This document shows positions 1-64,000 of a DNA stretch of 64,000 bases, one piece after another. The position numbers were made by a program, and so were the translations under genes. The notes under the pieces were generated by a model. That model was not told the DNA's origin, made no database searches, and saw only the letters and a program-made list of their open reading frames with translations. Within the stretch, counting starts at the first letter, position 1, and every line of letters begins with the position of its first letter. The stretch is from assembly GCA_019694655.1 (NCBI GenBank), contig JAIBBN010000004.1, forward strand, positions 272,348-336,347, written 5' to 3'. This DNA comes from Leptospirales bacterium (GTDB lineage Bacteria; Spirochaetota; Leptospiria; Leptospirales; Leptonemataceae).

Positions 1-1012
<1,012 letters not shown>

Positions 1013-1017
1013 GGCGG

Positions 1018-1422
1018 ATGGCCGGCATAGATCGAAACATCGAGCTGAGCATTGTTTCGCCCTCGAAGAATCACTACGAGGGCGAGGTGCTCTCCGCCCA
1101 AATCCCGATGCACGATGGGCTGATTGGCGTTCTGCCAGGGCACGCTCCGCTGGTCGGACTGATGGGCTTTGGTCTTCTAACGCTGCAGGATGATGCCGGA
1201 AGGCGTTCCTTTGTGATCGATAGCGGATTTGTAGAAATTCAGCCAGGCCGCATCACCGTACTGGCCAACCATGCCGAAGACCTGGAGCTTGTCGATCTGG
1301 CGCAGGCGGAAAAATCGTTGAAAGAGGCCCTGGCAATGCATGCCGAGGGCGAGTATCAGGTTCAGCAGCGATTGGACCGAATCGCTGCGGCGCGCACCCG
1401 GGTCCGCTACGGCGCCGCCTGA
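1018..1422 (+). CDS. atpC: F1Fo ATP synthase subunit epsilon
   Basis: This is the central-stalk epsilon subunit, which couples and inhibits the F1 motor. The 134-residue protein has the usual N-terminal beta-sandwich signature (PMHDGLIGVLPGHAPLVGLM) and a C-terminal helical hairpin rich in Ala, Glu and Gln. The ATG at 1018 follows the atpD stop by 5 bp, so the two are co-translated. The length is typical of the family. It is the last gene of the atp operon; the next gene starts 224 bp later. Confidence 0.96.
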   Translation: MAGIDRNIELSIVSPSKNHYEGEVLSAQIPMHDGLIGVLPGHAPLVGLMGFGLLTLQDDAGRRSFVIDSGFVEIQPGRITVLANHAEDLELVDLAQAEKSLKEALAMHAEGEYQVQQRLDRIAAARTRVRYGAA

Positions 1423-1646
1423 TCCCTGCTGACGCAAATCTACGAGCTACGGACCACTGATTGCTCCAGGAAATGGGGCAATGATGTCCCGCCGGCAGCT
1501 TTTTGATCGCTCTTTTGTCTCGCCTGCATCAAATTTGTGGGGGGCCGTTTCCGACACTTTAGAAGGCGTCCAGGCAGGTCCAGGAACCGCTGCTGGCCAG
1601 ACTCAGGATGAGCAGGACCAGCCGCCAATGACGACAGGAAACAGGG
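1423..1646. other. intergenic gap, end of atp operon
   Basis: These 224 bp separate atpC from the acidic repeat protein. Short ORFs run through it on both strands but none has a good start context or a recognisable product. I see no clear hairpin followed by a T-run and no confident promoter. The only supported element is the AGGAAACAGGG ribosome-binding stretch at its right end. Confidence 0.4.
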
Positions 1647-3176
1647 ATGGAAGAGCAACAAGCCCAGAATGGTGAGCTGGATGATTTTCCGGCCCTGGAC
1701 GATCTGGACTTCAAGCTGGATGAAAGTCCGCTGAGTCTGGATTCGCAGGATGATTCTGGAGACGACCCCTTTTCGCTTGGCACTTTGCACCCCTTGGACG
1801 AGCCCGCGATGGGCGACGACCTGAATCTCGAGCCGCATGATGAGCAATTGCCTGCTCTCGATGATTTAGCCGGAGACCTTTCCGTTGACTCTTCAGAGCC
1901 GGAACAGGTCGCCTTCAGCATGGATGCCAGCGAAGGCGCGGACCTGCCCCCGGAACTTTCCATCCTGGAAGGCGACGGCGATGAATCTGTCAGTCTGAGT
2001 GAAGACGAACTGGAAAATATCCTGGGATCGACAGACGATAGCTTCGGCGAAATTTCCGAAGGCGATCTTCGGGCCGAAGTGAGCGATGAGTTTGCCGATG
2101 TGCCGGAAGTTGATCTTGCGCCCATTGCGCCTGCCAGCGGCGAATTGAACCCCGACGAAGAACTCGGCTTTGACGATTTCCAGTCCGGCGCCGGGGCAAC
2201 TGAAGAACTGGTCATTCCTGAGCTGGAAGAAAGCAACGGCGATGGAGCAGGCGGCATCGAGAGCGAATTGCTGTCGGGCGACGACGACGAACCGATCGCG
2301 CTCTCCGCTGATGAACTGGACAATATCCTGACGGACGTTGAACCAACGGAGAGCGCTGACGAATTTGCGATGAGCGATACATCGGAGCTGCCAGCGGTCG
2401 ACTTTGGCGAAGTTGATGTGGGCGACGATTTCAGTGCGCCCAGCTTTGATGCAGATTTTGGCGCGTCGGAAATGGAAGTCGGAAGCGACGCTGAAACGCC
2501 CGCCGAAGCCTTTGCCGGCCTCGATGCAGAAGAAGAGAATATCACGCTTTCGGACGACGAACTCAGCCAGGTGTTGCTGGACGGCGATCTGCCGGCGGAA
2601 ATCAGCGAAGAGCTGCCGGCTGGCATGCTTGATCTGGACGACAATGAACCGATCGCGTTGACGCCCGAAGAATTGGGAAATATCGTTTCTGAAGTCGGCG
2701 AGGGCGAAGTTGGCCTCGGCGATATCGAATTTGCCGAACAGGCACCGTCGCTGGAGTTCGAAAGCGGCGACCAGAGCGAACTCAGTCAATTTTCCAGCAT
2801 GGAGGAGGGGCCAACGGCCCTCTCCGACAATGAGCTCAGCTCCATTCTCGAAGACACAGACGCCGAGGGCGTCCAGGCGCGCGCCGGATTGGAAGATGAG
2901 AGCGCCATTGCCGCTCTGGAACCGCCCGTAGATGTCATCAATCTGGATGAATACGGCGAAACGATCGAGGCCGGGCATGGCGAAGCGCCGCCGATGCGCG
3001 CCGCCGTCGCCGAACGGGTTGCCGTAGACTCAGGCGTAAACAAGGAAGAGTTGCGCAAGATGATCTCCTACCTGGACGGTCTTTTTGACCAGCTTCCGGA
3101 AACGGCCATTCGCGAATTCAGCCATTCTGAATACTTCGATCTTTACAAACGCATCATGGACGAGCTCGGGCTCTAA
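1647..3176 (+). CDS. acidic repeat protein with five LSxDELxNIL motifs
   Basis: A very acidic 509-residue protein with no signal peptide or membrane segment, so probably cytoplasmic. Five copies of a short motif of the form (I/V)xLSxxELxxIL lie at about residues 109-127, 211-229, 294-311, 331-348 and 386-402, joined by Asp/Glu-rich, probably disordered linkers. The last 45 residues (464-509) are different: a compact helical module ending in DELGL. The start is fixed by the AGGAAACAGGG stretch just before ATG. The gene lies 41 bp upstream of a GAF-domain protein, so the two are probably an operon. The repeats look like multivalent docking sites joined to one folded C-terminal domain. I do not recognise a named family. 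Long minus-strand ORFs through the gene are composition shadows. Confidence 0.85.
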   Translation: MEEQQAQNGELDDFPALDDLDFKLDESPLSLDSQDDSGDDPFSLGTLHPLDEPAMGDDLNLEPHDEQLPALDDLAGDLSVDSSEPEQVAFSMDASEGADLPPELSILEGDGDESVSLSEDELENILGSTDDSFGEISEGDLRAEVSDEFADVPEVDLAPIAPASGELNPDEELGFDDFQSGAGATEELVIPELEESNGDGAGGIESELLSGDDDEPIALSADELDNILTDVEPTESADEFAMSDTSELPAVDFGEVDVGDDFSAPSFDADFGASEMEVGSDAETPAEAFAGLDAEEENITLSDDELSQVLLDGDLPAEISEELPAGMLDLDDNEPIALTPEELGNIVSEVGEGEVGLGDIEFAEQAPSLEFESGDQSELSQFSSMEEGPTALSDNELSSILEDTDAEGVQARAGLEDESAIAALEPPVDVINLDEYGETIEAGHGEAPPMRAAVAERVAVDSGVNKEELRKMISYLDGLFDQLPETAIREFSHSEYFDLYKRIMDELGL

Positions 3177-3217
3177 TGAGCTTGCCATTGCCCAATCCGC
3201 TTTGAGGCTTTGCGCCG

Positions 3218-5689
3218 ATGGGCCTGCTCGACAAAGCCACGCTGGCGCGCGAAGAAACGTCCACAGACGCGCCTGAAGCGCCTGGCCGCAGCACGCTGAG
3301 CGCAGCGGCCGAGGGGCTCCGGGCCCGCGCCGAGCGACTTCGCCAGAGTGCAGGCAGCGCATCATCGGACAGCGGCATCCGCATCCACGGACTGCGTCGT
3401 CGCGCCGAGGCTATGGCTGGCGAAGCGCCATCGTTGACTGGGCCGATTGCCGCGCCTCCGCGGCGCGGCTTGCGCGATCGACTGCGCGAATTGGAGGCGG
3501 GCGCCCAGCCGGCCAGCGCCCAGCAGCGCCGCCAGGGATTGCGAGCGCGCGCCGAGGCGTTGCAACATGCGCAGTCGGCAAGGACCTCCGACGCCGACTT
3601 AGAGGCGGCGAAGCCTCCTGCAGAATCGACGCTGGCCGGCGCAGACGCGCTTGGTCCATTTGCCGCCGCTCTTGATGATTTCGATACCAGCATCGCTCCG
3701 GCGGTCGCCGCCGCTCGAACGGAAGAGGCGGAACAAACTGAAGCGACGCATCCCGTCGGCCTCGATCCCTTCGACCTTGCTCTGGAGGAGCCGCCTTCCG
3801 CCCTGGCGGGGGAAGAACAATCGGCAAACCTCGCGGCCGAGTCGCCCGTTTCCTTGCAGCCGGAGGGAGGCGATATCTTACATTCCGGCGAAGAGCTAGA
3901 TGCTGAGGCCTTTCCTGATCTGACTGAATCTCTGGAGCGCGATACTCCGGAACTCAAAGACGAGTTTGCTGCGCCCTGGACCCCGCAGCTGGTGCAGCCT
4001 GAATCAGAGGCAGGCGCCGATGAGGCGCTGGAGGCATCCGCCTCCCCGGCGTCGGATAGCGAAGAGGATCCTTTTGGGGCCTGGCAGCAGGAAGCGGAAA
4101 AAGAGGCAGAGCAACACGCCGCCCAATTGCAGCAGGAACAAAGTCCGCGTCGACCAACGGATCGCGACTTTCTTTTTGATGGCGATGATTTGAGTACGGC
4201 GCCCGCCGAAAGCTACATTGCCAGCCAGCGCAAGGTCGACCACTATCTGGCGCTATTTGATATTACAAAAGAGATATCAACTATTGATCGCTTTGAGGAC
4301 CTCTGGGATAGTTTGAACTACGCCGTTATGGGACAGGTCGGCGCTGAAACTATTTGTATCTTCTCAGCTGTGCAGCGTAGCGCCAATGGCGGCATCTTTT
4401 ATCCTGTAGCACATAGCGGATTCGAAATGCCGCAGGGCTGGGCGCTGAAGCGCGGCGATGAGATCTATGATCGTCTGGCCAAGGAAGATGGGGTTAAGTA
4501 CGTTGAAGAATTCCTGAATCAGCCGCGCACTGCGCTATCGCCGGTGGAGCGCCGCATCCTGGAAACCTCTCGCGCCAGGCTGGTGGTTCCGCTAAAAAAC
4601 ATGGGTCAGCTCTACGGCATTGCATTTGTTGGCGCACAATTGAGCGGCAATGACTATACCGTGGATGATCTTGAGTTCCTTTCGCTGCTGGGCGAGATCG
4701 CAGCGGTGGGCGCGGACCGGGTGTTGTCGCGACTGGAATTTGAACGCGATACGGAAGAGCTTCGTCGCCGTAACATGATCCATGGCAGCATGTTCTCCCT
4801 GGCCCGCCGGGCAGCTAACGTGCGCGGCCTGGATGAACTATACGATTTGCTTGCTGAACGGTTGCGTGAAGACTTTCACGTTGATAGCTTTTCGTTGGTC
4901 CTGCTTTCGCCGCGCGACCGAGAGTATCGAATTTTTGCCGGGAATCGAATCAGCCCCGACACCATGGAACGCTTCCATCTGGGAGTCAATTCAGAGCTCG
5001 TCGCCATGGTTTCCAATCTGACGCGAGTCTACGATTTGGCCGATTTTCGCAACCATCCGGAAATTGCTCGAAATTATACGAACGACGATCTGGCGCTTAT
5101 GCAGCACTACTGGATTGCGCCTCTGATCAATATGCACTGGTTGGCCGGATTCATTACCATCCATCGCACAACCGAACCCTGGACGGAATTGAATCGTGAG
5201 TTGATGGTCACGGCGGCTGAAATCATTTCCTCGGCGGCGGCCAACTGCATCATTCTTGGCGAACGCGAGTCCCTGTTCCGGGATCCGTTCAGTCCGCTGG
5301 AGGAACGCCTCAAAGACGAGTTGCGCAAGGCGCGAGAATTCAATGCCCCGTTGACGCTGGTCGATTTTCGGATAAAGAATATTCGGCGTCTGAACGAACT
5401 GGCGCCCGCCGAGCGCGTGGCCGATTTTCTGGCCGGCCTCACCCGTTCGATGTCCGGGCTGCTTTTTGAAACGGATTTTATGGCCCGTGTTGCGCAGGGC
5501 CGTTTTGCCCTGATTTTGCCCGGTCGAGATCGCGAAGAGTCTGAAATCTTCATTCGCAAATTGAAGGCCGAAATTCGTCGAGCTCGTTCCTTGCCGGGTT
5601 CGCCGGTGGATCCCCAGCTGGTTCACTCGCTGGTCAGTTATCCCCGCGATGCGCAAGACGCCGGAAAAATGTTGTCCGTATTCGATTGA
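3218..5689 (+). CDS. GAF-domain protein with degenerate GGDEF C-terminus
   Basis: An 823-residue soluble signalling-type protein. Residues 1-120 hold four copies of a GLRxRAExL-like motif (33-41, 58-66, 84-92, 107-115). A long acidic linker runs to about 330. Two GAF-like domains follow (about 331-510 and 513-685). The last 135 residues follow the diguanylate cyclase fold pattern (DPFSPLEERL, then DFMARVAQGRFALILPG), but AQGRF replaces the GGDEF active site, so no c-di-GMP synthesis is expected. It could be a sensor or scaffold. It sits directly after the acidic repeat protein, which shares its disordered acidic style, and before an envelope lipoprotein. The start ATG at 3218 gives MGLLDKA. 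The fold assignment is from motif reading only. Confidence 0.75.
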   Translation: MGLLDKATLAREETSTDAPEAPGRSTLSAAAEGLRARAERLRQSAGSASSDSGIRIHGLRRRAEAMAGEAPSLTGPIAAPPRRGLRDRLRELEAGAQPASAQQRRQGLRARAEALQHAQSARTSDADLEAAKPPAESTLAGADALGPFAAALDDFDTSIAPAVAAARTEEAEQTEATHPVGLDPFDLALEEPPSALAGEEQSANLAAESPVSLQPEGGDILHSGEELDAEAFPDLTESLERDTPELKDEFAAPWTPQLVQPESEAGADEALEASASPASDSEEDPFGAWQQEAEKEAEQHAAQLQQEQSPRRPTDRDFLFDGDDLSTAPAESYIASQRKVDHYLALFDITKEISTIDRFEDLWDSLNYAVMGQVGAETICIFSAVQRSANGGIFYPVAHSGFEMPQGWALKRGDEIYDRLAKEDGVKYVEEFLNQPRTALSPVERRILETSRARLVVPLKNMGQLYGIAFVGAQLSGNDYTVDDLEFLSLLGEIAAVGADRVLSRLEFERDTEELRRRNMIHGSMFSLARRAANVRGLDELYDLLAERLREDFHVDSFSLVLLSPRDREYRIFAGNRISPDTMERFHLGVNSELVAMVSNLTRVYDLADFRNHPEIARNYTNDDLALMQHYWIAPLINMHWLAGFITIHRTTEPWTELNRELMVTAAEIISSAAANCIILGERESLFRDPFSPLEERLKDELRKAREFNAPLTLVDFRIKNIRRLNELAPAERVADFLAGLTRSMSGLLFETDFMARVAQGRFALILPGRDREESEIFIRKLKAEIRRARSLPGSPVDPQLVHSLVSYPRDAQDAGKMLSVFD

Positions 5690-5738
5690 CGGCGCGCCCT
5701 GCAGTTACGGCCCGTTGCGCCGCCCTGGAGTCCGACCG

Positions 5739-6356
5739 ATGACCTCATTGTTTCGCATCCTGCGATACGCGCTGGCGATGGCAATTGCCGCGGCTGCGGC
5801 ATTGCTAATATCCTGCGCCGCCGGAGATGCCGGCGGCGAGGGCTCTGCGGCTCTGGCCTATGATCCGGCCAATGAACCGGATGCGCCGACGGAGCAGGAC
5901 GATCCCTTCCTGCGCGCTGCGCCCGATGGAACCACCTTCCGAATTCTGATTGATCGCGATGGCTACCATGTGCGACAACTTGCTCGCCGCGAATTATTCC
6001 GTCGCAAGAAGGACATTGAAGGCGATCGCGAGCAGTTTGATTTTTTTCGCAGCGAGCATGACAAGGCCGACTTCATGGATCTGCGTCTGGAGGGCGTGCT
6101 GCAGATTCGGCTCAATCCGCTCTCCGGCGCCATCGAGCATATCGCTTACCTTGCCGGGCGCACGCCGCGCACCTGGCAGGCCAGCAAATTCTTCCAGGAC
6201 GACATCAGCCGTTTTCGCTTCGACTTCCTGGCCGGCGGGGTGAATCCACGGGAATTCAAGGCGCACTACCTCTGGGTGATCCACAAGCGCGAAGGCCTGA
6301 GCGATGAAGAGCAGCGACGCCGGGCGATTGAGTACTTGAACTCGCAAGTGCGATGA
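5739..6356 (+). CDS. predicted lipoprotein
   Basis: A 205-residue protein with a clear lipoprotein signal: a positively charged n-region, an Ala-rich hydrophobic stretch and the lipobox LLISC with the acylated Cys at residue 26. An upstream in-frame ATG at 5649 lies inside the preceding gene. I chose 5739 because GGAG at 5727-5730 is well spaced and the signal peptide starts there. The mature part is charged and has no domain I recognise. It overlaps the next gene by ATGA, so the two are translationally coupled. Function is unknown; the likely location is an inner or outer membrane leaflet facing the periplasm. Confidence 0.75.
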   Translation: MTSLFRILRYALAMAIAAAAALLISCAAGDAGGEGSAALAYDPANEPDAPTEQDDPFLRAAPDGTTFRILIDRDGYHVRQLARRELFRRKKDIEGDREQFDFFRSEHDKADFMDLRLEGVLQIRLNPLSGAIEHIAYLAGRTPRTWQASKFFQDDISRFRFDFLAGGVNPREFKAHYLWVIHKREGLSDEEQRRRAIEYLNSQVR

Positions 6357-7003
6357 GCGCGCTTGCGATTATTACGCCGGCCGCTCTGACCTTTGCAGCG
6401 GCGCTGCTGGGGCTGGCGGCCTTGCTGGGCGTATCCTGGATTCTGTACATTGTTGTTGTGGCGCCGGCCCGTCGAGTGAAGGCGGAGCAGGACGCTCCGC
6501 CGCCGCAGGTTGGCTACGCCCTGGATCTATTTCTTTCCGATCAGAATCGACAGCGCAAGGTAAGCATCGGTCTGCTCGATTCCGACATCAAACTTCGGCT
6601 CAGCGGCATCCGCGAGGACCAGTTGATTCTGCGCTTTGAAAAGGAGCGAGGCCTGGAGGAATACCAGATCAACATTCAGCCTGGCGCCAATGTGTACTAC
6701 CGGCCGCCCCATGGTCGCAAGATCGAGGCAATGAAGGATGGGGAAACCGTGGAAAGCCGCGAATTGATCGGTCACGCTGCCGCCTTTCGCCTGGCGGCCA
6801 GCGTGAAGAACAATCGAGCCCTGCAATATGTTGAATTTGAATTGTCAGTCAAATTTGTGATTAACAACCTGGGCGAAGAAGTGATGCGATTTACGCTTTC
6901 CTTAACTCGCATATTCCCGGGCGTCGACACCGGCTCGCGCAACAAGCAAGGACTCTATGGATTCAGTCGCTTTCGCGGCGGGCAGGAGGAGCCCACGGAA
7001 TGA
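6353..7003 (+). CDS. single-pass membrane protein of unknown function
   Basis: A 216-residue protein with one strong N-terminal membrane helix (about residues 5-32), then a soluble beta-rich domain of roughly 170 residues. It overlaps the upstream lipoprotein by ATGA and the downstream thrC by four bases, so all three are probably co-translated. The soluble part (for example ELSVKFVINNLGEEVMRF) has a PilZ- or beta-barrel-like alternation, but I see no RxxxR or D/NxSxxG motif, so I do not assign it to PilZ. Conserved co-localisation with the lipoprotein would suggest a joint envelope role. Confidence 0.7.
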   Translation: MSALAIITPAALTFAAALLGLAALLGVSWILYIVVVAPARRVKAEQDAPPPQVGYALDLFLSDQNRQRKVSIGLLDSDIKLRLSGIREDQLILRFEKERGLEEYQINIQPGANVYYRPPHGRKIEAMKDGETVESRELIGHAAAFRLAASVKNNRALQYVEFELSVKFVINNLGEEVMRFTLSLTRIFPGVDTGSRNKQGLYGFSRFRGGQEEPTE

Positions 7004-8346
7004 TCCCGCCAGCAATTTCAGGTCTGAAGGCCGTCTTGCGTTGTATCGAATGCGGTCGACAGTATTCTTTGCACGTCGTTCTCTATCGGTGTCAACACTG
7101 CGACGGACTGCTTGAAGTTTTTCATGACGTTTCCGCCCTGCAGGCGACGCCGGCTCAAGAATGGAAGCAGCTTTTCGAAGGTCGGATGAGCGATTTTTGT
7201 CATCCTTGGAATTCGGGCGTCTGGGGGAAACGCGAGTGGGTGCTGCCGGAGATCGATGATCAGGATATTGTCAGTCACAGCGAGGGTCGATCGCCGCTCA
7301 GCGAGCTCCACGAGCTGGCGCACGAACTCGATCTGAGCAGGCTCTGGATCAAACAATGCGGCATTTCCCACACCGGCTCCTTCAAGGATCTGGGTATGAC
7401 CGTTCTGGTGAGTCATGTGCGCTCCCTGATCCGCCGCGGGATTTCGATCCGAGCCGTAGCATGCGCCTCGACCGGCGATACCAGTGCAGCGCTGGCAGCC
7501 TATGCCGCCGCTGCCGGCATTCCGACGATTGTGTTTTTGCCGGCCGGAAAGATTACGACGGCGCAGCTGGTCCAGCCGCTGGCCTCGGGCGCCATCGTAC
7601 TATCGCTGGATACTGATTTCGACGGATGCATGGAGGTGGTGCAAGCGATCACCGCCGATCAAAGCATCTATCTGGCCAATTCAATGAATCCGCTGCGTAT
7701 CGAGGGGCAAAAGACAGTTAGCATCGAGCTGGTCCAGCAACTGGGCTGGCAGGCTCCAGACTGGGTCATCATTCCGGGCGGCAATCTCGGCAACGTCAGC
7801 GCACTCGGGGCTGGTTTCAAACTACTGCGCGACTGCGGCCTGATCGATCGGTTGCCGCGGATCTGTGTTGCGCAATCGGAGCGCGCCAATCCGCTCTACC
7901 TGAGTTTTCAGAAGAACTTTTCCGCCCTGGAGCCAGTGAAGGCCAGAACCACCCTTGCTTCCGCCATTCAGATCGGCAATCCTGTAAGCTATCCGCGCGC
8001 CGTGCGCACCTTGCGTGAATTTGAGGGAGTGGTGGAGCAGGCCAGTGAAGAGGAGCTTGCTGAGGCCTCCGCTCGAACCGATCGATTTGGACAGTTCTGC
8101 GATCCGCACACGGGCGTTGCCCTGGCTGCGCTTTTCAAGCTGCGCCAGCAAGGCGCTATCAAGGCGCAACAGAGCGTCGCATTGATCTCTACCGCGCACG
8201 GACTCAAATTTTCTGATTTCAAAATCGGCTACCATGAAGGCCGCCTGAGCGATGTCGGCCAGCAACGCTATCGAAATATGCCGGTCGCGCTGCCGGCCGA
8301 CATCAAGCGCGTGCGCGCCGCCCTGGCCGAGCGTCTCGGAAAGTAG
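7000..8346 (+). CDS. thrC: threonine synthase
   Basis: This PLP enzyme converts O-phosphohomoserine to threonine in the cytoplasm. The 448-residue protein begins with a zinc ribbon (Cys15, Cys18, Cys31, Cys34), as in long bacterial and archaeal forms. The PLP lysine is K129 in HTGSFKDLG. The phosphate-binding strand reads PGGNLGNVSA, and the C-terminus has the fold-type II pattern. The start overlaps the preceding gene by four bases. A GHKL-type ATPase gene follows after 4 bp. Threonine synthase is the best call from the ribbon and overall layout; a related cysteate or diaminopropionate enzyme is less likely. Confidence 0.88.
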   Translation: MIPPAISGLKAVLRCIECGRQYSLHVVLYRCQHCDGLLEVFHDVSALQATPAQEWKQLFEGRMSDFCHPWNSGVWGKREWVLPEIDDQDIVSHSEGRSPLSELHELAHELDLSRLWIKQCGISHTGSFKDLGMTVLVSHVRSLIRRGISIRAVACASTGDTSAALAAYAAAAGIPTIVFLPAGKITTAQLVQPLASGAIVLSLDTDFDGCMEVVQAITADQSIYLANSMNPLRIEGQKTVSIELVQQLGWQAPDWVIIPGGNLGNVSALGAGFKLLRDCGLIDRLPRICVAQSERANPLYLSFQKNFSALEPVKARTTLASAIQIGNPVSYPRAVRTLREFEGVVEQASEEELAEASARTDRFGQFCDPHTGVALAALFKLRQQGAIKAQQSVALISTAHGLKFSDFKIGYHEGRLSDVGQQRYRNMPVALPADIKRVRAALAERLGK

Positions 8347-8350
8347 AGCG

Positions 8351-9103
8351 ATGACCGCGCCCAACGTCCTACAGGCCTTGCAGCAGGGCAGAGCAATTAC
8401 GCTGCGCTCGCGCGTATTGAGCGAACATAGCGAGGAACGGCTGCTGGGAACAATGGAGGCGGTTTATGGCTATTTTAATCGCGCGGAGTTGGCCGGGCCG
8501 CTCTATGCGGCCGTTCGCGAATTGATTCAAAATGCTGCCAAAGCAAATATTAAGCGCATTCTGTTCGATGAGCTGGGTATTCAGCCAGGCGAGGTGCGCG
8601 ACTACGTTGAGGCGATGTCGATCTTTCGAAAACAGTTGAATCGGACGCACATTTCCGGATACCTGCAGGCGATTCGTGCTCGCGATTTGTTTGTCGACGT
8701 ACGCTTTGAACACAGTCCGCGCGCGGTCGCTATTACAATTTCCAATCCCTTTCCGCTTTATGCCGAAGAAGAACTACGCATTCGTCAGAAGTTCCGTGAG
8801 GCGCAATTTGCCGATGGCCTCTATGAGTTTTATTTGCAGCATGGCGATCAAGTGGAGGGCGCCGGAATGGGGATTGCGATGGTGCTGATATTGCTGCAAC
8901 AATTGGGATTCGATCCGCGGCTTTTTTCAATCCACTCCGATGCTGCCAGCGGGCGAGCGATCTCGCGAATGATCACGCCCATGAGCGATGACTATGAGTC
9001 GCCCAGACGTCAATTTCATCGGCTATGTCTGGAGCGCGACTGTACTCCGCAGCAATTGCGTCTCGCAATTCGCGGCGGCAGCGTGCAGCTGGCCAGGCTT
9101 TGA
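8351..9103 (+). CDS. divergent GHKL ATPase (paralog A)
   Basis: A 250-residue soluble protein with a histidine-kinase-like ATPase fold but no HisKA, receiver or membrane part. The N-box is clear (ELIQNAAKAN, residues 57-66), and the G2 loop reads VEGAGMGIAM from residue 168. The G1 box DxGxG is absent; the equivalent strand reads ITISNPFPL. A conserved RQKFREA stretch lies between them. Two paralogs with the same altered pattern lie at 29625 and 30443. ATG 8351 was preferred to the upstream in-frame ATG at 8252, which lies inside thrC. An anti-sigma or regulatory kinase role is possible, but the missing Asp may change nucleotide binding. Confidence 0.75.
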   Translation: MTAPNVLQALQQGRAITLRSRVLSEHSEERLLGTMEAVYGYFNRAELAGPLYAAVRELIQNAAKANIKRILFDELGIQPGEVRDYVEAMSIFRKQLNRTHISGYLQAIRARDLFVDVRFEHSPRAVAITISNPFPLYAEEELRIRQKFREAQFADGLYEFYLQHGDQVEGAGMGIAMVLILLQQLGFDPRLFSIHSDAASGRAISRMITPMSDDYESPRRQFHRLCLERDCTPQQLRLAIRGGSVQLARL

Positions 9104-9114
9104 TCGACGAGATT

Positions 9115-9531
9115 CTACTGAGCGGCGGAAGCCGTCGGCTGAGCGCTTTGCGCATCCTCGACCAGCAGCTGGATTCCGGAGCGATCGCGCAGCATTTCTT
9201 CGATGTGGCGCGCAAGTTGAATTTCAAGCGGGAAAGGGCGGCGCCGGCGTCCGAGAATTCGATTTTGCGCCGCCTTCATGCGCTGGCAACCGCCGTGCGA
9301 TGATAGCGCTGCCTTCAATTGGCCATCGTAGATCTGCGCCTGAAAGTCGTCGACTGGTCGATTGAGCAGGCCCAGCACGCGGCTGCGCTCGGGCCCCTCC
9401 AGCGCCAGGGCCTGAATCCAATCTTCGATAACATCGCGGTCATCGTCGCTGGGCCCTCCGTTACGCCAGGCTTCAGCGATCAGGACTTTGAGCAGAATTT
9501 CGCGGCAATTGTCGTCTTCAGTGAAGGCCAT
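9115..9531 (-). CDS. TerB-like small protein
   Basis: A 138-residue minus-strand protein 34 bp downstream of apaG and probably co-transcribed with it. The first 65 residues have the look of a TerB-type helical domain: LLKVLIAEAWRNGGPSDDDR followed by an acidic helix and ALALEGPERSR. The rest is basic and then Ala/Gln-rich. It converges on the GHKL gene with 11 bp between the stops. The TerB assignment rests on pattern only; the metal-binding acidic residues would need an alignment to confirm. If correct, it is a soluble envelope-stress-related or scaffold protein. Confidence 0.55.
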   Translation of the reverse strand: MAFTEDDNCREILLKVLIAEAWRNGGPSDDDRDVIEDWIQALALEGPERSRVLGLLNRPVDDFQAQIYDGQLKAALSSHGGCQRMKAAQNRILGRRRRPFPLEIQLARHIEEMLRDRSGIQLLVEDAQSAQPTASAAQ

Positions 9532-9565
9532 GTAACTCTAATGTCCTCGTCTCTTGCGCCTTTGC

Positions 9566-9949
9566 TCAATTGACCGCTTGCGGGGCGACCAGTTGGAAGG
9601 GCGCAATTCGTGCCTCAAAACTTGCGCCATCATCATAGGCCATTTCATAGCTGCCTTCCATCGATCCGAATTCCGTGGGCAGCGGGCAATAGCTGGTATA
9701 CTCAAAGCTTTCGCCGGGACTCAAACGCGGTTGTCGACCCACTACGCCGGGTCCGCGCACTTCCTCGATTCGCCGGAAGGCATCGCGTATTTTCCAATGG
9801 CGGTTGAGCAATTGGACGGCCTGCGCCCCTTCATTGCTGATCGTTACATGGTAGGCAAAGAAATACAACGGCTGCATTGGATTGGATCGTTCCGGTACGA
9901 ACTCGCTATTGACTCGAATCCGAACGCCTTGCGTTACCGCCTCGGACAT
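9566..9949 (-). CDS. apaG: ApaG domain protein
   Basis: A 127-residue protein with the ApaG/FBA fold, a fibronectin-III-like sandwich. The signatures are YFFAYHVTISNEG, LLNRHWKI and VVGRQPRLSPGESFEYTSYC, ending with GSYEMAYDDG. ApaG has been linked to divalent cation resistance and has been reported to bind nucleotides; its molecular role is not settled. I start at MSEAVTQ (9949) rather than ten residues upstream because the family begins there. It lies between a GNAT gene upstream (94 bp) and the TerB-like gene downstream. Confidence 0.92.
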   Translation of the reverse strand: MSEAVTQGVRIRVNSEFVPERSNPMQPLYFFAYHVTISNEGAQAVQLLNRHWKIRDAFRRIEEVRGPGVVGRQPRLSPGESFEYTSYCPLPTEFGSMEGSYEMAYDDGASFEARIAPFQLVAPQAVN

Positions 9950-10043
9950 AGGCGCATCGCAGCGGGGGCGCGGTCCCAAGCAAGCCCGAAACTTCCCGTC
10001 TTCTGATTTAAGAATCGGCCAGAGCGGCTCAGGACCAAAGCAC

Positions 10044-10784
10044 TCAATGAGCGCTCAAATACTGTACTCTGTATGTTTCCTTTCCGTTCCGGTTTTGCAA
10101 GAAGGCCATGGCGCCGCTGTCGAGGGCCGGGATTTGGAGATGTAGCTGATTGGCGCCGCACGATTGCGACCAGGCATGCAGCGAGCTGAGCGCGGCTGTC
10201 GCCAGGCCCAAACGTCGCCGATCGGGCCGCGTCCAGAGCACCGGAACTGTCGCCGCCGTTTGCTCTAACACGGCGAGGCCGATTGTCGATGCTTCGCCCT
10301 GTAGATAAGCGACAAGCAGGGCCCGTCGTGTTGGAATTTGTTCTAAGATGGCGGCCAGGCGCGGCAGCAGTTCCGGGCTACAGTAGTCGCACTCCGCAGC
10401 TGCCGCCAGCCAGGAATGGAGCCCGCGTTCCTCAATTGCGACCGAACATTCGGCGGGCGGCGGAATTTTTATTCCGGCGGCGGCCAGGCGGAACAAGCAA
10501 TACTCAGCTTCCGCCCGGAAACCCCGGGCCTGCAGCGCCTCAGACAGGCGGCGATGGTCCTCCAGCGGTGCAATTCGAAATCGCGCAGGCAGCCCCGCGG
10601 AGCGCATGATCGCCGCGCCAAGCGTCAGGCGATCTTGCAAAGCGCCGCGGCCTGGCCAGAGTTGAAGTGCGCAATTGGACTCCGGTCCAAAGGCGCCGCT
10701 GAGGCGCAGCACCATACCGTCCACATAGAGGCGGCGACTGCCGGGCCACGCATTGAGCCGGTACTCTTCCAGTCTGCGAATCAT
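10044..10784 (-). CDS. GNAT-family N-acetyltransferase
   Basis: A 246-residue protein whose C-terminal part carries the acetyl-CoA-binding pattern of GNAT enzymes (VLWTRPDRRRLGLATAAL, then a strand-helix pair ending in FLQNRNGKE). The N-terminal half (RRLEEYRLNAWPGSRRLYVDGM) resembles the two-lobed GNAT proteins of the FR47 type. Substrate unknown. The open frame continues far upstream to 12269, but that portion is antisense to fapA; ATG 10784 gives a family-like N-terminus. It is divergent from fapA with 99 bp between the starts, which must hold both promoters. Confidence 0.8.
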   Translation of the reverse strand: MIRRLEEYRLNAWPGSRRLYVDGMVLRLSGAFGPESNCALQLWPGRGALQDRLTLGAAIMRSAGLPARFRIAPLEDHRRLSEALQARGFRAEAEYCLFRLAAAGIKIPPPAECSVAIEERGLHSWLAAAAECDYCSPELLPRLAAILEQIPTRRALLVAYLQGEASTIGLAVLEQTAATVPVLWTRPDRRRLGLATAALSSLHAWSQSCGANQLHLQIPALDSGAMAFLQNRNGKETYRVQYLSAH

Positions 10785-10883
10785 GAGACTCTGCAATTCT
10801 GTGTCCGATCTGCGCCTCCGCGCCGCGGCGGGCAAATCGAAATTGCTTGCCTGGCGACAGCCTCGGGGTTCTGCTGAGCGACG

Positions 10884-12857
10884 ATGGACCGACTGAAAGA
10901 GCTGCTGCTTGGCGCCGAGCAGCCCGACGCCGCGGTAGTCAACGATCGCGTCGAAGTAGTCGGACTGAGCATTGCATCCTGCCTGAACCGCGCTGCGGAA
11001 TTCTTGCGCACCGATCTCGCCAATCTGGACTACGAAATTCTGGAGCGCGGCAAGCGATCGCTGCTGAATCAAACGCCCTACCGTCTGGAAGTGGCGGTTT
11101 TGCCGCCGGAGGATCGTTTTGCCGACCTCGAGGAGTTTTCGGCAAAGCTTGGCGTCGGCGACCGGTTGATGTCCGAGGCGCTGGAACAGTATATCCAGCC
11201 CAAGCATCTGGATGGTCGCGCCATTGTTCGAAACTATCGCAGCGGGGTATTTTTGATCGTATATTCTCCGCTGGGCGAGGGGCGCGCCGTGGAATTGTCG
11301 GCAGTGTTGCAACGTATCCAGCAGGCCGGCTGTCAGAACTTCGACCAGGCCCGCGTCGAGGAGACAATACGCGAAGGGCTTGGCCAGCCCATCAAGATTG
11401 CCAACTACATGCCCAGGCCGGAACTCGATTCCAACCTCAAGGTCGATATTTCTCCCGATGAAATGAAAGCCTTTGTGCGCATCACGGCGCCGCGGCCTGG
11501 CGGGCGACATCTGGAAACCAGCGATGTGGTTGCTGCGCTGCGCGCACACGGCGTAGTGCTGGGCTTCAAGGAAACGGAAATCGAAGCCGCGCTGCTGGAC
11601 GATCGCTACATGCAAGACATCCTGGTAGCCGAGGGGCAGCCAGCAAAGCACGGCGCAGACGCGCGCATTGACTACAAGGTCAAAGTGCGACGCGAAGGCG
11701 TCAACTACGAGGAGGACGCTCACGGCAAAGTTGACTACAAGCAGATGAATCTTGTGGAGAACGTTGTCGTCGGCCAGATCCTGGCTGAAAAATTGCCGGC
11801 AACGCGCGGGACAATTGGCAAGACGATATTCAATCGCCTCGTGGAGGCGCGCGATGGAAAGGACATTGAGCTGCGGCAGGGACGGGGAACGATCCTTTCC
11901 GAGGATCGCACCAAGCTGATTGCCGAAATCAATGGCCAGGTTGTCTATTCCAACAATCGGATCTCTGTCGAACCGATCTTTCGAATCGTTGGCGACGTCG
12001 GTCCCAAAACCGGCAATATCATGTTTCTTGGTTCCGTGGTTGTCGGCGGCAGCGTGCTGGACAACTACGAAGTCAAGGCCGCTGGCAACATTGAAATTGG
12101 CGGCAGCGTGCAGAAGTGCAAGCTGGAAGCTGAGGGCGAAATTGTCGTGCGCGGCGGGATCCTGGGCGCCCGCATCGAGTCGACTGGCGGCGACGTCCAG
12201 GGAAAATTCATTCAGAACGCAGAGATCTACGCGGCCGGCGATGTGACGGCCGCCGAAGGTATGATGCACAGCAAAGTAGAATCCGGCGGCTCAGTTTATT
12301 GCAATGGGCGCCGGGCTCAGATTGTGGGCGGATCGGTACGCGCTCGAAAAGAAATACGCGCTCGATTGATCGGTTCAACAGCCGGCACAGCCACTGAAAT
12401 TGTCGTTGGCGTCGACCCGCGAGTGCTTTCGCAGTATGAAGAACTGAAGGCAATGGCTGCGGAAAACGATGATAAGCTCTCCAAGACGCGCAAGACCGTA
12501 GCCACTCTCAAGGCGCGACAGACTGCGGACCCCGACGGCTTTGCAGAAGAGCAGGCCGAGTTGCTGGAAAAGAGCGAACACGGCATCGATAAGATGGAAC
12601 GTAAGCAACAGGAGATCGCCGAAGAGCTTCTGAAGCTCGAAGAATTCATGAAGCAACTCAGCGCGGAAGGCAAGGTGCACGCCGAGAAGGAACTCTTTCC
12701 GGGCGTTACGATCTCAATTCGCGATGCCGTTTTTAATGTGGGCGATGTCTATCGCGCCGTTACACTGGCCTATGAGGTCAGCGGCGAACGGGGACTGATC
12801 AAACCGGGAAAGTTAGAAAAGGCTCAGAAACCGGACGCCCACCACCACGGACGATGA
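10884..12857 (+). CDS. fapA: FapA/DUF342 family protein
   Basis: A 657-residue cytoplasmic protein of the FapA (flagellar assembly protein A, DUF342) family. An N-terminal KH-like segment of about 180 residues is followed by the family core (AFVRITAPRPGG, then RGTIGKTIFN and IRIVGDVG-type strands). A beta-helix rich in Gly-Ser-Val repeats follows (GSVVVGGSVLDNYEVKAAGN and similar). A charged coiled coil spans about 515-592, and a short C-terminal domain ends the protein. It heads a co-directional run with two further flagellar-type proteins and cheR, supporting a role in flagellar assembly or number control. The exact molecular function is unknown. Confidence 0.85.
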   Translation: MDRLKELLLGAEQPDAAVVNDRVEVVGLSIASCLNRAAEFLRTDLANLDYEILERGKRSLLNQTPYRLEVAVLPPEDRFADLEEFSAKLGVGDRLMSEALEQYIQPKHLDGRAIVRNYRSGVFLIVYSPLGEGRAVELSAVLQRIQQAGCQNFDQARVEETIREGLGQPIKIANYMPRPELDSNLKVDISPDEMKAFVRITAPRPGGRHLETSDVVAALRAHGVVLGFKETEIEAALLDDRYMQDILVAEGQPAKHGADARIDYKVKVRREGVNYEEDAHGKVDYKQMNLVENVVVGQILAEKLPATRGTIGKTIFNRLVEARDGKDIELRQGRGTILSEDRTKLIAEINGQVVYSNNRISVEPIFRIVGDVGPKTGNIMFLGSVVVGGSVLDNYEVKAAGNIEIGGSVQKCKLEAEGEIVVRGGILGARIESTGGDVQGKFIQNAEIYAAGDVTAAEGMMHSKVESGGSVYCNGRRAQIVGGSVRARKEIRARLIGSTAGTATEIVVGVDPRVLSQYEELKAMAAENDDKLSKTRKTVATLKARQTADPDGFAEEQAELLEKSEHGIDKMERKQQEIAEELLKLEEFMKQLSAEGKVHAEKELFPGVTISIRDAVFNVGDVYRAVTLAYEVSGERGLIKPGKLEKAQKPDAHHHGR

Positions 12858-12870
12858 ACGGATTGCGATC

Positions 12871-13233
12871 ATGATTCGGCCTCTGGAATTGCAGGCTGCT
12901 TTTCAGGCCATACCCGAGCAGGCGGCGAGGGTCAACCAGGAGCAGGCGGCCATTGTCTATCGCCAGATTCAGGAATTTACCAGAGCTCGCAGTGATAGCC
13001 TGCAGAAGCCAGTCCAGGCGCAGCCTGCGGCACGGCGCGATGACGCCGCCTTTCAGATGGTTACGAATCCGGGCGAGGAACCGCCGCGGCGCGGCGAACT
13101 CCGGGAGCAGGCTCGTCGACGCTTTGATGAAATCCGCAAGGAGGGCCGTACCTACGGGCCAGGCGGAATGATACGGTCACGTTTTGCTGTGCTGGAGGAC
13201 GAACTGGGGCTGGCCCTGGATTTCCTGGGCTGA
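12871..13233 (+). CDS. small conserved-context protein in fapA cluster
   Basis: A 120-residue, mostly helical and charged soluble protein, 13 bp after fapA and 83 bp before the anchored SwrB-like protein. It begins MIRPLELQAAFQ and has a Pro/Arg-rich middle. No catalytic or binding motif is visible. Its placement in the fapA-cheR run suggests a flagellar or chemotaxis accessory role, which is inference from position only. Confidence 0.65.
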   Translation: MIRPLELQAAFQAIPEQAARVNQEQAAIVYRQIQEFTRARSDSLQKPVQAQPAARRDDAAFQMVTNPGEEPPRRGELREQARRRFDEIRKEGRTYGPGGMIRSRFAVLEDELGLALDFLG

Positions 13234-13316
13234 GTTTGGCCCGCGCTCGCTACGGCAGTCGCCTTATGCGACATAATTTAGTGGACGGGCGCCGGGGCGC
13301 AGGCAATCCTCGGGCC

Positions 13317-14498
13317 ATGGAACTGGCCGCGCTAATCCTGGTGAATCTGTTCCTGGCCGCGTTGATGTACCTGTTCTTTTCGATGCGCTTTTCGCGCGCC
13401 CTGAGCGAAGCGCGGCGCTCGGCCCTGCCGGAGGAGCTGAAAGAGAACGTCCGTCTGGCTGTGCAATTCATCGACAATTCGATTGAGTTTATCCAGGACA
13501 AGCATCAATCCTTCTACAGTCTGGTGCGGCATGCCGAAGGAATCAGCCGCAGCCTGCGCGAATCGATGGAGCAGCTTGAGGCGCAGAGCAAGAAGGGGCG
13601 ACGGGGGGCCGCACGTTCGCGCAAGGCAGTAGAGGATCTGTTTGCTGCGACACAAAGCGACGGGCGCAAGCCGACCCATGCGGCCGAGGCGTCGGGCAAG
13701 GAACCGCAAAGCAGCGCCGAGCCAGATGCCGCCCTCCGCGCAAAGCAACCTTCGCGCAAGCTTACTCAGTCGTCGTCGACGCCTCCGGAAGATGCACTGC
13801 GCAGTGATACGGCTATCGAGCGCGCCCTGGGACGGCTGGGAAATGATAGCCTGGAATTAAGCGCCGCACCAGGCAGCGCCGAGGCAGCATACCGCGAGGG
13901 AATGCTCTCGCGTGCGCCGCGTGATGATGCGCCGGCCTCCGCTCCGAATGGCGGCGAGCTGGTTGCTGGCGTACTGGGGCGCATTGGCGGCGCGGTAATG
14001 AAGCTTATGGGCGCGGAGGGGCTTTCGTCCAGTGCAGCGCCGGCGGCGTCTGTAGAGAGCATCCGACGCAGTCAGCGATTTGAGATTCCAGAAGCGCCGG
14101 CGGAGACCATCGCGCCCCACTCCGTAGCGCGCCTCCCTCCATCGTCGCCGCGCGTCGATCGCTTTGAGCGAAGCTCCGACGACGACCTCGCGCCGGTGTT
14201 TTCGGCGGCGTCGCGCGAAATCGCGGCCCCCGGCCGGTCATCCAATGCGTCTGCCTCAGATGGCAACCAGAGCTCCCTGGAAGCGGAGCTGGAGCTTGCG
14301 CTGCGTCAGGCCGACTTGCGTAGCTTGCTGGCGCGTCGCCCGGAGGAGCGTAGCGCGATCCTCAGATTGCTCTTGAGCTATGGCTACGATGCAGAGCAGG
14401 TAGCGCGGGAGAGCGGCGCTGCGCGAGCGGAAGTGGAACTACTGGCTTCGCTGCCTGGAGTCCGTCAGCGTCCGCGTCGCCAACGATTGGAACACTGA
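13317..14498 (+). CDS. anchored SwrB/DUF6115-like protein
   Basis: A 393-residue protein with an N-terminal membrane helix (MELAALILVNLFLAALMYLF). A helical region (about 30-110) and a long low-complexity Ser/Ala/Pro linker follow. The C-terminal helix-turn-helix-like module reads RSAILRLLLSYGYDAEQVAR then ARAEVELLASLPG. This layout (anchor, coiled coil, C-terminal mini-HTH) is that of SwrB, DUF2802 and DUF6115 proteins, often found next to DUF342 genes in flagellar operons. I chose ATG 13317 over TTG 13236 or ATG 13266 because it places the membrane helix at the N-terminus. The assignment is by architecture and context. Confidence 0.65.
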   Translation: MELAALILVNLFLAALMYLFFSMRFSRALSEARRSALPEELKENVRLAVQFIDNSIEFIQDKHQSFYSLVRHAEGISRSLRESMEQLEAQSKKGRRGAARSRKAVEDLFAATQSDGRKPTHAAEASGKEPQSSAEPDAALRAKQPSRKLTQSSSTPPEDALRSDTAIERALGRLGNDSLELSAAPGSAEAAYREGMLSRAPRDDAPASAPNGGELVAGVLGRIGGAVMKLMGAEGLSSSAAPAASVESIRRSQRFEIPEAPAETIAPHSVARLPPSSPRVDRFERSSDDDLAPVFSAASREIAAPGRSSNASASDGNQSSLEAELELALRQADLRSLLARRPEERSAILRLLLSYGYDAEQVARESGAARAEVELLASLPGVRQRPRRQRLEH

Positions 14499-14523
14499 CC
14501 TTCGCGCGACGCCACACACAGCC

Positions 14524-15384
14524 GTGTCCGAATACCTGGAGATTGCCGATCTGAACCTGGAGCAGTTTCGCCGCTTTGCGGCGCTGATCCATGACCTGGC
14601 TGGCATCAGTCTCAGTGATCGCAAGATCACGCTCCTATCCAATCGCTTGCGCCGCCGTCTGCGGGCGCTTGGCATGCGCGACTTCGACGAGTACTACCGC
14701 ATCATTGCCGGGGAGCAGGGCGGCGAGGAATTGCATCGATTTCTGGAGGCGGTTACTACCAACGAGACCTACTTCTGGCGCACTACGCCCAATTTTCAAC
14801 TGTTGCGAGAGGATTTGCTCCCTGATCTGCTGCATCGTTTCTCGCAACGCTCGCTTCGCTTCTGGTCGGCAGGCTCCTCCTCCGGCGAGGAAGCCTACAA
14901 CATGGCGATTGAACTTGTGGAGGGCATGAAGAAGACCGGTGTTTTCGAGTTTTCTATTGTTGGCACAGACATCTCGGAGCGCGTTGTGCAGTTTGCACGC
15001 GAGGCGCTATACTCCGGCCGTCGCATCGAAAAAGTACCGGCGGCCATTCTTCATCGCTATTTTCGACCGGATGCGGACCATGCTGAGGCCTTTCGGGTTC
15101 GTTCCGATATTCGAGCGCGGGTGCGCTTTGAAATCGAGAACTTATTTCAATCAAAGCAGTCAGGCATGCATGGGATCTTCTGCCGCAATGTCATGATTTA
15201 CTTTCGTCGCGAAGAGCAGGAAACGCTGGTGCGGCGTTTCTACGACGCGTTGGAACCCGGCGGATATCTGGTGGTCGGACATTCTGAGAGCCTGTTCAGC
15301 ATGCGCACTGGTTTTGAGCTTCGCAATCTGGAGCATGGCGTAGCCTATCAGCGTCCAGAAGCCGGAGGCGCCTCTGAGCGCTGA
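14524..15384 (+). CDS. cheR: chemotaxis protein methyltransferase CheR
   Basis: This enzyme methylates Glu side chains of chemoreceptors with S-adenosylmethionine to set adaptation. The 286-residue protein has the all-helical N-domain (FAALIHDLAGISLSDRK) and the CheR hallmark TTNETYFWR. The SAM loop WSAGSSSGEEAYNMAI lies near residues 114-128, and the core ends with GIFCRNVMIYF. The start is GTG at 14524, 25 bp after the SwrB-like gene. It closes the flagella/chemotaxis part of this run; yicC follows after 4 bp. Confidence 0.95.
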   Translation: MSEYLEIADLNLEQFRRFAALIHDLAGISLSDRKITLLSNRLRRRLRALGMRDFDEYYRIIAGEQGGEELHRFLEAVTTNETYFWRTTPNFQLLREDLLPDLLHRFSQRSLRFWSAGSSSGEEAYNMAIELVEGMKKTGVFEFSIVGTDISERVVQFAREALYSGRRIEKVPAAILHRYFRPDADHAEAFRVRSDIRARVRFEIENLFQSKQSGMHGIFCRNVMIYFRREEQETLVRRFYDALEPGGYLVVGHSESLFSMRTGFELRNLEHGVAYQRPEAGGASER

Positions 15385-15388
15385 GAGT

Positions 15389-16189
15389 ATGACCGGACAG
15401 GGCGGATCCAGCCTGCGCCGCAAGGGCTTGCGGCTCGACATCTGGATTCGATCGCTGAATCATCGCTTCTTCGAATGTTCGATTCGATGTCCGCCGGCGC
15501 TGGCCGCGCTCGAGCCCGCCATCCAGGAGCGCTTGCGTGAACTGATACGACGCGGGCGAATTGAAGTCGAAATACAGACCGACGCACCTGGCGCATTTCA
15601 GGCAATTCATGTTGATCGACCTCTGGCCCTGCGCTACCAGCAGCTGGCGGAGGAGCTGGGCGCCGGGGGTCCCTTGAGCGCATATGAAATACTGCGACTG
15701 CCTGGCGTGGTTAGCATCACGCCGCAACTGCCCGCCCACTTCCCGGAACGCCTGCTGTTTGAGGCGCTGGACCGGGCTGGCCGGGCGCTATTGCGCAACC
15801 GGCGCAAGGAAGGGGCCGGTTTAGTACGTGCGTTGCGTGTCCATCTTCAACTGATCGTTTCACAACTGCGTGAAATTGCCGCCCGTCGTCGCAATCTGCA
15901 GCGTCGCGACCGCAGGGCATCGATGGCCGCCGGCGAGGAGGGGGCGGAGCCGGAGCGCAGCGAGATTCAAGAGGAAATCGAACGGCTGCAGCTTCATCTG
16001 TCAGCATTTCACGAGGTATTGCGCGGCGGACCTGATGCGGGCAAGCGCGCAGATTTTGTCGCCCAGGAGATGCTGCGCGAGGCCAATACCATTGCCGCCA
16101 AATCGCGCGATTTCTCGATTCGCAATGCGGTCGTAGAAATCAAGACTGCTCTGGAGAATATCCGCGAACAGGCTCGAAATCTTTGCTGA
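15389..16189 (+). CDS. yicC: YicC family endoribonuclease
   Basis: A 266-residue member of the YicC/YloC family, RNases reported in E. coli and Bacillus. The N-terminus has the MTG motif with WIRSLNHRFFEC, and the C-terminal DUF1732 part ends with AQEMLREANTIAAKSRDF and a VEIKTALENIREQ helix. The length is slightly short of the usual 290. It is followed by gmk, the order seen in many bacteria. ATG 15389 is 4 bp after the cheR stop. Confidence 0.92.
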   Translation: MTGQGGSSLRRKGLRLDIWIRSLNHRFFECSIRCPPALAALEPAIQERLRELIRRGRIEVEIQTDAPGAFQAIHVDRPLALRYQQLAEELGAGGPLSAYEILRLPGVVSITPQLPAHFPERLLFEALDRAGRALLRNRRKEGAGLVRALRVHLQLIVSQLREIAARRRNLQRRDRRASMAAGEEGAEPERSEIQEEIERLQLHLSAFHEVLRGGPDAGKRADFVAQEMLREANTIAAKSRDFSIRNAVVEIKTALENIREQARNLC

Positions 16190-16254
16190 TGGAGCGCTCG
16201 CTTGCGCCTGCAAGTGGGTTGCCAAAGGGAGGCGCTCCTTGATTCTGGAGCGCT

Positions 16255-16836
16255 ATGGTTGCGCCGAATCCGCGGGTCCTTGTGATCTCCTCCGTCTCTG
16301 GAGGCGGAAAGACAACGCTGGTGCGTGAATTGCTCCGGCTGCATCCGGATTTGCACGTGGCCATTACAGCCACCAGTCGTCCGCCGCGCGGCGATGAGCT
16401 CGATGGCAGGGACTACTTCTTTCTTTCCAACGAAGAGTTTCGCCGTCGCGTGGAGTCGGGGGATTTTCTGGAGCACGCCCACGTCCACGGCAATCTCTAT
16501 GGCATTCCGGCGGGTCCGGTGCAGGCGATGCTCGATCAGGGGCGTTCTGTTGTGCTCAACATTGATTTCCAGGGCATGCGCACCGTTCGGCGGGCGCTTG
16601 GCAATCAGGTGAGCACTTTCTTTCTGTTGCCGCCGGATACCGCGACCTGGGAGGAGCGCCTGCGCAATCGTAAGACGGACAGCGAGGAGTCGATTCGCGG
16701 TCGGTTGGAGCAGGGTCGCGCCGAATTGAAAACGGCAGCCGAATTCGACTATAAGATCGTAAATGACGACCTTGACAGGGCGACGGCGGAATTCAGCGCT
16801 ATTCTACACCAGCTTGGCGCCGTTGCGGGAAAATGA
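16255..16836 (+). CDS. gmk: guanylate kinase
   Basis: Phosphorylates GMP to GDP with ATP. The 193-residue protein has the P-loop SSVSGGGKTTL near residues 11-21 and the GMP-binding segment TSRPPRGDELDGRDYFF. The conserved DFLEHAHVHGNLYG and LNIDFQG stretches follow, then the lid helix ending in VNDDLDRA. In place of the usual SGPSG(A/V)GK start there is SSVSGGGK, which is within the family range. It overlaps miaA by four bases (ATGA). Confidence 0.96.
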   Translation: MVAPNPRVLVISSVSGGGKTTLVRELLRLHPDLHVAITATSRPPRGDELDGRDYFFLSNEEFRRRVESGDFLEHAHVHGNLYGIPAGPVQAMLDQGRSVVLNIDFQGMRTVRRALGNQVSTFFLLPPDTATWEERLRNRKTDSEESIRGRLEQGRAELKTAAEFDYKIVNDDLDRATAEFSAILHQLGAVAGK

Positions 16837-17756
16837 ATCGCAAGCCAATCTATGCCTTGCTGGGTCCGACCGGCGGCGGCAAGACCGAGCTGGCGCTTCT
16901 GCTCGACCCCGATCACAATGAAGTCGTCTCATGCGACTCGCGGCAGGTATACCGCGGCCTGAGGCTCTTGTCCGCCATGCCGTCGGCAGAGGAGCAGCGT
17001 CAACTGCGCCACCACCTGATTGATTTTCTGGCGCCGGACCAGAGCCTGGATGCCGCGCGCTATGTTGAACTGGCTGACGCGGCCATTGCCGACATTCAGT
17101 CGCGTGGCAAGCGCGCCTGGCTGGTGGGCGGCGCCGGCTTCTATTTTCGCGCCTTGATTGGCGGTCTATTTCAAGCAGAAACGACGGAAGAAGCCCGCCG
17201 CAAGACATCTGCCTTGAACCCCGAAGAGCAATTGCAATGGCTCCTGAGGCTGGATCCGCGGGCGCTGGCTGACGAAAACCAATCCGCCGCCGGCGGAAAA
17301 ATCCATCGCAATGATCAGTATCGAATTGGTCGCGCCTTGAGCCTGGCGTTTTCTGGCGGCGCGCTTTGGTCGGAACTCTGGGAAGAGAAGCGACTGCAGC
17401 CACAATCACGTTACGATGTCATCGGCTACTATGTGGACTGGCAGCTTGGGCAGTTAACGCCGCGATTGAGGGAGCGCGCCGCAAGGATGGTTGCCGGGGG
17501 TGCGGCTATGGAAGCGCAGCAGGTATTCGAACTGTATGGAGACTGCGCCGCGCTACAGATGATTGGCTGCCCTGAGGCCCTGGCTGCGGCGCGCGGAGAA
17601 GTCAATGCAGCACAGCTTGGCCAGGCCCTGGCTCAAGCGCACCGCAAGTACGCAAAGGCGCAGATTACCTGGTTTCGGCGCGAGTCGCGGCTGCGGTCGG
17701 CGACCAGAGATCAGCTGGCGGAGCTGCTGCAGATAAGAGGCGGCGATCTTGGTTGA
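16833..17756 (+). CDS. miaA: tRNA dimethylallyltransferase
   Basis: Adds the dimethylallyl group to A37 of tRNAs that read codons starting with U. The 307-residue protein has the P-loop GPTGGGKTEL near residues 11-20, CDSRQVYRGL and the HHLIDFLAPD motif. VGGAGFYFRALIGG binds substrate, and the tail carries AQITWFRRE. It overlaps gmk by four bases and is followed by hfq, matching the miaA-hfq order of many bacteria. Confidence 0.95.
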   Translation: MNRKPIYALLGPTGGGKTELALLLDPDHNEVVSCDSRQVYRGLRLLSAMPSAEEQRQLRHHLIDFLAPDQSLDAARYVELADAAIADIQSRGKRAWLVGGAGFYFRALIGGLFQAETTEEARRKTSALNPEEQLQWLLRLDPRALADENQSAAGGKIHRNDQYRIGRALSLAFSGGALWSELWEEKRLQPQSRYDVIGYYVDWQLGQLTPRLRERAARMVAGGAAMEAQQVFELYGDCAALQMIGCPEALAAARGEVNAAQLGQALAQAHRKYAKAQITWFRRESRLRSATRDQLAELLQIRGGDLG

Positions 17757-17759
17757 TGC

Positions 17760-17777
17760 GCCTTGCTGCGGCAAGGC
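17760..17777 (+). other. hairpin between miaA and hfq
   Basis: A perfect 7-bp stem GCCTTGC / GCAAGGC with a 4-base loop starts 3 bp after the miaA stop. No T-run follows, so it is not a standard terminator. It could stabilise or process the mRNA upstream of hfq, whose own start is about 105 bp downstream. Confidence 0.4.
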
Positions 17778-17881
17778 ATGCAGCCCTACTTGAAAAACTT
17801 TCATTGACCGCCGAATCTGATCGTGGCGCCCTGCTTTCGCGTATCAACGGGTCCCCGACCGGCTTGATCGCGGAGTAGCGA

Positions 17882-18130
17882 ATGGCAGCCAGCAAGAACA
17901 ACATACAGGATCTGGTGCTGAATGGAGCTCGCAAAGAGAAGATGGAGATCACTCTCTATCTAACCAACGGCGTGCCATTGAAAGGCCGCGTGGCCAGCTT
18001 TGACAATTTTACTGTAGTCATTGAGAACGACGGGAAGCAGAGTCTGGTTTACAAGCACGCCATCTCAACGATCGTGCTCTCGCGCACCTTGAATCTCGAC
18101 GAGCTGGCTGCCGAAGATTCGCAGGGATGA
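17882..18130 (+). CDS. hfq: RNA chaperone Hfq
   Basis: The ring-forming Sm-like protein that pairs small RNAs with mRNAs. The 82-residue protein starts with [20 protein letters not shown], continues through the Sm1 motif ([13 protein letters not shown]) and carries the Sm2 motif [12 protein letters not shown] about 10 bp upstream of ATG 17882 supports the start. There is a short acidic tail. It overlaps the next gene by ATGA. Confidence 0.97.
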
Positions 18131-19116
18131 TTGCCCGCTTCCTGCGCAACTTCTTCTGGAGTTTGCTGGTTGGCGTCCTGCTCACCTGGCTCTACCTTTC
18201 CTACGTTCGAGCCGGCGCCCACGAGGCGATCTTAATCGAGGATCGATATACCGGACTGGACCCGAGGGTCTTATTGCCAGGCCAGACCAGAATGGTCTGG
18301 CAGATGGCCAATCCCGGTCGCGTTCATCTGCATCGCGTCGATATTGGACCGCGCGTTCTTTCGCTCAACTACCGTCGTCCGCTGGCGCAGAGCGAACTTT
18401 TGGGTCTCGATGAAGCCTTCTATGTTCAGGCCGACCTGCGCATTGATTTCAGCCTGGATCCGCAGCGCAGCGACGCTCTTTTCCGTCGACTGGGTCGGCC
18501 GGATTGGAGCGAACTGGATGCCTATCTCCGCCTGAGGCTCTCCCTGCTGCTGGACCGCGAGATGGAGCGGATCAACCCCAATGATGCTGCTTTGAACGGC
18601 CTGGAGCGACAATTATATGCATATTTCAATGAATCAGCCCTGCTGCAGATGAATGAGGAGCTGGCCGCCGAAGGAGTGCACGTCGATAAACTTTGGCCGG
18701 TGCGCCTCTATACTCCGGACCCGGCTCGCTACCAGGCAATGCTGCAAAATGCGCCGCAGATTCTGGCCCAGAAACTGGAACGTATTCGCGTCGTCGATGA
18801 TGCCCGGGCGAGGCAGGACGCGTCGCGGATCACAGATGAGGCCTACGTGTCGCGGATGCAAAGGATGGGCGAGTTGATGGAGCGCTTCCCGCAATTGCGC
18901 AGCTACCTGGCCATTGATCGCCTGGGCAACCAGGTGCAGGTGTATGTAGTGCCATACGAGGGATGGAATGGCGGAGCGCCGCTGACGCCTGGCGATCTGG
19001 TTCCGCCTCAAGGCAGACGAAATCAAAGCGCAGCGCCAGGGGCGGGGCCTGCTGCAGCGCCAGCTCCGCCGGCTGGCGCTGGCGGCGGACGCTTTCAGGA
19101 CTTGACGCCGCCGTAA
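18127..19116 (+). CDS. SPFH/band-7-like membrane protein
   Basis: A 329-residue protein with one N-terminal membrane helix (residues 4-26). A domain resembling the SPFH/prohibitin fold of HflK/HflC follows ([36 protein letters not shown], then a helical region). The C-terminal tail is Pro/Ala/Gly-rich. Sequence similarity is weak by eye, but its place directly after miaA-hfq, overlapping hfq by four bases, recalls the E. coli miaA-hfq-hflX-hflK-hflC order. If correct, it may scaffold or restrain a membrane protease on the periplasmic side. Confidence 0.6.
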
Positions 19117-19156
19117 CTTCTGCAGGTGTGGTTGTTTCTTCCGCCGCCTGCTGCCT

Positions 19157-20242
19157 ATGGCAACGCTACAGAAAAAACCACTTGTTCTGATTATGGCCGG
19201 CGGCAAGGGCGAGCGTTTCTGGCCACGGTCGCGCAGCGGCCATCCCAAGCAATTGCAGCGGGTTTATTCGGATCGGACCCTGTTGCAGGAAACGATTGCG
19301 CGTGCGCGTCTGATTACGGACGCCAATCGCATTTTTGTTGGCTGCAACGAGGAACTCAAGCGCGCCACGCTAAAGACTCATCGCGAATTGAAGCCCGCGC
19401 AATTCATAGTCGAGCCGCAAGGACGCAACACTGCGCCAATCATTGCCCTGGCTGCGCTGCACTTTGAAAAAAAGTTCCCCGGCGCCACGCATGTGGTGCT
19501 GAGTGCCGACCACTATATTGCTCCGCCGGAGGGTTTTCGGCGGACGATGGAGCAAGCGCTCCAAACCGCTGAGGCCGGCTGGTTGGTAACCCTTGGCGTG
19601 CGACCCTCTCGGCCCGAAACCGGCTACGGTTATATTCACAGCGGACCCTCGCTGGAAGATTTGCCGGCGCATCGAATTGAGTCCTTTGTAGAAAAACCAG
19701 ATATCGATCGCGCCCGTCAGTATCTCAACGGCGGCAAGCATTTCTGGAATTCAGGCATCTTCATCTGGAAGGGCTCTGCTATCCTTGAGCAGTTTGCCCA
19801 GTATGCTCCAGAAATTCTAGAACCAATTCAGAACAGCTTTCAAAGCGCGACGCGACTCACGGCAGCCTTTGCACATCTGCCGAGCCAGCCCGTGGACATC
19901 GCCATACTGGAAAAATCGAAGCGCATAGCCATGACGCCGGCTGAGTTTATCTGGGACGACGTGGGCGCCTGGACCAGTCTGGAAAGAATTCGCGATCCCG
20001 ACGAGTCCGGCAATGTCCTGGTATCCAGCGGGCGCAAGCCCTCCGCGGTGGTAGCTCACCACAGCAAGCGCAACATACTGGCCACGGACCGGCCTCTGGT
20101 TGCTCTGCTCGGCGTGGAGGATCTGGTGGTTGTAGAGGAGCCGGATGTTTTGTTCATAGCCAGCCGCAAAGAATTGGACCGAATCAAGGAATTGCTGGCC
20201 AAAATGCGCGAGAAAGCGCCTTTACAGAAGTACTTAAAATAA
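19157..20242 (+). CDS. manC: mannose-1-phosphate guanylyltransferase
   Basis: Makes GDP-mannose from mannose 1-phosphate and GTP for surface polysaccharides. The 361-residue protein carries the nucleotidyltransferase loop MAGGKGERFWPRSR, then EPQGRNTAPII, SADHYI, SFVEKP and WNSGIFIW, all classic for the family. There is no fused isomerase domain. GDP-mannose would serve the GT2 mannan-synthase-like enzyme at 57954, although the two are far apart. The tail (RIKELLAKMRE) is helical. Confidence 0.94.
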   Translation: MATLQKKPLVLIMAGGKGERFWPRSRSGHPKQLQRVYSDRTLLQETIARARLITDANRIFVGCNEELKRATLKTHRELKPAQFIVEPQGRNTAPIIALAALHFEKKFPGATHVVLSADHYIAPPEGFRRTMEQALQTAEAGWLVTLGVRPSRPETGYGYIHSGPSLEDLPAHRIESFVEKPDIDRARQYLNGGKHFWNSGIFIWKGSAILEQFAQYAPEILEPIQNSFQSATRLTAAFAHLPSQPVDIAILEKSKRIAMTPAEFIWDDVGAWTSLERIRDPDESGNVLVSSGRKPSAVVAHHSKRNILATDRPLVALLGVEDLVVVEEPDVLFIASRKELDRIKELLAKMREKAPLQKYLK

Positions 20243-20275
20243 GATTCTCGCAAGAGCATCAGAGGACGAAGGGGC

Positions 20276-20371
20276 ATGCCTTCCGGAAAAAAGAGAAAAC
20301 GCATCAAAATTCGCACGCACAAGCGCAAAAAGAAGCGAAAGTCCAATCGCCATAAGAAGAAACTGCGCTGA
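20276..20371 (+). CDS. bTHX/COX24-like 31-residue ribosomal protein
   Basis: A 31-codon gene too short for usual ORF filters. It encodes a Lys/Arg-rich peptide beginning MPSGKKRKRIKIRTHKRKKK and ending KKKLR. This matches the small AURKAIP1/COX24-domain proteins of bacteria, basic ribosomal peptides found in several phyla including spirochaetes. GGACGAAGGGG just upstream of ATG 20276 is a strong ribosome-binding site. It lies 33 bp after manC and 66 bp before the GerMN gene. Confidence is high because length, charge and the conserved MPSGKKRKR start all agree. Confidence 0.88.
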   Translation: MPSGKKRKRIKIRTHKRKKKRKSNRHKKKLR

Positions 20372-20437
20372 TCCAGCGCCGCCGCGCCGCAGTTTCTCGC
20401 TCCGCCCGCTCTGCAATCCGGCCGAAAATAAGGCCAG

Positions 20438-21238
20438 ATGGCGGCGGCGGGGCCAAAGGAGCAAGGCGGGTCGGCGCCGCTTGATACTCTACATACCAAT
20501 CGACTGCTGTTGATACTCATTGGCGGGCTGGCGCTGCTATCTTTCATGGACGTCCAGGCCAGACGCCATTCCCAGATTCATGCTTTGCCCCCGGCCAGCG
20601 AACGCCTGGATACCGTCCGCCAGAATCTAGAACAGCCATTGCGTCGCAGCGCCAGCGCCATCCTGCAGGGCGTCGATGAAATCGAAGGCGGCGCTCACAA
20701 CGCCCCTCCTGCGCTGAGCGCCGAAGAACTCAATAGCCCCGAAGCCCCCCAGGAAGCGGATCCTTCCAGCTTTGACAGCATGCGGCTGCGACCGCTGGAC
20801 GCAGTGCAGAGCAGCCGCAGCGAAATCGAGCTCTACTTTCTCCGTTTTCAGAATGCTCACAGCGAGTTGGTGCGTGTTCGCCGGCCGGCGGCGCCAGGCA
20901 GCGTTAGTCTACTGCGCGTCCTGCAAGAGCTGCAGCGCGGCCCGACGAACAGAGAGCGCGGCCTGTTGAATATGTTTGATTCCCAGATTGAAATTCGCGG
21001 CCTGCGCCTTGAGGGCGGCGTCGCCATCATCGATCTGAGCGATCGCGTCGGGCGAATGGGCAATCACGTCATAGCCGATCGCCTGGACCAGCTGTGCTAT
21101 ACCTTGACGCAATTCTCTTCGGTTCGCGGGGTGCGCTTGCTTGTCAATGGCGAGGCTGTACGCCAGCTGGGGGCCTCAGCGCTGGAAGTTCCTGAGACTC
21201 TTCATCGCGGCGAGCGCAGCATTACAGACTACCGCTAG
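20438..21238 (+). CDS. GerMN-domain membrane-anchored protein
   Basis: A 266-residue protein with one membrane helix at about residues 22-38. A disordered Pro/Glu-rich linker leads to a C-terminal GerMN domain from about residue 125 (VSLLRVLQELQRGP, VAIIDLSDRVG, LDQLCYTLTQFSSVRGVRLLVNGE). In non-sporulating bacteria such domains occur in envelope proteins of unclear function. It is the last gene of the long plus-strand run and converges on a methyltransferase gene 24 bp away. Confidence 0.82.
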   Translation: MAAAGPKEQGGSAPLDTLHTNRLLLILIGGLALLSFMDVQARRHSQIHALPPASERLDTVRQNLEQPLRRSASAILQGVDEIEGGAHNAPPALSAEELNSPEAPQEADPSSFDSMRLRPLDAVQSSRSEIELYFLRFQNAHSELVRVRRPAAPGSVSLLRVLQELQRGPTNRERGLLNMFDSQIEIRGLRLEGGVAIIDLSDRVGRMGNHVIADRLDQLCYTLTQFSSVRGVRLLVNGEAVRQLGASALEVPETLHRGERSITDYR

Positions 21239-21254
21239 CCGCCACGGCGCGGCT
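21237..21254. terminator. possible convergent hairpin
   Basis: AGCCGC and GCGGCT form a 6-bp stem with a 6-base loop between the convergent GerMN and methyltransferase genes. There is no T-run on either side, so a terminator role is only suggested by position. Confidence 0.25.
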
Positions 21255-21262
21255 GCGCTTGT

Positions 21263-22174
21263 TCAAAGCTTTTGAGCGTATAGAACCATGGACGAAGTCA
21301 GCGAAAAATCTCCCCAGGCGAGCTTGCTCTTTAGATGATACCAGCTGATGTGCAGCCAGCGGAAATAGTCCAACGGGCTCTGAAAAGCGCCGCGCGACTT
21401 ACGCAGTTTTGGAATCAGGCCAAAGTCAACGGGACGATAGACAGCCACAATCTGTAAGCCATGCTGCTCAAGAAGCATTCGCAGATTTTGTAGCGAATAG
21501 TATACCACATGGCCAGGAAGGTAGTAGTGATAGTCGATGCCGCCGCGCCTGGCCTGCCAGCCATCAAAGTTTGCAGTTTGAATCAACAACAAACCGCCGC
21601 GGCGCAGGGCCGCCGACAGGGAAGCCATCGTCTGTTGCGGATCGGATAGATGCTCGATTACTTCGACAAGCGTAATCACGTCAGCGCTATTGGCTGGCAG
21701 CGTCCCGGAACGAAGATCGCCTTGGCGCAGATCGGCGCCGAGCAGTCGTCCCTGTTTTACTGCATACTCTGAAATATCCAGACCGCGAGCGCGGTAGCCT
21801 GCCTCACTTGCGGCGCGCACAAAGCTGCCAAATGCGGCGCCGACGTCCAGGAAGTCGGCGGGCGGCGGAACGAATCGGGCTATATTTTTCAGACGCGCGC
21901 GTTGCACATGGCGATCAAAGAGCTCGACGCGCCTTTCGTCGCGGTAGCTGTAATCAGCCTTCCCGGTATAGTAGTCTTCTTCGTAGAGCGCAGCCAGATC
22001 TAGCGATGGATGAGCCTGTATCTGGAGTCGGCAGCTGCTGCACCGAAGGATGTCCAGCGGCGGTGTGAAGCGTTCAATGCGATACAGCGGCTGGAGAGCG
22101 GCGGAGCAGACTGGACAGTTGCCCGACGCTTTGCAAGGCGCGAGCTCGCCGGCTTTGACTGCTGCAACCTTCAT
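21263..22174 (-). CDS. class I SAM methyltransferase with N-terminal Cys ribbon
   Basis: A 303-residue protein with an N-terminal zinc-ribbon-like pair (CPVCSAAL and LRCSSCRLQ), as in the methyltransf_12/C-methyltransferase type of sugar or small-molecule methyltransferases. The Rossmann core follows (DFLDVGAAFGSFVRAA, then GLDISEYAVKQG and VITLVEVIEHL). The second gene of its operon overlaps its start by four bases. It probably acts with the upstream methyltransferase and ATP-grasp ligase on the same, unknown, molecule. Confidence 0.85.
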   Translation of the reverse strand: MKVAAVKAGELAPCKASGNCPVCSAALQPLYRIERFTPPLDILRCSSCRLQIQAHPSLDLAALYEEDYYTGKADYSYRDERRVELFDRHVQRARLKNIARFVPPPADFLDVGAAFGSFVRAASEAGYRARGLDISEYAVKQGRLLGADLRQGDLRSGTLPANSADVITLVEVIEHLSDPQQTMASLSAALRRGGLLLIQTANFDGWQARRGGIDYHYYLPGHVVYYSLQNLRMLLEQHGLQIVAVYRPVDFGLIPKLRKSRGAFQSPLDYFRWLHISWYHLKSKLAWGDFSLTSSMVLYAQKL

Positions 22175-22821
22175 CTCCGCGCTCGGAAGGCCCAGTGAGC
22201 AATGACCCGATCCAATTCGCCAGTTGGGGTTCGGGTGATGTGAGCCAGCTCGACCGCGGAAAAGTACGGGGTAAGCAGCGACTGTACCTGGCTCTGGTCA
22301 AAGAGTTCCAGGCTGGCGCCGCTCAGATCTTCGTTGTGCTGGAAATGTCGGTCCGCTGCCGAACGCAGCGTACCCAGAAAGGCGCCATCAGGCTGAAGCA
22401 CGCGCTCGATCTCGGAAAGCATTTGCTGACGCCGCGGCGCAGTATTGTAATGCAGGACTCCCCAGGCGATGACCAGTTGCACGCTGCCATCCGGCAGCGG
22501 CAGCCGAAATGGATCCTCCTCCGCAGTCAGATAGAGTTGAGCGGCAGGACAGAGAGCGGCGCTCAGCTCCAGCGCCGCAGAGCTGAGGTCCGCGCCATAT
22601 AGCGGCGCAAATCCGAAATCCTGAAGCAGGCGCAAATGGCGGCCGCTTCCGCAACCCAGATCAAGGGCCGGGCCGCGCGGGATCGAGTGCATCATACGCA
22701 CCAGATTTTCGTCTGGATAGACCTGTCTGGCCCGATCGCGCTGGTAGTGGCGCTGCCAGGCTTCTCCCGTTTGCTTTGCCGGAGCATCCGCGGCGGTTAC
22801 GATGAGGGGTATTTCACTCAT
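22171..22821 (-). CDS. class I SAM methyltransferase
   Basis: A 216-residue methyltransferase from ATG 22821 ([10 protein letters not shown]). Two upstream ATGs lie inside the preceding gene; 22821 overlaps that gene's stop by 8 bases, which fits translational coupling. The SAM loop is ALDLGCGSGRHLRLL, followed by GADLSSAALELS and LVIAWGVLHYN; the rest resembles methyltransferase_11/25 members. The three genes of this operon overlap one another, which argues for a single pathway. The substrate cannot be read from the sequence. Confidence 0.85.
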   Translation of the reverse strand: MSEIPLIVTAADAPAKQTGEAWQRHYQRDRARQVYPDENLVRMMHSIPRGPALDLGCGSGRHLRLLQDFGFAPLYGADLSSAALELSAALCPAAQLYLTAEEDPFRLPLPDGSVQLVIAWGVLHYNTAPRRQQMLSEIERVLQPDGAFLGTLRSAADRHFQHNEDLSGASLELFDQSQVQSLLTPYFSAVELAHITRTPTGELDRVIAHWAFRARR

Positions 22822-24055
22822 AGCGCAGCTCCGTATTTCGTGCATATTCGTTCGCTCTTTCAATTAGCGCAGGCATGGCATCGATGGGCCCTTGCATGGC
22901 GTAGACGGCAATGCGATCCAAGTTGCCTGAATGAAGCGAGAGCATATCGCCTGCTTGCTTGAGCGATCGTGCGAATATTACAGCAGAGTCCGCCGCAGAA
23001 TCAGGGGCCAATCGCACCGAGTGAACCTTGCCAGCGCGCTGCGGCAGCGCGAAACGAATGATAATCGCGCGCTCTGGCGGCCGCAAGTATGGAGAAAGAT
23101 CCGGCGAGTCCCCGGCGCTCAGTCTCACCAGATCCTCGAAGTAATCGTGACCCAGAGCAAACTTGCCAAGCGTCTCTGCCAGGTACTCGCCGCCCGTTTC
23201 AGGATTGCATTCGATCAGCAGCAATTCTCGCGAGGGATCGAGCGGATCATCGGGGGCCAGAAATTCGGCAACCAGCGGGCCGTTGCGATAGCCCGAAGCC
23301 AGCAGCGTTCGATCCAGAAGATCGCGGATTCGAGCCTTCAGAGAAGGTTCGAGCGACGACGGAAAGCGATGTTCTACTTCGGCAAAGCGCGGCGCACGTT
23401 CGGATACCAATTTGTCGCTGACAAAAAGCGGATGGGCCTTGCCCTCGATGGCAAAGGCCAGTACCGTAATTTCGCGGCCCTCCACAAATGGTTCGACCAG
23501 CCAGCGACCATCATCATCGGGATGGTCGCGCAGGAAGCTTTCAATTGCGCCGGCGCTTTCCAGCACGAGGATCCCCCGCTTGGCATGTCCGCCAGCCGGA
23601 CGAGCCAGTACTGGCGCCATTTCCAGTATTGCCTGGCGCTGCGCGTCGTTTGCCCAGCCTAAGATTTGCGGGGAAGGGACTCCTGCTTCCTGCAGTCGCA
23701 ATTTGGCGCGCCGCTTGTTGCGAAAGAATCGAAGCGAACGCAAATTCTCGCTGTGCAAGCCCAGTCGGCGTGAGACCAGAGCGGCGCTGAGCGTGGCTGC
23801 ACCGAAGCTTCGCGCAACCACGCCGGCGACGGGACGTTCCAGCTCCTCCAGAGCGGCCCGGGCAATTCGCCGCGGACGCAGAATACTGCTGTGGATTTGC
23901 CAGCTGGCATCGGCAAATCCGGGCGCGCGTGGATTCTGGTCCACCGCCGCCACAGGATAGCCCAGGCGTCGGGCGGCCTGGATCACCGGCTGCTGGTGGA
24001 TACCGGCCCCCAGGGCAATCAAAGCGGGGCGCTCCAGAAATTCGGGGTCTTGCAT
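22814..24055 (-). CDS. ATP-grasp domain ligase
   Basis: A 413-residue enzyme of the ATP-grasp superfamily, which joins a carboxylate to an amine or thiol using ATP. It has an N-terminal Rossmann-like half ([20 protein letters not shown]). The grasp core follows: [49 protein letters not shown], and the metal-binding [14 protein letters not shown]. It resembles the carbamoyl-phosphate-synthase-like ATP-grasp enzymes used in peptide and sugar modification. It leads a three-gene operon with two methyltransferases, divergent from flgF. The product is unknown. Confidence 0.85.
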
Positions 24056-24146
24056 GCGCGATTGGCTCTCGAATCCTTCCTCTTTTATCGGAGCGGCAGG
24101 CGAAAAACAAAGTCAGGTTTCTTTCTTTCCCGCCGAATCTGAAAAT

Positions 24147-25016
24147 ATGCTACGCGGATTGTATACGGGCGCGACCGGAATGATGATGAACCAGCGGCGA
24201 CTGGACGTGATCGCCAACAATCTGGCCAATGTCGACAAAACCGGCTTCAAAACCGATGACGCTTTGTTCAAGGCCTTCCCGCAAATGCTAATCCAGCGCA
24301 CGCGCGACGATGGCGTTGGCGTCGTCCCGCTGGGCAGCTTCGATATGGCGCCGATCGTTGGCGAGCTCGGTTTGGGCGCCGAATTCAACGAGACCTTCAC
24401 GCGCTTTGAACAGGGCGCCGCAAAGCGCACCGAAAATCCGTTGGATCTTATGATCGATGACCGCAGTCGCGAGCGACCGGCCTTTTTTGTGGTCCAAACC
24501 GATCGCGGCGAACGCCTGACGCGAGGCGGATCTTTTACGATCGATCGCGAGGGTCGCATCGTGACTCAAGATGGCTTTCCCTTGCTTGGCGAAAACGGGC
24601 CAATCCAGGTAACGCGGCACAATTTCATGATCCGCGAAAATGGCGAGATATGGATCAATGGCGCCATTGGCAACAACCCACAGGCCGGCGCAAGCCCCGA
24701 TACCAACGCCTATGAACAGCCGGCCTTGCTGGATCGCATCCGCATGCGCACTGTAGAGTTCCCTCGCGAACTCAAAAAAGAAGGCAACAGCTTCTATATT
24801 GTGACGCCTGAATCCGGGCCCATGCGGCCGCTAGAAGAGCTGGGCGATCGCGAAAACCCACAAATCATGCAAGGATTCCTGGAAGCCTCGAATGTAAACA
24901 TCGTGCGCGAGATGACTAATCTGATTGAGGTGCAGCGAGAATACGAGGCCAACCAGAAGAGCGTGACCACGCAGGACAGTCTGCTCGGCAAACTGATCAA
25001 CGAGGTCGCTCGATAG
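24147..25016 (+). CDS. flgF: flagellar basal-body rod/hook protein, FlgF type
   Basis: A 289-residue rod protein of the FlgF/FlgG family. The N-terminal motif is [12 protein letters not shown] followed by [16 protein letters not shown], the domain-0 signature of axial proteins. The middle has [18 protein letters not shown], and the C-terminus carries [20 protein letters not shown]. The [10 protein letters not shown] and [11 protein letters not shown] stretches fit the spirochaete FlgF (FlhO) subtype better than FlgG. The start is ATG 24147; the longer frame to 24054 adds a non-family extension. It assembles the periplasmic flagellar rod. FlgG remains the alternative. Confidence 0.85.
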
Positions 25017-25046
25017 GCGCGATGATCGGCGGATAGAAAAGCTGCA

Positions 25047-26192
25047 TCAAAAAACAGCAAGTACGCCGGGCGCTCCGTGCGCCTCGGTTGCAATCAAATT
25101 CAGATTTCCGTTGTAAGGGTCGAGAACGTAGAGAGCAATCAAATTGTTTTGTTCTACATAGACAAAGCGGCCGGTATTCTCAACAGCTACATCATATGCG
25201 CCAGTTGCCGCCACGGTACTGCGCAACGTCACGCCGCCGGTAACGCCATCGATTGCAAATACAGACACTGTGCCGGAAGTTGCATTGGCCACGTAGAGAA
25301 ATCGTCCAAAGGGGTCGATGGCAATTCCCTGGGGAATGAGTCCCGTGGAAGCGAGTCCAGCGGAAGTAAGTATGCCAGTTGCTGCATCAATGGAAAACAC
25401 GGAAAGATTGGCGCCGCCTTCGTTGCTGGCGTAGAGGAAACGGCCGGAGGGGTCCATGGCCAGGTCAAAGGGCTGGGCGCCTGCCGCGACCGTTCCCAGC
25501 GAGCTGAGCGCTCCATTGGTTGGATCGATGCTGAACATGGAAATGGAGTTTGCGCCGTCGTTGGCGCTGTAAAGGAAACGTCCGCCAGGAGTAATTGCCA
25601 GGCCGATGGGTCCGCCGCCCGTCGCAGCGCTGCCATTGGCAGTTAGAGCGCCGGAACTCTGGTCGATGATATAGCCGCTTACATTTGCGGCGGTGACGCT
25701 GCTGGCAAAGGCAAATCGACCGCTAGCCTCGACCGCAATTCCCTGTGGGTTAGCGCCTGCGGCGACTGTGCCTGCTGAACTCAGTACACCCGTACGCTCG
25801 CTGATCCGATAGGCATAGACATCAGCGCTGCCATTGTTTACAGCATAGGCAAAGCGCCCGGCGGGATCGATTCCCATGGCAAAGGTTTGCGATCCTGCCG
25901 CAATGCTGCCGCCGTAACGCAGCTGCCCGTTGTTGGCGTTGATCGTATACTGATGCACCATTCCGCCCGCAAAGTCCGTGGCAAACAATACCCGCGGCAA
26001 ACGCTGGTAAAGCAGTAGAAGACTCAGGGCATTGCAGTTGGGATCATTGGCGTGACAGCGACGAGAGCTGCAATTTGTGTCCACGGTCGCGGTCGTTAGA
26101 AGTGCAGCAGCAAGCAGGATCGTTGCTGGGAGACGGGAATTTGATACGCGGCCCTTGGTTGCCGCAGATAGTATCGTCTGCCGCTTGTTCAT
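25047..26192 (-). CDS. secreted seven-bladed beta-propeller, lactonase-like
   Basis: A 381-residue exported protein. After a signal-like hydrophobic stretch (ATILLAAALLTTATV) comes a Cys-containing mature start, possibly a lipoprotein of the relaxed spirochaete type. The rest is repeats of the form GxFxYxxN...V.VYxID..TGxLxxxGT, about seven blades of roughly 45 residues. These are typical of lactonase-type (YVTN/6-phosphogluconolactonase-like) propellers. No catalytic residue set is evident, so a binding role is equally likely. It converges on flgF with 30 bp between the stops. Confidence 0.82.
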   Translation of the reverse strand: MNKRQTILSAATKGRVSNSRLPATILLAAALLTTATVDTNCSSRRCHANDPNCNALSLLLLYQRLPRVLFATDFAGGMVHQYTINANNGQLRYGGSIAAGSQTFAMGIDPAGRFAYAVNNGSADVYAYRISERTGVLSSAGTVAAGANPQGIAVEASGRFAFASSVTAANVSGYIIDQSSGALTANGSAATGGGPIGLAITPGGRFLYSANDGANSISMFSIDPTNGALSSLGTVAAGAQPFDLAMDPSGRFLYASNEGGANLSVFSIDAATGILTSAGLASTGLIPQGIAIDPFGRFLYVANATSGTVSVFAIDGVTGGVTLRSTVAATGAYDVAVENTGRFVYVEQNNLIALYVLDPYNGNLNLIATEAHGAPGVLAVF

Positions 26193-26400
26193 AGTCTGTA
26201 GCCATTGTGCTCCCGACAGACTCTATATGTCCAGTAGTTATGAATTTGATTTGCCTCTGCCACCGATGGCGCCTTGGGCAGGTCGCCAGCTGACATTACT
26301 CTTGACGGATGCGAGTTGAAGCGTGGCACTGAAACATGAACGTCAAGCTGCAAGCTCGAAACCCGACTCTGCCCTGAACGTTGCGTAGCGCTTTTAGAAC
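26193..26400. other. intergenic region upstream of the propeller gene
   Basis: These 208 bp lie between the pyk stop and the propeller gene start (both on the minus strand). They should hold the propeller promoter. I see an AT-richer stretch near 26220-26250 but no confident -10/-35 pair, and no hairpin with a T-run for pyk. Confidence 0.3.
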
Positions 26401-27828
26401 CTACCACGCAACTTCCAGCGGTCGTACTTTGTGAAACCGAATGGAATTGGTTTCCTTCCCTTCGCCGGGCGGGAGCGCGCCAGCAACGACAACAGTGTCG
26501 CCCGGACTGGCCAATCCATGCTCAATCAGGTAGCGGTCGGCGCTGGCGATCTGCGCATCCATGTCTGAGGCTTCGCGGATGAATACAGGTCCAACGCCGC
26601 GCAAAACATTCAGACGCCGTAGCGTAGCCGGACTGGAACTCAAGGCCAGAATAGGAACCCGGGAGCGCCATTTGGAAAGCAATAACGCGGTCAGATTGGA
26701 GCCGGCCAGGGCTATGATCGCCTTTGCGTTCAATCGTTCCGCCGCGCTTACTGCGGCGCCAGCAGCGCCGGCCGAAAAAGAAACCATGTCCGCCTCAAAG
26801 CGCGGCCGCTCACGGACCTCATGCAGATCTGCCTCGCGCGCAATGCGCACCATAGCTTCGACTACCTTGGCCGGATGCTGGCCCACTGCTGTCTCCTCGG
26901 AGAGCATGACAGCATCGGCGCCATCGAGTACCGCATTGACTACGTCTGTGACTTCGGCGCGCGAGGGTCGATTGGCGCGAACCATTGAAGGCAGCATCTC
27001 CGTTGCCACGACCGCCCACTTGCCGCGCTCAGCTGCACGTCGGAGAATCTCCTTCTGAATGAAGGGCACCCGTTCAAATTCGATTTCGACGCCAAGGTCG
27101 CCGCGAGCAATCATGATGCCATCTGCAGCGCGAAGTATATCCTGAATATTGGCCAAAGCTTCCGGTCGTTCCAGCTTGGCCATCACCGGGATCCGACCGC
27201 CGCCCAGACACTCACGGGCCGTGTGCAGATCCTCGGCCCGACGTACAAAGGAAATTGCCACTACATCAACCTCGGCGCCGGCGATGAATGCCAGGTCGCG
27301 GCGATCTTTTTCAGTCAGCGTCTCCACACTCAACTGGATCCCCGGTAGGTTCAGTCCCTTGTTGGAAAAGAGCTGTCCGCCGCGAACAACGATGGCGTCT
27401 ACACGATCTTCGCTCACACCGCGCACGCTGAGTTCGATGCTGCCATCGGCCAGCAGGATCCGTGCGCCAGCTTTTACATCGCGAGTCAGAAGGGAGTAGG
27501 GCGTGTGCACGATTGTTGCGTCGCCCTCAATTTCACGCGTCGAAATAGCAAAGCGGCTGCCTTCCGTTAGCAGCACGCCCTCCGGCGGCAATCGGCCAAT
27601 GCGCAGTTTGGGACCCTGGATATCAGCCAGGATTGCCGGTCGCGCCCCTTCGATCTCTGCAACTTTTCGGATTCGATCAATTATCGGTTGCATTGCCGCG
27701 CCGTCGGCGTGCGAAAAGTTCAGTCGAAAACAATCGGCGCCGGCGCGGATCAGAGCGCGGATGCCATCTTCTTCGGATGATGCGGGGCCTAAGGTAGCAA
27801 TAATCTTGGTGAATTTATACTGCGCCAT
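26401..27828 (-). CDS. pyk: pyruvate kinase
   Basis: Transfers phosphate from phosphoenolpyruvate to ADP, the last glycolytic step. The 475-residue protein starts MAQYKFTKIIATLGPASS and carries RLNFSHADG, VMAKLERPEALANIQDIL and MIARGDLGVEIEFERVP. The substrate loop is AVVATEMLPSMV; the usual T-Q-M is T-E-M here. A C-terminal regulatory domain is present. The start at 27828 shares two bases with the ATG of the opposite-strand endonuclease gene; the frame is open further upstream, but the family start fixes 27828. Confidence 0.95.
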   Translation of the reverse strand: MAQYKFTKIIATLGPASSEEDGIRALIRAGADCFRLNFSHADGAAMQPIIDRIRKVAEIEGARPAILADIQGPKLRIGRLPPEGVLLTEGSRFAISTREIEGDATIVHTPYSLLTRDVKAGARILLADGSIELSVRGVSEDRVDAIVVRGGQLFSNKGLNLPGIQLSVETLTEKDRRDLAFIAGAEVDVVAISFVRRAEDLHTARECLGGGRIPVMAKLERPEALANIQDILRAADGIMIARGDLGVEIEFERVPFIQKEILRRAAERGKWAVVATEMLPSMVRANRPSRAEVTDVVNAVLDGADAVMLSEETAVGQHPAKVVEAMVRIAREADLHEVRERPRFEADMVSFSAGAAGAAVSAAERLNAKAIIALAGSNLTALLLSKWRSRVPILALSSSPATLRRLNVLRGVGPVFIREASDMDAQIASADRYLIEHGLASPGDTVVVAGALPPGEGKETNSIRFHKVRPLEVAW

Positions 27829-28597
27829 GGACGCCGATCGGGAATCCCGGCCCGCGCGCCGTCGAGAACAAAAGCGGCCGCAGCCTTCAGTCTGCGCCGC
27901 GCTGTTGCTTGCGTTGTGCGCCTGCAGCAGCGGCCTGTATCCTTCATCGGAGCGTCCTCCGCAACGAAGCGAAGATCTCCAGTTGCGCTGGAGCAGTTTC
28001 GAGAATAGCAAGCGTCGTTTGCAGCAGGTCTTTGCCGCTCCGCTGGCCAGCGACTACTATTGCCTCTGTGAATTTGATTCACAATCAAACGAAACTATTG
28101 CCGATCGTTGTCCCTACCGTCCGGAGCGACCGAATCTTCGCTCACGACGCATTGAATGGGAGCATGTTGTTCCTGTGGCCTGGTTTGGGCGGAATCGTTC
28201 CTGCTGGCATATTGCCCTCCCCGGATGCGCCACGAAGGGGCGCGCCTGTTGCCACAAGACCGACCTCGAGTTTCGTCGAATGGAAGGGGACCCAGCAAAT
28301 CTGGCGCCGGTAATTGGCGACCTGAACCAGGCGCGCTCAGCGCTTGCCTATGGACTTGCCGTATCAGGCCGAGAGTACGAGCGCTGCGATTTTCGTGTTA
28401 CGCAGACCGACGTACAGCCGCCAGCAGCGCGCCGCGGCGATCTGGCGCGGATGAGTCTCTCCTTTTTGCAACGCTACCCGCATCAGGTTGAAGCCCCGCC
28501 GGGCTACGCTGCCTTACTGGCCAGGTGGAGCGCCGAGGATCCCATCGACGATTTTGAAGCGCTGCATGCACAGCGGCTACGGCAGTACTTTCAATAG
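27827..28597 (+). CDS. endonuclease I family lipoprotein
   Basis: A 256-residue secreted nuclease of the EndA/NucM (endonuclease I) family. The N-terminus is basic, then ALLLALCAC forms a relaxed lipobox at about residues 28-36. The catalytic region reads SRRIEWEHVVPVAWFG, and the metal-binding stretch follows with GDLNQARSALAYG. These enzymes cut DNA outside the cytoplasm, for nutrition or as defence against extracellular DNA. ATG 27827 overlaps the start codon of pyk on the other strand. Cys-rich spacing (CATKGRACCHK) suggests disulfides. Confidence 0.85.
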   Translation: MDADRESRPARRREQKRPQPSVCAALLLALCACSSGLYPSSERPPQRSEDLQLRWSSFENSKRRLQQVFAAPLASDYYCLCEFDSQSNETIADRCPYRPERPNLRSRRIEWEHVVPVAWFGRNRSCWHIALPGCATKGRACCHKTDLEFRRMEGDPANLAPVIGDLNQARSALAYGLAVSGREYERCDFRVTQTDVQPPAARRGDLARMSLSFLQRYPHQVEAPPGYAALLARWSAEDPIDDFEALHAQRLRQYFQ

Positions 28598-28654
28598 GGC
28601 TGGACCCGGGCCCGCAGCGGCCTTAGTACGGGCATAAGTTAAAGGAGAATTGTA

Positions 28655-28936
28655 ATGAATCGGAAATCCCTGGAACGAACCGCCACCAGCATAGCAGTAT
28701 TCTCTCTCGGATTGATGTCGCTCGGATCCGTACTGGCCATCGCTGATGGCATTTTCAAATTGGATATCTTGCCTGATACTATGGAGAGGTTTGCTTACCT
28801 ACTGCTGGGCGTACTCTTTGTGACCATCGTATCATCGGTCATGGTCAGCATTATGCTGAATGTAAGCATTATGGCTAGCGGCGTAGATCTGGCATCGAAA
28901 CACCTCCGTGGAGTTGGGAGCAATGAGCAACCTTGA
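28655..28936 (+). CDS. small two-helix membrane protein
   Basis: A 93-residue protein with two predicted membrane helices (about residues 12-30 and 46-70). ATG 28655 follows a consensus AAAGGAG ribosome-binding site at good spacing. It overlaps the next gene by 14 bases, so translation is coupled. I recognise no family. It is the first gene of a plus-strand cluster that continues with a membrane-anchored protein and two GHKL ATPases. Confidence 0.72.
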   Translation: MNRKSLERTATSIAVFSLGLMSLGSVLAIADGIFKLDILPDTMERFAYLLLGVLFVTIVSSVMVSIMLNVSIMASGVDLASKHLRGVGSNEQP

Positions 28937-29540
28937 TTTTGATGAGGATCGACTGCGCATCCCGTGGCGGGCTGGCGCAGTGTTGGCGGCAACCGTAATT
29001 GCAGTTCTTGCTATCGGCGTTGCTGTGGATCGTATTCGCCGCCATAACATCGAGATGCGGCAGACGAAGGCAATACTGGAGGAATTGAGTCGGCTGCCGC
29101 CGCTTCCAGTCTCAGCGCAACAATCAAGAGAACTATGCCAATCGAAGGCGTTGCTTGATCTTCTTGCCCGGCACGTAAGAAAAATCGAAGCCAGCATCGG
29201 CAATGCAAATGTTGCACTGCTTTGCCCGATGGGCGAAGCAAGTTATCGGCTGGCGGGATTGCAGCCGCTCGGCTCTCCCGCGGAGAGTTTCATTCTCAAG
29301 CTTAGCGCCGAGGAGGATCAGTACTTTCTGGACCTTGCAAATGAAGGGAACATCCAGTCAGCCTCGGGGTGGTTCGCTACTATTGGAGAAGAGAGCCTCT
29401 GGCCAAAGCTTCGACGGTGGAACAGAATTGGCTCAGAGAACCGGGTCTACTACGTTCCTCTTCGGCTGGCTGGATTGCAGCCGCCCTATGCCGTGCTGAT
29501 CGTCTATTGGATGGCTTACTCCGCGTTCGATACCGATTGA
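28923..29540 (+). CDS. membrane-anchored sensor-like protein
   Basis: A 205-residue protein with one N-terminal membrane helix (about residues 17-38). A helical linker and a C-terminal globular domain of roughly 120 residues follow, beginning near NANVALLCPMGEASY and ending with a strand-rich part (RVYYVPLRLAGLQPPYAVLIVYW). The layout resembles a single-pass sensor without an output domain. It precedes a soluble GHKL ATPase by about 85 bp. ATG 28923 was chosen over the TTG-type upstream start because it has GGGAG just upstream. No named family. Confidence 0.68.
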   Translation: MSNLDFDEDRLRIPWRAGAVLAATVIAVLAIGVAVDRIRRHNIEMRQTKAILEELSRLPPLPVSAQQSRELCQSKALLDLLARHVRKIEASIGNANVALLCPMGEASYRLAGLQPLGSPAESFILKLSAEEDQYFLDLANEGNIQSASGWFATIGEESLWPKLRRWNRIGSENRVYYVPLRLAGLQPPYAVLIVYWMAYSAFDTD

Positions 29541-29624
29541 CCAGCCGCATCGAGATTTCCGCGCTTCGGCCAAAAAATTGCGCAAGTCGAAGCGACGGTC
29601 CCTGTTGTAGAATTGGGAAAATCG

Positions 29625-30314
29625 ATGTCATTGTTTGGTCGAAGCATGCGCATGATCGAGCGCGATCTTGACTCTGGCCAGAGCATTGAGCTGCGCGCCT
29701 GCCTCTCTTCCCGGGCAAGCGTCCGTAAGCTGGAACGGGTGCTGACCCTGGTTCTGGGGCGCTATAGACGCCCTGAGCTTGAGACCTGTCTGCACTATTG
29801 TACGACGGAGCTGCTCAATAACGCCATTCGCGCCAATATGAAGCATATCTTCCTCCTGGACTACGACAATGATCTGTCGAAAGAGGGCGGATACAGAACA
29901 GCGCTTCGCGAATTCAAGGCCAGCCGAAGACGTGCTGATTGGCTGGCCTACTTTCGTCGCCGGGCCCGTCAGGAGGGTCTTTGCGTCCGCCTGACCATTC
30001 GCCATGAGGCGCACGGGCTGCGCATTTATGTGCGAAACAATGCCCCGCTTCTGGTTCGGGACGAGCAGCGCCTTCGCCAGAAGTTTGCGGCAGCCATGCG
30101 CGACAGCGATATCCTCGAATTCCACCGCTGTCACGGCGATGATCAAGAAGGCGAGGGCCTTGGCGTCGCACTCAATATTCAATTTCTGCGTTCCGAGAAC
30201 CTGGATCCCGCCCTGCTGCGTATTGGCCGCCACGGCGGAGAAACCGTGGCGCGTCTGGAGATTCCCTTACATCCGGACTTTGTCAGCGAGCGTTCGAGCC
30301 GGGTCGTTGCTTGA
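29625..30314 (+). CDS. divergent GHKL ATPase (paralog B)
   Basis: A 229-residue soluble ATPase-fold protein paralogous to those at 8351 and 30443. The N-box is ELLNNAIRAN, the middle motif is RLRQKFAAAM, and the G2 loop is QEGEGLGVAL. The G1 DxGxG is replaced by YVRNNAPL. No HisKA or receiver is present. ATG 29625 is preferred to TTG 29613. It follows a membrane-anchored protein, suggesting a split sensor and kinase. Whether it binds ATP cannot be told from the sequence. Confidence 0.75.
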   Translation: MSLFGRSMRMIERDLDSGQSIELRACLSSRASVRKLERVLTLVLGRYRRPELETCLHYCTTELLNNAIRANMKHIFLLDYDNDLSKEGGYRTALREFKASRRRADWLAYFRRRARQEGLCVRLTIRHEAHGLRIYVRNNAPLLVRDEQRLRQKFAAAMRDSDILEFHRCHGDDQEGEGLGVALNIQFLRSENLDPALLRIGRHGGETVARLEIPLHPDFVSERSSRVVA

Positions 30315-30406
30315 GCAATCGATTGCTGCACTCTGTGGGCTCCCGGCGTAGCGACCTTCAGCGGGCGCCGGTGTCGCTCCTGAGGGCTGAAAATGCTGGA
30401 CTTCCG

Positions 30407-30426
30407 TGGCGCCGGAGGCCATTTTT
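30407..30426 (+). terminator. weak terminator-like hairpin before paralog C
   Basis: TGGC and GCCA pair across a 7-base loop and are followed by TTTTT. The stem is only 4 bp, so the call is weak; it would separate transcription of GHKL paralogs B and C. Confidence 0.25.
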
Positions 30427-30442
30427 CAACCGGGCATAGGCG

Positions 30443-31180
30443 ATGGGCGCTCTCCAGGAAGATCTAAGTGTTGGCGACTTTGAATCTAAGTTTGCCGTAG
30501 TGCGCGACCGGGAATCGATCCTGGCGCAGGTCAATGCGGGCCGACCGCTTACCCTTTTGACCAGCGATTTGAGCGATGACTTAGAGCATCAGCTGGACTT
30601 TCTGGTGGCGGCGCTGCTCAAGCGCTATAGGCGGGAGGGCTTGCAGGCGGCGCTGTATACGGCCCTGAAGGAGATCGTCATCAACGCGACAAAGGCCAAC
30701 GCCAAGCTGGCCTGGTTTCGAGAGCAGGGCCTGGACATTCAGGACGAAGGACAATACCGTCTGGGTATCCAGCGGCTGGCAGGCCATTACGACGAGCGCT
30801 GGATTGTCCGCTACGGCGAACTGGCGCGAAAAATGGACCTGCAGGTGCAGATCCAGGTGCATCATTGCGCCGACGGCTTACGCGTGGAAGTCAGCAACGC
30901 CCCGCTCAGTCGCTTCGAGGAACGGCGGGTCCGTGAGAAGTTCCGCGAGGGAATGCGCTACGAGGACCTCGTTTCCTTTTATATGGCCAATGCCGATCAG
31001 CAGGAAGGCGAGGGCATCGGCCTGGCGCTGATCGTCCTGTTGCTCAAGGCGGAGGGCGTAAATCCCCATCTCTTCCGGGTGGGGGTCAACGGCGGCGCCA
31101 CCGTCGCTCGACTGGAAATTCCTCTGTCGCCGGCATTTGAGAGCGTGCGCGGGCGCAACCCCGCAGGCCACGCCGCCTGA
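30443..31180 (+). CDS. divergent GHKL ATPase (paralog C)
   Basis: A 245-residue soluble protein with the same altered GHKL pattern as paralogs A and B. The N-box is KEIVINATKAN, the middle motif is RVREKFREGM, and the G2 loop is QEGEGIGLAL; the G1 position reads VSNAPLS instead of DxGxG. Its C-terminal strands (GGATVARLEIPLSP) closely match paralog B. It lies 128 bp downstream of B and is followed by an M19 dipeptidase lipoprotein. Confidence 0.75.
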   Translation: MGALQEDLSVGDFESKFAVVRDRESILAQVNAGRPLTLLTSDLSDDLEHQLDFLVAALLKRYRREGLQAALYTALKEIVINATKANAKLAWFREQGLDIQDEGQYRLGIQRLAGHYDERWIVRYGELARKMDLQVQIQVHHCADGLRVEVSNAPLSRFEERRVREKFREGMRYEDLVSFYMANADQQEGEGIGLALIVLLLKAEGVNPHLFRVGVNGGATVARLEIPLSPAFESVRGRNPAGHAA

Positions 31181-31193
31181 AGAGGCCCCGCGA

Positions 31194-32348
31194 ATGCGGA
31201 AACAGGCGTCTGAACGCTGCTTGATGCGCTTCGGAAGCGGCCTGTGGATCGCGTCTTCAGTCGCAGTGGCAGTGATCGGCTGCGGCTTCAGCAGCTCAGA
31301 TCCGGAAGCCATAGTTGATCGATTGCGACAGACGGCGCTGGTCGATCTGCACAACGATCGATCTTTCTTTCTTACTGCTCGCGAGGTTCCCTGGAGTTCT
31401 TGCCAGAATACCAGTCTTTGTGCGGCCACTCTGAGGCAGGGGCAGTATTTTTTCGCCGTTTTCAGACCGCCGGGGCCTCTGCGGCCGGGCGCTCCCTGGC
31501 ATCTTGGACGACAAGCAGTGCAGCGTTTGAATTCGGAATCTAACTTTTCGTACGTGGAGCGGGCGGCGGCCGATTTACAGCAGATTCCATTGTTTCCGGT
31601 AAGCTCTCGTCTCCAGGAGCTAGGAGGCGCGCAGAATCGGGCCTTTCTTGCGCTGGAGGGCGCCTTCTTGCTGGATTCGCGCATTGAATCGATTGGAACG
31701 TCGAAGCCTGGCCAATTGAGCAGGATGCTTGATCGGCTAAAGGCGCTTCAATTCAGTATGGTTGGCCTCACCTGGAGCAACCTGAATGGTTTTGCGGGCG
31801 TCGCCGGAGATCCGGGCGGGCTTACCGAGGAGGGAAAGTGGCTGGTGCGAGCTTTGATCCAGCGCGGATTCATTGTCGATCTGAGTCACGCCTCGGACCA
31901 AACTGTTCGGGATGTCTATCAGCTGACGCGTGGTCAGTATCCGCTGATCTTCTCGCATTCGTCAGCGCGGGCAATTTGTTCCCATCCGCGCAACCTGAGT
32001 GACGAATTGATACGCCTTGTCGCCACAAGTGGCGGCCTGATTGGAGTGAATTTCCACGCCGACTATGTCCGTTGCAGCGCCAGAGCCGAGCGACGCGACG
32101 TTCTGGAGCATCTAGAACACATTCGACAGGTGGGAAACGCCTCGATTGTTGCGCTGGGCGGCGATCTGGATGGTTTGATTCGCGTTCCGCGCGGTCTGGA
32201 ACGTCCCGATGACTCACGCGAACTTGCAATCGAACTGATTGGCAGGGGTTGGACCGAAACCGAAGCGCTTGGTTTGCTCCACGCAAACGCACTGAGAGCC
32301 CTGACGCGCGCACAAAGTGCAAATCCCTTCGCGGTAGAAGTGCAATGA
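31194..32348 (+). CDS. membrane dipeptidase (M19) lipoprotein
   Basis: A 384-residue exported dipeptidase of the renal dipeptidase family, a binuclear zinc enzyme. The signal ends in the lipobox AVIGC. The first metal motif is DLHND (His53, Asp55). GLTWSNLNGFAG, VDLSHASD and PLIFSHSSARAI follow the family order, ending with GGDLDGL. It would clip dipeptides at the cell envelope. The upstream in-frame extension to 31137 overlaps paralog C and lacks a signal. MRFGSGLW at 31224 is an alternative start. Confidence 0.88.
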   Translation: MRKQASERCLMRFGSGLWIASSVAVAVIGCGFSSSDPEAIVDRLRQTALVDLHNDRSFFLTAREVPWSSCQNTSLCAATLRQGQYFFAVFRPPGPLRPGAPWHLGRQAVQRLNSESNFSYVERAAADLQQIPLFPVSSRLQELGGAQNRAFLALEGAFLLDSRIESIGTSKPGQLSRMLDRLKALQFSMVGLTWSNLNGFAGVAGDPGGLTEEGKWLVRALIQRGFIVDLSHASDQTVRDVYQLTRGQYPLIFSHSSARAICSHPRNLSDELIRLVATSGGLIGVNFHADYVRCSARAERRDVLEHLEHIRQVGNASIVALGGDLDGLIRVPRGLERPDDSRELAIELIGRGWTETEALGLLHANALRALTRAQSANPFAVEVQ

Positions 32349-32627
32349 GTGCATGGCAGGCGCCAGAATTCGAGCGGATGGTACACGAAGCTCTCACTGC
32401 AAAGGCAGCTCGATTCATTTTGACCGCGATTGACAGGGCCTGAAAAAAAAGTACAAATTTTTCTTGTAAAAAAAAAGGGCAGTTAGGAACATTATGTCTA
32501 GTTGCCGCTTCGCTGATAGCCTATGCGAGGAAATCAGCGCAGCGACAATGTTCCAGCTCTTCGGAGCCGGAAATTAAGGACTCTGCTGCTCCTTCTGGAC
32601 CGGCAGGGTCCGCTAAAGGTGTAAAGG
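32349..32627. other. AT-rich leader before the H1-like gene
   Basis: This 279-bp gap holds an unusual A/T tract (32441-32477) in a GC-rich window. It includes the inverted repeat TACAA / TTGTA (32451-32468) flanked by A-runs. Further down, a short hairpin GGACC / GGTCC (32597-32611) stands just before the AAAGG ribosome-binding site (32615-32619). I infer a promoter with an UP-like element here but cannot fix a -10/-35 pair. Confidence 0.4.
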
Positions 32628-32807
32628 ATGGCTAAGAAAAAAGCTAAGAAAAAGGCCACTAAGAAGAAGGCCAAAAAGAAAGCCTCGAAAAAAAAGGCTA
32701 AGAAAAAAGCCAAAAAAAAGGCCAAAAAGAAAGCGAAGAAAAAAGCGACCAGAAAAAAAGCCGCCAGACCTAAGGCTGAAACCAGCCTGCCGGGTTTCTC
32801 TCTGTAA
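32628..32807 (+). CDS. histone-H1-like Lys/Ala-rich protein
   Basis: A 59-residue protein made of KKA(K)-type repeats (MAKKKAKKKATKKKAKKK and onward), ending in a short non-repetitive tail, ETSLPGFSL. It resembles the Lys-rich, H1-like nucleoid or RNA-binding proteins found in several bacterial groups. AAAGG at 32615-32619 is well placed. The very A-rich codons (aaa and aag) stand out in a GC-rich genome but follow from the Lys content. A hairpin overlaps its stop codon. A DNA-binding or RNA-binding role is inferred from composition. Confidence 0.75.
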   Translation: MAKKKAKKKATKKKAKKKASKKKAKKKAKKKAKKKAKKKATRKKAARPKAETSLPGFSL

Positions 32808-32819
32808 CCCGCAGACTGG
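32782..32819 (+). terminator. hairpin at the 3' end of the H1-like gene
   Basis: CCAGCCTGCCGGGTT pairs almost fully with AACCCGCAGACTGG across an 11-base loop that includes part of the stop codon. The stem is long and GC-rich, but no T-run follows, so it may act as an mRNA 3' stabiliser or a factor-dependent terminator. Confidence 0.5.
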
Positions 32820-32892
32820 CGGAATAGTGTTGAAGGGGCGTTGTTCTGGCGGCTTTGGCTTCCAGCGACGCCCTTTATTTATTGCTCTCGCT

Positions 32893-33897
32893 ATGCAACT
32901 GCCGCGTGCTTTGAGCCGGCTGCCTCTGTTGCCGGCGCTTTGTTGCCTTGCCCTCTGCTCCCGCGCGGGCGCCCTCGATCAACTAGATGCCGATCCCTTT
33001 AGGGTAGATCTGGCCGGCTATCATCAGTCCGGGCGAGGCTTCGCCTCAGCTTCCTGGATGGCCCTCACTGATTCAGGCGAGCAGAGACTGCGCGTTTTTC
33101 TCTATGAGCAAAGTCGGGGACGATCCGGAAATACCTGGCAGGCTGAAGAGCGTTGGTTGATCAGCGGCCCCGACGGAGCGATGGCTGCTGGAGGCGCGCT
33201 GCTAGAAAATGAGGAACGCCGCCTTGAGCGCGCCCTGAGCGAGGGAAGATTTCGCTGCAACGGCGATTTGTTCCGTGGCGGCCGACTGTTTGATGCAGAG
33301 GAGCATATCGACCTGCGCTTTGGCCCGCTTGCCGAGGCCAGTGCCATCGAAGCTGGGCTTGCCTGGCGCAAACTTGGCGCTGGCGTTGCGCAGATGGCAT
33401 CGCCGGGCATACAGGGGCCAGTTCAGCTGGTGGCCGAGGAGCTATTCATTCCCATCGCCAATCCCTTCGCGGCGGGGGCCAACGACCTGTTTCTACAATC
33501 GGAAACTCTGGTCTTGCTTCTGCCCGGCGACCTGATGCTTTTGTATGAGGGGCCGCCAGCGGGCATCATGAAACGCCTCTATTCTTCGTCTTCCGCCAGG
33601 CTGCTTTCTTCCTCCGGTCAGTTGAGTCCGGCAACCTTCCAGTGGGAAGCGTCGTCAGCAGCGGATGCTACGCTGGCGCCGGCGGGTGTCGCTGCAGTAG
33701 CGGAGTGGCTCAGCGCTGTGCTGACCAGCGGCGATTCGCGCTGCCAGCTGGCCTTGCGTCGAACGCGTCTTGTCGACTTCTACTCTCTTTCACGGGGTTC
33801 GAGCAGTATTGCTTTGCTCGACGGTCAGGCCTACTGCCAGTCGAATCGCTTTGCAGTGCGGGGTCTGCTCAGACGCTGGCCGGCGGAGGCGCCATGA
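32893..33897 (+). CDS. secreted protein of unknown function
   Basis: A 334-residue protein with a signal peptide (LPLLPALCCLALCSRAGA, cleavage after AGA). The mature part alternates strands and short helices, with no domain I recognise. ATG 32893 was chosen over GTG 32827 because it places the signal at the N-terminus. The stop overlaps the following YqiA-like gene (ATGA). Likely periplasmic or surface-located. Confidence 0.68.
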   Translation: MQLPRALSRLPLLPALCCLALCSRAGALDQLDADPFRVDLAGYHQSGRGFASASWMALTDSGEQRLRVFLYEQSRGRSGNTWQAEERWLISGPDGAMAAGGALLENEERRLERALSEGRFRCNGDLFRGGRLFDAEEHIDLRFGPLAEASAIEAGLAWRKLGAGVAQMASPGIQGPVQLVAEELFIPIANPFAAGANDLFLQSETLVLLLPGDLMLLYEGPPAGIMKRLYSSSSARLLSSSGQLSPATFQWEASSAADATLAPAGVAAVAEWLSAVLTSGDSRCQLALRRTRLVDFYSLSRGSSSIALLDGQAYCQSNRFAVRGLLRRWPAEAP

Positions 33898-34526
33898 ACT
33901 GTATCTATTTGCACGGTTTTTGTTCCAGTCCGGATTCAGCAAAGGGCCGCTTTTTTCGGCAGCGCTTTGAGGAGATGGGCGCCGTGCTTGCCGTTCCAGA
34001 CCTCAATGAGGGCGGCTTTGAGGGACTCACTATCAGCAGAATGCTACAGCAGGTGGAGCGCACCGCCGAGCGCTTCTCCGGAGAACTTACGCTCTTTGGC
34101 TCCTCCCTGGGAGGCTATGTTGCAGTCCTTTATGCTCTGCAGGCGCGCCGGGTGACGAGATTGGTGCTGCTTGCGCCGGCCATGGACTTTATTCAACGCG
34201 AGCGGCAGCGTCAACCGCCGGAATACTTCGAGGAATGGCGCGCCAGGGGCCAGCGAAACTTCTTCCACCACGGTCTGGAACGGGATGCGGCTCTGGCTTA
34301 CACTTTTGTTGAAGACGCTGAACGATACACAAGCGTCAATCTGGGCGCTGACATACCGGCCCTGGTCGTCCAGGGCTTGCATGACGACGTGGTGCCCATG
34401 GCCACGGCTCTGGACTATATGAAAAAAAACCGCGAAGCGCAGTTGCTGGCCTTGCATTCCGATCACCAATTGCGCGAGTGCACTGACTCCATCTGGCGTC
34501 ATGTACGCGCCTTTCTGGGAGATTGA
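33894..34526 (+). CDS. YqiA-like alpha/beta-hydrolase
   Basis: A 210-residue cytoplasmic hydrolase. The start YLHGFCSSPDSAKGR and the nucleophile elbow GSSLGGY are hallmarks of the YqiA/UPF0227 esterases. The catalytic Asp lies in VQGLHDDVVP, and the His in LHSDHQLRE. The open frame begins much earlier, but ATG 33894 overlaps the upstream stop and gives the family N-terminus. The substrate is unknown; E. coli YqiA hydrolyses short acyl esters. Confidence 0.85.
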   Translation: MNCIYLHGFCSSPDSAKGRFFRQRFEEMGAVLAVPDLNEGGFEGLTISRMLQQVERTAERFSGELTLFGSSLGGYVAVLYALQARRVTRLVLLAPAMDFIQRERQRQPPEYFEEWRARGQRNFFHHGLERDAALAYTFVEDAERYTSVNLGADIPALVVQGLHDDVVPMATALDYMKKNREAQLLALHSDHQLRECTDSIWRHVRAFLGD

Positions 34527-34529
34527 TCA

Positions 34530-34871
34530 TTGGACCAGGAGCAGCCGCCGCTTGATCTAAATCGCCGCCGGCTAGCGCGGGAGCTGGAAGGCGAGCTGGG
34601 CGGGCTCTTTGGCATAGAGGCCCGCGATATTGAAGCCGCCATTGAACGACTCTGGCAGGCCATCGACTCCGGGGAATTTCAGCAACGCTATGCTACTGCG
34701 CGGATCCCGCCCTGGATGCAGCGGACGATTGTGGCCCTCGATAGCGTTTACGCAATGGCAGAACAGGCAGCGACCGACGGCGAGGTGGAACTGCTGGAGC
34801 AGATTCGACAGGTCGTGGCCAGCTATCAGCAGCGTCTGGGGCGATTGACAGCGGGACAGGCTCCGGAGTAG
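34530..34871 (+). CDS. small helical protein of unknown function
   Basis: A 113-residue acidic, helical protein. The start is TTG at 34530, supported by GGGAG at 34517-34521 and 8-base spacing. It follows the YqiA-like gene by 3 bp, so the two are likely co-translated. No motif is recognised. Confidence 0.6.
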   Translation: MDQEQPPLDLNRRRLARELEGELGGLFGIEARDIEAAIERLWQAIDSGEFQQRYATARIPPWMQRTIVALDSVYAMAEQAATDGEVELLEQIRQVVASYQQRLGRLTAGQAPE

Positions 34872-34974
34872 CAGTCGAAGGCCGAAGCGGATAGCGGCAA
34901 TCGCAGCAAGATTTCCTGTTTTTTAGTAGCGTCAGCTCGCTCCTGCAATCAGGCTGATACCGTCGGAGTGCTTT

Positions 34975-35166
34975 ATGCCATATATGGCCGTTGGTTCGCG
35001 ACAGATTCTTTTCTCGGATTCGCCGGCGCCTGCCGCTCCGCGCGATGACGCGCGCGAAATCAACAATCTTTCCGATAATACGGCGGCCGAGGCGCGCACG
35101 CCCGCCGCGCAGCCGGCATCCACGCTGCCAGATGAGCCTGGCTCTCGATTTGAAGCGCAGGCATGA
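34975..35166 (+). CDS. 63-residue leader protein coupled to the next gene
   Basis: A 63-residue acidic protein (MPYMAVGSRQILFSD, then a disordered Pro/Ala tail). GGAG at 34965-34968 and an ATGA overlap with the next gene argue for real translation, at least as a coupling peptide. I recognise no function; the tail is low complexity. Confidence 0.5.
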   Translation: MPYMAVGSRQILFSDSPAPAAPRDDAREINNLSDNTAAEARTPAAQPASTLPDEPGSRFEAQA

Positions 35167-36194
35167 GCGAGGATCAGCTGCGCGAGCACTTGCGGCCGGT
35201 CTCCGTACTTGATGCCGGCGGCGACCTCTTGCAAGACGCCTGCGGCTACAGCCGTGGAATGCAGCACCGGGTCCCAGACCTGGCCGTATCCTTTCGCCGT
35301 CGCCAGGGCATTCGCCGCTGGACCTTTTTTCAGGAGTCGCAGATCGCGTGGCTTGGCGTTCAATTTACGGGATGGCTGGCGCGCGCCGAATGGGGATTGT
35401 GCGACCTTGCTTCAGGCGAGCGGCAGGAGCAGGCTCGCGTCTTCCCGCTGGAACGCGGCCTGGAGACGGCAATCGACCCGGAAGGCGGCGTCGCGTTGCA
35501 TCATTCCGATCTGGGCCTTTCCTTTCACCGCGAGGGCGGCTTTTACCGCTTGCGTAGCGATCTGCCGCTGCGCGCCGCCCAGCGCATGCGCGTCGACCTG
35601 ACGGTCCGGCCTGAGGCGGAACTACGCGGCGACTATGTGGCCAGGCTTACAGACAATCGCTTTATCTGGCAATATCTGCGACCGGCATTCCCGGTGCAGG
35701 GCCAGTGCATCAGCGGCAAACGAAACTGGTTGCTCACCGCCCAACAGGCGCGCGCCGTCGAAGAATCCTACGTGGCCCGACTGCCGCGGGCGTCGAGGCT
35801 GTTCAGCTTTAGCGCCCTGTCAGCGCAGGCGCAGCAGCCATCCTACTTTGGTCACTGGCTACGTCTGCCAGACGGAACAGTCCAATGCTGTTGCTGGATG
35901 AAGCACAACAAGAAGCTGGCGTATCTTTCCGATGAGCTGGTCTGGAACATTCAGTGGGATAATCTGTTGCTTCCCTGGGAGCTAGAAATCCGCGGCAGGG
36001 AAAGGGTCATGCTTCAGTTTCAACCGCTGTCGGCCGGCAAACGCAATCCGGGCCAGCACTGGTTCTTTACTGATCAGTTGCGCAGCTTTGGCAATTTTGA
36101 GGTTCGAATAGGGACCGGGGCGCGCCCGCGTCGCATGCAATTGCGAGGTTGGGCGGATCTCTACGATTCGCCGTCTCTATATCGACCGGGCTGA
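35163..36194 (+). CDS. DUF2804-like protein
   Basis: A 343-residue soluble protein. The pattern RRWTFFQESQIAWLG, RLRSDLPLRA and a C-terminal WADLYDSPS recalls DUF2804 proteins, which may be related to lipocalin or tocopherol-cyclase-like folds. I cannot confirm this without a profile search. The gene overlaps the 63-residue leader by ATGA and ends 2 bp from the convergent DUF2797 gene. Function unknown. Confidence 0.5.
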   Translation: MSEDQLREHLRPVSVLDAGGDLLQDACGYSRGMQHRVPDLAVSFRRRQGIRRWTFFQESQIAWLGVQFTGWLARAEWGLCDLASGERQEQARVFPLERGLETAIDPEGGVALHHSDLGLSFHREGGFYRLRSDLPLRAAQRMRVDLTVRPEAELRGDYVARLTDNRFIWQYLRPAFPVQGQCISGKRNWLLTAQQARAVEESYVARLPRASRLFSFSALSAQAQQPSYFGHWLRLPDGTVQCCCWMKHNKKLAYLSDELVWNIQWDNLLLPWELEIRGRERVMLQFQPLSAGKRNPGQHWFFTDQLRSFGNFEVRIGTGARPRRMQLRGWADLYDSPSLYRPG

Positions 36195-36196
36195 GC

Positions 36197-37003
36197 TCAA
36201 TCCAGGGTCAGTTCGACGACGTAGCCGCCGTGACGCCGCATGTTGAATACATCGCCATTCTCCAGGACCAGATACTGACCACGAATCCCGGCCAGGCGAC
36301 CGCAAAATTCCTGTTCTTTATCGAAGGTAATCGCCCGCGGCTTCGCTGGCGAGGAAGCCATGGGATAGCGTAGCCTGAGCGGAGCGATGCCGTCCTCGCT
36401 GATCAAGTAGCGCTCGAATTCGGCGGGGCAGAGCTGCACGGCGCGACGGCGTTCGCTGAGTAGCAGCTCTTCGTTGGCCTCCACGCCGCGCAGCATCTTT
36501 CGCCAATCGGTGCGATCGGCAAAATCTGCCATCAAAGCGCTCTCCAGACTACCCGCCAGGAAGCGATTCGGCATCTGCGCAAGTGGAACGGCAAGGGATG
36601 CGCCTTGATCGATCCAGCGCGTATGCGCCTGGCTGGCTCGCGTTACTCCCACTTTGATTCCGCTGGACTGGGCCAGATAAACGATGTGGTCAACCAGGCA
36701 ACGATTCCTGGCCCATTCTTCATTCCGAAATTGACCGAGGTGCGCTCGACAGGCGTCCGGGCGCAGACTGCAGGGCTCGCATTCTGGAACCGTCTGGAAG
36801 CACCGAAAACAATAGCCTTGCTGGTACGATTTGTTGGTCATTTTCCCGCAGGCCAGGCATTCGATGCGACCGCTGAATCGCAGCGCGATTTCACGACCGC
36901 AAGGCGAATCGATCGGCGTAAGCTGATCTCCAACATGAAGCGAGTAACGAACGGGATCGGCTTCAAAGCTCTGCATTTTGCGTATCTGACCTTGAAGCTG
37001 CAC
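36197..37003 (-). CDS. DUF2797 family protein
   Basis: A 268-residue protein of the DUF2797 family. The Cys-rich block ECLACGKMTNKSYQQGYCFR is followed by CSLRPDACRAH, with a pattern like a zinc-binding module. The segment VYLAQSSGIKVGVTRASQAH is highly conserved in this family, and RWIDQGA closes the motif. I start at GTG 37003 because the family N-terminus is QLQGQIRKM; the longer frame to 37144 adds a non-family part and overlaps the divergent STAS gene. The molecular role is unknown. Confidence 0.75.
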   Translation of the reverse strand: MQLQGQIRKMQSFEADPVRYSLHVGDQLTPIDSPCGREIALRFSGRIECLACGKMTNKSYQQGYCFRCFQTVPECEPCSLRPDACRAHLGQFRNEEWARNRCLVDHIVYLAQSSGIKVGVTRASQAHTRWIDQGASLAVPLAQMPNRFLAGSLESALMADFADRTDWRKMLRGVEANEELLLSERRRAVQLCPAEFERYLISEDGIAPLRLRYPMASSPAKPRAITFDKEQEFCGRLAGIRGQYLVLENGDVFNMRRHGGYVVELTLD

Positions 37004-37142
37004 GGACTCATTCTCTTTGCGGCGGAGTCGCCGTCGAGCGGACAATGCGCCAGCGCAGCACAAAAAAGAGATTGCCCGAGGACGATCTTGGCCAAACTGT
37101 GCGGCCGTCGGCGGCGCCTTCCGCAAGTCGGCGCTACATCTC
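37004..37142. promoter_or_regulatory. divergent promoter region (DUF2797 / STAS)
   Basis: The 139 bp between two divergent starts must carry promoters for both genes. I cannot point to confident -10 or -35 boxes, and the open frame of the minus-strand gene crosses the whole stretch, so the true DUF2797 start may lie upstream of 37003. Confidence 0.3.
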
Positions 37143-37484
37143 ATGGGAGAGCCCTGTCAGGTCCATCTGGTCTATGAAGGCGGACAGCCGGTCATGCGCT
37201 TGAAGGGCGAGATTACTTCGGAGGCCGAAGACTTGCTTTTTCAACGCTACTCCGAAATACCTGAGGACAAGCGTATACGGGTCATCATTGACTTTGGCGA
37301 TACGGGTTATATCAATTCATCCGGGATCGCGCTCTTAATTCAGCTGATTACACGGGCAGGCGACGGTCGCGGCAAGATTGAATTTGCCGCCCTCCGGCCC
37401 CAATTTCGCAAGGTCATGGATATCGTAGGTCTGACTGAATTCGTTCAGGTGCACGCTACCTTGCAAGAAGCCCTGAACAGCTAA
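37143..37484 (+). CDS. STAS-domain anti-sigma antagonist-like protein
   Basis: A 113-residue stand-alone STAS domain, the type of protein that binds an anti-sigma or GHKL kinase in partner switching. The switch loop reads DTGYINSSGIALL; the Ser at 59 is where SpoIIAA-type proteins are phosphorylated. The rest (FAALRPQFRKVMDIVGL) follows the family. ATG 37143 is the natural start. The unlinked divergent GHKL ATPases in this window are possible, unproven, partners. Confidence 0.85.
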   Translation: MGEPCQVHLVYEGGQPVMRLKGEITSEAEDLLFQRYSEIPEDKRIRVIIDFGDTGYINSSGIALLIQLITRAGDGRGKIEFAALRPQFRKVMDIVGLTEFVQVHATLQEALNS

Positions 37485-37500
37485 GCGTCGCAGCCGACAT

Positions 37501-37528
37501 GCGGGCTCATGCAAATTTGAAACCCGCC
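37501..37528 (+). other. hairpin upstream of a secreted helical protein
   Basis: GCGGG and CCCGC flank an inner TCA/TGA pair, forming a short hairpin between the STAS gene and the next gene. There is no T-run, so it may be a regulatory or stability element. Confidence 0.25.
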
Positions 37529-37542
37529 CGATGATCTAAGGG

Positions 37543-38427
37543 ATGAGCCCCAGGCCACGCACGCGACTGACGGCCGCTGTCCTGGCGCTGTTGATTGCTT
37601 TTGCCGCCCCCGGCGCTGCCGCCGCGCAAACGGCGCTGACACGCGGCTTGCCCGACCCCTATTATCCACAACGGCCGCAAGGCGAACTGCGCCTGAACTA
37701 CTACTACGATCGCAGCGGGCGCTGGGTCAAGTTTTCAGATTGGATTCCGTTTCGCCAGCGCAAGTACGAGCCGATGCATCTTGAGGACTTCTACGAACTC
37801 TATGGCCTGCCGCACCACTACAACGTCAGCGAAATAAAGGAAAGCATCTACTGGCTGGTGCAAGCCATGACGCACCGCTTTCGACATCCGCGTCAGGCGC
37901 TGTGCCAGATAGAAACCGAGGAGCAGTACCACAAGTACCGCCTGCTGATGTTCATGCAAATCAATATGCTGGTGATGCGCATGTACCTCCGACTGGGTTC
38001 GATGTACGACAAACGTCACCTCTATTTTCATGATCTGGATATGGCCGACGATTTGGAGGTGTCCTTCCTGGCGGCGCGGACTTACTATCGCGAGGCGATA
38101 CCCTACTGGCGCCTGGCCAAACGTTATGCTCAAGAATCGGAGCAATACCGCTTTGACAGCTGCATGGCAAACCTCGAGGACCTGCGCTTCCAGATTGGCA
38201 GCGGACGGCTGAACTTTGACCGTATCATCGAGCGTCACATCTACCAGGTAGAGGCCAAGCTGGGGATCGCCTCTGAATTCCTGGACATTGAGGGGCGGCC
38301 CCGGCCGGTCCGACAGCAGATGCAACGCGACATCGAAGGCATGTACGATGATCGATTTCGACCGGCGCCCCTTGGACCGCCGCAGCTTGAACCTTTGCGC
38401 AATGAACAGCCGCTTTTCGCAGAGTAG
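37543..38427 (+). CDS. secreted helical protein, possibly FcpA-like
   Basis: A 294-residue exported protein. The signal is LALLIAFAAPGAAAA with cleavage before Q. The mature part begins with a Pro/Tyr-rich stretch (YYPQRPQGELRLNYYYDRSG). It then continues as long helices rich in Arg, Tyr and Met (KYRLLMFMQINMLVMRMYLR, FHDLDMADDLEVSF). This composition and layout recall flagellar coiling/sheath proteins (FcpA, FcpB) of Leptospira, but my recall of those sequences is not exact, so this is a lead only. It overlaps the next, also secreted helical, gene by 26 bases. Confidence 0.65.
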   Translation: MSPRPRTRLTAAVLALLIAFAAPGAAAAQTALTRGLPDPYYPQRPQGELRLNYYYDRSGRWVKFSDWIPFRQRKYEPMHLEDFYELYGLPHHYNVSEIKESIYWLVQAMTHRFRHPRQALCQIETEEQYHKYRLLMFMQINMLVMRMYLRLGSMYDKRHLYFHDLDMADDLEVSFLAARTYYREAIPYWRLAKRYAQESEQYRFDSCMANLEDLRFQIGSGRLNFDRIIERHIYQVEAKLGIASEFLDIEGRPRPVRQQMQRDIEGMYDDRFRPAPLGPPQLEPLRNEQPLFAE

Positions 38428-39298
38428 CGGCGGCCTCCGACGCCGCGTTCTCATATCGGGGCTGACGTTGGCGCTCGCGTTTGTATCTTCAGTGGCGGCA
38501 GCCCCTGTCGTACAACTGCAGCAGGATCTGCTATCCAACTATTTGCTCTGGTTCGCTCAGCTGCAAAGCAACACTGGCGAAGGTCAGCAGCGCATTGAGG
38601 AAGCCGAGCGCAGCTGGGCAATGATTGATCGCGTCCCACCCGTCGTTCCCGAGGGTCAGGGAATTCCAGGCGGCGACCTGCGCTGGAACGAGGCGCTCTA
38701 CCGCCGCGCCGTCAGCGAATTCGAACGCGCTCTGCAATCGATCGAGGACTTTCGCCAGCAGCTGCAGCAAATTGATACAGCGCGCCAGACTTTGCGCGAC
38801 CCAACCTGGTGGAAAGCGCTTGATGAAATGGCCCGTCTCGATCGTCGACAGACAGCGACCACTCTGGAATTTCACCGGCAACAGACCTACTGGTGGTCGC
38901 GAACCCTGGCTACGCTTGGTCGCATGGATCGGCCGGCGCTGCACTCGCAATCGCGCGTTGTCGACTTGCGAAAACGAGCGCTGCGACTTTATGCCGTAAA
39001 TGAAATTGCCCTCGGTTACTACGCACCGGCCTTGCGGTTGCTTGAGGAATATGCCGAATTTCCCGAGGTCGAAACGGAATGGCCCTTGCACTACTATCTG
39101 AGTCGCTGCTATGGCGGAGAGCTGCGTCGCGCCCGTCAGGATCGCGGAATAGGCGAAGCGGAATTGCGCGAGCTGCGACGTCGCCGCAATCTCCACTTTT
39201 TGCGCGCCGTTGAGTTGAAATTTGGCCGACCTTCCCCCGAATGGGATGAGACAATGCGCCGAACCATACTCGACGAACTTGGTACGCCGCGCCGCTGA
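38402..39298 (+). CDS. secreted helical protein, partner of the preceding one
   Basis: A 298-residue exported protein. The signal is SGLTLALAFVSSVAAA. The mature part is helical and charged (EALYRRAVSEFERALQSIED, ALRLYAVNEIALGYYAPALR), with a TPR-like flavour but no clear TPR consensus. ATG 38402 overlaps the upstream gene, so the pair is co-translated and may form a periplasmic complex. No family recognised. Confidence 0.65.
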   Translation: MNSRFSQSSGGLRRRVLISGLTLALAFVSSVAAAPVVQLQQDLLSNYLLWFAQLQSNTGEGQQRIEEAERSWAMIDRVPPVVPEGQGIPGGDLRWNEALYRRAVSEFERALQSIEDFRQQLQQIDTARQTLRDPTWWKALDEMARLDRRQTATTLEFHRQQTYWWSRTLATLGRMDRPALHSQSRVVDLRKRALRLYAVNEIALGYYAPALRLLEEYAEFPEVETEWPLHYYLSRCYGGELRRARQDRGIGEAELRELRRRRNLHFLRAVELKFGRPSPEWDETMRRTILDELGTPRR

Positions 39299-39305
39299 CG
39301 CGGCG
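39290..39305. terminator. possible convergent hairpin at the lgt boundary
   Basis: A perfect CGCCGC / GCGGCG stem with the stop codon in its 4-base loop lies between the convergent gene pair. No T-run follows on the plus side, so a terminator role is tentative. Confidence 0.3.
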
Positions 39306-39321
39306 GGCATGTTTCAAAAAT

Positions 39322-40356
39322 TCAGGCGGCGGTCGGCGTTTCCCGGCGATAAAGTTTTCGCCAGAAAATCCAGATCAATCCCACAGCAATCAGCAAGACG
39401 CCAACAATCTGGGCCTGCGTGAATCCCCACCAGTGGTAGTTTTCAAAGTAGGATGCCGGCGGCATGGCTGTGGTCCCGCCTCCCAGAACAGAAACCAGGG
39501 CGCCAGAGCGGTCTACATATTGCGGCGCTTCGAATAGCGGAATCACCGCGTCGGTCAGTCGTAGAAATTCCACCAGAAAACGCGCCAGACCATTGTAGAT
39601 AAAGAAGAGAGCGACCAGCATGCCTGGCTTATAATTTTGTTTTCTGGCCCAGAGTTGCAGAAAGGCAAACAGCGCCAGCGAGGCAAGGGCTTCCATTACC
39701 GGCGTATTCCAGACGCGAACGCCATCGGTGCAAAGATAGGGCAGCCACCAGGCGGAGGGGTCTGGCGTACAGTTGCCGCCGGAGGGGCCGTAGACCCAGG
39801 TCAAGAAGGGCACATTGATGCCGGAGGCGAAGCCAAAGCAACCATCGCCGCTGACAAAGCAACCCAGCCGACCGATGGCGTAAGCAAGCGCAAAGGAGGG
39901 CATATAGGAATCGCCGTACTTCCAGATATCGTATTTGTTGTAGCGCAGATAAGCATAAAGCATGCTGAAGGCTACAATGAAGCCGCCATAGAACACCAGG
40001 CCCTCGCGGCTGAAAAGCGTTGGCCACAGACCGACCAGTTGTCCGCGAGGTCCGGCGGCGCCCGGATTAGCCATTCCATTCTTGGTGAAGAAAACATTGG
40101 CAAAGGTATCCCAGAAGCCGGTGTCCACATACCAGATGCGGTGCCACTGTTCCACGGCAAAGAACAGCTTGGAACCAACAATGGCGCCCACAACGGCAAT
40201 CAGTAACGAATAGTCGGCGACCTCCGGATTGAGCCCGCGCCGCTTCAGCTCCCGCGGGGCTAGAAAGGAGGCGGAGAGAAAGGCAAGCATCAGCAGCAAG
40301 CTGAACGTTGACACCGGGCCGATCAGCGGAATATCAAAGGGAAGACTTCGTATCAT
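39322..40356 (-). CDS. lgt: prolipoprotein diacylglyceryl transferase
   Basis: Transfers diacylglycerol to the lipobox Cys of prolipoproteins at the inner membrane. The 344-residue protein has about seven membrane helices. The family stretch AYAIGRLGCFVSGDGCFG replaces the usual GRIGNFINGE form, and KYGDSYMPSFALAYAIG precedes it. AGGAGA directly upstream of ATG 40356 is strong. The many lipoproteins in this window fit the need for Lgt. It is the last gene of the aroE-folC-pepP-lgt operon, 60 bp after pepP. Confidence 0.93.
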   Translation of the reverse strand: MIRSLPFDIPLIGPVSTFSLLLMLAFLSASFLAPRELKRRGLNPEVADYSLLIAVVGAIVGSKLFFAVEQWHRIWYVDTGFWDTFANVFFTKNGMANPGAAGPRGQLVGLWPTLFSREGLVFYGGFIVAFSMLYAYLRYNKYDIWKYGDSYMPSFALAYAIGRLGCFVSGDGCFGFASGINVPFLTWVYGPSGGNCTPDPSAWWLPYLCTDGVRVWNTPVMEALASLALFAFLQLWARKQNYKPGMLVALFFIYNGLARFLVEFLRLTDAVIPLFEAPQYVDRSGALVSVLGGGTTAMPPASYFENYHWWGFTQAQIVGVLLIAVGLIWIFWRKLYRRETPTAA

Positions 40357-40416
40357 GGTTCTCCTGCAAGTCCAGAGGGCGCGTTTTATTTTGAGCCAAA
40401 GCGTCGCCGCAGACAC

Positions 40417-41733
40417 TCATCGCAATGCGGCCGTGGCCGTCAGGCGTATTCTTTCAATTTCGGCGACATCCTTGGGTATGGCTGCGGTCAGTACCAGCGG
40501 TTTTCCGACGCCGACCAGTACGTCATCTTCGATGCGCACGCCAATTCCGCGCAGGGATGGCGGCGAGGCCGGCTCATCTGGCGAAAAATAGAGGCCGGGT
40601 TCCACTGTGCAAACCATGCCAGCAGCCAGGGGGCGCGGCTTGCCGCGCAGATGGTAAAGACCGGCGTCATGGACATCGCTGCCCAACCAGTGTCCGGTGC
40701 GATGCATGTAAAAGCTGCGGTAGCTTTTCTTTTCCAGAGCCTCATCCAGCGAACCCTGCAGTGCGCCCATGTCCAGCAAACCCCGGCACAAGATTCGCAC
40801 TGCACAGTCGTGAACGCTATCAATCGTTGCACCTACCTGCGTGGCGACAATTGCCGCTTCTTGCGCCGCCAGCGTCAATTCGTAGACGTCGCGTTGCTCA
40901 GGCGTGAAGCGCTCGCTGCTGGGCCAGGTGCGCGTCACATCGGCAGTAAGGAAATTGCGTTCAGCGCCGGCGTCGACCAAAACCAGCTCGTTGTTCTGCA
41001 ATTGACGATCGTTGCGGATGTGGTGCAGGATACAGGCATTGGGGCCGGAGGCAACAATAGACGGATATCCTTCCTCGGCCTGCTGACGCCGAAACTCATA
41101 AAGCAGGATCGCTTCCAATTCGTATTCATACATGCCCGGCCGCGCCCTTTGCATCAGCGCCAGGTGACCGGCGGCGGTAATTGCTGCGGCCTCCTGTAAG
41201 AGTTGCACCTCTGCAGCCTCTTTGACCAGACGCATCTCGTGCAAAATGAGATCCGGCGTTGCAATCGTGCCTGGACCGCTATCGCCGCCGCGAGCTCGCT
41301 GCAACAGTGCGCGCGCTGCTGCAAATACTCGTCCGTCGCGCTTTTCATCAAGGCCAAAGGCATAGATCAACTGGCTTCGGTTCTTGAGCAGCTCGGGAAA
41401 TTCTTTCCAGAATTCGTTGATATCGCGCGTCTCGCCCAGTCCCAGCTGGCTTTGCGCTTCTTCCAGGCCCATACGCCGCCCTTCCCAGATCTCACGATTG
41501 CGTTCGCGCGGACGCAGATAGAAGCGTTGCAGTCCTGGACCGAGCGCCAGCGCCGCTTCTTCCTCGGCGAAGCCGCTCAGATAATAGAAGTCGGAATCTT
41601 GACGATAGCGATAGTGAACATCGCTGTTACGCGTCTGCTGCGGCGCAGAAAAGAAGACGGCAACGCTGTCCTCGGGCATCGACTCAACAAAGCGCATTCG
41701 GCGCGACGCAAAACACTGCGCATCAGGTTTCAT
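40417..41733 (-). CDS. pepP: Xaa-Pro aminopeptidase
   Basis: A 438-residue M24B metallopeptidase that removes the residue before proline. The metal ligands follow the family: Asp and Asp in VDAGAERNFLTADVTRTW, His in HRTGHWLGSDVHD, Glu in VEPGLYF, and Glu in VRIEDDVLV. The N-terminal creatinase-like domain starts FASRRMRFVESMPEDSV. The start overlaps the folC stop by ATGA. Confidence 0.95.
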   Translation of the reverse strand: MKPDAQCFASRRMRFVESMPEDSVAVFFSAPQQTRNSDVHYRYRQDSDFYYLSGFAEEEAALALGPGLQRFYLRPRERNREIWEGRRMGLEEAQSQLGLGETRDINEFWKEFPELLKNRSQLIYAFGLDEKRDGRVFAAARALLQRARGGDSGPGTIATPDLILHEMRLVKEAAEVQLLQEAAAITAAGHLALMQRARPGMYEYELEAILLYEFRRQQAEEGYPSIVASGPNACILHHIRNDRQLQNNELVLVDAGAERNFLTADVTRTWPSSERFTPEQRDVYELTLAAQEAAIVATQVGATIDSVHDCAVRILCRGLLDMGALQGSLDEALEKKSYRSFYMHRTGHWLGSDVHDAGLYHLRGKPRPLAAGMVCTVEPGLYFSPDEPASPPSLRGIGVRIEDDVLVGVGKPLVLTAAIPKDVAEIERIRLTATAALR

Positions 41734-42953
41734 GTTTCAAGTTCCTTGCCTGCGATTTCGGCAAATGTTTGGCGGCATTTCAAATAATAATCATAAAGTC
41801 GATGAGAGCCCAGAAATGCAAGCGAGTCAAAGGGGCGCTGCCGGTAGCTGGCGCGCAAGCTGGCTGTCAGCGATTCCGCATCTACGCCGCGGAGAGCGGC
41901 GGGGGCCAGCGCCAGCCCCCGGCCCTGCAATACCAGCAGCCGGCGGAAGCCAGCCTGTTCCAGCGGCGTCTGCAGCGCATCAATGCTGCGGTCGGCGAGG
42001 GCCATCAATACAACCAGCGTATCATCGCCAGGTTTCATTCCCATCGCAATCAAATCGGGCAGGCAACGTTCCAGCGCCGGCCGGTTATGAGCGACATCAA
42101 AAAAGAACCTACAGCTTCTAGCGCCTGCTGATTCGCTGTGCAGCTCCAGGCGGCCAGGCAACTCCGGTCGCAGCAATCTGGTTGACCAGGACAATTCGCC
42201 AAGCAGCCACCGGACAAAACGCTCATTCTCTGCAATATAGCTTGCGCCAGAATTCGCCGGATTCTCTGGCCAGAGCAGGCAGCGCGCCTGCGGCGCGGCC
42301 TGGCGCGCAAGCGCCAGCAATTGCTCGTCGGCAATTCCTGGCGACGACATCAGCGCTATGGTCATAGTGTCCGGGCCGGCGATGGCCAGCTTCTCGCGCG
42401 CGATTTGGACGAGGCTGTCGCCCAGAATGGCCCCGTGTTCCAGGACAACGCGCGTCAATACCACGGTCTGCGCCGCCGCAATGCGTGTCGCGTCCAGCCG
42501 TCCGCCCAAGCCTGCTTCAAATACGCAAAGTTCGCAGGGAGCGCTGGAAAACAAATGTACTGCAAGCAAAGTCAGCGCTTCAAAGTAGCTGCACTGCTCA
42601 AAGTCCTCAAATTGCGCCTTCAGAATTTCAAGCGAACGCCACGCGCTGTCGGCGGCTACGGGCTGGAGATTCAAGCGAATCCGTTCTAGCGGATGACTCA
42701 AATGCGGCGAGGTATAAAGCCCAATGGCGCCGGCGACATTGGCGAGGCCGGCCAGCAAAAAGGAGGTCGAACCCTTGCCGTTGGAGCCGACCACTGCGAT
42801 GCGTTCGCCTTGCAGGCGAAGCGTGCTGCTGCCGGCCATTTCCTGCAGGCGGCGCATCCTGCTTTGCCATTGTTGCGGACTGAAGCGGCGGCTTTGTTCG
42901 GGATTCTCCAATCGGCGTAGAAAATCCAGCAGAGCCGACTCTGCTGCGTTCAC
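41730..42953 (-). CDS. folC: folylpolyglutamate synthase / dihydrofolate synthase
   Basis: Adds glutamate to folates, and dihydropteroate to glutamate in the bifunctional form. The 407-residue protein has the Mur-ligase P-loop GSNGKGSTS, the TSPHLSHPLERI stretch, and the VFEAGLGGRLDATR motif with the conserved Lys downstream. It overlaps aroE and pepP by four bases on either side, showing a single translational unit. Confidence 0.94.
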   Translation of the reverse strand: MNAAESALLDFLRRLENPEQSRRFSPQQWQSRMRRLQEMAGSSTLRLQGERIAVVGSNGKGSTSFLLAGLANVAGAIGLYTSPHLSHPLERIRLNLQPVAADSAWRSLEILKAQFEDFEQCSYFEALTLLAVHLFSSAPCELCVFEAGLGGRLDATRIAAAQTVVLTRVVLEHGAILGDSLVQIAREKLAIAGPDTMTIALMSSPGIADEQLLALARQAAPQARCLLWPENPANSGASYIAENERFVRWLLGELSWSTRLLRPELPGRLELHSESAGARSCRFFFDVAHNRPALERCLPDLIAMGMKPGDDTLVVLMALADRSIDALQTPLEQAGFRRLLVLQGRGLALAPAALRGVDAESLTASLRASYRQRPFDSLAFLGSHRLYDYYLKCRQTFAEIAGKELET

Positions 42954-43807
42954 AGTTTCCGGCGCAGCGCGCTGAGCAACTCGCGCTCCATCAAATTCTC
43001 CGGCGCCGCTTCCCCCGTAAATAGTTCAAACTGCAAGGCCGCCTGGTAGAGCAACATATAGTATCCGTAAACTACTGTACAGCGACGCTCCGCTGCCTGG
43101 GCAATCAAGGGCGTACGCATCGGAGTATAGACGATATCAAATACCGTATGAGCTGGCGCCAGCAGCGCGGAGGGCAAGGGCATACCTTGATCCTTGCCCT
43201 CCATGCCAAGCGGAGTGGTATTGATTACTACATCAAAATCTTCCGCCCTGAGTTCCGGCGCTTCAACATATTCAACAACGGTCCGTTTTGTTCCCGCTTG
43301 CACGCGCTGGGCAAAAGCGCGGCCTTTGCGGCGATTTCTGCCGCTGATCAGAATAGCGCCAGGCGACGAGACCTGAGCCAGGGCAAAAGCAATGGCCGCC
43401 GCCGCGCCGCCGTAGCCCAGCAACAGATGGCGCTTTCCGCGCAACTCTGGGATGGCCGTCTGCAAAGCCCGGATAGCGCCAGGGCCATCGGTATTGTAGG
43501 CGTGGTATTCATCCTCGCGCAAAATCCAGGTGTTAGCGGCTTCGCAAGCCTGACTGAGATCATCGGCGGCGTCGCAAAAACGAAAGGCCCAACTCTTGTG
43601 AGGAATGGTAATGGAGAGTCCAGATACATTCAGTTTCAATAAGGCGCGCTTCAAAGAGGCATCGGCCTCGGCAACATTGAATGCGGCGTAAAGAGCGTTG
43701 ATCGACTTACTTTCAAAGGCAGTGTTGTGCAGCAGCGGAGATAGGGAGTGAGCGACCGGATGGCCGAGTATGCCAAAGAGCCTGGCGCTTCCGTCGATTC
43801 TGGCCAT
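42950..43807 (-). CDS. aroE: shikimate dehydrogenase
   Basis: Reduces 3-dehydroshikimate to shikimate with NADPH in aromatic amino acid synthesis. The 285-residue protein has the substrate motif FGILGHPVAHSLSPLLHN, the catalytic Lys in SGLSITIPHK, and the NADP loop LLGYGGAAAAI. INTTPLGME closes the core. The first gene of its operon, divergent from a small membrane protein with 115 bp between the starts. Confidence 0.96.
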   Translation of the reverse strand: MARIDGSARLFGILGHPVAHSLSPLLHNTAFESKSINALYAAFNVAEADASLKRALLKLNVSGLSITIPHKSWAFRFCDAADDLSQACEAANTWILREDEYHAYNTDGPGAIRALQTAIPELRGKRHLLLGYGGAAAAIAFALAQVSSPGAILISGRNRRKGRAFAQRVQAGTKRTVVEYVEAPELRAEDFDVVINTTPLGMEGKDQGMPLPSALLAPAHTVFDIVYTPMRTPLIAQAAERRCTVVYGYYMLLYQAALQFELFTGEAAPENLMERELLSALRRKL

Positions 43808-43922
43808 GATGCTGCACGGAAAATCCCAAAGGGGGGCAGGGACGGCAATCCCTTTCGTTTATCTACTTGTCCGAATCGACCGATTCCTGAAATTGGACGC
43901 AGATCAGCGCGGCCGGATTGCA
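43808..43922. promoter_or_regulatory. divergent promoter region (aroE / membrane protein)
   Basis: A 115-bp region between two divergent starts. Two in-frame ATGs for the plus gene cross it, so the boundary is inferred. No confident promoter boxes are visible. Confidence 0.25.
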
Positions 43923-44252
43923 ATGCTTAAGAAGATCCTTGAGATAGTTGTAGATGTAGCGGTCTTTGCCGCCGTCAGCGGCGCAGCTGCCTGGTACTAC
44001 TACATTTACCGTCGTCGAGACTTGATAGGCGGTTTCTGGGCTGCGGCGGCGGTAGCCTTCATTGGCGGCGTTGTGATCAGCGTGCTGGCAGGCATCAACA
44101 GCTGGTTCATCCACCTGGTTGATTGGTTGATGCTGCCCAAGTTCGAAGAGATTTTTCTTTTTCGCGTAAACCTGATTACGGCCGCTGCCGGCGCTTTCCT
44201 GTTTGTCTACGTGCTCAACCGCATCAACCACGATCGCGAACGGCGCCGCTAG
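43923..44252 (+). CDS. small three-helix membrane protein
   Basis: A 109-residue protein with about three membrane helices (residues 8-28, 38-60 and 80-100), ending NRINHDRERRR. ATG 43923 gives the hydrophobic N-terminus MLKKILEIVVDVAVF; the upstream frame from 43770 is antisense to aroE. Function unknown. It converges on DUF1820 with an 11-bp gap. Confidence 0.68.
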   Translation: MLKKILEIVVDVAVFAAVSGAAAWYYYIYRRRDLIGGFWAAAAVAFIGGVVISVLAGINSWFIHLVDWLMLPKFEEIFLFRVNLITAAAGAFLFVYVLNRINHDRERRR

Positions 44253-44263
44253 CGCGGCGCACT

Positions 44264-44623
44264 TCAGTTTTCTGCGCCTGGACCTGGCGTGTAGATGGGC
44301 GTCAGTCGACTTTCGCCCGACGCTTTCTCTGAAGCAGGCAGCGGGACGATCCGACTTCGCGCCAGCGCGTCACGTTCCACTTCATCGATTCGGATGACGG
44401 CATGCAACGGCACAAAGATCCGCCGCGTATTTTCGAATTCTTTGCGTAAATGGTCCTCATTTGGATCGACCAGCAGCTGGGACTTCTCGCCAAAGACCAG
44501 CTCCTCTATTTCAATGAAGCCGAAGATGCCGCCCTGGCCAACGCTGCGGGCATAAAGCTCATAGACTCGACCCTGGTTCTGGAATAGAACACGGTAAAGT
44601 CGACGCTCCGAGCTCCTGGCCAT
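44264..44623 (-). CDS. DUF1820 family protein
   Basis: A 119-residue protein of the DUF1820 family. The family stretches YRVLFQNQGRVYELYARSV, FGFIEIEELVFGEKS and FVPLHAVIRIDEVER are all present. These small proteins are widespread and uncharacterised. It is divergent from fliD with a 144-bp gap that carries inverted repeats. Confidence 0.88.
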   Translation of the reverse strand: MARSSERRLYRVLFQNQGRVYELYARSVGQGGIFGFIEIEELVFGEKSQLLVDPNEDHLRKEFENTRRIFVPLHAVIRIDEVERDALARSRIVPLPASEKASGESRLTPIYTPGPGAEN

Positions 44624-44665
44624 CGGGGCAGGCCGCCGGGCATCGGTCTGGAAGTCAACTGCAGC

Positions 44666-44700
44666 GGTCCGGCGATGCGGAAGCTTCCATTAGCCGGACC
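44666..44700. promoter_or_regulatory. nested palindrome upstream of fliD
   Basis: GGTCCGGC (44666-44673) and GCCGGACC (44693-44700) are perfect inverted repeats. Between them lies GGAAGCTTCC (44679-44688), itself a perfect palindrome. It sits in the divergent gap between DUF1820 and fliD, about 70 bp before the fliD start. It may be an operator for a dimeric regulator or an RNA hairpin in the fliD leader. Confidence 0.45.
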
Positions 44701-44767
44701 CGGCGATCGGGGCTCAACCTTTGGCGGGGAATCCCGATGTACTGGATCAGAAGAGGTAACTACGCCC

Positions 44768-46918
44768 ATGCCCGCGCCCCCCATGATGGATCTCGGATCC
44801 GGCATCAATACCCGCGATACGATCAACAAATTGCTGGAAGTCGAACGCGCTCCCATTGCCCGCATCCAGGCGGACAACCAGATGAACGAAGTCCGTATCA
44901 TGGCCTGGGATGAGGTGCGCAATCGCGCTCGCAGCCTGGCGGACAAGAGCCGCTTGATCTATTCCTTTGCTGGCGCCTTCGCAACCCGCGGCGTCGTATC
45001 CAGCGATCCTGGCGCGATTACAGGCGAGGCGGCGCCCAATGTAGAGCTCGGGCGTACGGACATCGAAGTCGTTCAACTGGCGAGCAACCACCAGGTGCGC
45101 AGCAATGCCGTCTCCCTCGAAGACACCCTGCCTGCCGGCCGATTCGTAATCAAGGTAGCCGATCGCGAAATTGCCATTCAATTTGGCGGCGGACACATCA
45201 GCGATCTCTACCGACAACTGCGCAGCCAGGGCGCCGACCTCTTTGATGCCAGTTCGCTGAACCCGGAGAGCGGCAAGCAGGTAATCAGCCTGCGCTCTCG
45301 AATCAGCGGCGAACGCGGACGCTTCCAGTTTACTGACCCCGATGGAGTTCTGCAGCGCGTTGGCCTGGTCGGGGCCGCCGTGGAAGGTGCGCGGACTCCA
45401 GTACAGAAGTCGCTTTCGTTTGAAGGCGCATCGCCCTACACTCGACCTGGCGGAACTCAGGCGGCGCCCATTGCCTCGACCATCGAGGAGGGCGGCGCGG
45501 CCTTGCGCCTCGAAGGTTCAGGCGCGGTGGCGATAGGCGCTACGCTGCCGGAGAAGGCGCAGCTGCGTCTGCGCATCACGCGCCTCGATCAGTCGCCGAC
45601 CAGCGCGCCAGAGGGCGCCGCGCCGGCCAATTCTGCGGCCCCGGCGTCTTCGCCGCCGGCCGCCGCCGCAGGCGAGCGCATTGCGACCGGGCCCGATCTG
45701 AGCGTTCAGGTTGGCGATGTGCAGTTGCATGGCTACCAGATTGAACGGGAGCGCAGCCAGATTCCGCAGCCGGCCGCCGCATCCAATCCGGCGGCTGGCC
45801 AGCCGCCTGTTGTGGCGCCAGCGCCGGGAGCGGCTCGTTTTGGCGTAGGTATCGAGTACCGTGAAAATGGCGAGCTGAGAACTCGCGAAGAAATTCGCGA
45901 ACTCCACGCCAGCGGAGAAAGTCAGGAGATCCAGATGGATCTGGTCGCGCCCGGTCCTGTGGAGCGAATCTATTTTTTCAACGAGAGCGGCGCTGCGCGC
46001 TTTCAGGCGGCTACGATTAGCGGCGAGACGCCTGCGCAGGCAACAGCCGTCAATGAAACCCAGGCGGCGCGCGATGCGATTTTGAAAATCAACGGCGTTG
46101 AAGTGCGCCGTTCGGAAAACCAGAAACTGACCGACGTGATGCAGGGCGTAAGCCTCAATCTTAACCGCGTGACAAACGGACCCGTCGAAGTGCAAATCAT
46201 GGTCAACGCCGAAGAGATCATGAAACAGATCGTGGAGTGGGTCAAAGCCTACAATGAACTGGTGGTTTTTTGCCGCGATAACTCACAGGCCGGCGATTCG
46301 CAGTTTACTCCGCCTTCGCAGCAGGATCAGCGGCAGCAGCAACAGCAGCAAAACTCGCAGGAAAGCCATCAGCGCGGTCTTTTTGCATCGGATGCCACGG
46401 TCCGCCAACTGGTCTCCGGGGTGCGTCTGACAGTTTCCTCCTCCTACCCCAGCGTCGAACGCAATGGCTACCGGGTATTGTCCGACATTGGCCTGTCGAC
46501 GGGCGAGGTCGGTCAGACCTGGTCAGGCGGGGATATCCGCGATGAAGTCAAGTATGGATTGCTGGTCATCAATGAGGAGCGGCTGCAAGGCGCTTTGACC
46601 GCCAACCCCGATTCGGTTCGCCAGCTTTTTGCCTCCGACACCAACGAGGATAATCTTCCGGACAATGGCGTGGCCATTGCCATGGAGCGACTGCTGCAAC
46701 CCTATGTCCGGCCGACTGGCGGAGTGATCAGCGCCAGGGTAGATCTGCTCAAGGAACAGATCCGCGCCAACAAGCGTGAAATCGACCGACGCGAACTGGC
46801 CGCTCAGAATATGGAGCAAAATCTGCGCGAGCGCTTCGGCAGGATGGAGCGAGCAGTGCAGGAAAACCGGTCGATGGGCGAATACCTGCGCAGAAATTCT
46901 CCTGGCGGCGGGAACTGA
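44768..46918 (+). CDS. fliD: flagellar filament cap protein FliD
   Basis: The cap that guides flagellin assembly at the filament tip. The 717-residue protein starts MPAPPMMDLGSGINTRDTIN, the FliD N-terminal helix pair signature. The C-terminal FliD_C part runs from about residue 430 (AAR-type strands, then EEIMKQIVEWVKAYNELVVF and SDIGLSTGEVG). Two low-complexity insertions (Pro/Ala near 279-310, Gln-rich near 513-531) make it longer than most. GAGG upstream supports ATG 44768 over the longer frame from 44675. Confidence 0.93.
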   Translation: MPAPPMMDLGSGINTRDTINKLLEVERAPIARIQADNQMNEVRIMAWDEVRNRARSLADKSRLIYSFAGAFATRGVVSSDPGAITGEAAPNVELGRTDIEVVQLASNHQVRSNAVSLEDTLPAGRFVIKVADREIAIQFGGGHISDLYRQLRSQGADLFDASSLNPESGKQVISLRSRISGERGRFQFTDPDGVLQRVGLVGAAVEGARTPVQKSLSFEGASPYTRPGGTQAAPIASTIEEGGAALRLEGSGAVAIGATLPEKAQLRLRITRLDQSPTSAPEGAAPANSAAPASSPPAAAAGERIATGPDLSVQVGDVQLHGYQIERERSQIPQPAAASNPAAGQPPVVAPAPGAARFGVGIEYRENGELRTREEIRELHASGESQEIQMDLVAPGPVERIYFFNESGAARFQAATISGETPAQATAVNETQAARDAILKINGVEVRRSENQKLTDVMQGVSLNLNRVTNGPVEVQIMVNAEEIMKQIVEWVKAYNELVVFCRDNSQAGDSQFTPPSQQDQRQQQQQQNSQESHQRGLFASDATVRQLVSGVRLTVSSSYPSVERNGYRVLSDIGLSTGEVGQTWSGGDIRDEVKYGLLVINEERLQGALTANPDSVRQLFASDTNEDNLPDNGVAIAMERLLQPYVRPTGGVISARVDLLKEQIRANKREIDRRELAAQNMEQNLRERFGRMERAVQENRSMGEYLRRNSPGGGN

Positions 46919-46970
46919 TCGGCCGATAAGAACACAGGGCGGTGCAGTGGCCGCCGGGCAGGAGCTTCGT

Positions 46971-47969
46971 ATGCAGATCTATGTGAATGACCAGGAATTG
47001 GACGCTGAATTGACCGGCGAGCAAACCCTGGAAGAGGTTTACCACGCTGTTAGCGATTGGATTGCCGGAAACAAACGATACATCCTGGGATTGCGCGTCG
47101 ATGGCGCGGATGCTTCGCTCAGCGCCCTGCCGGCAGTTCCCGCCGCCACCGTAGGCCGCGTCGACTTCTATGTAGGCGACGAATTGGATATGGTGCTGAC
47201 CACCGTCTCGGAACTGGATCACTATGTCGATCAAGTAGGCGTCACGCTGTTTGAGCGTCAGGAACTCAGCGCCCAGGATATCCGCAATCTGGAGGATGGC
47301 CTGCGCTGGATTCGCCAGATTCTGAATTCGCTATCTGGTCTGGTCAAATTGGACCTGGCCCAGATGAACGTGCTGGCCCCTGGCGTACGCGGCGCCGAAT
47401 CCATAGATCGCGTTGTGGATCGGCTGGAGAAAAGGGCTGCGCGCTTTGCGGAGGAAAACGGTCGCGAAGCAATTGAGGATTTCCTGGGAGATTTGCGCAG
47501 CTTCAAATTCTTTGTGATGAAGCTGTTCTTGCAATTGCGCACAATGAATGCGCGTCTGGATGAACTGGCCGACCACCTTTCGCAATTTGAGCGTCGAATT
47601 CCGGAGATAGTTCGCGAGATTGTCTCGATCAACGAGGGTTTTAATGCCGGAAAAGATTTTACGGCGCTGGAAACCCTCGACCGCATCACCGGCGAATTGA
47701 ACGAGTATGTTGCGTCGCTCTATGCGCTGGATTTTCATTTGCGCAAGTCGCATGGCGAAAGCATTCAGAACATCGCCGTTGGGAATGTTAGCTTCCAGTC
47801 CGCTGCAGCAGAAATTACGAACATGCTGCGCGATCTGTCCAATGCGCTGGAAGAAAACGATATCGTCGCCGCGGGCGATATCCTGGAATATGAACTGGCC
47901 CAGAAGCTTGGCGACTTCCAACCGTATCTGGCAGAAATCCGGCAATTCGTGCTTGCCCGCGAGGCCTGA
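46971..47969 (+). CDS. helical protein downstream of fliD
   Basis: A 332-residue soluble protein. The N-terminal 65 residues (MQIYVNDQELDAELTGEQTL) have a beta-grasp-like look. The rest is long helices and coiled coil (residues about 80-330). GCAGGAGCTTCGT just upstream supports ATG 46971; the longer frame from 46776 overlaps fliD. Its fixed place after fliD suggests a flagellar accessory such as an export chaperone, but it does not resemble FliS. Function unknown. Confidence 0.7.
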   Translation: MQIYVNDQELDAELTGEQTLEEVYHAVSDWIAGNKRYILGLRVDGADASLSALPAVPAATVGRVDFYVGDELDMVLTTVSELDHYVDQVGVTLFERQELSAQDIRNLEDGLRWIRQILNSLSGLVKLDLAQMNVLAPGVRGAESIDRVVDRLEKRAARFAEENGREAIEDFLGDLRSFKFFVMKLFLQLRTMNARLDELADHLSQFERRIPEIVREIVSINEGFNAGKDFTALETLDRITGELNEYVASLYALDFHLRKSHGESIQNIAVGNVSFQSAAAEITNMLRDLSNALEENDIVAAGDILEYELAQKLGDFQPYLAEIRQFVLAREA

Positions 47970-47987
47970 TCGACGGCGCGCTGCGTC

Positions 47988-49196
47988 GTGGCGCTCTACC
48001 AGCGGCTGCTGCGCACATTCTATCGTACGGGTTTGCCGTACCTTGCCATAGCTCAGTCGCCCGCAGCGCCGGGCGATGAATTGCAGATCCAGGCCTTCCT
48101 GTCCCGTATTCTGCTGGATCGATTGATGACTGACCTGGAGCGTTCCCGGCAGAGCGTGGATCGCGTTCCTGCGGAGTTATTGGTCGAAGCGCCCCTGGCT
48201 GATGAACTGCTCCCGACAGTGCGCAAGGCTGGCGGGATGCCAGTGCTAAACGAGAGCGGGGATCAGATTGCCCTGTGGGATGAGCGCCAGCTGCTGCAGG
48301 CTGTAGCCAGTCTACGCCGTTCAGACCCCCCGTCGACGCCTGCTACTGCTGAAGCAGACGCTGCGGTCAGCAACGCTCCGCCTCCGCAGAAGTGGCTGGC
48401 TGAAATGGTGCTGCAAGCCCTGCCCATGGCTATGTTCGCCACAGATCTTGGCGGCCGCGCCCTGTTCTACAATGAGCGATTTGAGCGCATTATACTCAGC
48501 AAGGATCGATTGCGACGCTCGCTGCGGCTCGCCGAAGAATATTTTCTGGAACTGAATCGCAACCTGCTGGCGCGTTCCTTTGAGCGCGATCCCGAGCGCA
48601 AATACTCGCATAGTTTGCACGCTGCACTTCCGGAACTTTCCGTGCTGGCGCGTATCTTCAACCTGGAGCAGGATGGCCGCGTCCAGGGCTACCTCTATCT
48701 GTTTCAGGACGCGAGTGATGGCGGCGTGCGCGAAGAACTGCTCTCCCGGCTGGAGGGCGGCGATGGCCTCGAAGCTGTAATAGATGATCTGGAAGCCGTA
48801 GCCATCCAGTCCGCTCTCGAAAATCATGGGCACAACATATCCCATGCCGCCGCCGCTTTGCAGATCAAACGTTCTACCCTGCAAAACAAGATGAAGCGCT
48901 TACGACTTCTCGATCGATTTGGACCGCGCCATAGCGGACCCATCCGCCGAATCCGACGCGGCGCAGGAAACCAGGGGAACATTGATCCGGCCTCCGGGGG
49001 CGGAACTCCGCCGGCCGAGAGCCTGGCCCCGTTGGCAGGCCCGGAGATAGCCGGCGCGGCTGCAGGCCGGAAGAGGTCGGCCAGAGTGCGTAAGCCCGCC
49101 CCTGAGGCAGGCCGCAAAAAGAAAATTACGACGCGCAAAGCGACGAAGCCTTCCAAAAAGAAGGTCGCTGCACGCCGCCGCCTCAAAAGCCGCTGA
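47988..49196 (+). CDS. PAS/Fis-type regulator with H1-like tail
   Basis: A 402-residue protein. The N-terminal third is unassigned. A PAS-like domain lies at about 138-190 (MAMFATDLGGRALFYNERFE). A Fis-family helix-turn-helix lies near 268-305 (IQSALENHGHNISHAAAALQ then STLQNKMKRL). The tail (305-402) is disordered and ends in a Lys/Arg-rich stretch (ITTRKATKPSKKKVAARRR), like histone H1. It lacks the AAA+ domain of NtrC proteins, so it probably does not act on sigma-54. The start is GTG 47988. Confidence 0.75.
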   Translation: MALYQRLLRTFYRTGLPYLAIAQSPAAPGDELQIQAFLSRILLDRLMTDLERSRQSVDRVPAELLVEAPLADELLPTVRKAGGMPVLNESGDQIALWDERQLLQAVASLRRSDPPSTPATAEADAAVSNAPPPQKWLAEMVLQALPMAMFATDLGGRALFYNERFERIILSKDRLRRSLRLAEEYFLELNRNLLARSFERDPERKYSHSLHAALPELSVLARIFNLEQDGRVQGYLYLFQDASDGGVREELLSRLEGGDGLEAVIDDLEAVAIQSALENHGHNISHAAAALQIKRSTLQNKMKRLRLLDRFGPRHSGPIRRIRRGAGNQGNIDPASGGGTPPAESLAPLAGPEIAGAAAGRKRSARVRKPAPEAGRKKKITTRKATKPSKKKVAARRRLKSR

Positions 49197-49238
49197 TTTC
49201 CACTTGTCAGCAAAAGCGCGGCATCAAGTCCTCGGCGC

Positions 49239-50459
49239 ATGCAAAATCGAAAGCTGCTCCTTGCCATCGGCGGCGCCCTCGCGGTGGTATTGTTGGTTGT
49301 GCTCTTTTTTATGATTCGCAATGCGGATCGAAGCGAAAGCGAGGACGGAAGGATGATGGGCGAACGGACTGCGCCCGACGGTTCCGGCGGATCCGCCGAT
49401 GAAGCCCTTGGCATCGAGGCCAATGATCCGCAGGAGCGACTCGATCGTTATGTGCGCTGGGCAAAGTACCCGCCTTTCACGCGCCCGCTTTCGCAAGGTC
49501 AGGTCGATCTGCTGGATCCTTACAATGCTGAGCGTCCGGCGGTCAATGTCGTGCTGCGTCCGGCGCGCAACTGCAGCCAGGGTGCGGACGGTATTCCCAA
49601 TTGCGAAGAGCAGGCTCAGTTCAGCGATATCCAATGCAGCTTCAGTCCGGAACGCAGCATTTCTGTGGGACGCAATGATTTTCACCTTTTTCTAAGCTGT
49701 CAGAACCAGAAAGGCGAGAAGCTTCCCATTGATTCGTTGCAAACGCAGGTCTTCCGGACGCTGCACAATAAGACTTATCCCAGCCTCCCCGTGGTTTCGG
49801 CGGCAGATGATGGCGCCAACGGCGATGAAAAGGCCGGCGATCGCATTTACACCATCACCGTGCGGCCGACACTGCAGGACTGGGGCGACATGTACGTCGA
49901 AGCGAAGATGCGCGTAGGCGGCCAGGATCATGCCCAACGCGCTGCCTGGTTCAGCACGCCTCAGCCAGGGGCGGAATTCCAGCAGGGCATCCGCGATCAG
50001 GTGCGCAATGGCGACCTGGTGTTTACGATTCCGGTGCGAGTCAGCAAACCGGGATACTATGAGGTCGAGGCAAATCTACAGGAATCGGGCGGCGAAGGGC
50101 GCCTGCTGGCCAGCGCCTACTGGGAGGGCGAACTCAGTGCTGGAACCCAGAATGTAGAATTGGTATTTTTTGGAAAAGTTCTGCGCGACCAGGATGCCCA
50201 GGGACCGTTTGTCCTGCGCGAGCTACGTGGTAAGCGCAACAATTCGCCGGTTACGCCAGCGCAAATCAGGCAATCGCGAATCGATGGGCGCTCGATTTCA
50301 GGCGAGCACCGCGAGCCAATCTGGGAATACCTGCTGCCGTGGCCCGGCCCGACAACCACACAGTCCTACAGCGCAGACCAATTTCACAATCGTGAATGGG
50401 ACTCAGAGGAAAAACGCGAGCATATTCGTCTTCTAGAAGAACATTTGCAGGACGGATAA
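49239..50459 (+). CDS. membrane-anchored protein with choice-of-anchor-X-like domain
   Basis: A 406-residue protein with one N-terminal membrane helix (residues 5-26) and a periplasmic part. The stretch SAADDGANGDEKAGDRIYT matches the DDGxxGDxxAGDxxYT pattern of choice-of-anchor-X domains, and beta-rich sequence follows. It lies 42 bp after the Fis-type gene. A stem-loop lies just after its stop. Function unknown. Confidence 0.65.
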   Translation: MQNRKLLLAIGGALAVVLLVVLFFMIRNADRSESEDGRMMGERTAPDGSGGSADEALGIEANDPQERLDRYVRWAKYPPFTRPLSQGQVDLLDPYNAERPAVNVVLRPARNCSQGADGIPNCEEQAQFSDIQCSFSPERSISVGRNDFHLFLSCQNQKGEKLPIDSLQTQVFRTLHNKTYPSLPVVSAADDGANGDEKAGDRIYTITVRPTLQDWGDMYVEAKMRVGGQDHAQRAAWFSTPQPGAEFQQGIRDQVRNGDLVFTIPVRVSKPGYYEVEANLQESGGEGRLLASAYWEGELSAGTQNVELVFFGKVLRDQDAQGPFVLRELRGKRNNSPVTPAQIRQSRIDGRSISGEHREPIWEYLLPWPGPTTTQSYSADQFHNREWDSEEKREHIRLLEEHLQDG

Positions 50460-50469
50460 TTGACGAAGG

Positions 50470-50497
50470 GTCCCGGGGCGAGTTTTCGGTCCGGGAC
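50470..50497 (+). terminator. hairpin after the anchored protein gene
   Basis: GTCCCGG and CCGGGAC form a perfect 7-bp stem with a 14-base loop, starting 11 bp after the stop at 50459. There is no T-run, so efficient intrinsic termination is doubtful. Confidence 0.4.
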
Positions 50498-50590
50498 TGC
50501 CGCCTACCGCTCTCAAAAAAGCGGTTGCAGATCGGCAGGCAAGGGCCGAAAGTTGACCTATAAAAAAAAATCGCAATACAGGAGTGTAAA

Positions 50591-51439
50591 ATGCGTAAGC
50601 TTCTATTGAGCGCCGTAATCAGCGGCTTCTTTCTCATGGGTGCATCGGCTGTTCAAGCCGCCACCTATAACCTGTTTCTCCATGGACGTTCTGGCGATAA
50701 CCACTGCCAGGCTTTGACCAGCACCGCCAGCGGACAGACCGACTACAAAAACTACTGGGGCGGCGTGGTCAGCGGAATATCAAATATCCGCTACATCGGT
50801 TTTGATGGTACGCAGAATGGCGGCGCATACAGCTGGCAAAGCTGCGGCGCTCAGAAGCAGCTCAACGACGCGCTGAATGTTTTCTGCCGCAATGGCAACA
50901 GCTGCAAAATTTTCACCCACTCCACAGGCGGTCTGGTGATGGCATACTATCTGTATGCAGCCGGTTCGTCCGGACTGAGCATCCTTGACATTCGCCTGAT
51001 GGCCAGCGCCGCAGGCGGATCGGAGCTTGCCGACTTCTCCACCAGCTACCTGGCCTGGCTTGGATTTGATACGCTGGGCGGTCAATTGGACCAGAGTGTG
51101 AGCACCGGCGGCGCGCGCAGCTGGGACCATAACCGTACGGGCGGCCAGGCCCTGGACACCACCAGCGGCGAGGGATCTGACTACCTGAATGTTACCAGCC
51201 CGCTGCTGCCCGGCCGCGACGATGGCGTTCTGGCTAACCATAGCCTCTGCAGTGTAAATCAGGTGAATACCGTGGATCGTTCCTGCCCGCTGGGCGGCGG
51301 AACCTTCAAAGAGAGTTACTCCTGTGGTTTTCTCTGGCTGTCTACCTGCACGCGCACCCACTACCGCTGGAGCAACTACTACACCGTGCTGATGCGCGCC
51401 AGCGATAGCCACGGCGCTTCCAAGCGGCATTACTATTGA
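50591..51439 (+). CDS. secreted serine hydrolase (lipase-like)
   Basis: A 282-residue exported alpha/beta-hydrolase. The signal is LLSAVISGFFLMGASAVQA. The oxyanion stretch is YNLFLHGRSG, and the nucleophile elbow is FTHSTGGLV with Ser111. The Asp and His candidates lie in PGRDDGVLANHSL. Several paired Cys residues suit a periplasmic or secreted enzyme. A clean AGGAG precedes ATG 50591, and a textbook terminator follows the stop, so it is a monocistronic unit. Lipase or esterase activity is inferred. Confidence 0.78.
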   Translation: MRKLLLSAVISGFFLMGASAVQAATYNLFLHGRSGDNHCQALTSTASGQTDYKNYWGGVVSGISNIRYIGFDGTQNGGAYSWQSCGAQKQLNDALNVFCRNGNSCKIFTHSTGGLVMAYYLYAAGSSGLSILDIRLMASAAGGSELADFSTSYLAWLGFDTLGGQLDQSVSTGGARSWDHNRTGGQALDTTSGEGSDYLNVTSPLLPGRDDGVLANHSLCSVNQVNTVDRSCPLGGGTFKESYSCGFLWLSTCTRTHYRWSNYYTVLMRASDSHGASKRHYY

Positions 51440-51443
51440 TTTC

Positions 51444-51461
51444 TACTGCAGTCTTGCAGTA
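51444..51461 (+). other. hairpin before the terminator
   Basis: TACTGCA and TGCAGTA form a perfect 7-bp stem with the loop GTCT, placed 5 bp before the terminator stem. It may protect the mRNA 3' end. Confidence 0.35.
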
Positions 51462-51466
51462 AATGG

Positions 51467-51497
51467 AAAGACCGGCGATCGTCGCCGGTCTTTTTTT
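51467..51497 (+). terminator. Rho-independent terminator
   Basis: AAAGACCGGCGA and TCGCCGGTCTTT form a perfect 12-bp stem with a 3-base loop, followed by a T-run to 51497. This is the clearest terminator in the window and ends the secreted hydrolase gene. Confidence 0.92.
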
Positions 51498-51513
51498 GTC
51501 CTGGAGTCAAACG

Positions 51514-52398
51514 ATGAGGCGAGGCTACCGCTCGGCGCTTATGATACTCGCAGTCAGCTTTTCTGTCGGGGCCTGTAAGTCGCTATTTTACGCGCCCGGC
51601 GAAAGCTGGCTGCCAATCTCCTGGCTTGGACCGCAACGCGCACTTGAAGCGCGGCTGGCATTTGAAAGCCGCATGTCCTGGAATCCCTTGAATCAGAATC
51701 AAATAACGCGCAACGTCTCGACTGAGCTCCTGATTCATGAGCTTCGCGGCGATCAGCTAGTCTCCTCGCGTCGGTTGACGCGATTTGATGGTTGGATCCT
51801 TTCCGGTTCGATCTATGCTGCTGGCCATGAAGCTGTCATGGTGGCCGGCGAAGGCAATGATATCGGCGCGGGCGCAAACGCGGCGTTGCTGGTCGCCACG
51901 GACAACGGCGCAACGCGGCGGCTGCCAGTGGCGGGCGGCGAAGTTCTTGCAGCCTTTCCTGATCTCGACAGCAAGCGGCTTGCTGTGGCCGTGCTGGTCG
52001 CCGGCGCTCCTCTGGCGCTGGAAATTCGCTTCTTTTCACTGGCTGGCCTGCGGCCAGAGGCGACCGCTCGCATTGAGCTGCCCTCCGCAATCGGTCCCCC
52101 AGAAGTGGGTTGGTCCGCGGATTCCCGCACGCTTTATCTGCGAGTCGTTGAGGGGGTGCTGGCCATCAACGCGGAAAGCGGATCGGTAAGCGCCGCAGTG
52201 CAATTCCCACGATGCTTCCGGCCAGCCCCCGCGGGCGGCGAACTCAATGATGGCGGCTGGACGATACTGCGTCGTCAGCAGAATCCCGGAACGCCGGGCG
52301 CCGACAGTGAGTTGCGGCTGGAACGCGTTGCCGAGGCAATGCGCGACGACCAGGCGATGACCGGTCGGTTGGAAGAAATTGGACAGGGATGCCGTTGA
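51514..52398 (+). CDS. predicted lipoprotein, beta-rich
   Basis: A 294-residue lipoprotein with signal LMILAVSFSVGAC (lipobox VGAC). The mature part is rich in strands with repeated turns, reminiscent of a propeller (VGWSADSRTLYLRVVEGVLA), but no family is recognised. GGAG precedes ATG 51514; the longer frame to 51463 runs back into the terminator. It overlaps the Rieske gene by 10 bases. Confidence 0.7.
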   Translation: MRRGYRSALMILAVSFSVGACKSLFYAPGESWLPISWLGPQRALEARLAFESRMSWNPLNQNQITRNVSTELLIHELRGDQLVSSRRLTRFDGWILSGSIYAAGHEAVMVAGEGNDIGAGANAALLVATDNGATRRLPVAGGEVLAAFPDLDSKRLAVAVLVAGAPLALEIRFFSLAGLRPEATARIELPSAIGPPEVGWSADSRTLYLRVVEGVLAINAESGSVSAAVQFPRCFRPAPAGGELNDGGWTILRRQQNPGTPGADSELRLERVAEAMRDDQAMTGRLEEIGQGCR

Positions 52399-52853
52399 GC
52401 GAGTGGCAGGCGGAAGGAGCGCTTCGCACCAGCAGCGGCTGGCGAAATCAATTTGGCGATCAGCATCGCTACGATCCCGAACTGGTCTTTGAAGCCGCTG
52501 GCCTGATCGCTGGTTCCGAGCTGGCGCTGTTGTTGCCGCTGCCGGATCCGCCCAACGGCGACAGGGAAGACGAAGCCTTCTTCTATCGCCTCGATGAGCG
52601 GCGCGTGGTTGGCTACTTCAATCGCTGCACTCATATTCAGGCGCCAATGGACTTTGGCGATGGCCGTTTTCTCGATCCGGCCGGCTTCATTCTCTGCCGC
52701 CTGCATGGGGCTCGCTATGAACTGGCAAACGGCGAGGCCTGCGCCGGCCCGGCGCGAGGAAATCTGGCGCGCGTCCTTTGCCAGTTGCAGGGCACACAGC
52801 TCATTGTGAGCGGCTGGCAAAAGATCCGCAGCGATAGGAATTCCGGCTTGTGA
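52389..52853 (+). CDS. Rieske 2Fe-2S domain protein
   Basis: A 154-residue protein with a Rieske cluster motif: Cys80-x-His82 in CTHIQAPMD and Cys103-x2-His106 in CRLHGARYEL. It is a stand-alone ferredoxin-like Rieske protein with no oxygenase domain, so it may pass electrons to an unknown partner. It overlaps the upstream lipoprotein gene and precedes sucA by 7 bp. A role with 2-oxoglutarate dehydrogenase is not expected. Confidence 0.85.
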   Translation: MPLSEWQAEGALRTSSGWRNQFGDQHRYDPELVFEAAGLIAGSELALLLPLPDPPNGDREDEAFFYRLDERRVVGYFNRCTHIQAPMDFGDGRFLDPAGFILCRLHGARYELANGEACAGPARGNLARVLCQLQGTQLIVSGWQKIRSDRNSGL

Positions 52854-52860
52854 TCCTGAA

Positions 52861-55668
52861 TTGAACGGAGTCCCCTCTTCATTGCTGGCAGACTTTGCAT
52901 CTGCAGGCGGTGGCACGGTGGACATTGGCCGGGAAAACCTAGCAATTGCCGAAGAGCTGTATCGAAAATACTGCGATGATCCAGATTCGGTGGGTCCACA
53001 ATGGCTCGCCTACTTTCGCAGCCTGGAGAGCGACGGCGCAGCGAACGCCGGTCGACTGAGCTCCGATCCCGGAGCAGACCGCTCTGTTGAACTTTCTGGT
53101 GCGGTCCGTGAGCTGGTGCAGGCCTACCGTCGATTTGGCCACCTGGCGGCCGACCTTGATCCGCTTGGGCTTCGGCTGCCAGATCGAAGCGCACTGGAAC
53201 TGAGGCTCTACGGCCTCCAGCAGGCCGATCTGGAACGCAAGTTTGAGCGCGCGCTATATGGACTGGAGCGGGCCACGCTGGCCCAGATTCTGCAGAAGCT
53301 GGAGCGCACCTACAGCGCGCGCATTGGCGTCGAGTATGAGCATATTCGCAGCAATGAGGAGCGACTGTGGCTCGCTGAACGCATGGAAGTTACTGAAAAC
53401 AGTCAGGCGCTGCCGTTGGCCGTTCGACTGCGCCTCTACGAGAAGCTTTTTCAGGCGGAGCACTTTGAAAAGTTTCTGGCGATGAAATTTGTCGGAAAGA
53501 AGCGATTCTCTCTGGAGGGCGCAGAAAGCCTGATTCCGGCCCTGGACGCCTGCATTGAAGATGCCGGCGCTCACGACGTAGAAGGGCTGGTAATTGGCAT
53601 GGCCCACCGCGGCCGACTCAATGTGCTGGTAAATATTCTGGAAAAACCGGCCGGCGTGATCTTTGCAGAGTTTAAGGAAAGCTACAATCCAGATCAGATC
53701 GATTACGCCGACGTAAAGTACCACCTTGGCTATTCATTCACGCGCACCACTTTGGCTGGCAAGGAAGTGCACCTCAGTCTGGCCTTCAATCCAAGCCACC
53801 TTGAGGCAGTCGACCCTGTCGTGCTCGGCTCAGTGCGCGCCCGTCAAACTTTTCTGGGAGATCTGGAGCGATCGCGCATCGTGCCCTTGATGATCCATGG
53901 CGACGCCTCCTTTATCGGCCAGGGGGTTGTCGCCGAGTGCTTGAACCTGTGGCGCCTGCCCGGTTACTCGGTGGGCGGGACCATTCACCTGGTTGTAAAC
54001 AATCAAATTGGATTTACGACAGCCCCATCCGATTCAAGGTCCACGGAGTACTGTACGGACCTTGCCCGCGGTTTTCAGATTCCCGTATTCCACGTCAATG
54101 GCGACGATCCCGAAGCAGTCTATCGCGCTGTGACATTAGCCTGCGAGTTTCGGCATCGATTCCATCGCGATGTAATCATTGATCTCTTCTGTTACCGGCG
54201 TCTTGGCCACAATGAGAATGACGAACCAGCTTTCACTCAGCCGCTGATGTACGACCAGATTCGCCAACGCCCGACGACGGTGCAGATCTATCGCAGCAAA
54301 TTGGCTGGCGATGACGATGTTGCTGCGGAAGATCTGGAATTCATTGAAAACGGCAGCCGCAGCGGTTTGGAAGCCTCCTTCCAGAGGGCGCAAGACAAAG
54401 GCGTGCGGATGCAGGTCGATACGATGGGCGGGCGCTGGGCGGAATTTGCCACGGAGCCGCTCGATTCTGAGCCGCAGACGCGATTGCTGGCCGAGCAGAT
54501 GGAGCGCAGCGTGCGCGCCCTGGTCCAGTTACCGCCCGGATTTCAGCCGCATCCCAAGATAGCTCGACTGCTGGAGACCCGCGCCGCTATGTCTCGTGGC
54601 GAGTCGCCGATCGATTGGGGTTTTGCTGAACTTCTGGCTTTTGGTTCTATTCTGGAAAACGGATATGCCATTCGCCTCGCTGGACAGGACGCGCGTCGCG
54701 GAACCTTTTCGCATCGTCACGCTACTCTGGTCGATATTCACAGCGGACAGCAGTACACCCCCCTGCAGCACATCTCCGCTCATCAGGGGGCTTTTGAGGT
54801 TCTCAATTCGCCGCTTTCCGAGTATGCCTGCCTGGGCTTTGAGTACGGCTATTCGCTTGCTGACCCGCGAACCCTGGTATTGTGGGAGGCGCAATTCGGC
54901 GATTTTGTGAATGGCGCGCAGATCATGCTCGATCAGTTCATTGCAAGCTCGGAGGTTAAGTGGCGTCGAATGAGCGGCATCGTACTGCTCTTACCTCATG
55001 GCTATGAAGGCCAGGGACCTGAACACTCCAGCGCTCGACCGGAGCGCCTGCTGCAGATGTGTTCCCGCGAAAATATGCAGGTGTGTAACTGTACGACGCC
55101 CGCGCAGTACTTTCATCTTCTCCGCCGTCAAATGCTGCGGCGGCATCGCAAGCCATTGATCCTGCTTTCGCCGAAGAGCCTGTTACGCCTGCCAGCGGCC
55201 AGTTCGACTCTCCAGGACCTGGCCCTGGGTGTCTTTCGCGAGGTATTGCACGATCGGCCAATGGTTGGACGCGGCAGCCTTCGCCGCTTGATCTTCTGCA
55301 GCGGAAAGGTATACTACGATCTGCTTTCTGAGCGCCAGCGGCTTGGCGTTGACGACGTTGCCCTGGTGCGACTCGAGCAGCTTTATCCTTATCCCTATGA
55401 CGAGATGACCGAGGCGCTGCGTGCGCATTCTCCCACCAGGGAGTACATGTGGCTGCAGGAAGAACCGCTGAATCAAGGCGCCTGGTTTTTCATTCGCGAC
55501 CGGTTGTCGGCGCAATTGCCGGCAGGCGCAGAGCTGCTTGCGGTTGCCCGGGACGCCAATCCAAGTCCGGCGGCCGGATTGCATAAGATCCACGAGCTGG
55601 AACTTGCTGCGATTCTGAAGCGGGCTTTTGCACCTGCGACGGCGGGGCAAGCTGGCCGTCATGAATAA
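52861..55668 (+). CDS. sucA: 2-oxoglutarate dehydrogenase E1 component
   Basis: The thiamine-diphosphate E1 subunit of the 2-oxoglutarate dehydrogenase complex of the TCA cycle. The 935-residue protein carries the N-terminal RENLAIAEELYRKY and the MAHRGRLNVLVNIL motif. The thiamine-binding region is near LGHNENDEPAFTQPLMY. HGYEGQGPEHSSARPERL is followed by the C-terminal transketolase-like domain. The start is uncertain: TTG 52861 is taken, with GTG 52918 as an alternative. No sucB follows; a convergent gene overlaps its 3' end. Confidence 0.95.
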   Translation: MNGVPSSLLADFASAGGGTVDIGRENLAIAEELYRKYCDDPDSVGPQWLAYFRSLESDGAANAGRLSSDPGADRSVELSGAVRELVQAYRRFGHLAADLDPLGLRLPDRSALELRLYGLQQADLERKFERALYGLERATLAQILQKLERTYSARIGVEYEHIRSNEERLWLAERMEVTENSQALPLAVRLRLYEKLFQAEHFEKFLAMKFVGKKRFSLEGAESLIPALDACIEDAGAHDVEGLVIGMAHRGRLNVLVNILEKPAGVIFAEFKESYNPDQIDYADVKYHLGYSFTRTTLAGKEVHLSLAFNPSHLEAVDPVVLGSVRARQTFLGDLERSRIVPLMIHGDASFIGQGVVAECLNLWRLPGYSVGGTIHLVVNNQIGFTTAPSDSRSTEYCTDLARGFQIPVFHVNGDDPEAVYRAVTLACEFRHRFHRDVIIDLFCYRRLGHNENDEPAFTQPLMYDQIRQRPTTVQIYRSKLAGDDDVAAEDLEFIENGSRSGLEASFQRAQDKGVRMQVDTMGGRWAEFATEPLDSEPQTRLLAEQMERSVRALVQLPPGFQPHPKIARLLETRAAMSRGESPIDWGFAELLAFGSILENGYAIRLAGQDARRGTFSHRHATLVDIHSGQQYTPLQHISAHQGAFEVLNSPLSEYACLGFEYGYSLADPRTLVLWEAQFGDFVNGAQIMLDQFIASSEVKWRRMSGIVLLLPHGYEGQGPEHSSARPERLLQMCSRENMQVCNCTTPAQYFHLLRRQMLRRHRKPLILLSPKSLLRLPAASSTLQDLALGVFREVLHDRPMVGRGSLRRLIFCSGKVYYDLLSERQRLGVDDVALVRLEQLYPYPYDEMTEALRAHSPTREYMWLQEEPLNQGAWFFIRDRLSAQLPAGAELLAVARDANPSPAAGLHKIHELELAAILKRAFAPATAGQAGRHE

Positions 55669-56071
55669 GCAGGACTCCAAGACGCGCGCCGTAGAGCATG
55701 CAGACCGCGCCAGCCAGAAGCAGCAGATAGAGCAGGGCGCTCAGCCAGGGGTTGCTCGGTGACGCCTTCCAGCGGAGCATTGCCGTGACTCCGGCGGCAA
55801 TGGCAATCACCAGAGTCCACTGACCAACTTCGCGATGCCGGGCCAGAGCCTGTAGTCCAGGCTGCGGATCGTAGAGCGCTGCATCGCGGTCCCCGGCAGC
55901 CATGGCGGCATACAGCAAGATGATCTGTAAGACACAGAGGAGCGCCAGCAGACGTCGCCCGGTAAGCTCGGGGATCGCTGCGTTGAGACGAAGCCAGACG
56001 GCCGCCGCCGGCAGCAAGACTCCAAGCGTCAGCGGCGCGTGCAACATGGCGGGATGCCAGGCTTCAAACAC
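55490..56071 (-). CDS. DUF2231-like four-helix membrane protein
   Basis: A 193-residue protein with about four membrane helices. The start FEAWHPAMLHAPLTLGVLLP and the later RHREVGQWTLV carry the His pattern of DUF2231 proteins, which may bind heme. The start is GTG 56071 with AGGAG upstream on its strand. Its last 60 or so codons overlap the sucA 3' end antiparallel, so the C-terminal tail is probably shaped by sucA coding rather than by its own function. Function unknown. Confidence 0.6.
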   Translation of the reverse strand: MFEAWHPAMLHAPLTLGVLLPAAAVWLRLNAAIPELTGRRLLALLCVLQIILLYAAMAAGDRDAALYDPQPGLQALARHREVGQWTLVIAIAAGVTAMLRWKASPSNPWLSALLYLLLLAGAVCMLYGARLGVLLIHDGQLAPPSQVQKPASESQQVPARGSYAIRPPDLDWRPGQPQAALRLPAIAPTTGRE

Positions 56072-56130
56072 CGCTCAGGCTCCTGATTTTTGCGTTTGAC
56101 GGCATCGTGTACAGCCGCTATGGACGGCCC

Positions 56131-56592
56131 ATGAAACTTTTGCGTCCGGTTCTCGTGCTCAGCTGCGCCATCCTGCTCAGCAGCCCACTTTTCGCCGAAA
56201 AGTCGGCGGACGACTATATCAGCGATCTCAGCGCCGCTGATCCAATGACTCAGATGGAAGCATGCCGGCAGCTTGGCGCCCGCGGCGAGAAGAAAGCGGT
56301 CCCAACTTTGATTCAGTTGCTGCAATCCGCGGGCGACGCCCGTGTCGCTGCCCACGCCGCCGCTGCGCTTGGCGCCATTGGAGAGAAGGGACCCTCCGCT
56401 CAGGCCCTGCTCAGCTCCTCCAGCAGCCCCCAGGCAGCAGTACGTTATGCAAGCATTCTGGCCCTTGCGGCAATTGGCGATCGTGATCAGCGCGAGGCCG
56501 CCGTCTCTATGGCGACTCAATTGGCCGAGGGCGACCAGGATGAGCTGGTCCGCGACATTGCGACGCGTCTGAAGCCGACTCTTGAGAAGTAG
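56131..56592 (+). CDS. secreted HEAT-repeat protein
   Basis: A 153-residue exported protein. The signal is LVLSCAILLSSPLFA with cleavage before EK. The mature part is two to three HEAT-like helical repeats (MTQMEACRQLGARGEKKAVP, RVAAHAAAALGAIG). It would be a periplasmic scaffold. ATG 56131 was preferred to GTG 56107. A weak terminator and a large hairpin follow. Confidence 0.78.
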   Translation: MKLLRPVLVLSCAILLSSPLFAEKSADDYISDLSAADPMTQMEACRQLGARGEKKAVPTLIQLLQSAGDARVAAHAAAALGAIGEKGPSAQALLSSSSSPQAAVRYASILALAAIGDRDQREAAVSMATQLAEGDQDELVRDIATRLKPTLEK

Positions 56593-56610
56593 TCCCTCCC
56601 TGGTCGCAAT

Positions 56611-56644
56611 AGAAGGGCGCCGCTGTCGAACGCCGTCTTTTTTT
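56611..56644 (+). terminator. weak terminator after the HEAT gene
   Basis: A short GGCG / CGCC stem is followed by a seven-base T-run, about 20 bp after the stop at 56592. The stem is short, so confidence is modest. Confidence 0.45.
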
Positions 56645-56649
56645 ATTGC

Positions 56650-56687
56650 CCGCACCGCTCCTGATTTTTTTTCAGGCCTCGGTGCGG
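56650..56687. promoter_or_regulatory. large hairpin with T-rich loop
   Basis: CCGCACCG (56650-56657) and CGGTGCGG (56680-56687) are perfect inverted repeats. Inside, CCTGA and TCAGG pair around a run of T. The structure is about 38 bp and stands between the HEAT and zinc-ribbon genes. It could terminate transcription in the minus sense, where its T-run would read as A, or act as a leader element for the zinc-ribbon gene. Confidence 0.45.
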
Positions 56688-56721
56688 CCGTGAGCTGCAC
56701 GGATGGGGAGGCAATGCTTGC

Positions 56722-56928
56722 ATGCTAGTGTTCGGCGATGATCTCGACGATGAACTCGATGAGGATGAGCTTGAGGGTTGGGAAGAGGATGAAAATGAGG
56801 ACCTCGAGGGAGTCAGCTATGTCTGCGAGGACTGCGACTATCGCTGGGAAGAGTCCGGCCTCGACGACTCCGGCGAGGGTTCCATGGTCTGTCCGATGTG
56901 CGGTAGCATCAACGTTACCCAGCTGTAA
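56722..56928 (+). CDS. small acidic zinc-ribbon protein
   Basis: A 68-residue protein: an acidic first half (MLVFGDDLDDELDEDELEG) and a zinc ribbon of two CxxC pairs (Cys35, Cys38, Cys57, Cys60). It might act as a small transcription- or translation-linked adapter; the family is unclear. GGAGG stands about 12 bp upstream. It is followed by a LapA-type gene. Confidence 0.72.
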   Translation: MLVFGDDLDDELDEDELEGWEEDENEDLEGVSYVCEDCDYRWEESGLDDSGEGSMVCPMCGSINVTQL

Positions 56929-57165
56929 TTGGCCGCGTTAACAGTGATTCCCGTTCGCCTGACTTTGTTGCTTCTGTCCGTTGTGACATTGCTGCTGATA
57001 ATCCTCGGAAACCCGGAGCCAGTGGCGGTTCATTTCTTGTTCTGGACTGAGACCTTCGAGTTATACAAGGTCATCATCGCCTCGGCCGCCTTTGGCGTCG
57101 CAGTTGCGCTGCTCTATACAAGCCAGGCGCGCAGCTTGCGTCGCCTGCGATCCCGCTGGAAGTAG
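56929..57165 (+). CDS. LapA-domain membrane protein
   Basis: A 78-residue protein with two membrane helices and the LapA signature NPEPVAVHFLFWTETFEL, ending SQARSLRRLRSRWK. LapA in E. coli helps assemble lipopolysaccharide. The start is TTG 56929 or GTG 56944; both keep the first helix. rsmD follows after 5 bp. Confidence 0.75.
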   Translation: MAALTVIPVRLTLLLLSVVTLLLIILGNPEPVAVHFLFWTETFELYKVIIASAAFGVAVALLYTSQARSLRRLRSRWK

Positions 57166-57170
57166 ATGTA

Positions 57171-57857
57171 GTGCAGCGCCTGCGCGTCCTACGCGGCAAG
57201 TTTCGCGGCCGAAGCATCCCTGCGCCGCCCGCTGCGCACGGCAATAGCCACCTGACCCTGGGTCTGGTCAAGGAGGCCCTGTTTCAGATTCTGGAACAAA
57301 GACTTGGGAGCGAATTGCCGGAAACCTCCTTTTTCGATCTCTGCGCTGGCAGCGGTCAAATGGCAGTCGAAGCCTCCAGCGTCGGATTTGCGTCTGTCCA
57401 TCTTTGCGAGGTCGATAGCGGCCGCCTGCGGCATCTGGCGGAAATGGTTCAAAAGGGAGGATTTCCCATCGAAGTTCACCGCCGTGATTTCCGTCGCATG
57501 GCCGGCCCGATGTTGCGCGCGCGTCGGATTGTTGCTTTCCTGGACCCGCCCTATTCCTTCTGGGATCGTGAAGGCCGATCCGAGGCGGTAGACCGATTGG
57601 TCTATAACCTGCTGCATGCGGCGGAAAGCAGCGCGGAGTGGCTGTGGTTCATTGTCCATGGGCCTGCGCCCTATCGGCCCCCGCTACTGTCCGGTCCGAC
57701 GCTGTCTATTCGATCACAGGAAACGCGCTCCTATAGAAAGCAACAACTGACCTTTCTTTGGCTGACGCCCGCGGACATGGCCAGCCGAAGTGTTCCACTT
57801 CCCGAAGTCGCCCAGCGCTCAGCGACGCCTGCGTCCGACGACCTTGCAGAAACTTGA
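57171..57857 (+). CDS. rsmD: 16S rRNA (guanine966-N2)-methyltransferase
   Basis: Methylates G966 of 16S rRNA. The 228-residue protein starts LRVLRGKFRGRSIPAP. It carries LTLGLVKEALFQIL, the SAM loop FFDLCAGSGQMAVEA and the catalytic DPPY at residues 125-128, which are all RsmD marks. The tail after about 190 is disordered. The start is GTG 57171. Confidence 0.9.
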   Translation: MQRLRVLRGKFRGRSIPAPPAAHGNSHLTLGLVKEALFQILEQRLGSELPETSFFDLCAGSGQMAVEASSVGFASVHLCEVDSGRLRHLAEMVQKGGFPIEVHRRDFRRMAGPMLRARRIVAFLDPPYSFWDREGRSEAVDRLVYNLLHAAESSAEWLWFIVHGPAPYRPPLLSGPTLSIRSQETRSYRKQQLTFLWLTPADMASRSVPLPEVAQRSATPASDDLAET

Positions 57858-57953
57858 CTCCTGGGGCGCCGCAAAAAAACCTGCCCCACCCGACGGCCGG
57901 CGCCCTTGCAGTGCGCATCCGGCGGAACAAATAGACACTGGCGGCGGAAGAGT

Positions 57954-59501
57954 ATGGAAGTTCTCAGCATTCTCCTCTTTGTTCTCTACGGCCTTGATAT
58001 CGCACTTCTCTTCTTCTTCGGAGTGCATACCTATGTCATGGTTTTGCTGTATCGCCGCAACAGCAAGTACTGCGATTCGGGCGCCGAACGGCCGCCCATC
58101 GATCTATCCAGCGTCACGGCGCGCAAACTGCCGATGGTAACCCTGCAGCTGCCGATCTACAATGAGTACTACGTTGTTGATCGTCTGTTGGAGTCCGCAG
58201 TGCGCCTGCAGTGGCCGCGCGAAAAGCTGGAGATCCAGGTCCTCGACGATTCCACCGATGAAACAGCGGACAAGGTCGCCCGCCTCGTCCAGGGCTATCG
58301 CGACCTGGGCTACAATATGGTGCATATCCATCGCACCAATCGCCAGGGTCACAAAGCTGGTGCGCTAAAGCATGGCCTTGAGCTGGCGGCCGGCGACTAC
58401 ATCGCCATCTTCGATGCTGACTTCATTCCAAATCCTGAATTTCTGATTCGCACGATGCCCTACTTCGAGGAGCAGGGAATTGGAATGGTGCAGACCCGCT
58501 GGGGCCACATCAATGCCGACTACTCGATTCTAACCAAAGCGCAATCGATGGGCATTGATGGTCACTTCATGATCGAGCAGGTGGCTCGCAATGGCAACCA
58601 TCTGTGGATGAACTTCAATGGCACTGGCGGCATCTGGAAGCGGGAGTGTATTCTTGAGGCCGGCAACTGGCAGGGCGACACTCTGACCGAGGACTTTGAT
58701 CTATCTTACCGGGCTGAACTGGCTGGCTGGCGTTTTCGCTACTTCAAAGATATCGTTAATCCAGCTGAATTGCCGGCGACCATTGCTGCGTTCAAATCGC
58801 AGCAGTTTCGCTGGTGCAAAGGTTCCATCCAGACTGCGCTGAAATTGATTCCGCGAATTCTGCGCTCCGATGTGAATTGGAAGATCAAAGCGGAGGCAGT
58901 GACGCACCTGGTAAATTACTCCGTACACCCGCTGATGATATTCAATATGCTGATGACCCTCCCGTTGCTTCTGCTGGATGGCTGGAGCGTCTATCATATG
59001 CGGGACTTTTCGGTTGTATCGCTGTTTGCGGTGGCAGCATGCATGAGCGTTGGTACGCTGGGGCCGATGGTGTTCTACGTTTACTCGCAGCGCGAGCTGC
59101 ACAAGGACTGGCTGCAGCGAATCGTTTGGCTGCCGGTGTTGATGATGATTGGCACAGGTATTGCCGTCAAATTGACTCGCGCCTGGTTTGAGGCAATTCT
59201 GGGCGTGCAGAGCTCGTTCAAACGTACGCCCAAGCTTCGCCTGGAGAGCCGCGCCGACCGCGTTCTGGAGCGGCAGCGCTATCGACTTCCGCTAGATCAT
59301 CTGGTCTGGTTGGAATTGGCCATGGGCCTCTATTGCGCAACGTGCGCCTGGCTTTCCTACTCATTTGATCTCTGGATGCTGACTCCCTTCATGGCGATCT
59401 ATGCTTCAGGCTTTTTCTATGCCGGTCTGGGGTCGATCGTCGAGGCCTTCCAGCAACTGCGTCAGTCGCGCGAAAGCGAGAGCATCGCACGGGCGGCGTG
59501 A
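57954..59501 (+). CDS. GT2 glycosyltransferase, beta-mannan-synthase-like
   Basis: A 515-residue membrane enzyme. An N-terminal helix precedes the GT2 catalytic core (TLQLPIYNEYYVVDRLLESA, DxD as Asp154-Ala-Asp156 in FDADF). The acceptor motif TEDFDLSYRAE and the polymerase motif QQFRW (Gln283-Trp287) follow, then several membrane helices. This is the layout of processive beta-glycan synthases, closest in feel to CslA-type mannan synthases. GDP-mannose from manC would be a fitting donor. ATG 57954 with GGAAG was chosen over the upstream extension. Confidence 0.85.
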   Translation: MEVLSILLFVLYGLDIALLFFFGVHTYVMVLLYRRNSKYCDSGAERPPIDLSSVTARKLPMVTLQLPIYNEYYVVDRLLESAVRLQWPREKLEIQVLDDSTDETADKVARLVQGYRDLGYNMVHIHRTNRQGHKAGALKHGLELAAGDYIAIFDADFIPNPEFLIRTMPYFEEQGIGMVQTRWGHINADYSILTKAQSMGIDGHFMIEQVARNGNHLWMNFNGTGGIWKRECILEAGNWQGDTLTEDFDLSYRAELAGWRFRYFKDIVNPAELPATIAAFKSQQFRWCKGSIQTALKLIPRILRSDVNWKIKAEAVTHLVNYSVHPLMIFNMLMTLPLLLLDGWSVYHMRDFSVVSLFAVAACMSVGTLGPMVFYVYSQRELHKDWLQRIVWLPVLMMIGTGIAVKLTRAWFEAILGVQSSFKRTPKLRLESRADRVLERQRYRLPLDHLVWLELAMGLYCATCAWLSYSFDLWMLTPFMAIYASGFFYAGLGSIVEAFQQLRQSRESESIARAA

Positions 59502-59514
59502 CGCGTCGCTTGCT

Positions 59515-60465
59515 TTGCCCTCGCTAGACTGGGAAAGTTGGCCGCTCTGGCTGGATAGTCCGGCCAGAAGCATTCTGGTGGATGGCGGGCTGGCCCTCAA
59601 TATTCGCCCGCAGCGCAGCCTTCCCGATTTAAGCGCTGAGCTTGAGCGGCTGGACGCTGAGTTTGCCGCCGGCCGACAGGGCGCCGGCCAATTCGTAGAG
59701 CTGGCGCGCGGAGTCTGGCCGCCGGAAACGGAGCAGGAGCTACGTTTGCGTCTCGATGGACGCGGTCTGCGCTACTTGAGTAACCAGACAGGCGGCCCCA
59801 GTCCGGAATGGGTCTCTTTTCAGGATGGCCAGGAACTGCTGGGGCTTTCACCAGTGCTGCGTTTGTCCCCTGAGACATCCCTGCCGACTTTGACTGCCAG
59901 AGTAAGCAGCAACACTGCTTTCATTTACTGCAATCCGGGAGGCGAGCCGCCACTGCCGCAGGCAAAGCGGCAGGCTGAACGCTGTGCGCAACTGCTTGAG
60001 TCGCGCTTTGATGTCCAGCTATGTATGCGCTCGCTATCGGAGCATGAATTCTATGAGCGGCTACTGGCTTCACGCCTGGCGCTCTATTTTGGCCACGGCA
60101 TGTCGGTGCAAGGCGCCGTAGCCATCGCAACGCCTCAGGGTTTTGCACCTTTGATTCCCGCAGCCTGGCTGGGGCAGGGCGGACCTGAAGCCTTCCTGTT
60201 TGGCGGTTGCTTGCCTGGAGGCCTGCAGCGTATCGCTCCTGCGGATTGTTGGTTCTTGCACCCCGCCTGTCGCCTCGCGGACCGCCTGGACCCCTATTTT
60301 GAAGCCTTTGTCAGCTCCATTGCCCGGGGCGAAACGCCCGACCAGGCTCTGGCGGCTGGCATTCTGGCCGACCGGCAGGTCGGGGACTGCCGTCGCTTTG
60401 CCTACCGTTTGAGAGCCCCGCGCAACTCCGGCCGAAGCTCGCCGGCGAAGCTGCAGGCGGATTGA
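59515..60465 (+). CDS. CHAT/caspase-like protein
   Basis: A 316-residue soluble protein starting at TTG 59515; the true start is uncertain and the frame is open upstream into the GT2 gene. The C-terminal half has the look of a CHAT/caspase-fold peptidase: His194 in YFGHGMSVQG, Cys232 in FLFGGCLPG, then a helix and SIARGETPDQALAAG. The N-terminal part is unassigned. It lies 13 bp after the GT2 gene and just before a PilZ gene, so it may be part of a polysaccharide control unit. Protease activity is a prediction. Confidence 0.6.
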   Translation: MPSLDWESWPLWLDSPARSILVDGGLALNIRPQRSLPDLSAELERLDAEFAAGRQGAGQFVELARGVWPPETEQELRLRLDGRGLRYLSNQTGGPSPEWVSFQDGQELLGLSPVLRLSPETSLPTLTARVSSNTAFIYCNPGGEPPLPQAKRQAERCAQLLESRFDVQLCMRSLSEHEFYERLLASRLALYFGHGMSVQGAVAIATPQGFAPLIPAAWLGQGGPEAFLFGGCLPGGLQRIAPADCWFLHPACRLADRLDPYFEAFVSSIARGETPDQALAAGILADRQVGDCRRFAYRLRAPRNSGRSSPAKLQAD

Positions 60466-60497
60466 CAGGCCCGTGGGCGACCTGCAGTTTCGTGCCA

Positions 60498-60878
60498 ATG
60501 GCCGCCGAACGATCGATGTTTAATGACTCGCTGAAGATGCGCGATTCAGCCCAGCAAAAGCGAAAGAAAGCGCGAATGACAGTCAATCTGGCCGGCGAGT
60601 ACCGACTGGAATCTCAATCCGAATACTATCCCTGTCAGCTGAGCGACCTTGGCGCCGGGGGCCTTTCGCTGCTGAGCAAAGGAACGGTATACTCCGGAGA
60701 TCAATTGCGCATACGCTTTCGTATGGACCAGCGGACCGTTGAAATCCGAGGCGTTGTGGTTCGCGTGAATGGCAAGGCCGTAGGCGTGCAGTACGTAGAC
60801 GTAAGCGAGGAGGAGATTGCCTCGATTCAGGACTACATTCACCAGACCTTCTTCGAGAAAGACAAAAAAAAACCTTGA
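60498..60878 (+). CDS. PilZ-domain protein
   Basis: A 126-residue stand-alone PilZ domain, a c-di-GMP receptor. The RxxxR motif is at 22-26 (RKKAR), and the second motif reads DLGAGG (50-55), with Gly where D/NxSxxG has Ser. The strands YSGDQLRIRFRM and EIRGVVVRVNGKAVGVQY follow. ATG 60498 is the start. It could regulate the nearby glycan synthase in response to c-di-GMP. Confidence 0.85.
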   Translation: MAAERSMFNDSLKMRDSAQQKRKKARMTVNLAGEYRLESQSEYYPCQLSDLGAGGLSLLSKGTVYSGDQLRIRFRMDQRTVEIRGVVVRVNGKAVGVQYVDVSEEEIASIQDYIHQTFFEKDKKKP

Positions 60879-60973
60879 GCCTCGCCTGGGGGACAGAATC
60901 CTGCCAATTTTCGAGCCCGGGAGGCGCAGCGATAGCCTGCACCTAGTGATTGTCGGGCGCTGAGGAGTTCGGG

Positions 60974-61270
60974 ATGGCGGCGGGAGAAAAGGTCTATTGC
61001 GCAAATTGTGCGCAGTGCATTGTTGTGCGGCAGTATGAAGCCGAACACGACAAGTACATTTTGCGTGTTCGCTGCAACAAGAAGAAATGGTCCAAGCGCT
61101 CCGGCGAAGAAAAGCTATACAAGTACTTTACAGTAGCTCGTCGCATGCAGCCAAACTGCGAAGACTACCAGGAAATGGGCGACCTGTTGCCCTATATCAA
61201 GAATCTGAAAAAAGAACTTCCGATCAAGGATGAGATCTACGGCGTGAAGAAGCCGGCTCGCACAGCTTGA
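60974..61270 (+). CDS. small Cys-rich conserved protein
   Basis: A 98-residue protein with CANCAQC at residues 9-15 and further Cys at 34 and 62, followed by the basic KKKWSKRSGEEKLYKYFT. I associate this type with spirochaetes but know no function. AGGAG upstream supports ATG 60974. It may bind metal. The downstream RnfC-like gene follows after 1 bp. Confidence 0.75.
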   Translation: MAAGEKVYCANCAQCIVVRQYEAEHDKYILRVRCNKKKWSKRSGEEKLYKYFTVARRMQPNCEDYQEMGDLLPYIKNLKKELPIKDEIYGVKKPARTA

Positions 61271-61271
61271 T

Positions 61272-62438
61272 GTGATCGCTGCCTGGGCCGGCGTCCTGCG
61301 CGGCGCCAGTTATCCACTTGGTTTCCCTTCAGCGGCGCGATTTGGCGCCGCGGCGGTCCCAATTCCGGGACGTCTGCAGATTCAGTTTGGCGCCAGGTTC
61401 ACAGGCTTTCACTTCGCGCCGGTGGGCGAATACCCGCGGCGCGTCAGCCCCGGCGATGCACTGGCCGCTGCTCAAGACTTTCCGCTCTTAAGTCCCCTGC
61501 CGGGCGTGGTTCAATGCGATCGAGAGAGCGAGCAGTTTGTCTTGAGCGTAGAGGGTCAGCTGCTTTCTTCAACGGCGACCCTGCCGCCGTTGGAAAACAT
61601 GGGCGCCCCGGAATTCCTGGCGGCGCTGGACAGCGCCGGTCTGCCCGCGCTCTACTACCGTGGGCTGCAGCTATCCACACTGCTGCGCGATGTTTGCGCA
61701 AACGGAGGCGTTGCGCTTCTCGCGCTCTATGATGCGTCCGCCAGCCTTGACTGGAAACAAATCTGGAGTCTCCGCGCGCCGCAGGTTCTCAGTCTTGTCG
61801 AGCAACTGCGGCGCATTTTTCCGGAAATTCAATTCGTCAAGGACGGCTCGAAACTCTGGCCGACAGGAGCTGGCAATCTCGCCGCCTACTCCCGCAGACT
61901 TCCGGAGGCGGCGCTGCGTCGCCATCGCGCCGCTGCCTACCTTGGACCCGCGACAATTCTGGCGATGCTGGACTACTTTTTCGAGGGTCGACCTTTCTAC
62001 TCGCGACAGTGCGGAGTCTTCTCGCAGAATGGTCGATCCTTCGCAGCGCGGCTGCCAAACGGTCTGGAACTGTCCTCGCTGGCTGCGCCCTCGGGCAGCA
62101 TTCCAATGCAATGCGACCCGCTGCGCGGCGAAATGCGAGGAACGGACGTTTGGCCCTCCCTTTCAATCTATTGTGAAGACGGCATCTATGATTCGCGATT
62201 CGTTGCCTCTGCGATGCCTGCGGCCATTGCCTGCAGCGGATGCGATTGTTGCGAGACGCTCTGTCCGGCGCAGTGCCATCCGATTGGACTGATCGATCCG
62301 CTAGGGCCGAGTTTTGATGCGGGGTCCTGCGAGGAATGCTCGCTCTGTTCCTACGTCTGCGAGAGTGCAATTCCGCTGGGTCGGCTGGCAGCAGAGGCGC
62401 GAAAGAAAGCCGAGCTCAGCCCACGGCGCTGGTGGTGA
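61272..62438 (+). CDS. RnfC-like iron-sulfur protein
   Basis: A 388-residue protein. The N-terminal part (FAPVGEYPRRVSPGDALAAA, PLPGVVQ) matches the barrel-sandwich of RnfC and NqrA-type subunits. A middle part with CGVFSQNGRSFAARLPNGLE resembles the SLBB region. The C-terminus carries two 4Fe-4S motifs: Cys321/324/327/331 in CSGCDCCETLCP and Cys353/356/359/363 in CEECSLCSYVC. It would move electrons across or along a membrane complex. The start is GTG 61272. It overlaps the next gene by one base. No other rnf gene is visible here. Confidence 0.72.
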   Translation: MIAAWAGVLRGASYPLGFPSAARFGAAAVPIPGRLQIQFGARFTGFHFAPVGEYPRRVSPGDALAAAQDFPLLSPLPGVVQCDRESEQFVLSVEGQLLSSTATLPPLENMGAPEFLAALDSAGLPALYYRGLQLSTLLRDVCANGGVALLALYDASASLDWKQIWSLRAPQVLSLVEQLRRIFPEIQFVKDGSKLWPTGAGNLAAYSRRLPEAALRRHRAAAYLGPATILAMLDYFFEGRPFYSRQCGVFSQNGRSFAARLPNGLELSSLAAPSGSIPMQCDPLRGEMRGTDVWPSLSIYCEDGIYDSRFVASAMPAAIACSGCDCCETLCPAQCHPIGLIDPLGPSFDAGSCEECSLCSYVCESAIPLGRLAAEARKKAELSPRRWW

Positions 62439-63289
62439 TGGCTATGCGAAGCCGGCGCCGCTTGACTGTCCTGCGCTACTTGCTGCAACTACTGGCGCCG
62501 CCTGGAGCCCTGTTTTTGGTCAGCTTTGACGCCGCGGGCAGCAGCGGGTTTGATTGGATTTTGAGCCTGGCTATTGGCCTTGCTGCCGGCGGAATTGCTA
62601 TAGTACCAAGGCTCCTTGGCCGCAGCTCAGGTCCGCTCAGACAACAGAGTCGACCCCGTCTTCTTGGTCTGGCGATTGCTGGGCTGTCGGGCGTTTTCTG
62701 GCTGCGCCTCCTGTTGCCGCTTCATCCATCGGTCGGCCAATGGTGGGCGCTTGCTGCAGCTCCGGTATTCGGCGCGTTTACTATCAGCCGTAGTCGCTAT
62801 TCGCCATCGCCGGTCGGCGTCCTGGCATTGGCCTTGCTGGCGATTTCTCTAAGCGGTTGCGAAAACTTGCCAATGCCTCATCTCTCTGTCATCGGCGCCG
62901 CCGGGCCATTTGCTCTGGTCCTCACTGGCGTCTTTGTACTGCTTCATACTCCCGGCGCTCGCACCGCAGCGCTGGGAGGGCTTGCGCTTGTGGCCGCTTT
63001 CAGTTCTGCTTTCGGCGATCGTGCACAGGCACTGAGCATTGCTTCAATGGCCTGTCTTGCTCTCTATTGGCCGGGGATGGCTCGCAGGTCGGCGCTCGGC
63101 GCCTTGATTATGCTGCTGATCACTATCGCCAGCGTGTTGCTACCGCTTGCTCTTGCCGGCTACGCAACCTTCCAGGGCGAAACGCCGGAGGAATTTGCCA
63201 GCTTTGCTGCGGCCGCGATATGGATTGCCCTGGCCGTTGCCGGTTGGAGCCATGCGGCATTGCAAGGGCTTTCTCAACCCCGGTCCTGA
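62438..63289 (+). CDS. polytopic membrane protein next to RnfC-like gene
   Basis: A 283-residue protein with about eight to ten membrane helices and hardly any soluble part. Its start ATG 62438 overlaps the RnfC-like stop, so the two are co-translated. It may be a counterpart of RnfD or another membrane subunit of the same complex. I see no SGAT flavin-attachment motif, so RnfD is not proven. Confidence 0.65.
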   Translation: MAMRSRRRLTVLRYLLQLLAPPGALFLVSFDAAGSSGFDWILSLAIGLAAGGIAIVPRLLGRSSGPLRQQSRPRLLGLAIAGLSGVFWLRLLLPLHPSVGQWWALAAAPVFGAFTISRSRYSPSPVGVLALALLAISLSGCENLPMPHLSVIGAAGPFALVLTGVFVLLHTPGARTAALGGLALVAAFSSAFGDRAQALSIASMACLALYWPGMARRSALGALIMLLITIASVLLPLALAGYATFQGETPEEFASFAAAAIWIALAVAGWSHAALQGLSQPRS

Positions 63290-63369
63290 GGACTGGATTT
63301 CTTGCTTGTCGCAATGCCAGCAACGCTCACAATGACCCAGGTCTCCGCGCGCCTGAAGCTGCCACACCG

Positions 63370-63846
63370 ATGGATCTGAGCGAAGTTATCACTCCCGAAC
63401 GAATCGCCATTCTTGAAGAGCGCTTTGAGAACAAACAGGAGCTGCTGGAGCGCCTGTTCAATCGCTGCTGTGGAGAGGAAGACTTTGGCGGTAAACGCGC
63501 GGAAGTCTGGCGATCGTTGCTTGAGCGCGAGAAATCGATGTCTACGGGCATTGGCCTTGGCGTTGCTATTCCACATTGCTCCTCTGACTATGTGCCGGAT
63601 GTGCTCGCCTACGCGGCGGTGCTGCGACAGGGCGTGGAATTTCAGGCAGTTGATGAAGCGCCGGTACAGATCATAGTACTCTTGTTGATGCCCAAGAAGA
63701 AGTTCGAAAGGCATATCAAGATACTGGCGGCCATCGCTCGCCAATTCAATGACGAAGGCATCCGCCGCCGCGTCCTTCAAGCAGCTGACGCGGCGGAGGC
63801 CTACGGTGTAATCGCTGAGAGCGCGGCCTCGCCGCGCGGCAGCTGA
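63370..63846 (+). CDS. ptsN: PTS IIA-like nitrogen regulatory protein
   Basis: A 158-residue stand-alone EIIA domain of the PtsN (EIIANtr) type. The phosphorylated His is H69 in GVAIPHCSS, after SLLEREKSMSTGIGLG. VDEAPVQIIVLLLMPKK and RHIKILAAIARQF follow the family. It receives phosphate from a PTS cascade and acts as a regulator rather than in sugar uptake. ATG 63370 was chosen; the longer frame overlaps the membrane protein gene. It converges on clpP 15 bp away. Confidence 0.88.
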   Translation: MDLSEVITPERIAILEERFENKQELLERLFNRCCGEEDFGGKRAEVWRSLLEREKSMSTGIGLGVAIPHCSSDYVPDVLAYAAVLRQGVEFQAVDEAPVQIIVLLLMPKKKFERHIKILAAIARQFNDEGIRRRVLQAADAAEAYGVIAESAASPRGS

Positions 63847-63850
63847 ATCA

Positions 63851-63860
63851 GGCGATCGCC
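63851..63860. other. palindrome in the ptsN/clpP gap
   Basis: GGCGATCGCC, a perfect 10-base palindrome, stands in the 15-bp gap between the convergent ptsN and clpP. It might be part of a bidirectional terminator or chance in GC-rich DNA; no T-run is present. Confidence 0.2.
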
Positions 63861-63861
63861 T

Positions 63862-64000
63862 TCAGACTCTCTCTGTTACGCCGTCTACGATTCCGTACTC
63901 CAGCGCTTCGCGAGCATTCAGATAGTAGTCGCGGTCCGTATCCATTTCCACCTGTTCTAGATTACGGCCCGTTGCAGCGGCAATGATGCGATTGAGTTCC
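63862..64000 (-). CDS. clpP: ATP-dependent Clp protease proteolytic subunit (3' partial)
   Basis: The last 45 residues of ClpP enter from the right edge on the minus strand, with the stop at 63862-63864. The translation ELNRIIAAATGRNLEQVEMD, DTDRDYYLNARE and EALEYGIVDGV is the highly conserved ClpP C-terminus. ClpP forms the 14-subunit peptidase barrel. The 5' part lies outside the window; clpX is commonly the neighbour but is not seen here. Confidence 0.93.
   Translation of the reverse strand, partial: ELNRIIAAATGRNLEQVEMDTDRDYYLNAREALEYGIVDGVTERV

Follow-up and report, generated by a model that had tools for sequence, protein, structure and literature searches.

A divergent RnfC homolog and its coupled membrane protein form a maintained gene pair in Leptospirales

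RnfC-like proteins are found outside Rnf complexes in PduS, PrdC and other stand-alone carriers, which have soluble partners and serve other pathways. We know of no coupled polytopic partner for carriers of this type. Here we describe a gene pair at the 3' end of a 64,000-nucleotide stretch of Leptospirales DNA (the window) that encodes a soluble RnfC-like protein, RnfC', and a polytopic membrane protein, MP'. RnfC' resembles RnfC/RsxC (TIGR01945) in its full-length homology and fold, in its two 4Fe-4S motifs and in having a membrane-protein gene next to it in the rnfD position, but it lacks the GGAxFP and ExEP motifs and its own genome lacks the RnfA, B, E and G partners. NqrA provides the second group of fold matches to RnfC'. 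Whereas NqrA has lost the Fe-S clusters too and is part of a full six-subunit pump, RnfC' retains the two cluster motifs and stands without a pump. Partial systems based on RnfD/NqrB with an NqrF-type domain have been described (PMC8238504) but are flavinylated, unlike the rnfC'-MP' pair. Our literature search found no description of the pair itself.

Layout and maintenance of the gene pair

The ORF list of the window gives a row of four plus-strand genes, S98, rnfC', MP' and ptsN (Table 1), with a PilZ gene and a glycosyltransferase 2 gene farther upstream of S98. The stop codon of rnfC' and the start codon of MP' share a single nucleotide (TGATG at 62438). A longer MP' frame that reaches back to an ATG at 62336 is a mechanical ORF extension; we set the start at 62438 because the second gene begins near the rnfC' stop across 17 genomes (from -17 to +25 nt, with overlap in 14 of them). 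A preliminary description of this DNA had the two genes fused by overlap. The overlap amounts to one nucleotide, not ~100, and rnfC'-MP' is a translationally coupled gene pair rather than a fusion. The ptsN gene is the conserved downstream gene of the locus and stands outside the redox pair.

Table 1. Features of the S98-rnfC'-MP'-ptsN locus, in window positions
Feature	Position	Strand	Description
S98	60974..61270	+	98 aa, five conserved cysteines (CxxCxxC, C, C); conserved locus anchor
rnfC'	61272..62438	+	divergent RnfC homolog, 388 aa, GTG start, barrel-sandwich/SLBB-like fold and two 4Fe-4S motifs
Position of lost glycine-rich FMN/NADH loop	61638..61670	+	residues 123-133, from the RnfC alignment
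Position of lost ECEPYLT motif	61725..61748	+	residues 152-159, LYDASASL here
First 4Fe-4S motif, CxxCxxCxxxC	62232..62264	+	C321/324/327/331, invariant in 17 homologs
Second 4Fe-4S motif, CxxCxxCxxxC	62328..62360	+	C353/356/359/363, invariant in 17 homologs
MP'	62438..63289	+	polytopic membrane protein, 283 aa, rnfD position
ptsN (PTS EIIA-Ntr)	63370..63846	+	PF00359 E 1.1e-26; conserved downstream gene

Two further observations concern the surroundings of the pair. A 354-aa ORF (window 59401-60465) is kept upstream of PilZ in several relatives; it has only a sub-threshold match to Peptidase_C50 (E 0.16) and is possibly CHAT-like. In one relative, G005, the pair (L006:1050-3122) comes directly after PilZ, the next gene is clpP on the opposite strand, and S98 lies ~230 kb away, so the pair can occur without adjoining S98 and ptsN.

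Among 296 Spirochaetota genomes, RnfC' was found only in 17 genomes of Leptospirales (E 1e-88 to 1e-147). The best match to the RnfC' profile from outside the family in this set was an ordinary RnfC at 4e-27, which leaves a clean score gap. MP' was found in the same 17 genomes and in one fragmented genome. The frames are open in all 17 aligned genomes. A closely related pair of genomes gave dN/dS values of 0.06 (RnfC') and 0.12 (MP'), which indicate purifying selection on both genes; the values for a more distantly related pair were 0.28 and 0.51, respectively. From the co-occurrence in 17 genomes and the dN/dS values we therefore conclude that the rnfC'-MP' pair is real, joint and maintained, with MP' changing fast.

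The same observations bear on whether the two genes are a decaying remnant with no present function. Conservation is very low, in MP' especially (25% mean column identity), and the pair is absent from several genera, both of which would suit decay. This reading is nevertheless largely contradicted by the dN/dS values of both pairs of relatives, by the open frames in 17 genomes, by eight invariant cysteines in RnfC' and by the joint presence and absence of the two genes, and we find it scarcely credible.

Homology and motifs of RnfC' and MP'

Relatives were used to identify rnfC' because the window sequence alone gave no Pfam or NCBIfam family above the cut-off. A profile built from 17 relatives matched a solved RnfC structure (PDB 7zc6_C) at E 6.9e-21, with profile columns 52-391 aligned to residues 54-431, and also matched 8ahx_C and 9eri_C over the C-terminal half. 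The NCBIfam model TIGR01945 (rnfC) scored in 15 of the 17 members at E <= 0.001, and the Pfam models RnfC_N, Complex1_51K and SLBB scored on none of them. When an AlphaFold2 model of RnfC' (mean pLDDT 69.7, pTM 0.67) was compared with the PDB, Rnf C subunits took the top five places among the fold matches (E 1e-15 to 7e-13), and NqrA came next. Together with the two CxxCxxCxxxC motifs, these results bear out the RnfC domain order of barrel-sandwich, SLBB-like and 4Fe-4S parts that had been proposed for this protein. Profile and fold both identify the soluble protein as a genuine but highly divergent homolog of RnfC.

The eight C-terminal cysteines of the two 4Fe-4S motifs are invariant in all 17 homologs. 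The GGAxFP and ExEP motifs, which form the FMN and NADH pocket in Complex1_51K-type domains, occur in 0 of 17 RnfC' proteins versus 19 of 19 S98-linked standard RnfC proteins and 4 of 4 outgroup RnfC proteins. The FMN/NADH loop reads GLPALYYRGLQ in RnfC' as against GLGGAAFPTxVKL in RnfC, and in the 7zc6_C alignment the stretches that hold the FMN/NADH motifs sit opposite unrelated RnfC' residues. Because the pocket motifs are absent, RnfC' is predicted to bind neither FMN nor NADH. The preliminary description had overlooked the loss of these motifs, which define RnfC function, as well as the upstream 98-aa, five-cysteine gene that links this locus with full rnf operons in other members of the phylum.

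Members of the MP' family range from 215 to 345 aa and have three to ten hydrophobic segments (mostly six to nine, by a crude count). Hardly any residue is conserved, no conserved His or Cys is present in the family alignment, and even the three MP' subgroups hardly recognise one another. The S/T-G-A-T motif for covalent FMN is absent from all 17 MP' proteins; several standard S98-linked RnfD proteins also vary at this motif under a strict pattern. The eight f2 genomes, each of which carries MP', all lack ApbE. Because ApbE is absent from these eight genomes and the motif is absent from MP', a covalent flavin is excluded as a general feature of MP'.

MP' had been suspected to be a plain RnfD from its C-terminal residues PGR and FPP. 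Four kinds of search gave this identity no support. Profile-profile comparison with RnfD/NqrB by hhalign returned a probability of <1% (positive control, 95.5%), and decoy-controlled hmmsearch against RnfD/NqrB (PF03116) gave scores equal to those of reversed and decoy membrane proteins. A profile search of the PDB found no match, and the structure model, a poor one (pLDDT 56), had no significant fold match. MP' thus scores at decoy level and not as RnfD, the outcome that the preliminary description had named as refuting its reading. An alternative is that MP' is unrelated to RnfD and was newly recruited beside a detached, flavin-free RnfC' of rnf operon origin as a membrane anchor or electron exit. 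The lack of any profile, Pfam, PDB or fold match to RnfD/NqrB favours such recruitment, as does the fact that, at equal evolutionary distance, homology can still be recognised for RnfC' and no longer for MP'. Yet MP' is the coupled gene directly after rnfC', where rnfD would stand and just as tightly coupled, and rnfC-rnfD pairs occur at the same locus in relatives. Membrane proteins that lose cofactors can also diverge fast, and the MP' subgroups have drifted almost beyond mutual recognition. We consider recruitment rather unlikely. That MP' is a diverged RnfD is probable but not demonstrable, and it is the gene position that points to this descent.

S98-linked loci across Spirochaetota and the probable origin of the pair

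S98 is near-universal in relatives of the window's genome. It has no Pfam, NCBIfam or PDB family match, reaches 81% mean column identity in Leptospirales and is present in 39 of 41 relatives in one copy each. Across Spirochaetota its length is ~93-104 aa, with a GEEKLYKY core and five cysteines that at least 95% of 64 loci retain. The RnfC' alignment has too few conserved stretches to anchor a scan, and S98 served in its place. Searching 84,980 species genomes with S98 yielded 65 loci, nearly all titled Spirochaetota.

Outside Leptospirales, S98 is tied to rnf. The gene directly after it is rnfC in 23 of 26 loci (L110-L135; two cut or fragmentary), usually 4-7 nt past the S98 stop, and 16 of these loci have the full rnfC-D-G-E-A order. 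No rnfB was present within the stretch read at the S98-linked rnfCDGEA operons (L110-L134). Second loci elsewhere in the genome (L153, L154 and L156) contain a complete rnfCDGEA set and an RnfB-like gene. In other families of the window's class, ptsN directly follows S98, with one exception among the loci read (L197), and in Leptospirales S98 is followed either by rnfC'-MP'-ptsN or by ptsN alone. A PTS-Ntr gene thus does follow the pair, as had been noted, but its presence there is not the oddity it was taken for, since S98-linked ptsN occurs in most of the class.

Three loci contain a two-gene S98-rnfC-rnfD arrangement from which rnfGEA is gone (L117:6287-8691, L135:6288-8683 and L131:~6285-8588). 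They share with rnfC'-MP' the S98-C-D order, the loss of rnfGEA and the kept cluster motifs. Their flavin-site motifs are eroding (GGDAFP/ESEP in L135, GGVSIP/ESEP in L131, LSGEGC/AVEP in L117), and the RnfD SGAT motif is lost in L117 and L131. They differ from rnfC'-MP' in that RnfC and RnfD remain clearly recognisable (in L117, PF01512 E 2.4e-30 and PF03116 E 6.4e-90) and in that the L117 and L135 genomes carry a separate complete rnf (L153, L154). In L131, rnfC is split by a frame break and rnfD is present, and no PF02508 or PF04205 match was found anywhere in the genome. The gene after rnfC-rnfD in L117 and L135 is thyX (PF02511 match for L117); at L116 and L118 a gene as long as thyX follows S98 and no rnf is there. 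We read L117, L135 and L131 as intermediate stages of Rnf reduction.

The RnfC tree by itself does not demonstrate that RnfC' descends specifically from S98-linked RnfC. RnfC' forms a single clade (100/100) in the RnfC tree, on a very long branch that gave no placement when we attempted to position the clade, and a grouping of RnfC' with S98-linked RnfC was not rejected (p-AU 0.373). We lean towards the view that an S98-linked rnf operon was reduced and put to a new use as rnfC'-MP', with MP' in the rnfD position. The simplest account is that an ancestral S98-rnf operon was reduced stepwise and that ptsN was the conserved gene next to it. Independent insertion of the pair beside S98 is possible because S98-PtsN without rnf is the arrangement across a large part of the remaining class, and the distance between S98 and the pair in G005 counts against S98-linked descent.

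Other Rnf components and a proposed role for the pair

The preliminary description had remarked that other Rnf subunits are missing nearby and had called for a search of the whole genome. Profile searches of the window's own genome (G000, ~96% complete), in which controls gave matches, found nothing above the cut-off for PF02508 (RnfA/E, NqrD/E), PF04060 (RnfB) or PF13375 (RnfC_N, standard RnfC). No RnfG-type subunit was found in this genome either, the sole PF04205 match being a 183-aa FMN_bind protein at another locus. The three families are therefore absent genome-wide and not merely at the locus, and no remaining rnf or nqr set was found that could form a normal complex with RnfC'. A reduced two-gene module, or a remnant with an altered partner set, as first suggested, fits the absence of these subunits, the conservation of the pair across Leptospirales and the failure of MP' to score as RnfD. 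No clear pattern emerged between the presence of the pair and Nqr or Rnf elsewhere in the genome, pair-bearing genomes occurring both with and without PF02508.

Two loci in the same genome encode proteins of related families. On contig 5 (L040:1087-3310), away from the locus, one divergent PF03116 protein lies beside a DUF2330 protein, and orphan RnfD-like PF03116 proteins next to DUF2330 recur in several Leptospirales (L040, L041-L043) without other Rnf genes. That RnfC' serves the contig-5 protein was rejected as a general explanation, seven pair-bearing genomes (G002, G004, G014, G020, G022, G024 and G025) having given no match in the PF03116 search. The FMN_bind protein (L162:1459-2007, contig 4) is encoded ~17.5 kb upstream of the window, contains a T-GAT motif and adjoins two small membrane proteins, an arrangement that recurs in L160 and L161. 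This locus is possibly a separate extracytosolic flavin module. A link of the pair to flavinylation through the FMN_bind protein and ApbE was likewise rejected as general, all f2 genomes being without ApbE.

These findings suggest how the pair may work. RnfC' would be an RnfC that no longer has its FMN and NADH sites but retains the two 4Fe-4S clusters. Docked on MP' at the cytoplasmic face, it would be reduced in single-electron steps by a small carrier of the cytosol, such as ferredoxin, and not by NADH. Through both clusters it would then hand the electrons to an acceptor, on or within the membrane, that MP' holds and that is either a quinone or a protein partner. Passage through MP' itself has no visible cofactor, because the family has no conserved His or Cys and hardly any conserved residue. 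With RnfA/E and the covalent flavins missing, it is very unlikely that the pair pumps ions as Rnf does. The pair probably serves as an iron-sulfur relay without flavin at the membrane, and its electron-transfer job would differ from that of the parent pump. More tentatively, it could be a functional, flavin-free two-subunit oxidoreductase that brings electrons from a ferredoxin-like carrier to the membrane, left over from an Rnf pump as one membrane subunit and an iron-sulfur relay, and independent of ApbE.

By analogy, RnfC'-MP' might instead be a redox sensor or regulator in which MP', S98 or PtsN responds to the state of the clusters; the Rsx/SoxR link of E. coli Rnf is a comparison in spirit. 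PtsN and the cysteine-rich S98 are standing neighbours, MP' has no conserved cofactor ligands and several sister genera can dispense with the pair, all of which speaks for a sensor. The two relay-type clusters are fully kept, however, and fit transfer better than sensing, and PtsN and S98 remain together without the pair, so neither depends on it. We regard a sensory role as improbable and favour electron transfer.

NqrA illustrates that the RnfC fold can lose redox cofactors and yet stay as a structural part of a pump. RnfC' would represent the other outcome, in which the flavin and NADH sites are lost, the clusters are kept and the pump is gone. With graded intermediates in the same phylum and at the same locus, the dismantling and reuse of an ion pump becomes testable, and an unstudied membrane redox pair would exist in the Leptospirales, the order to which Leptospira belongs.
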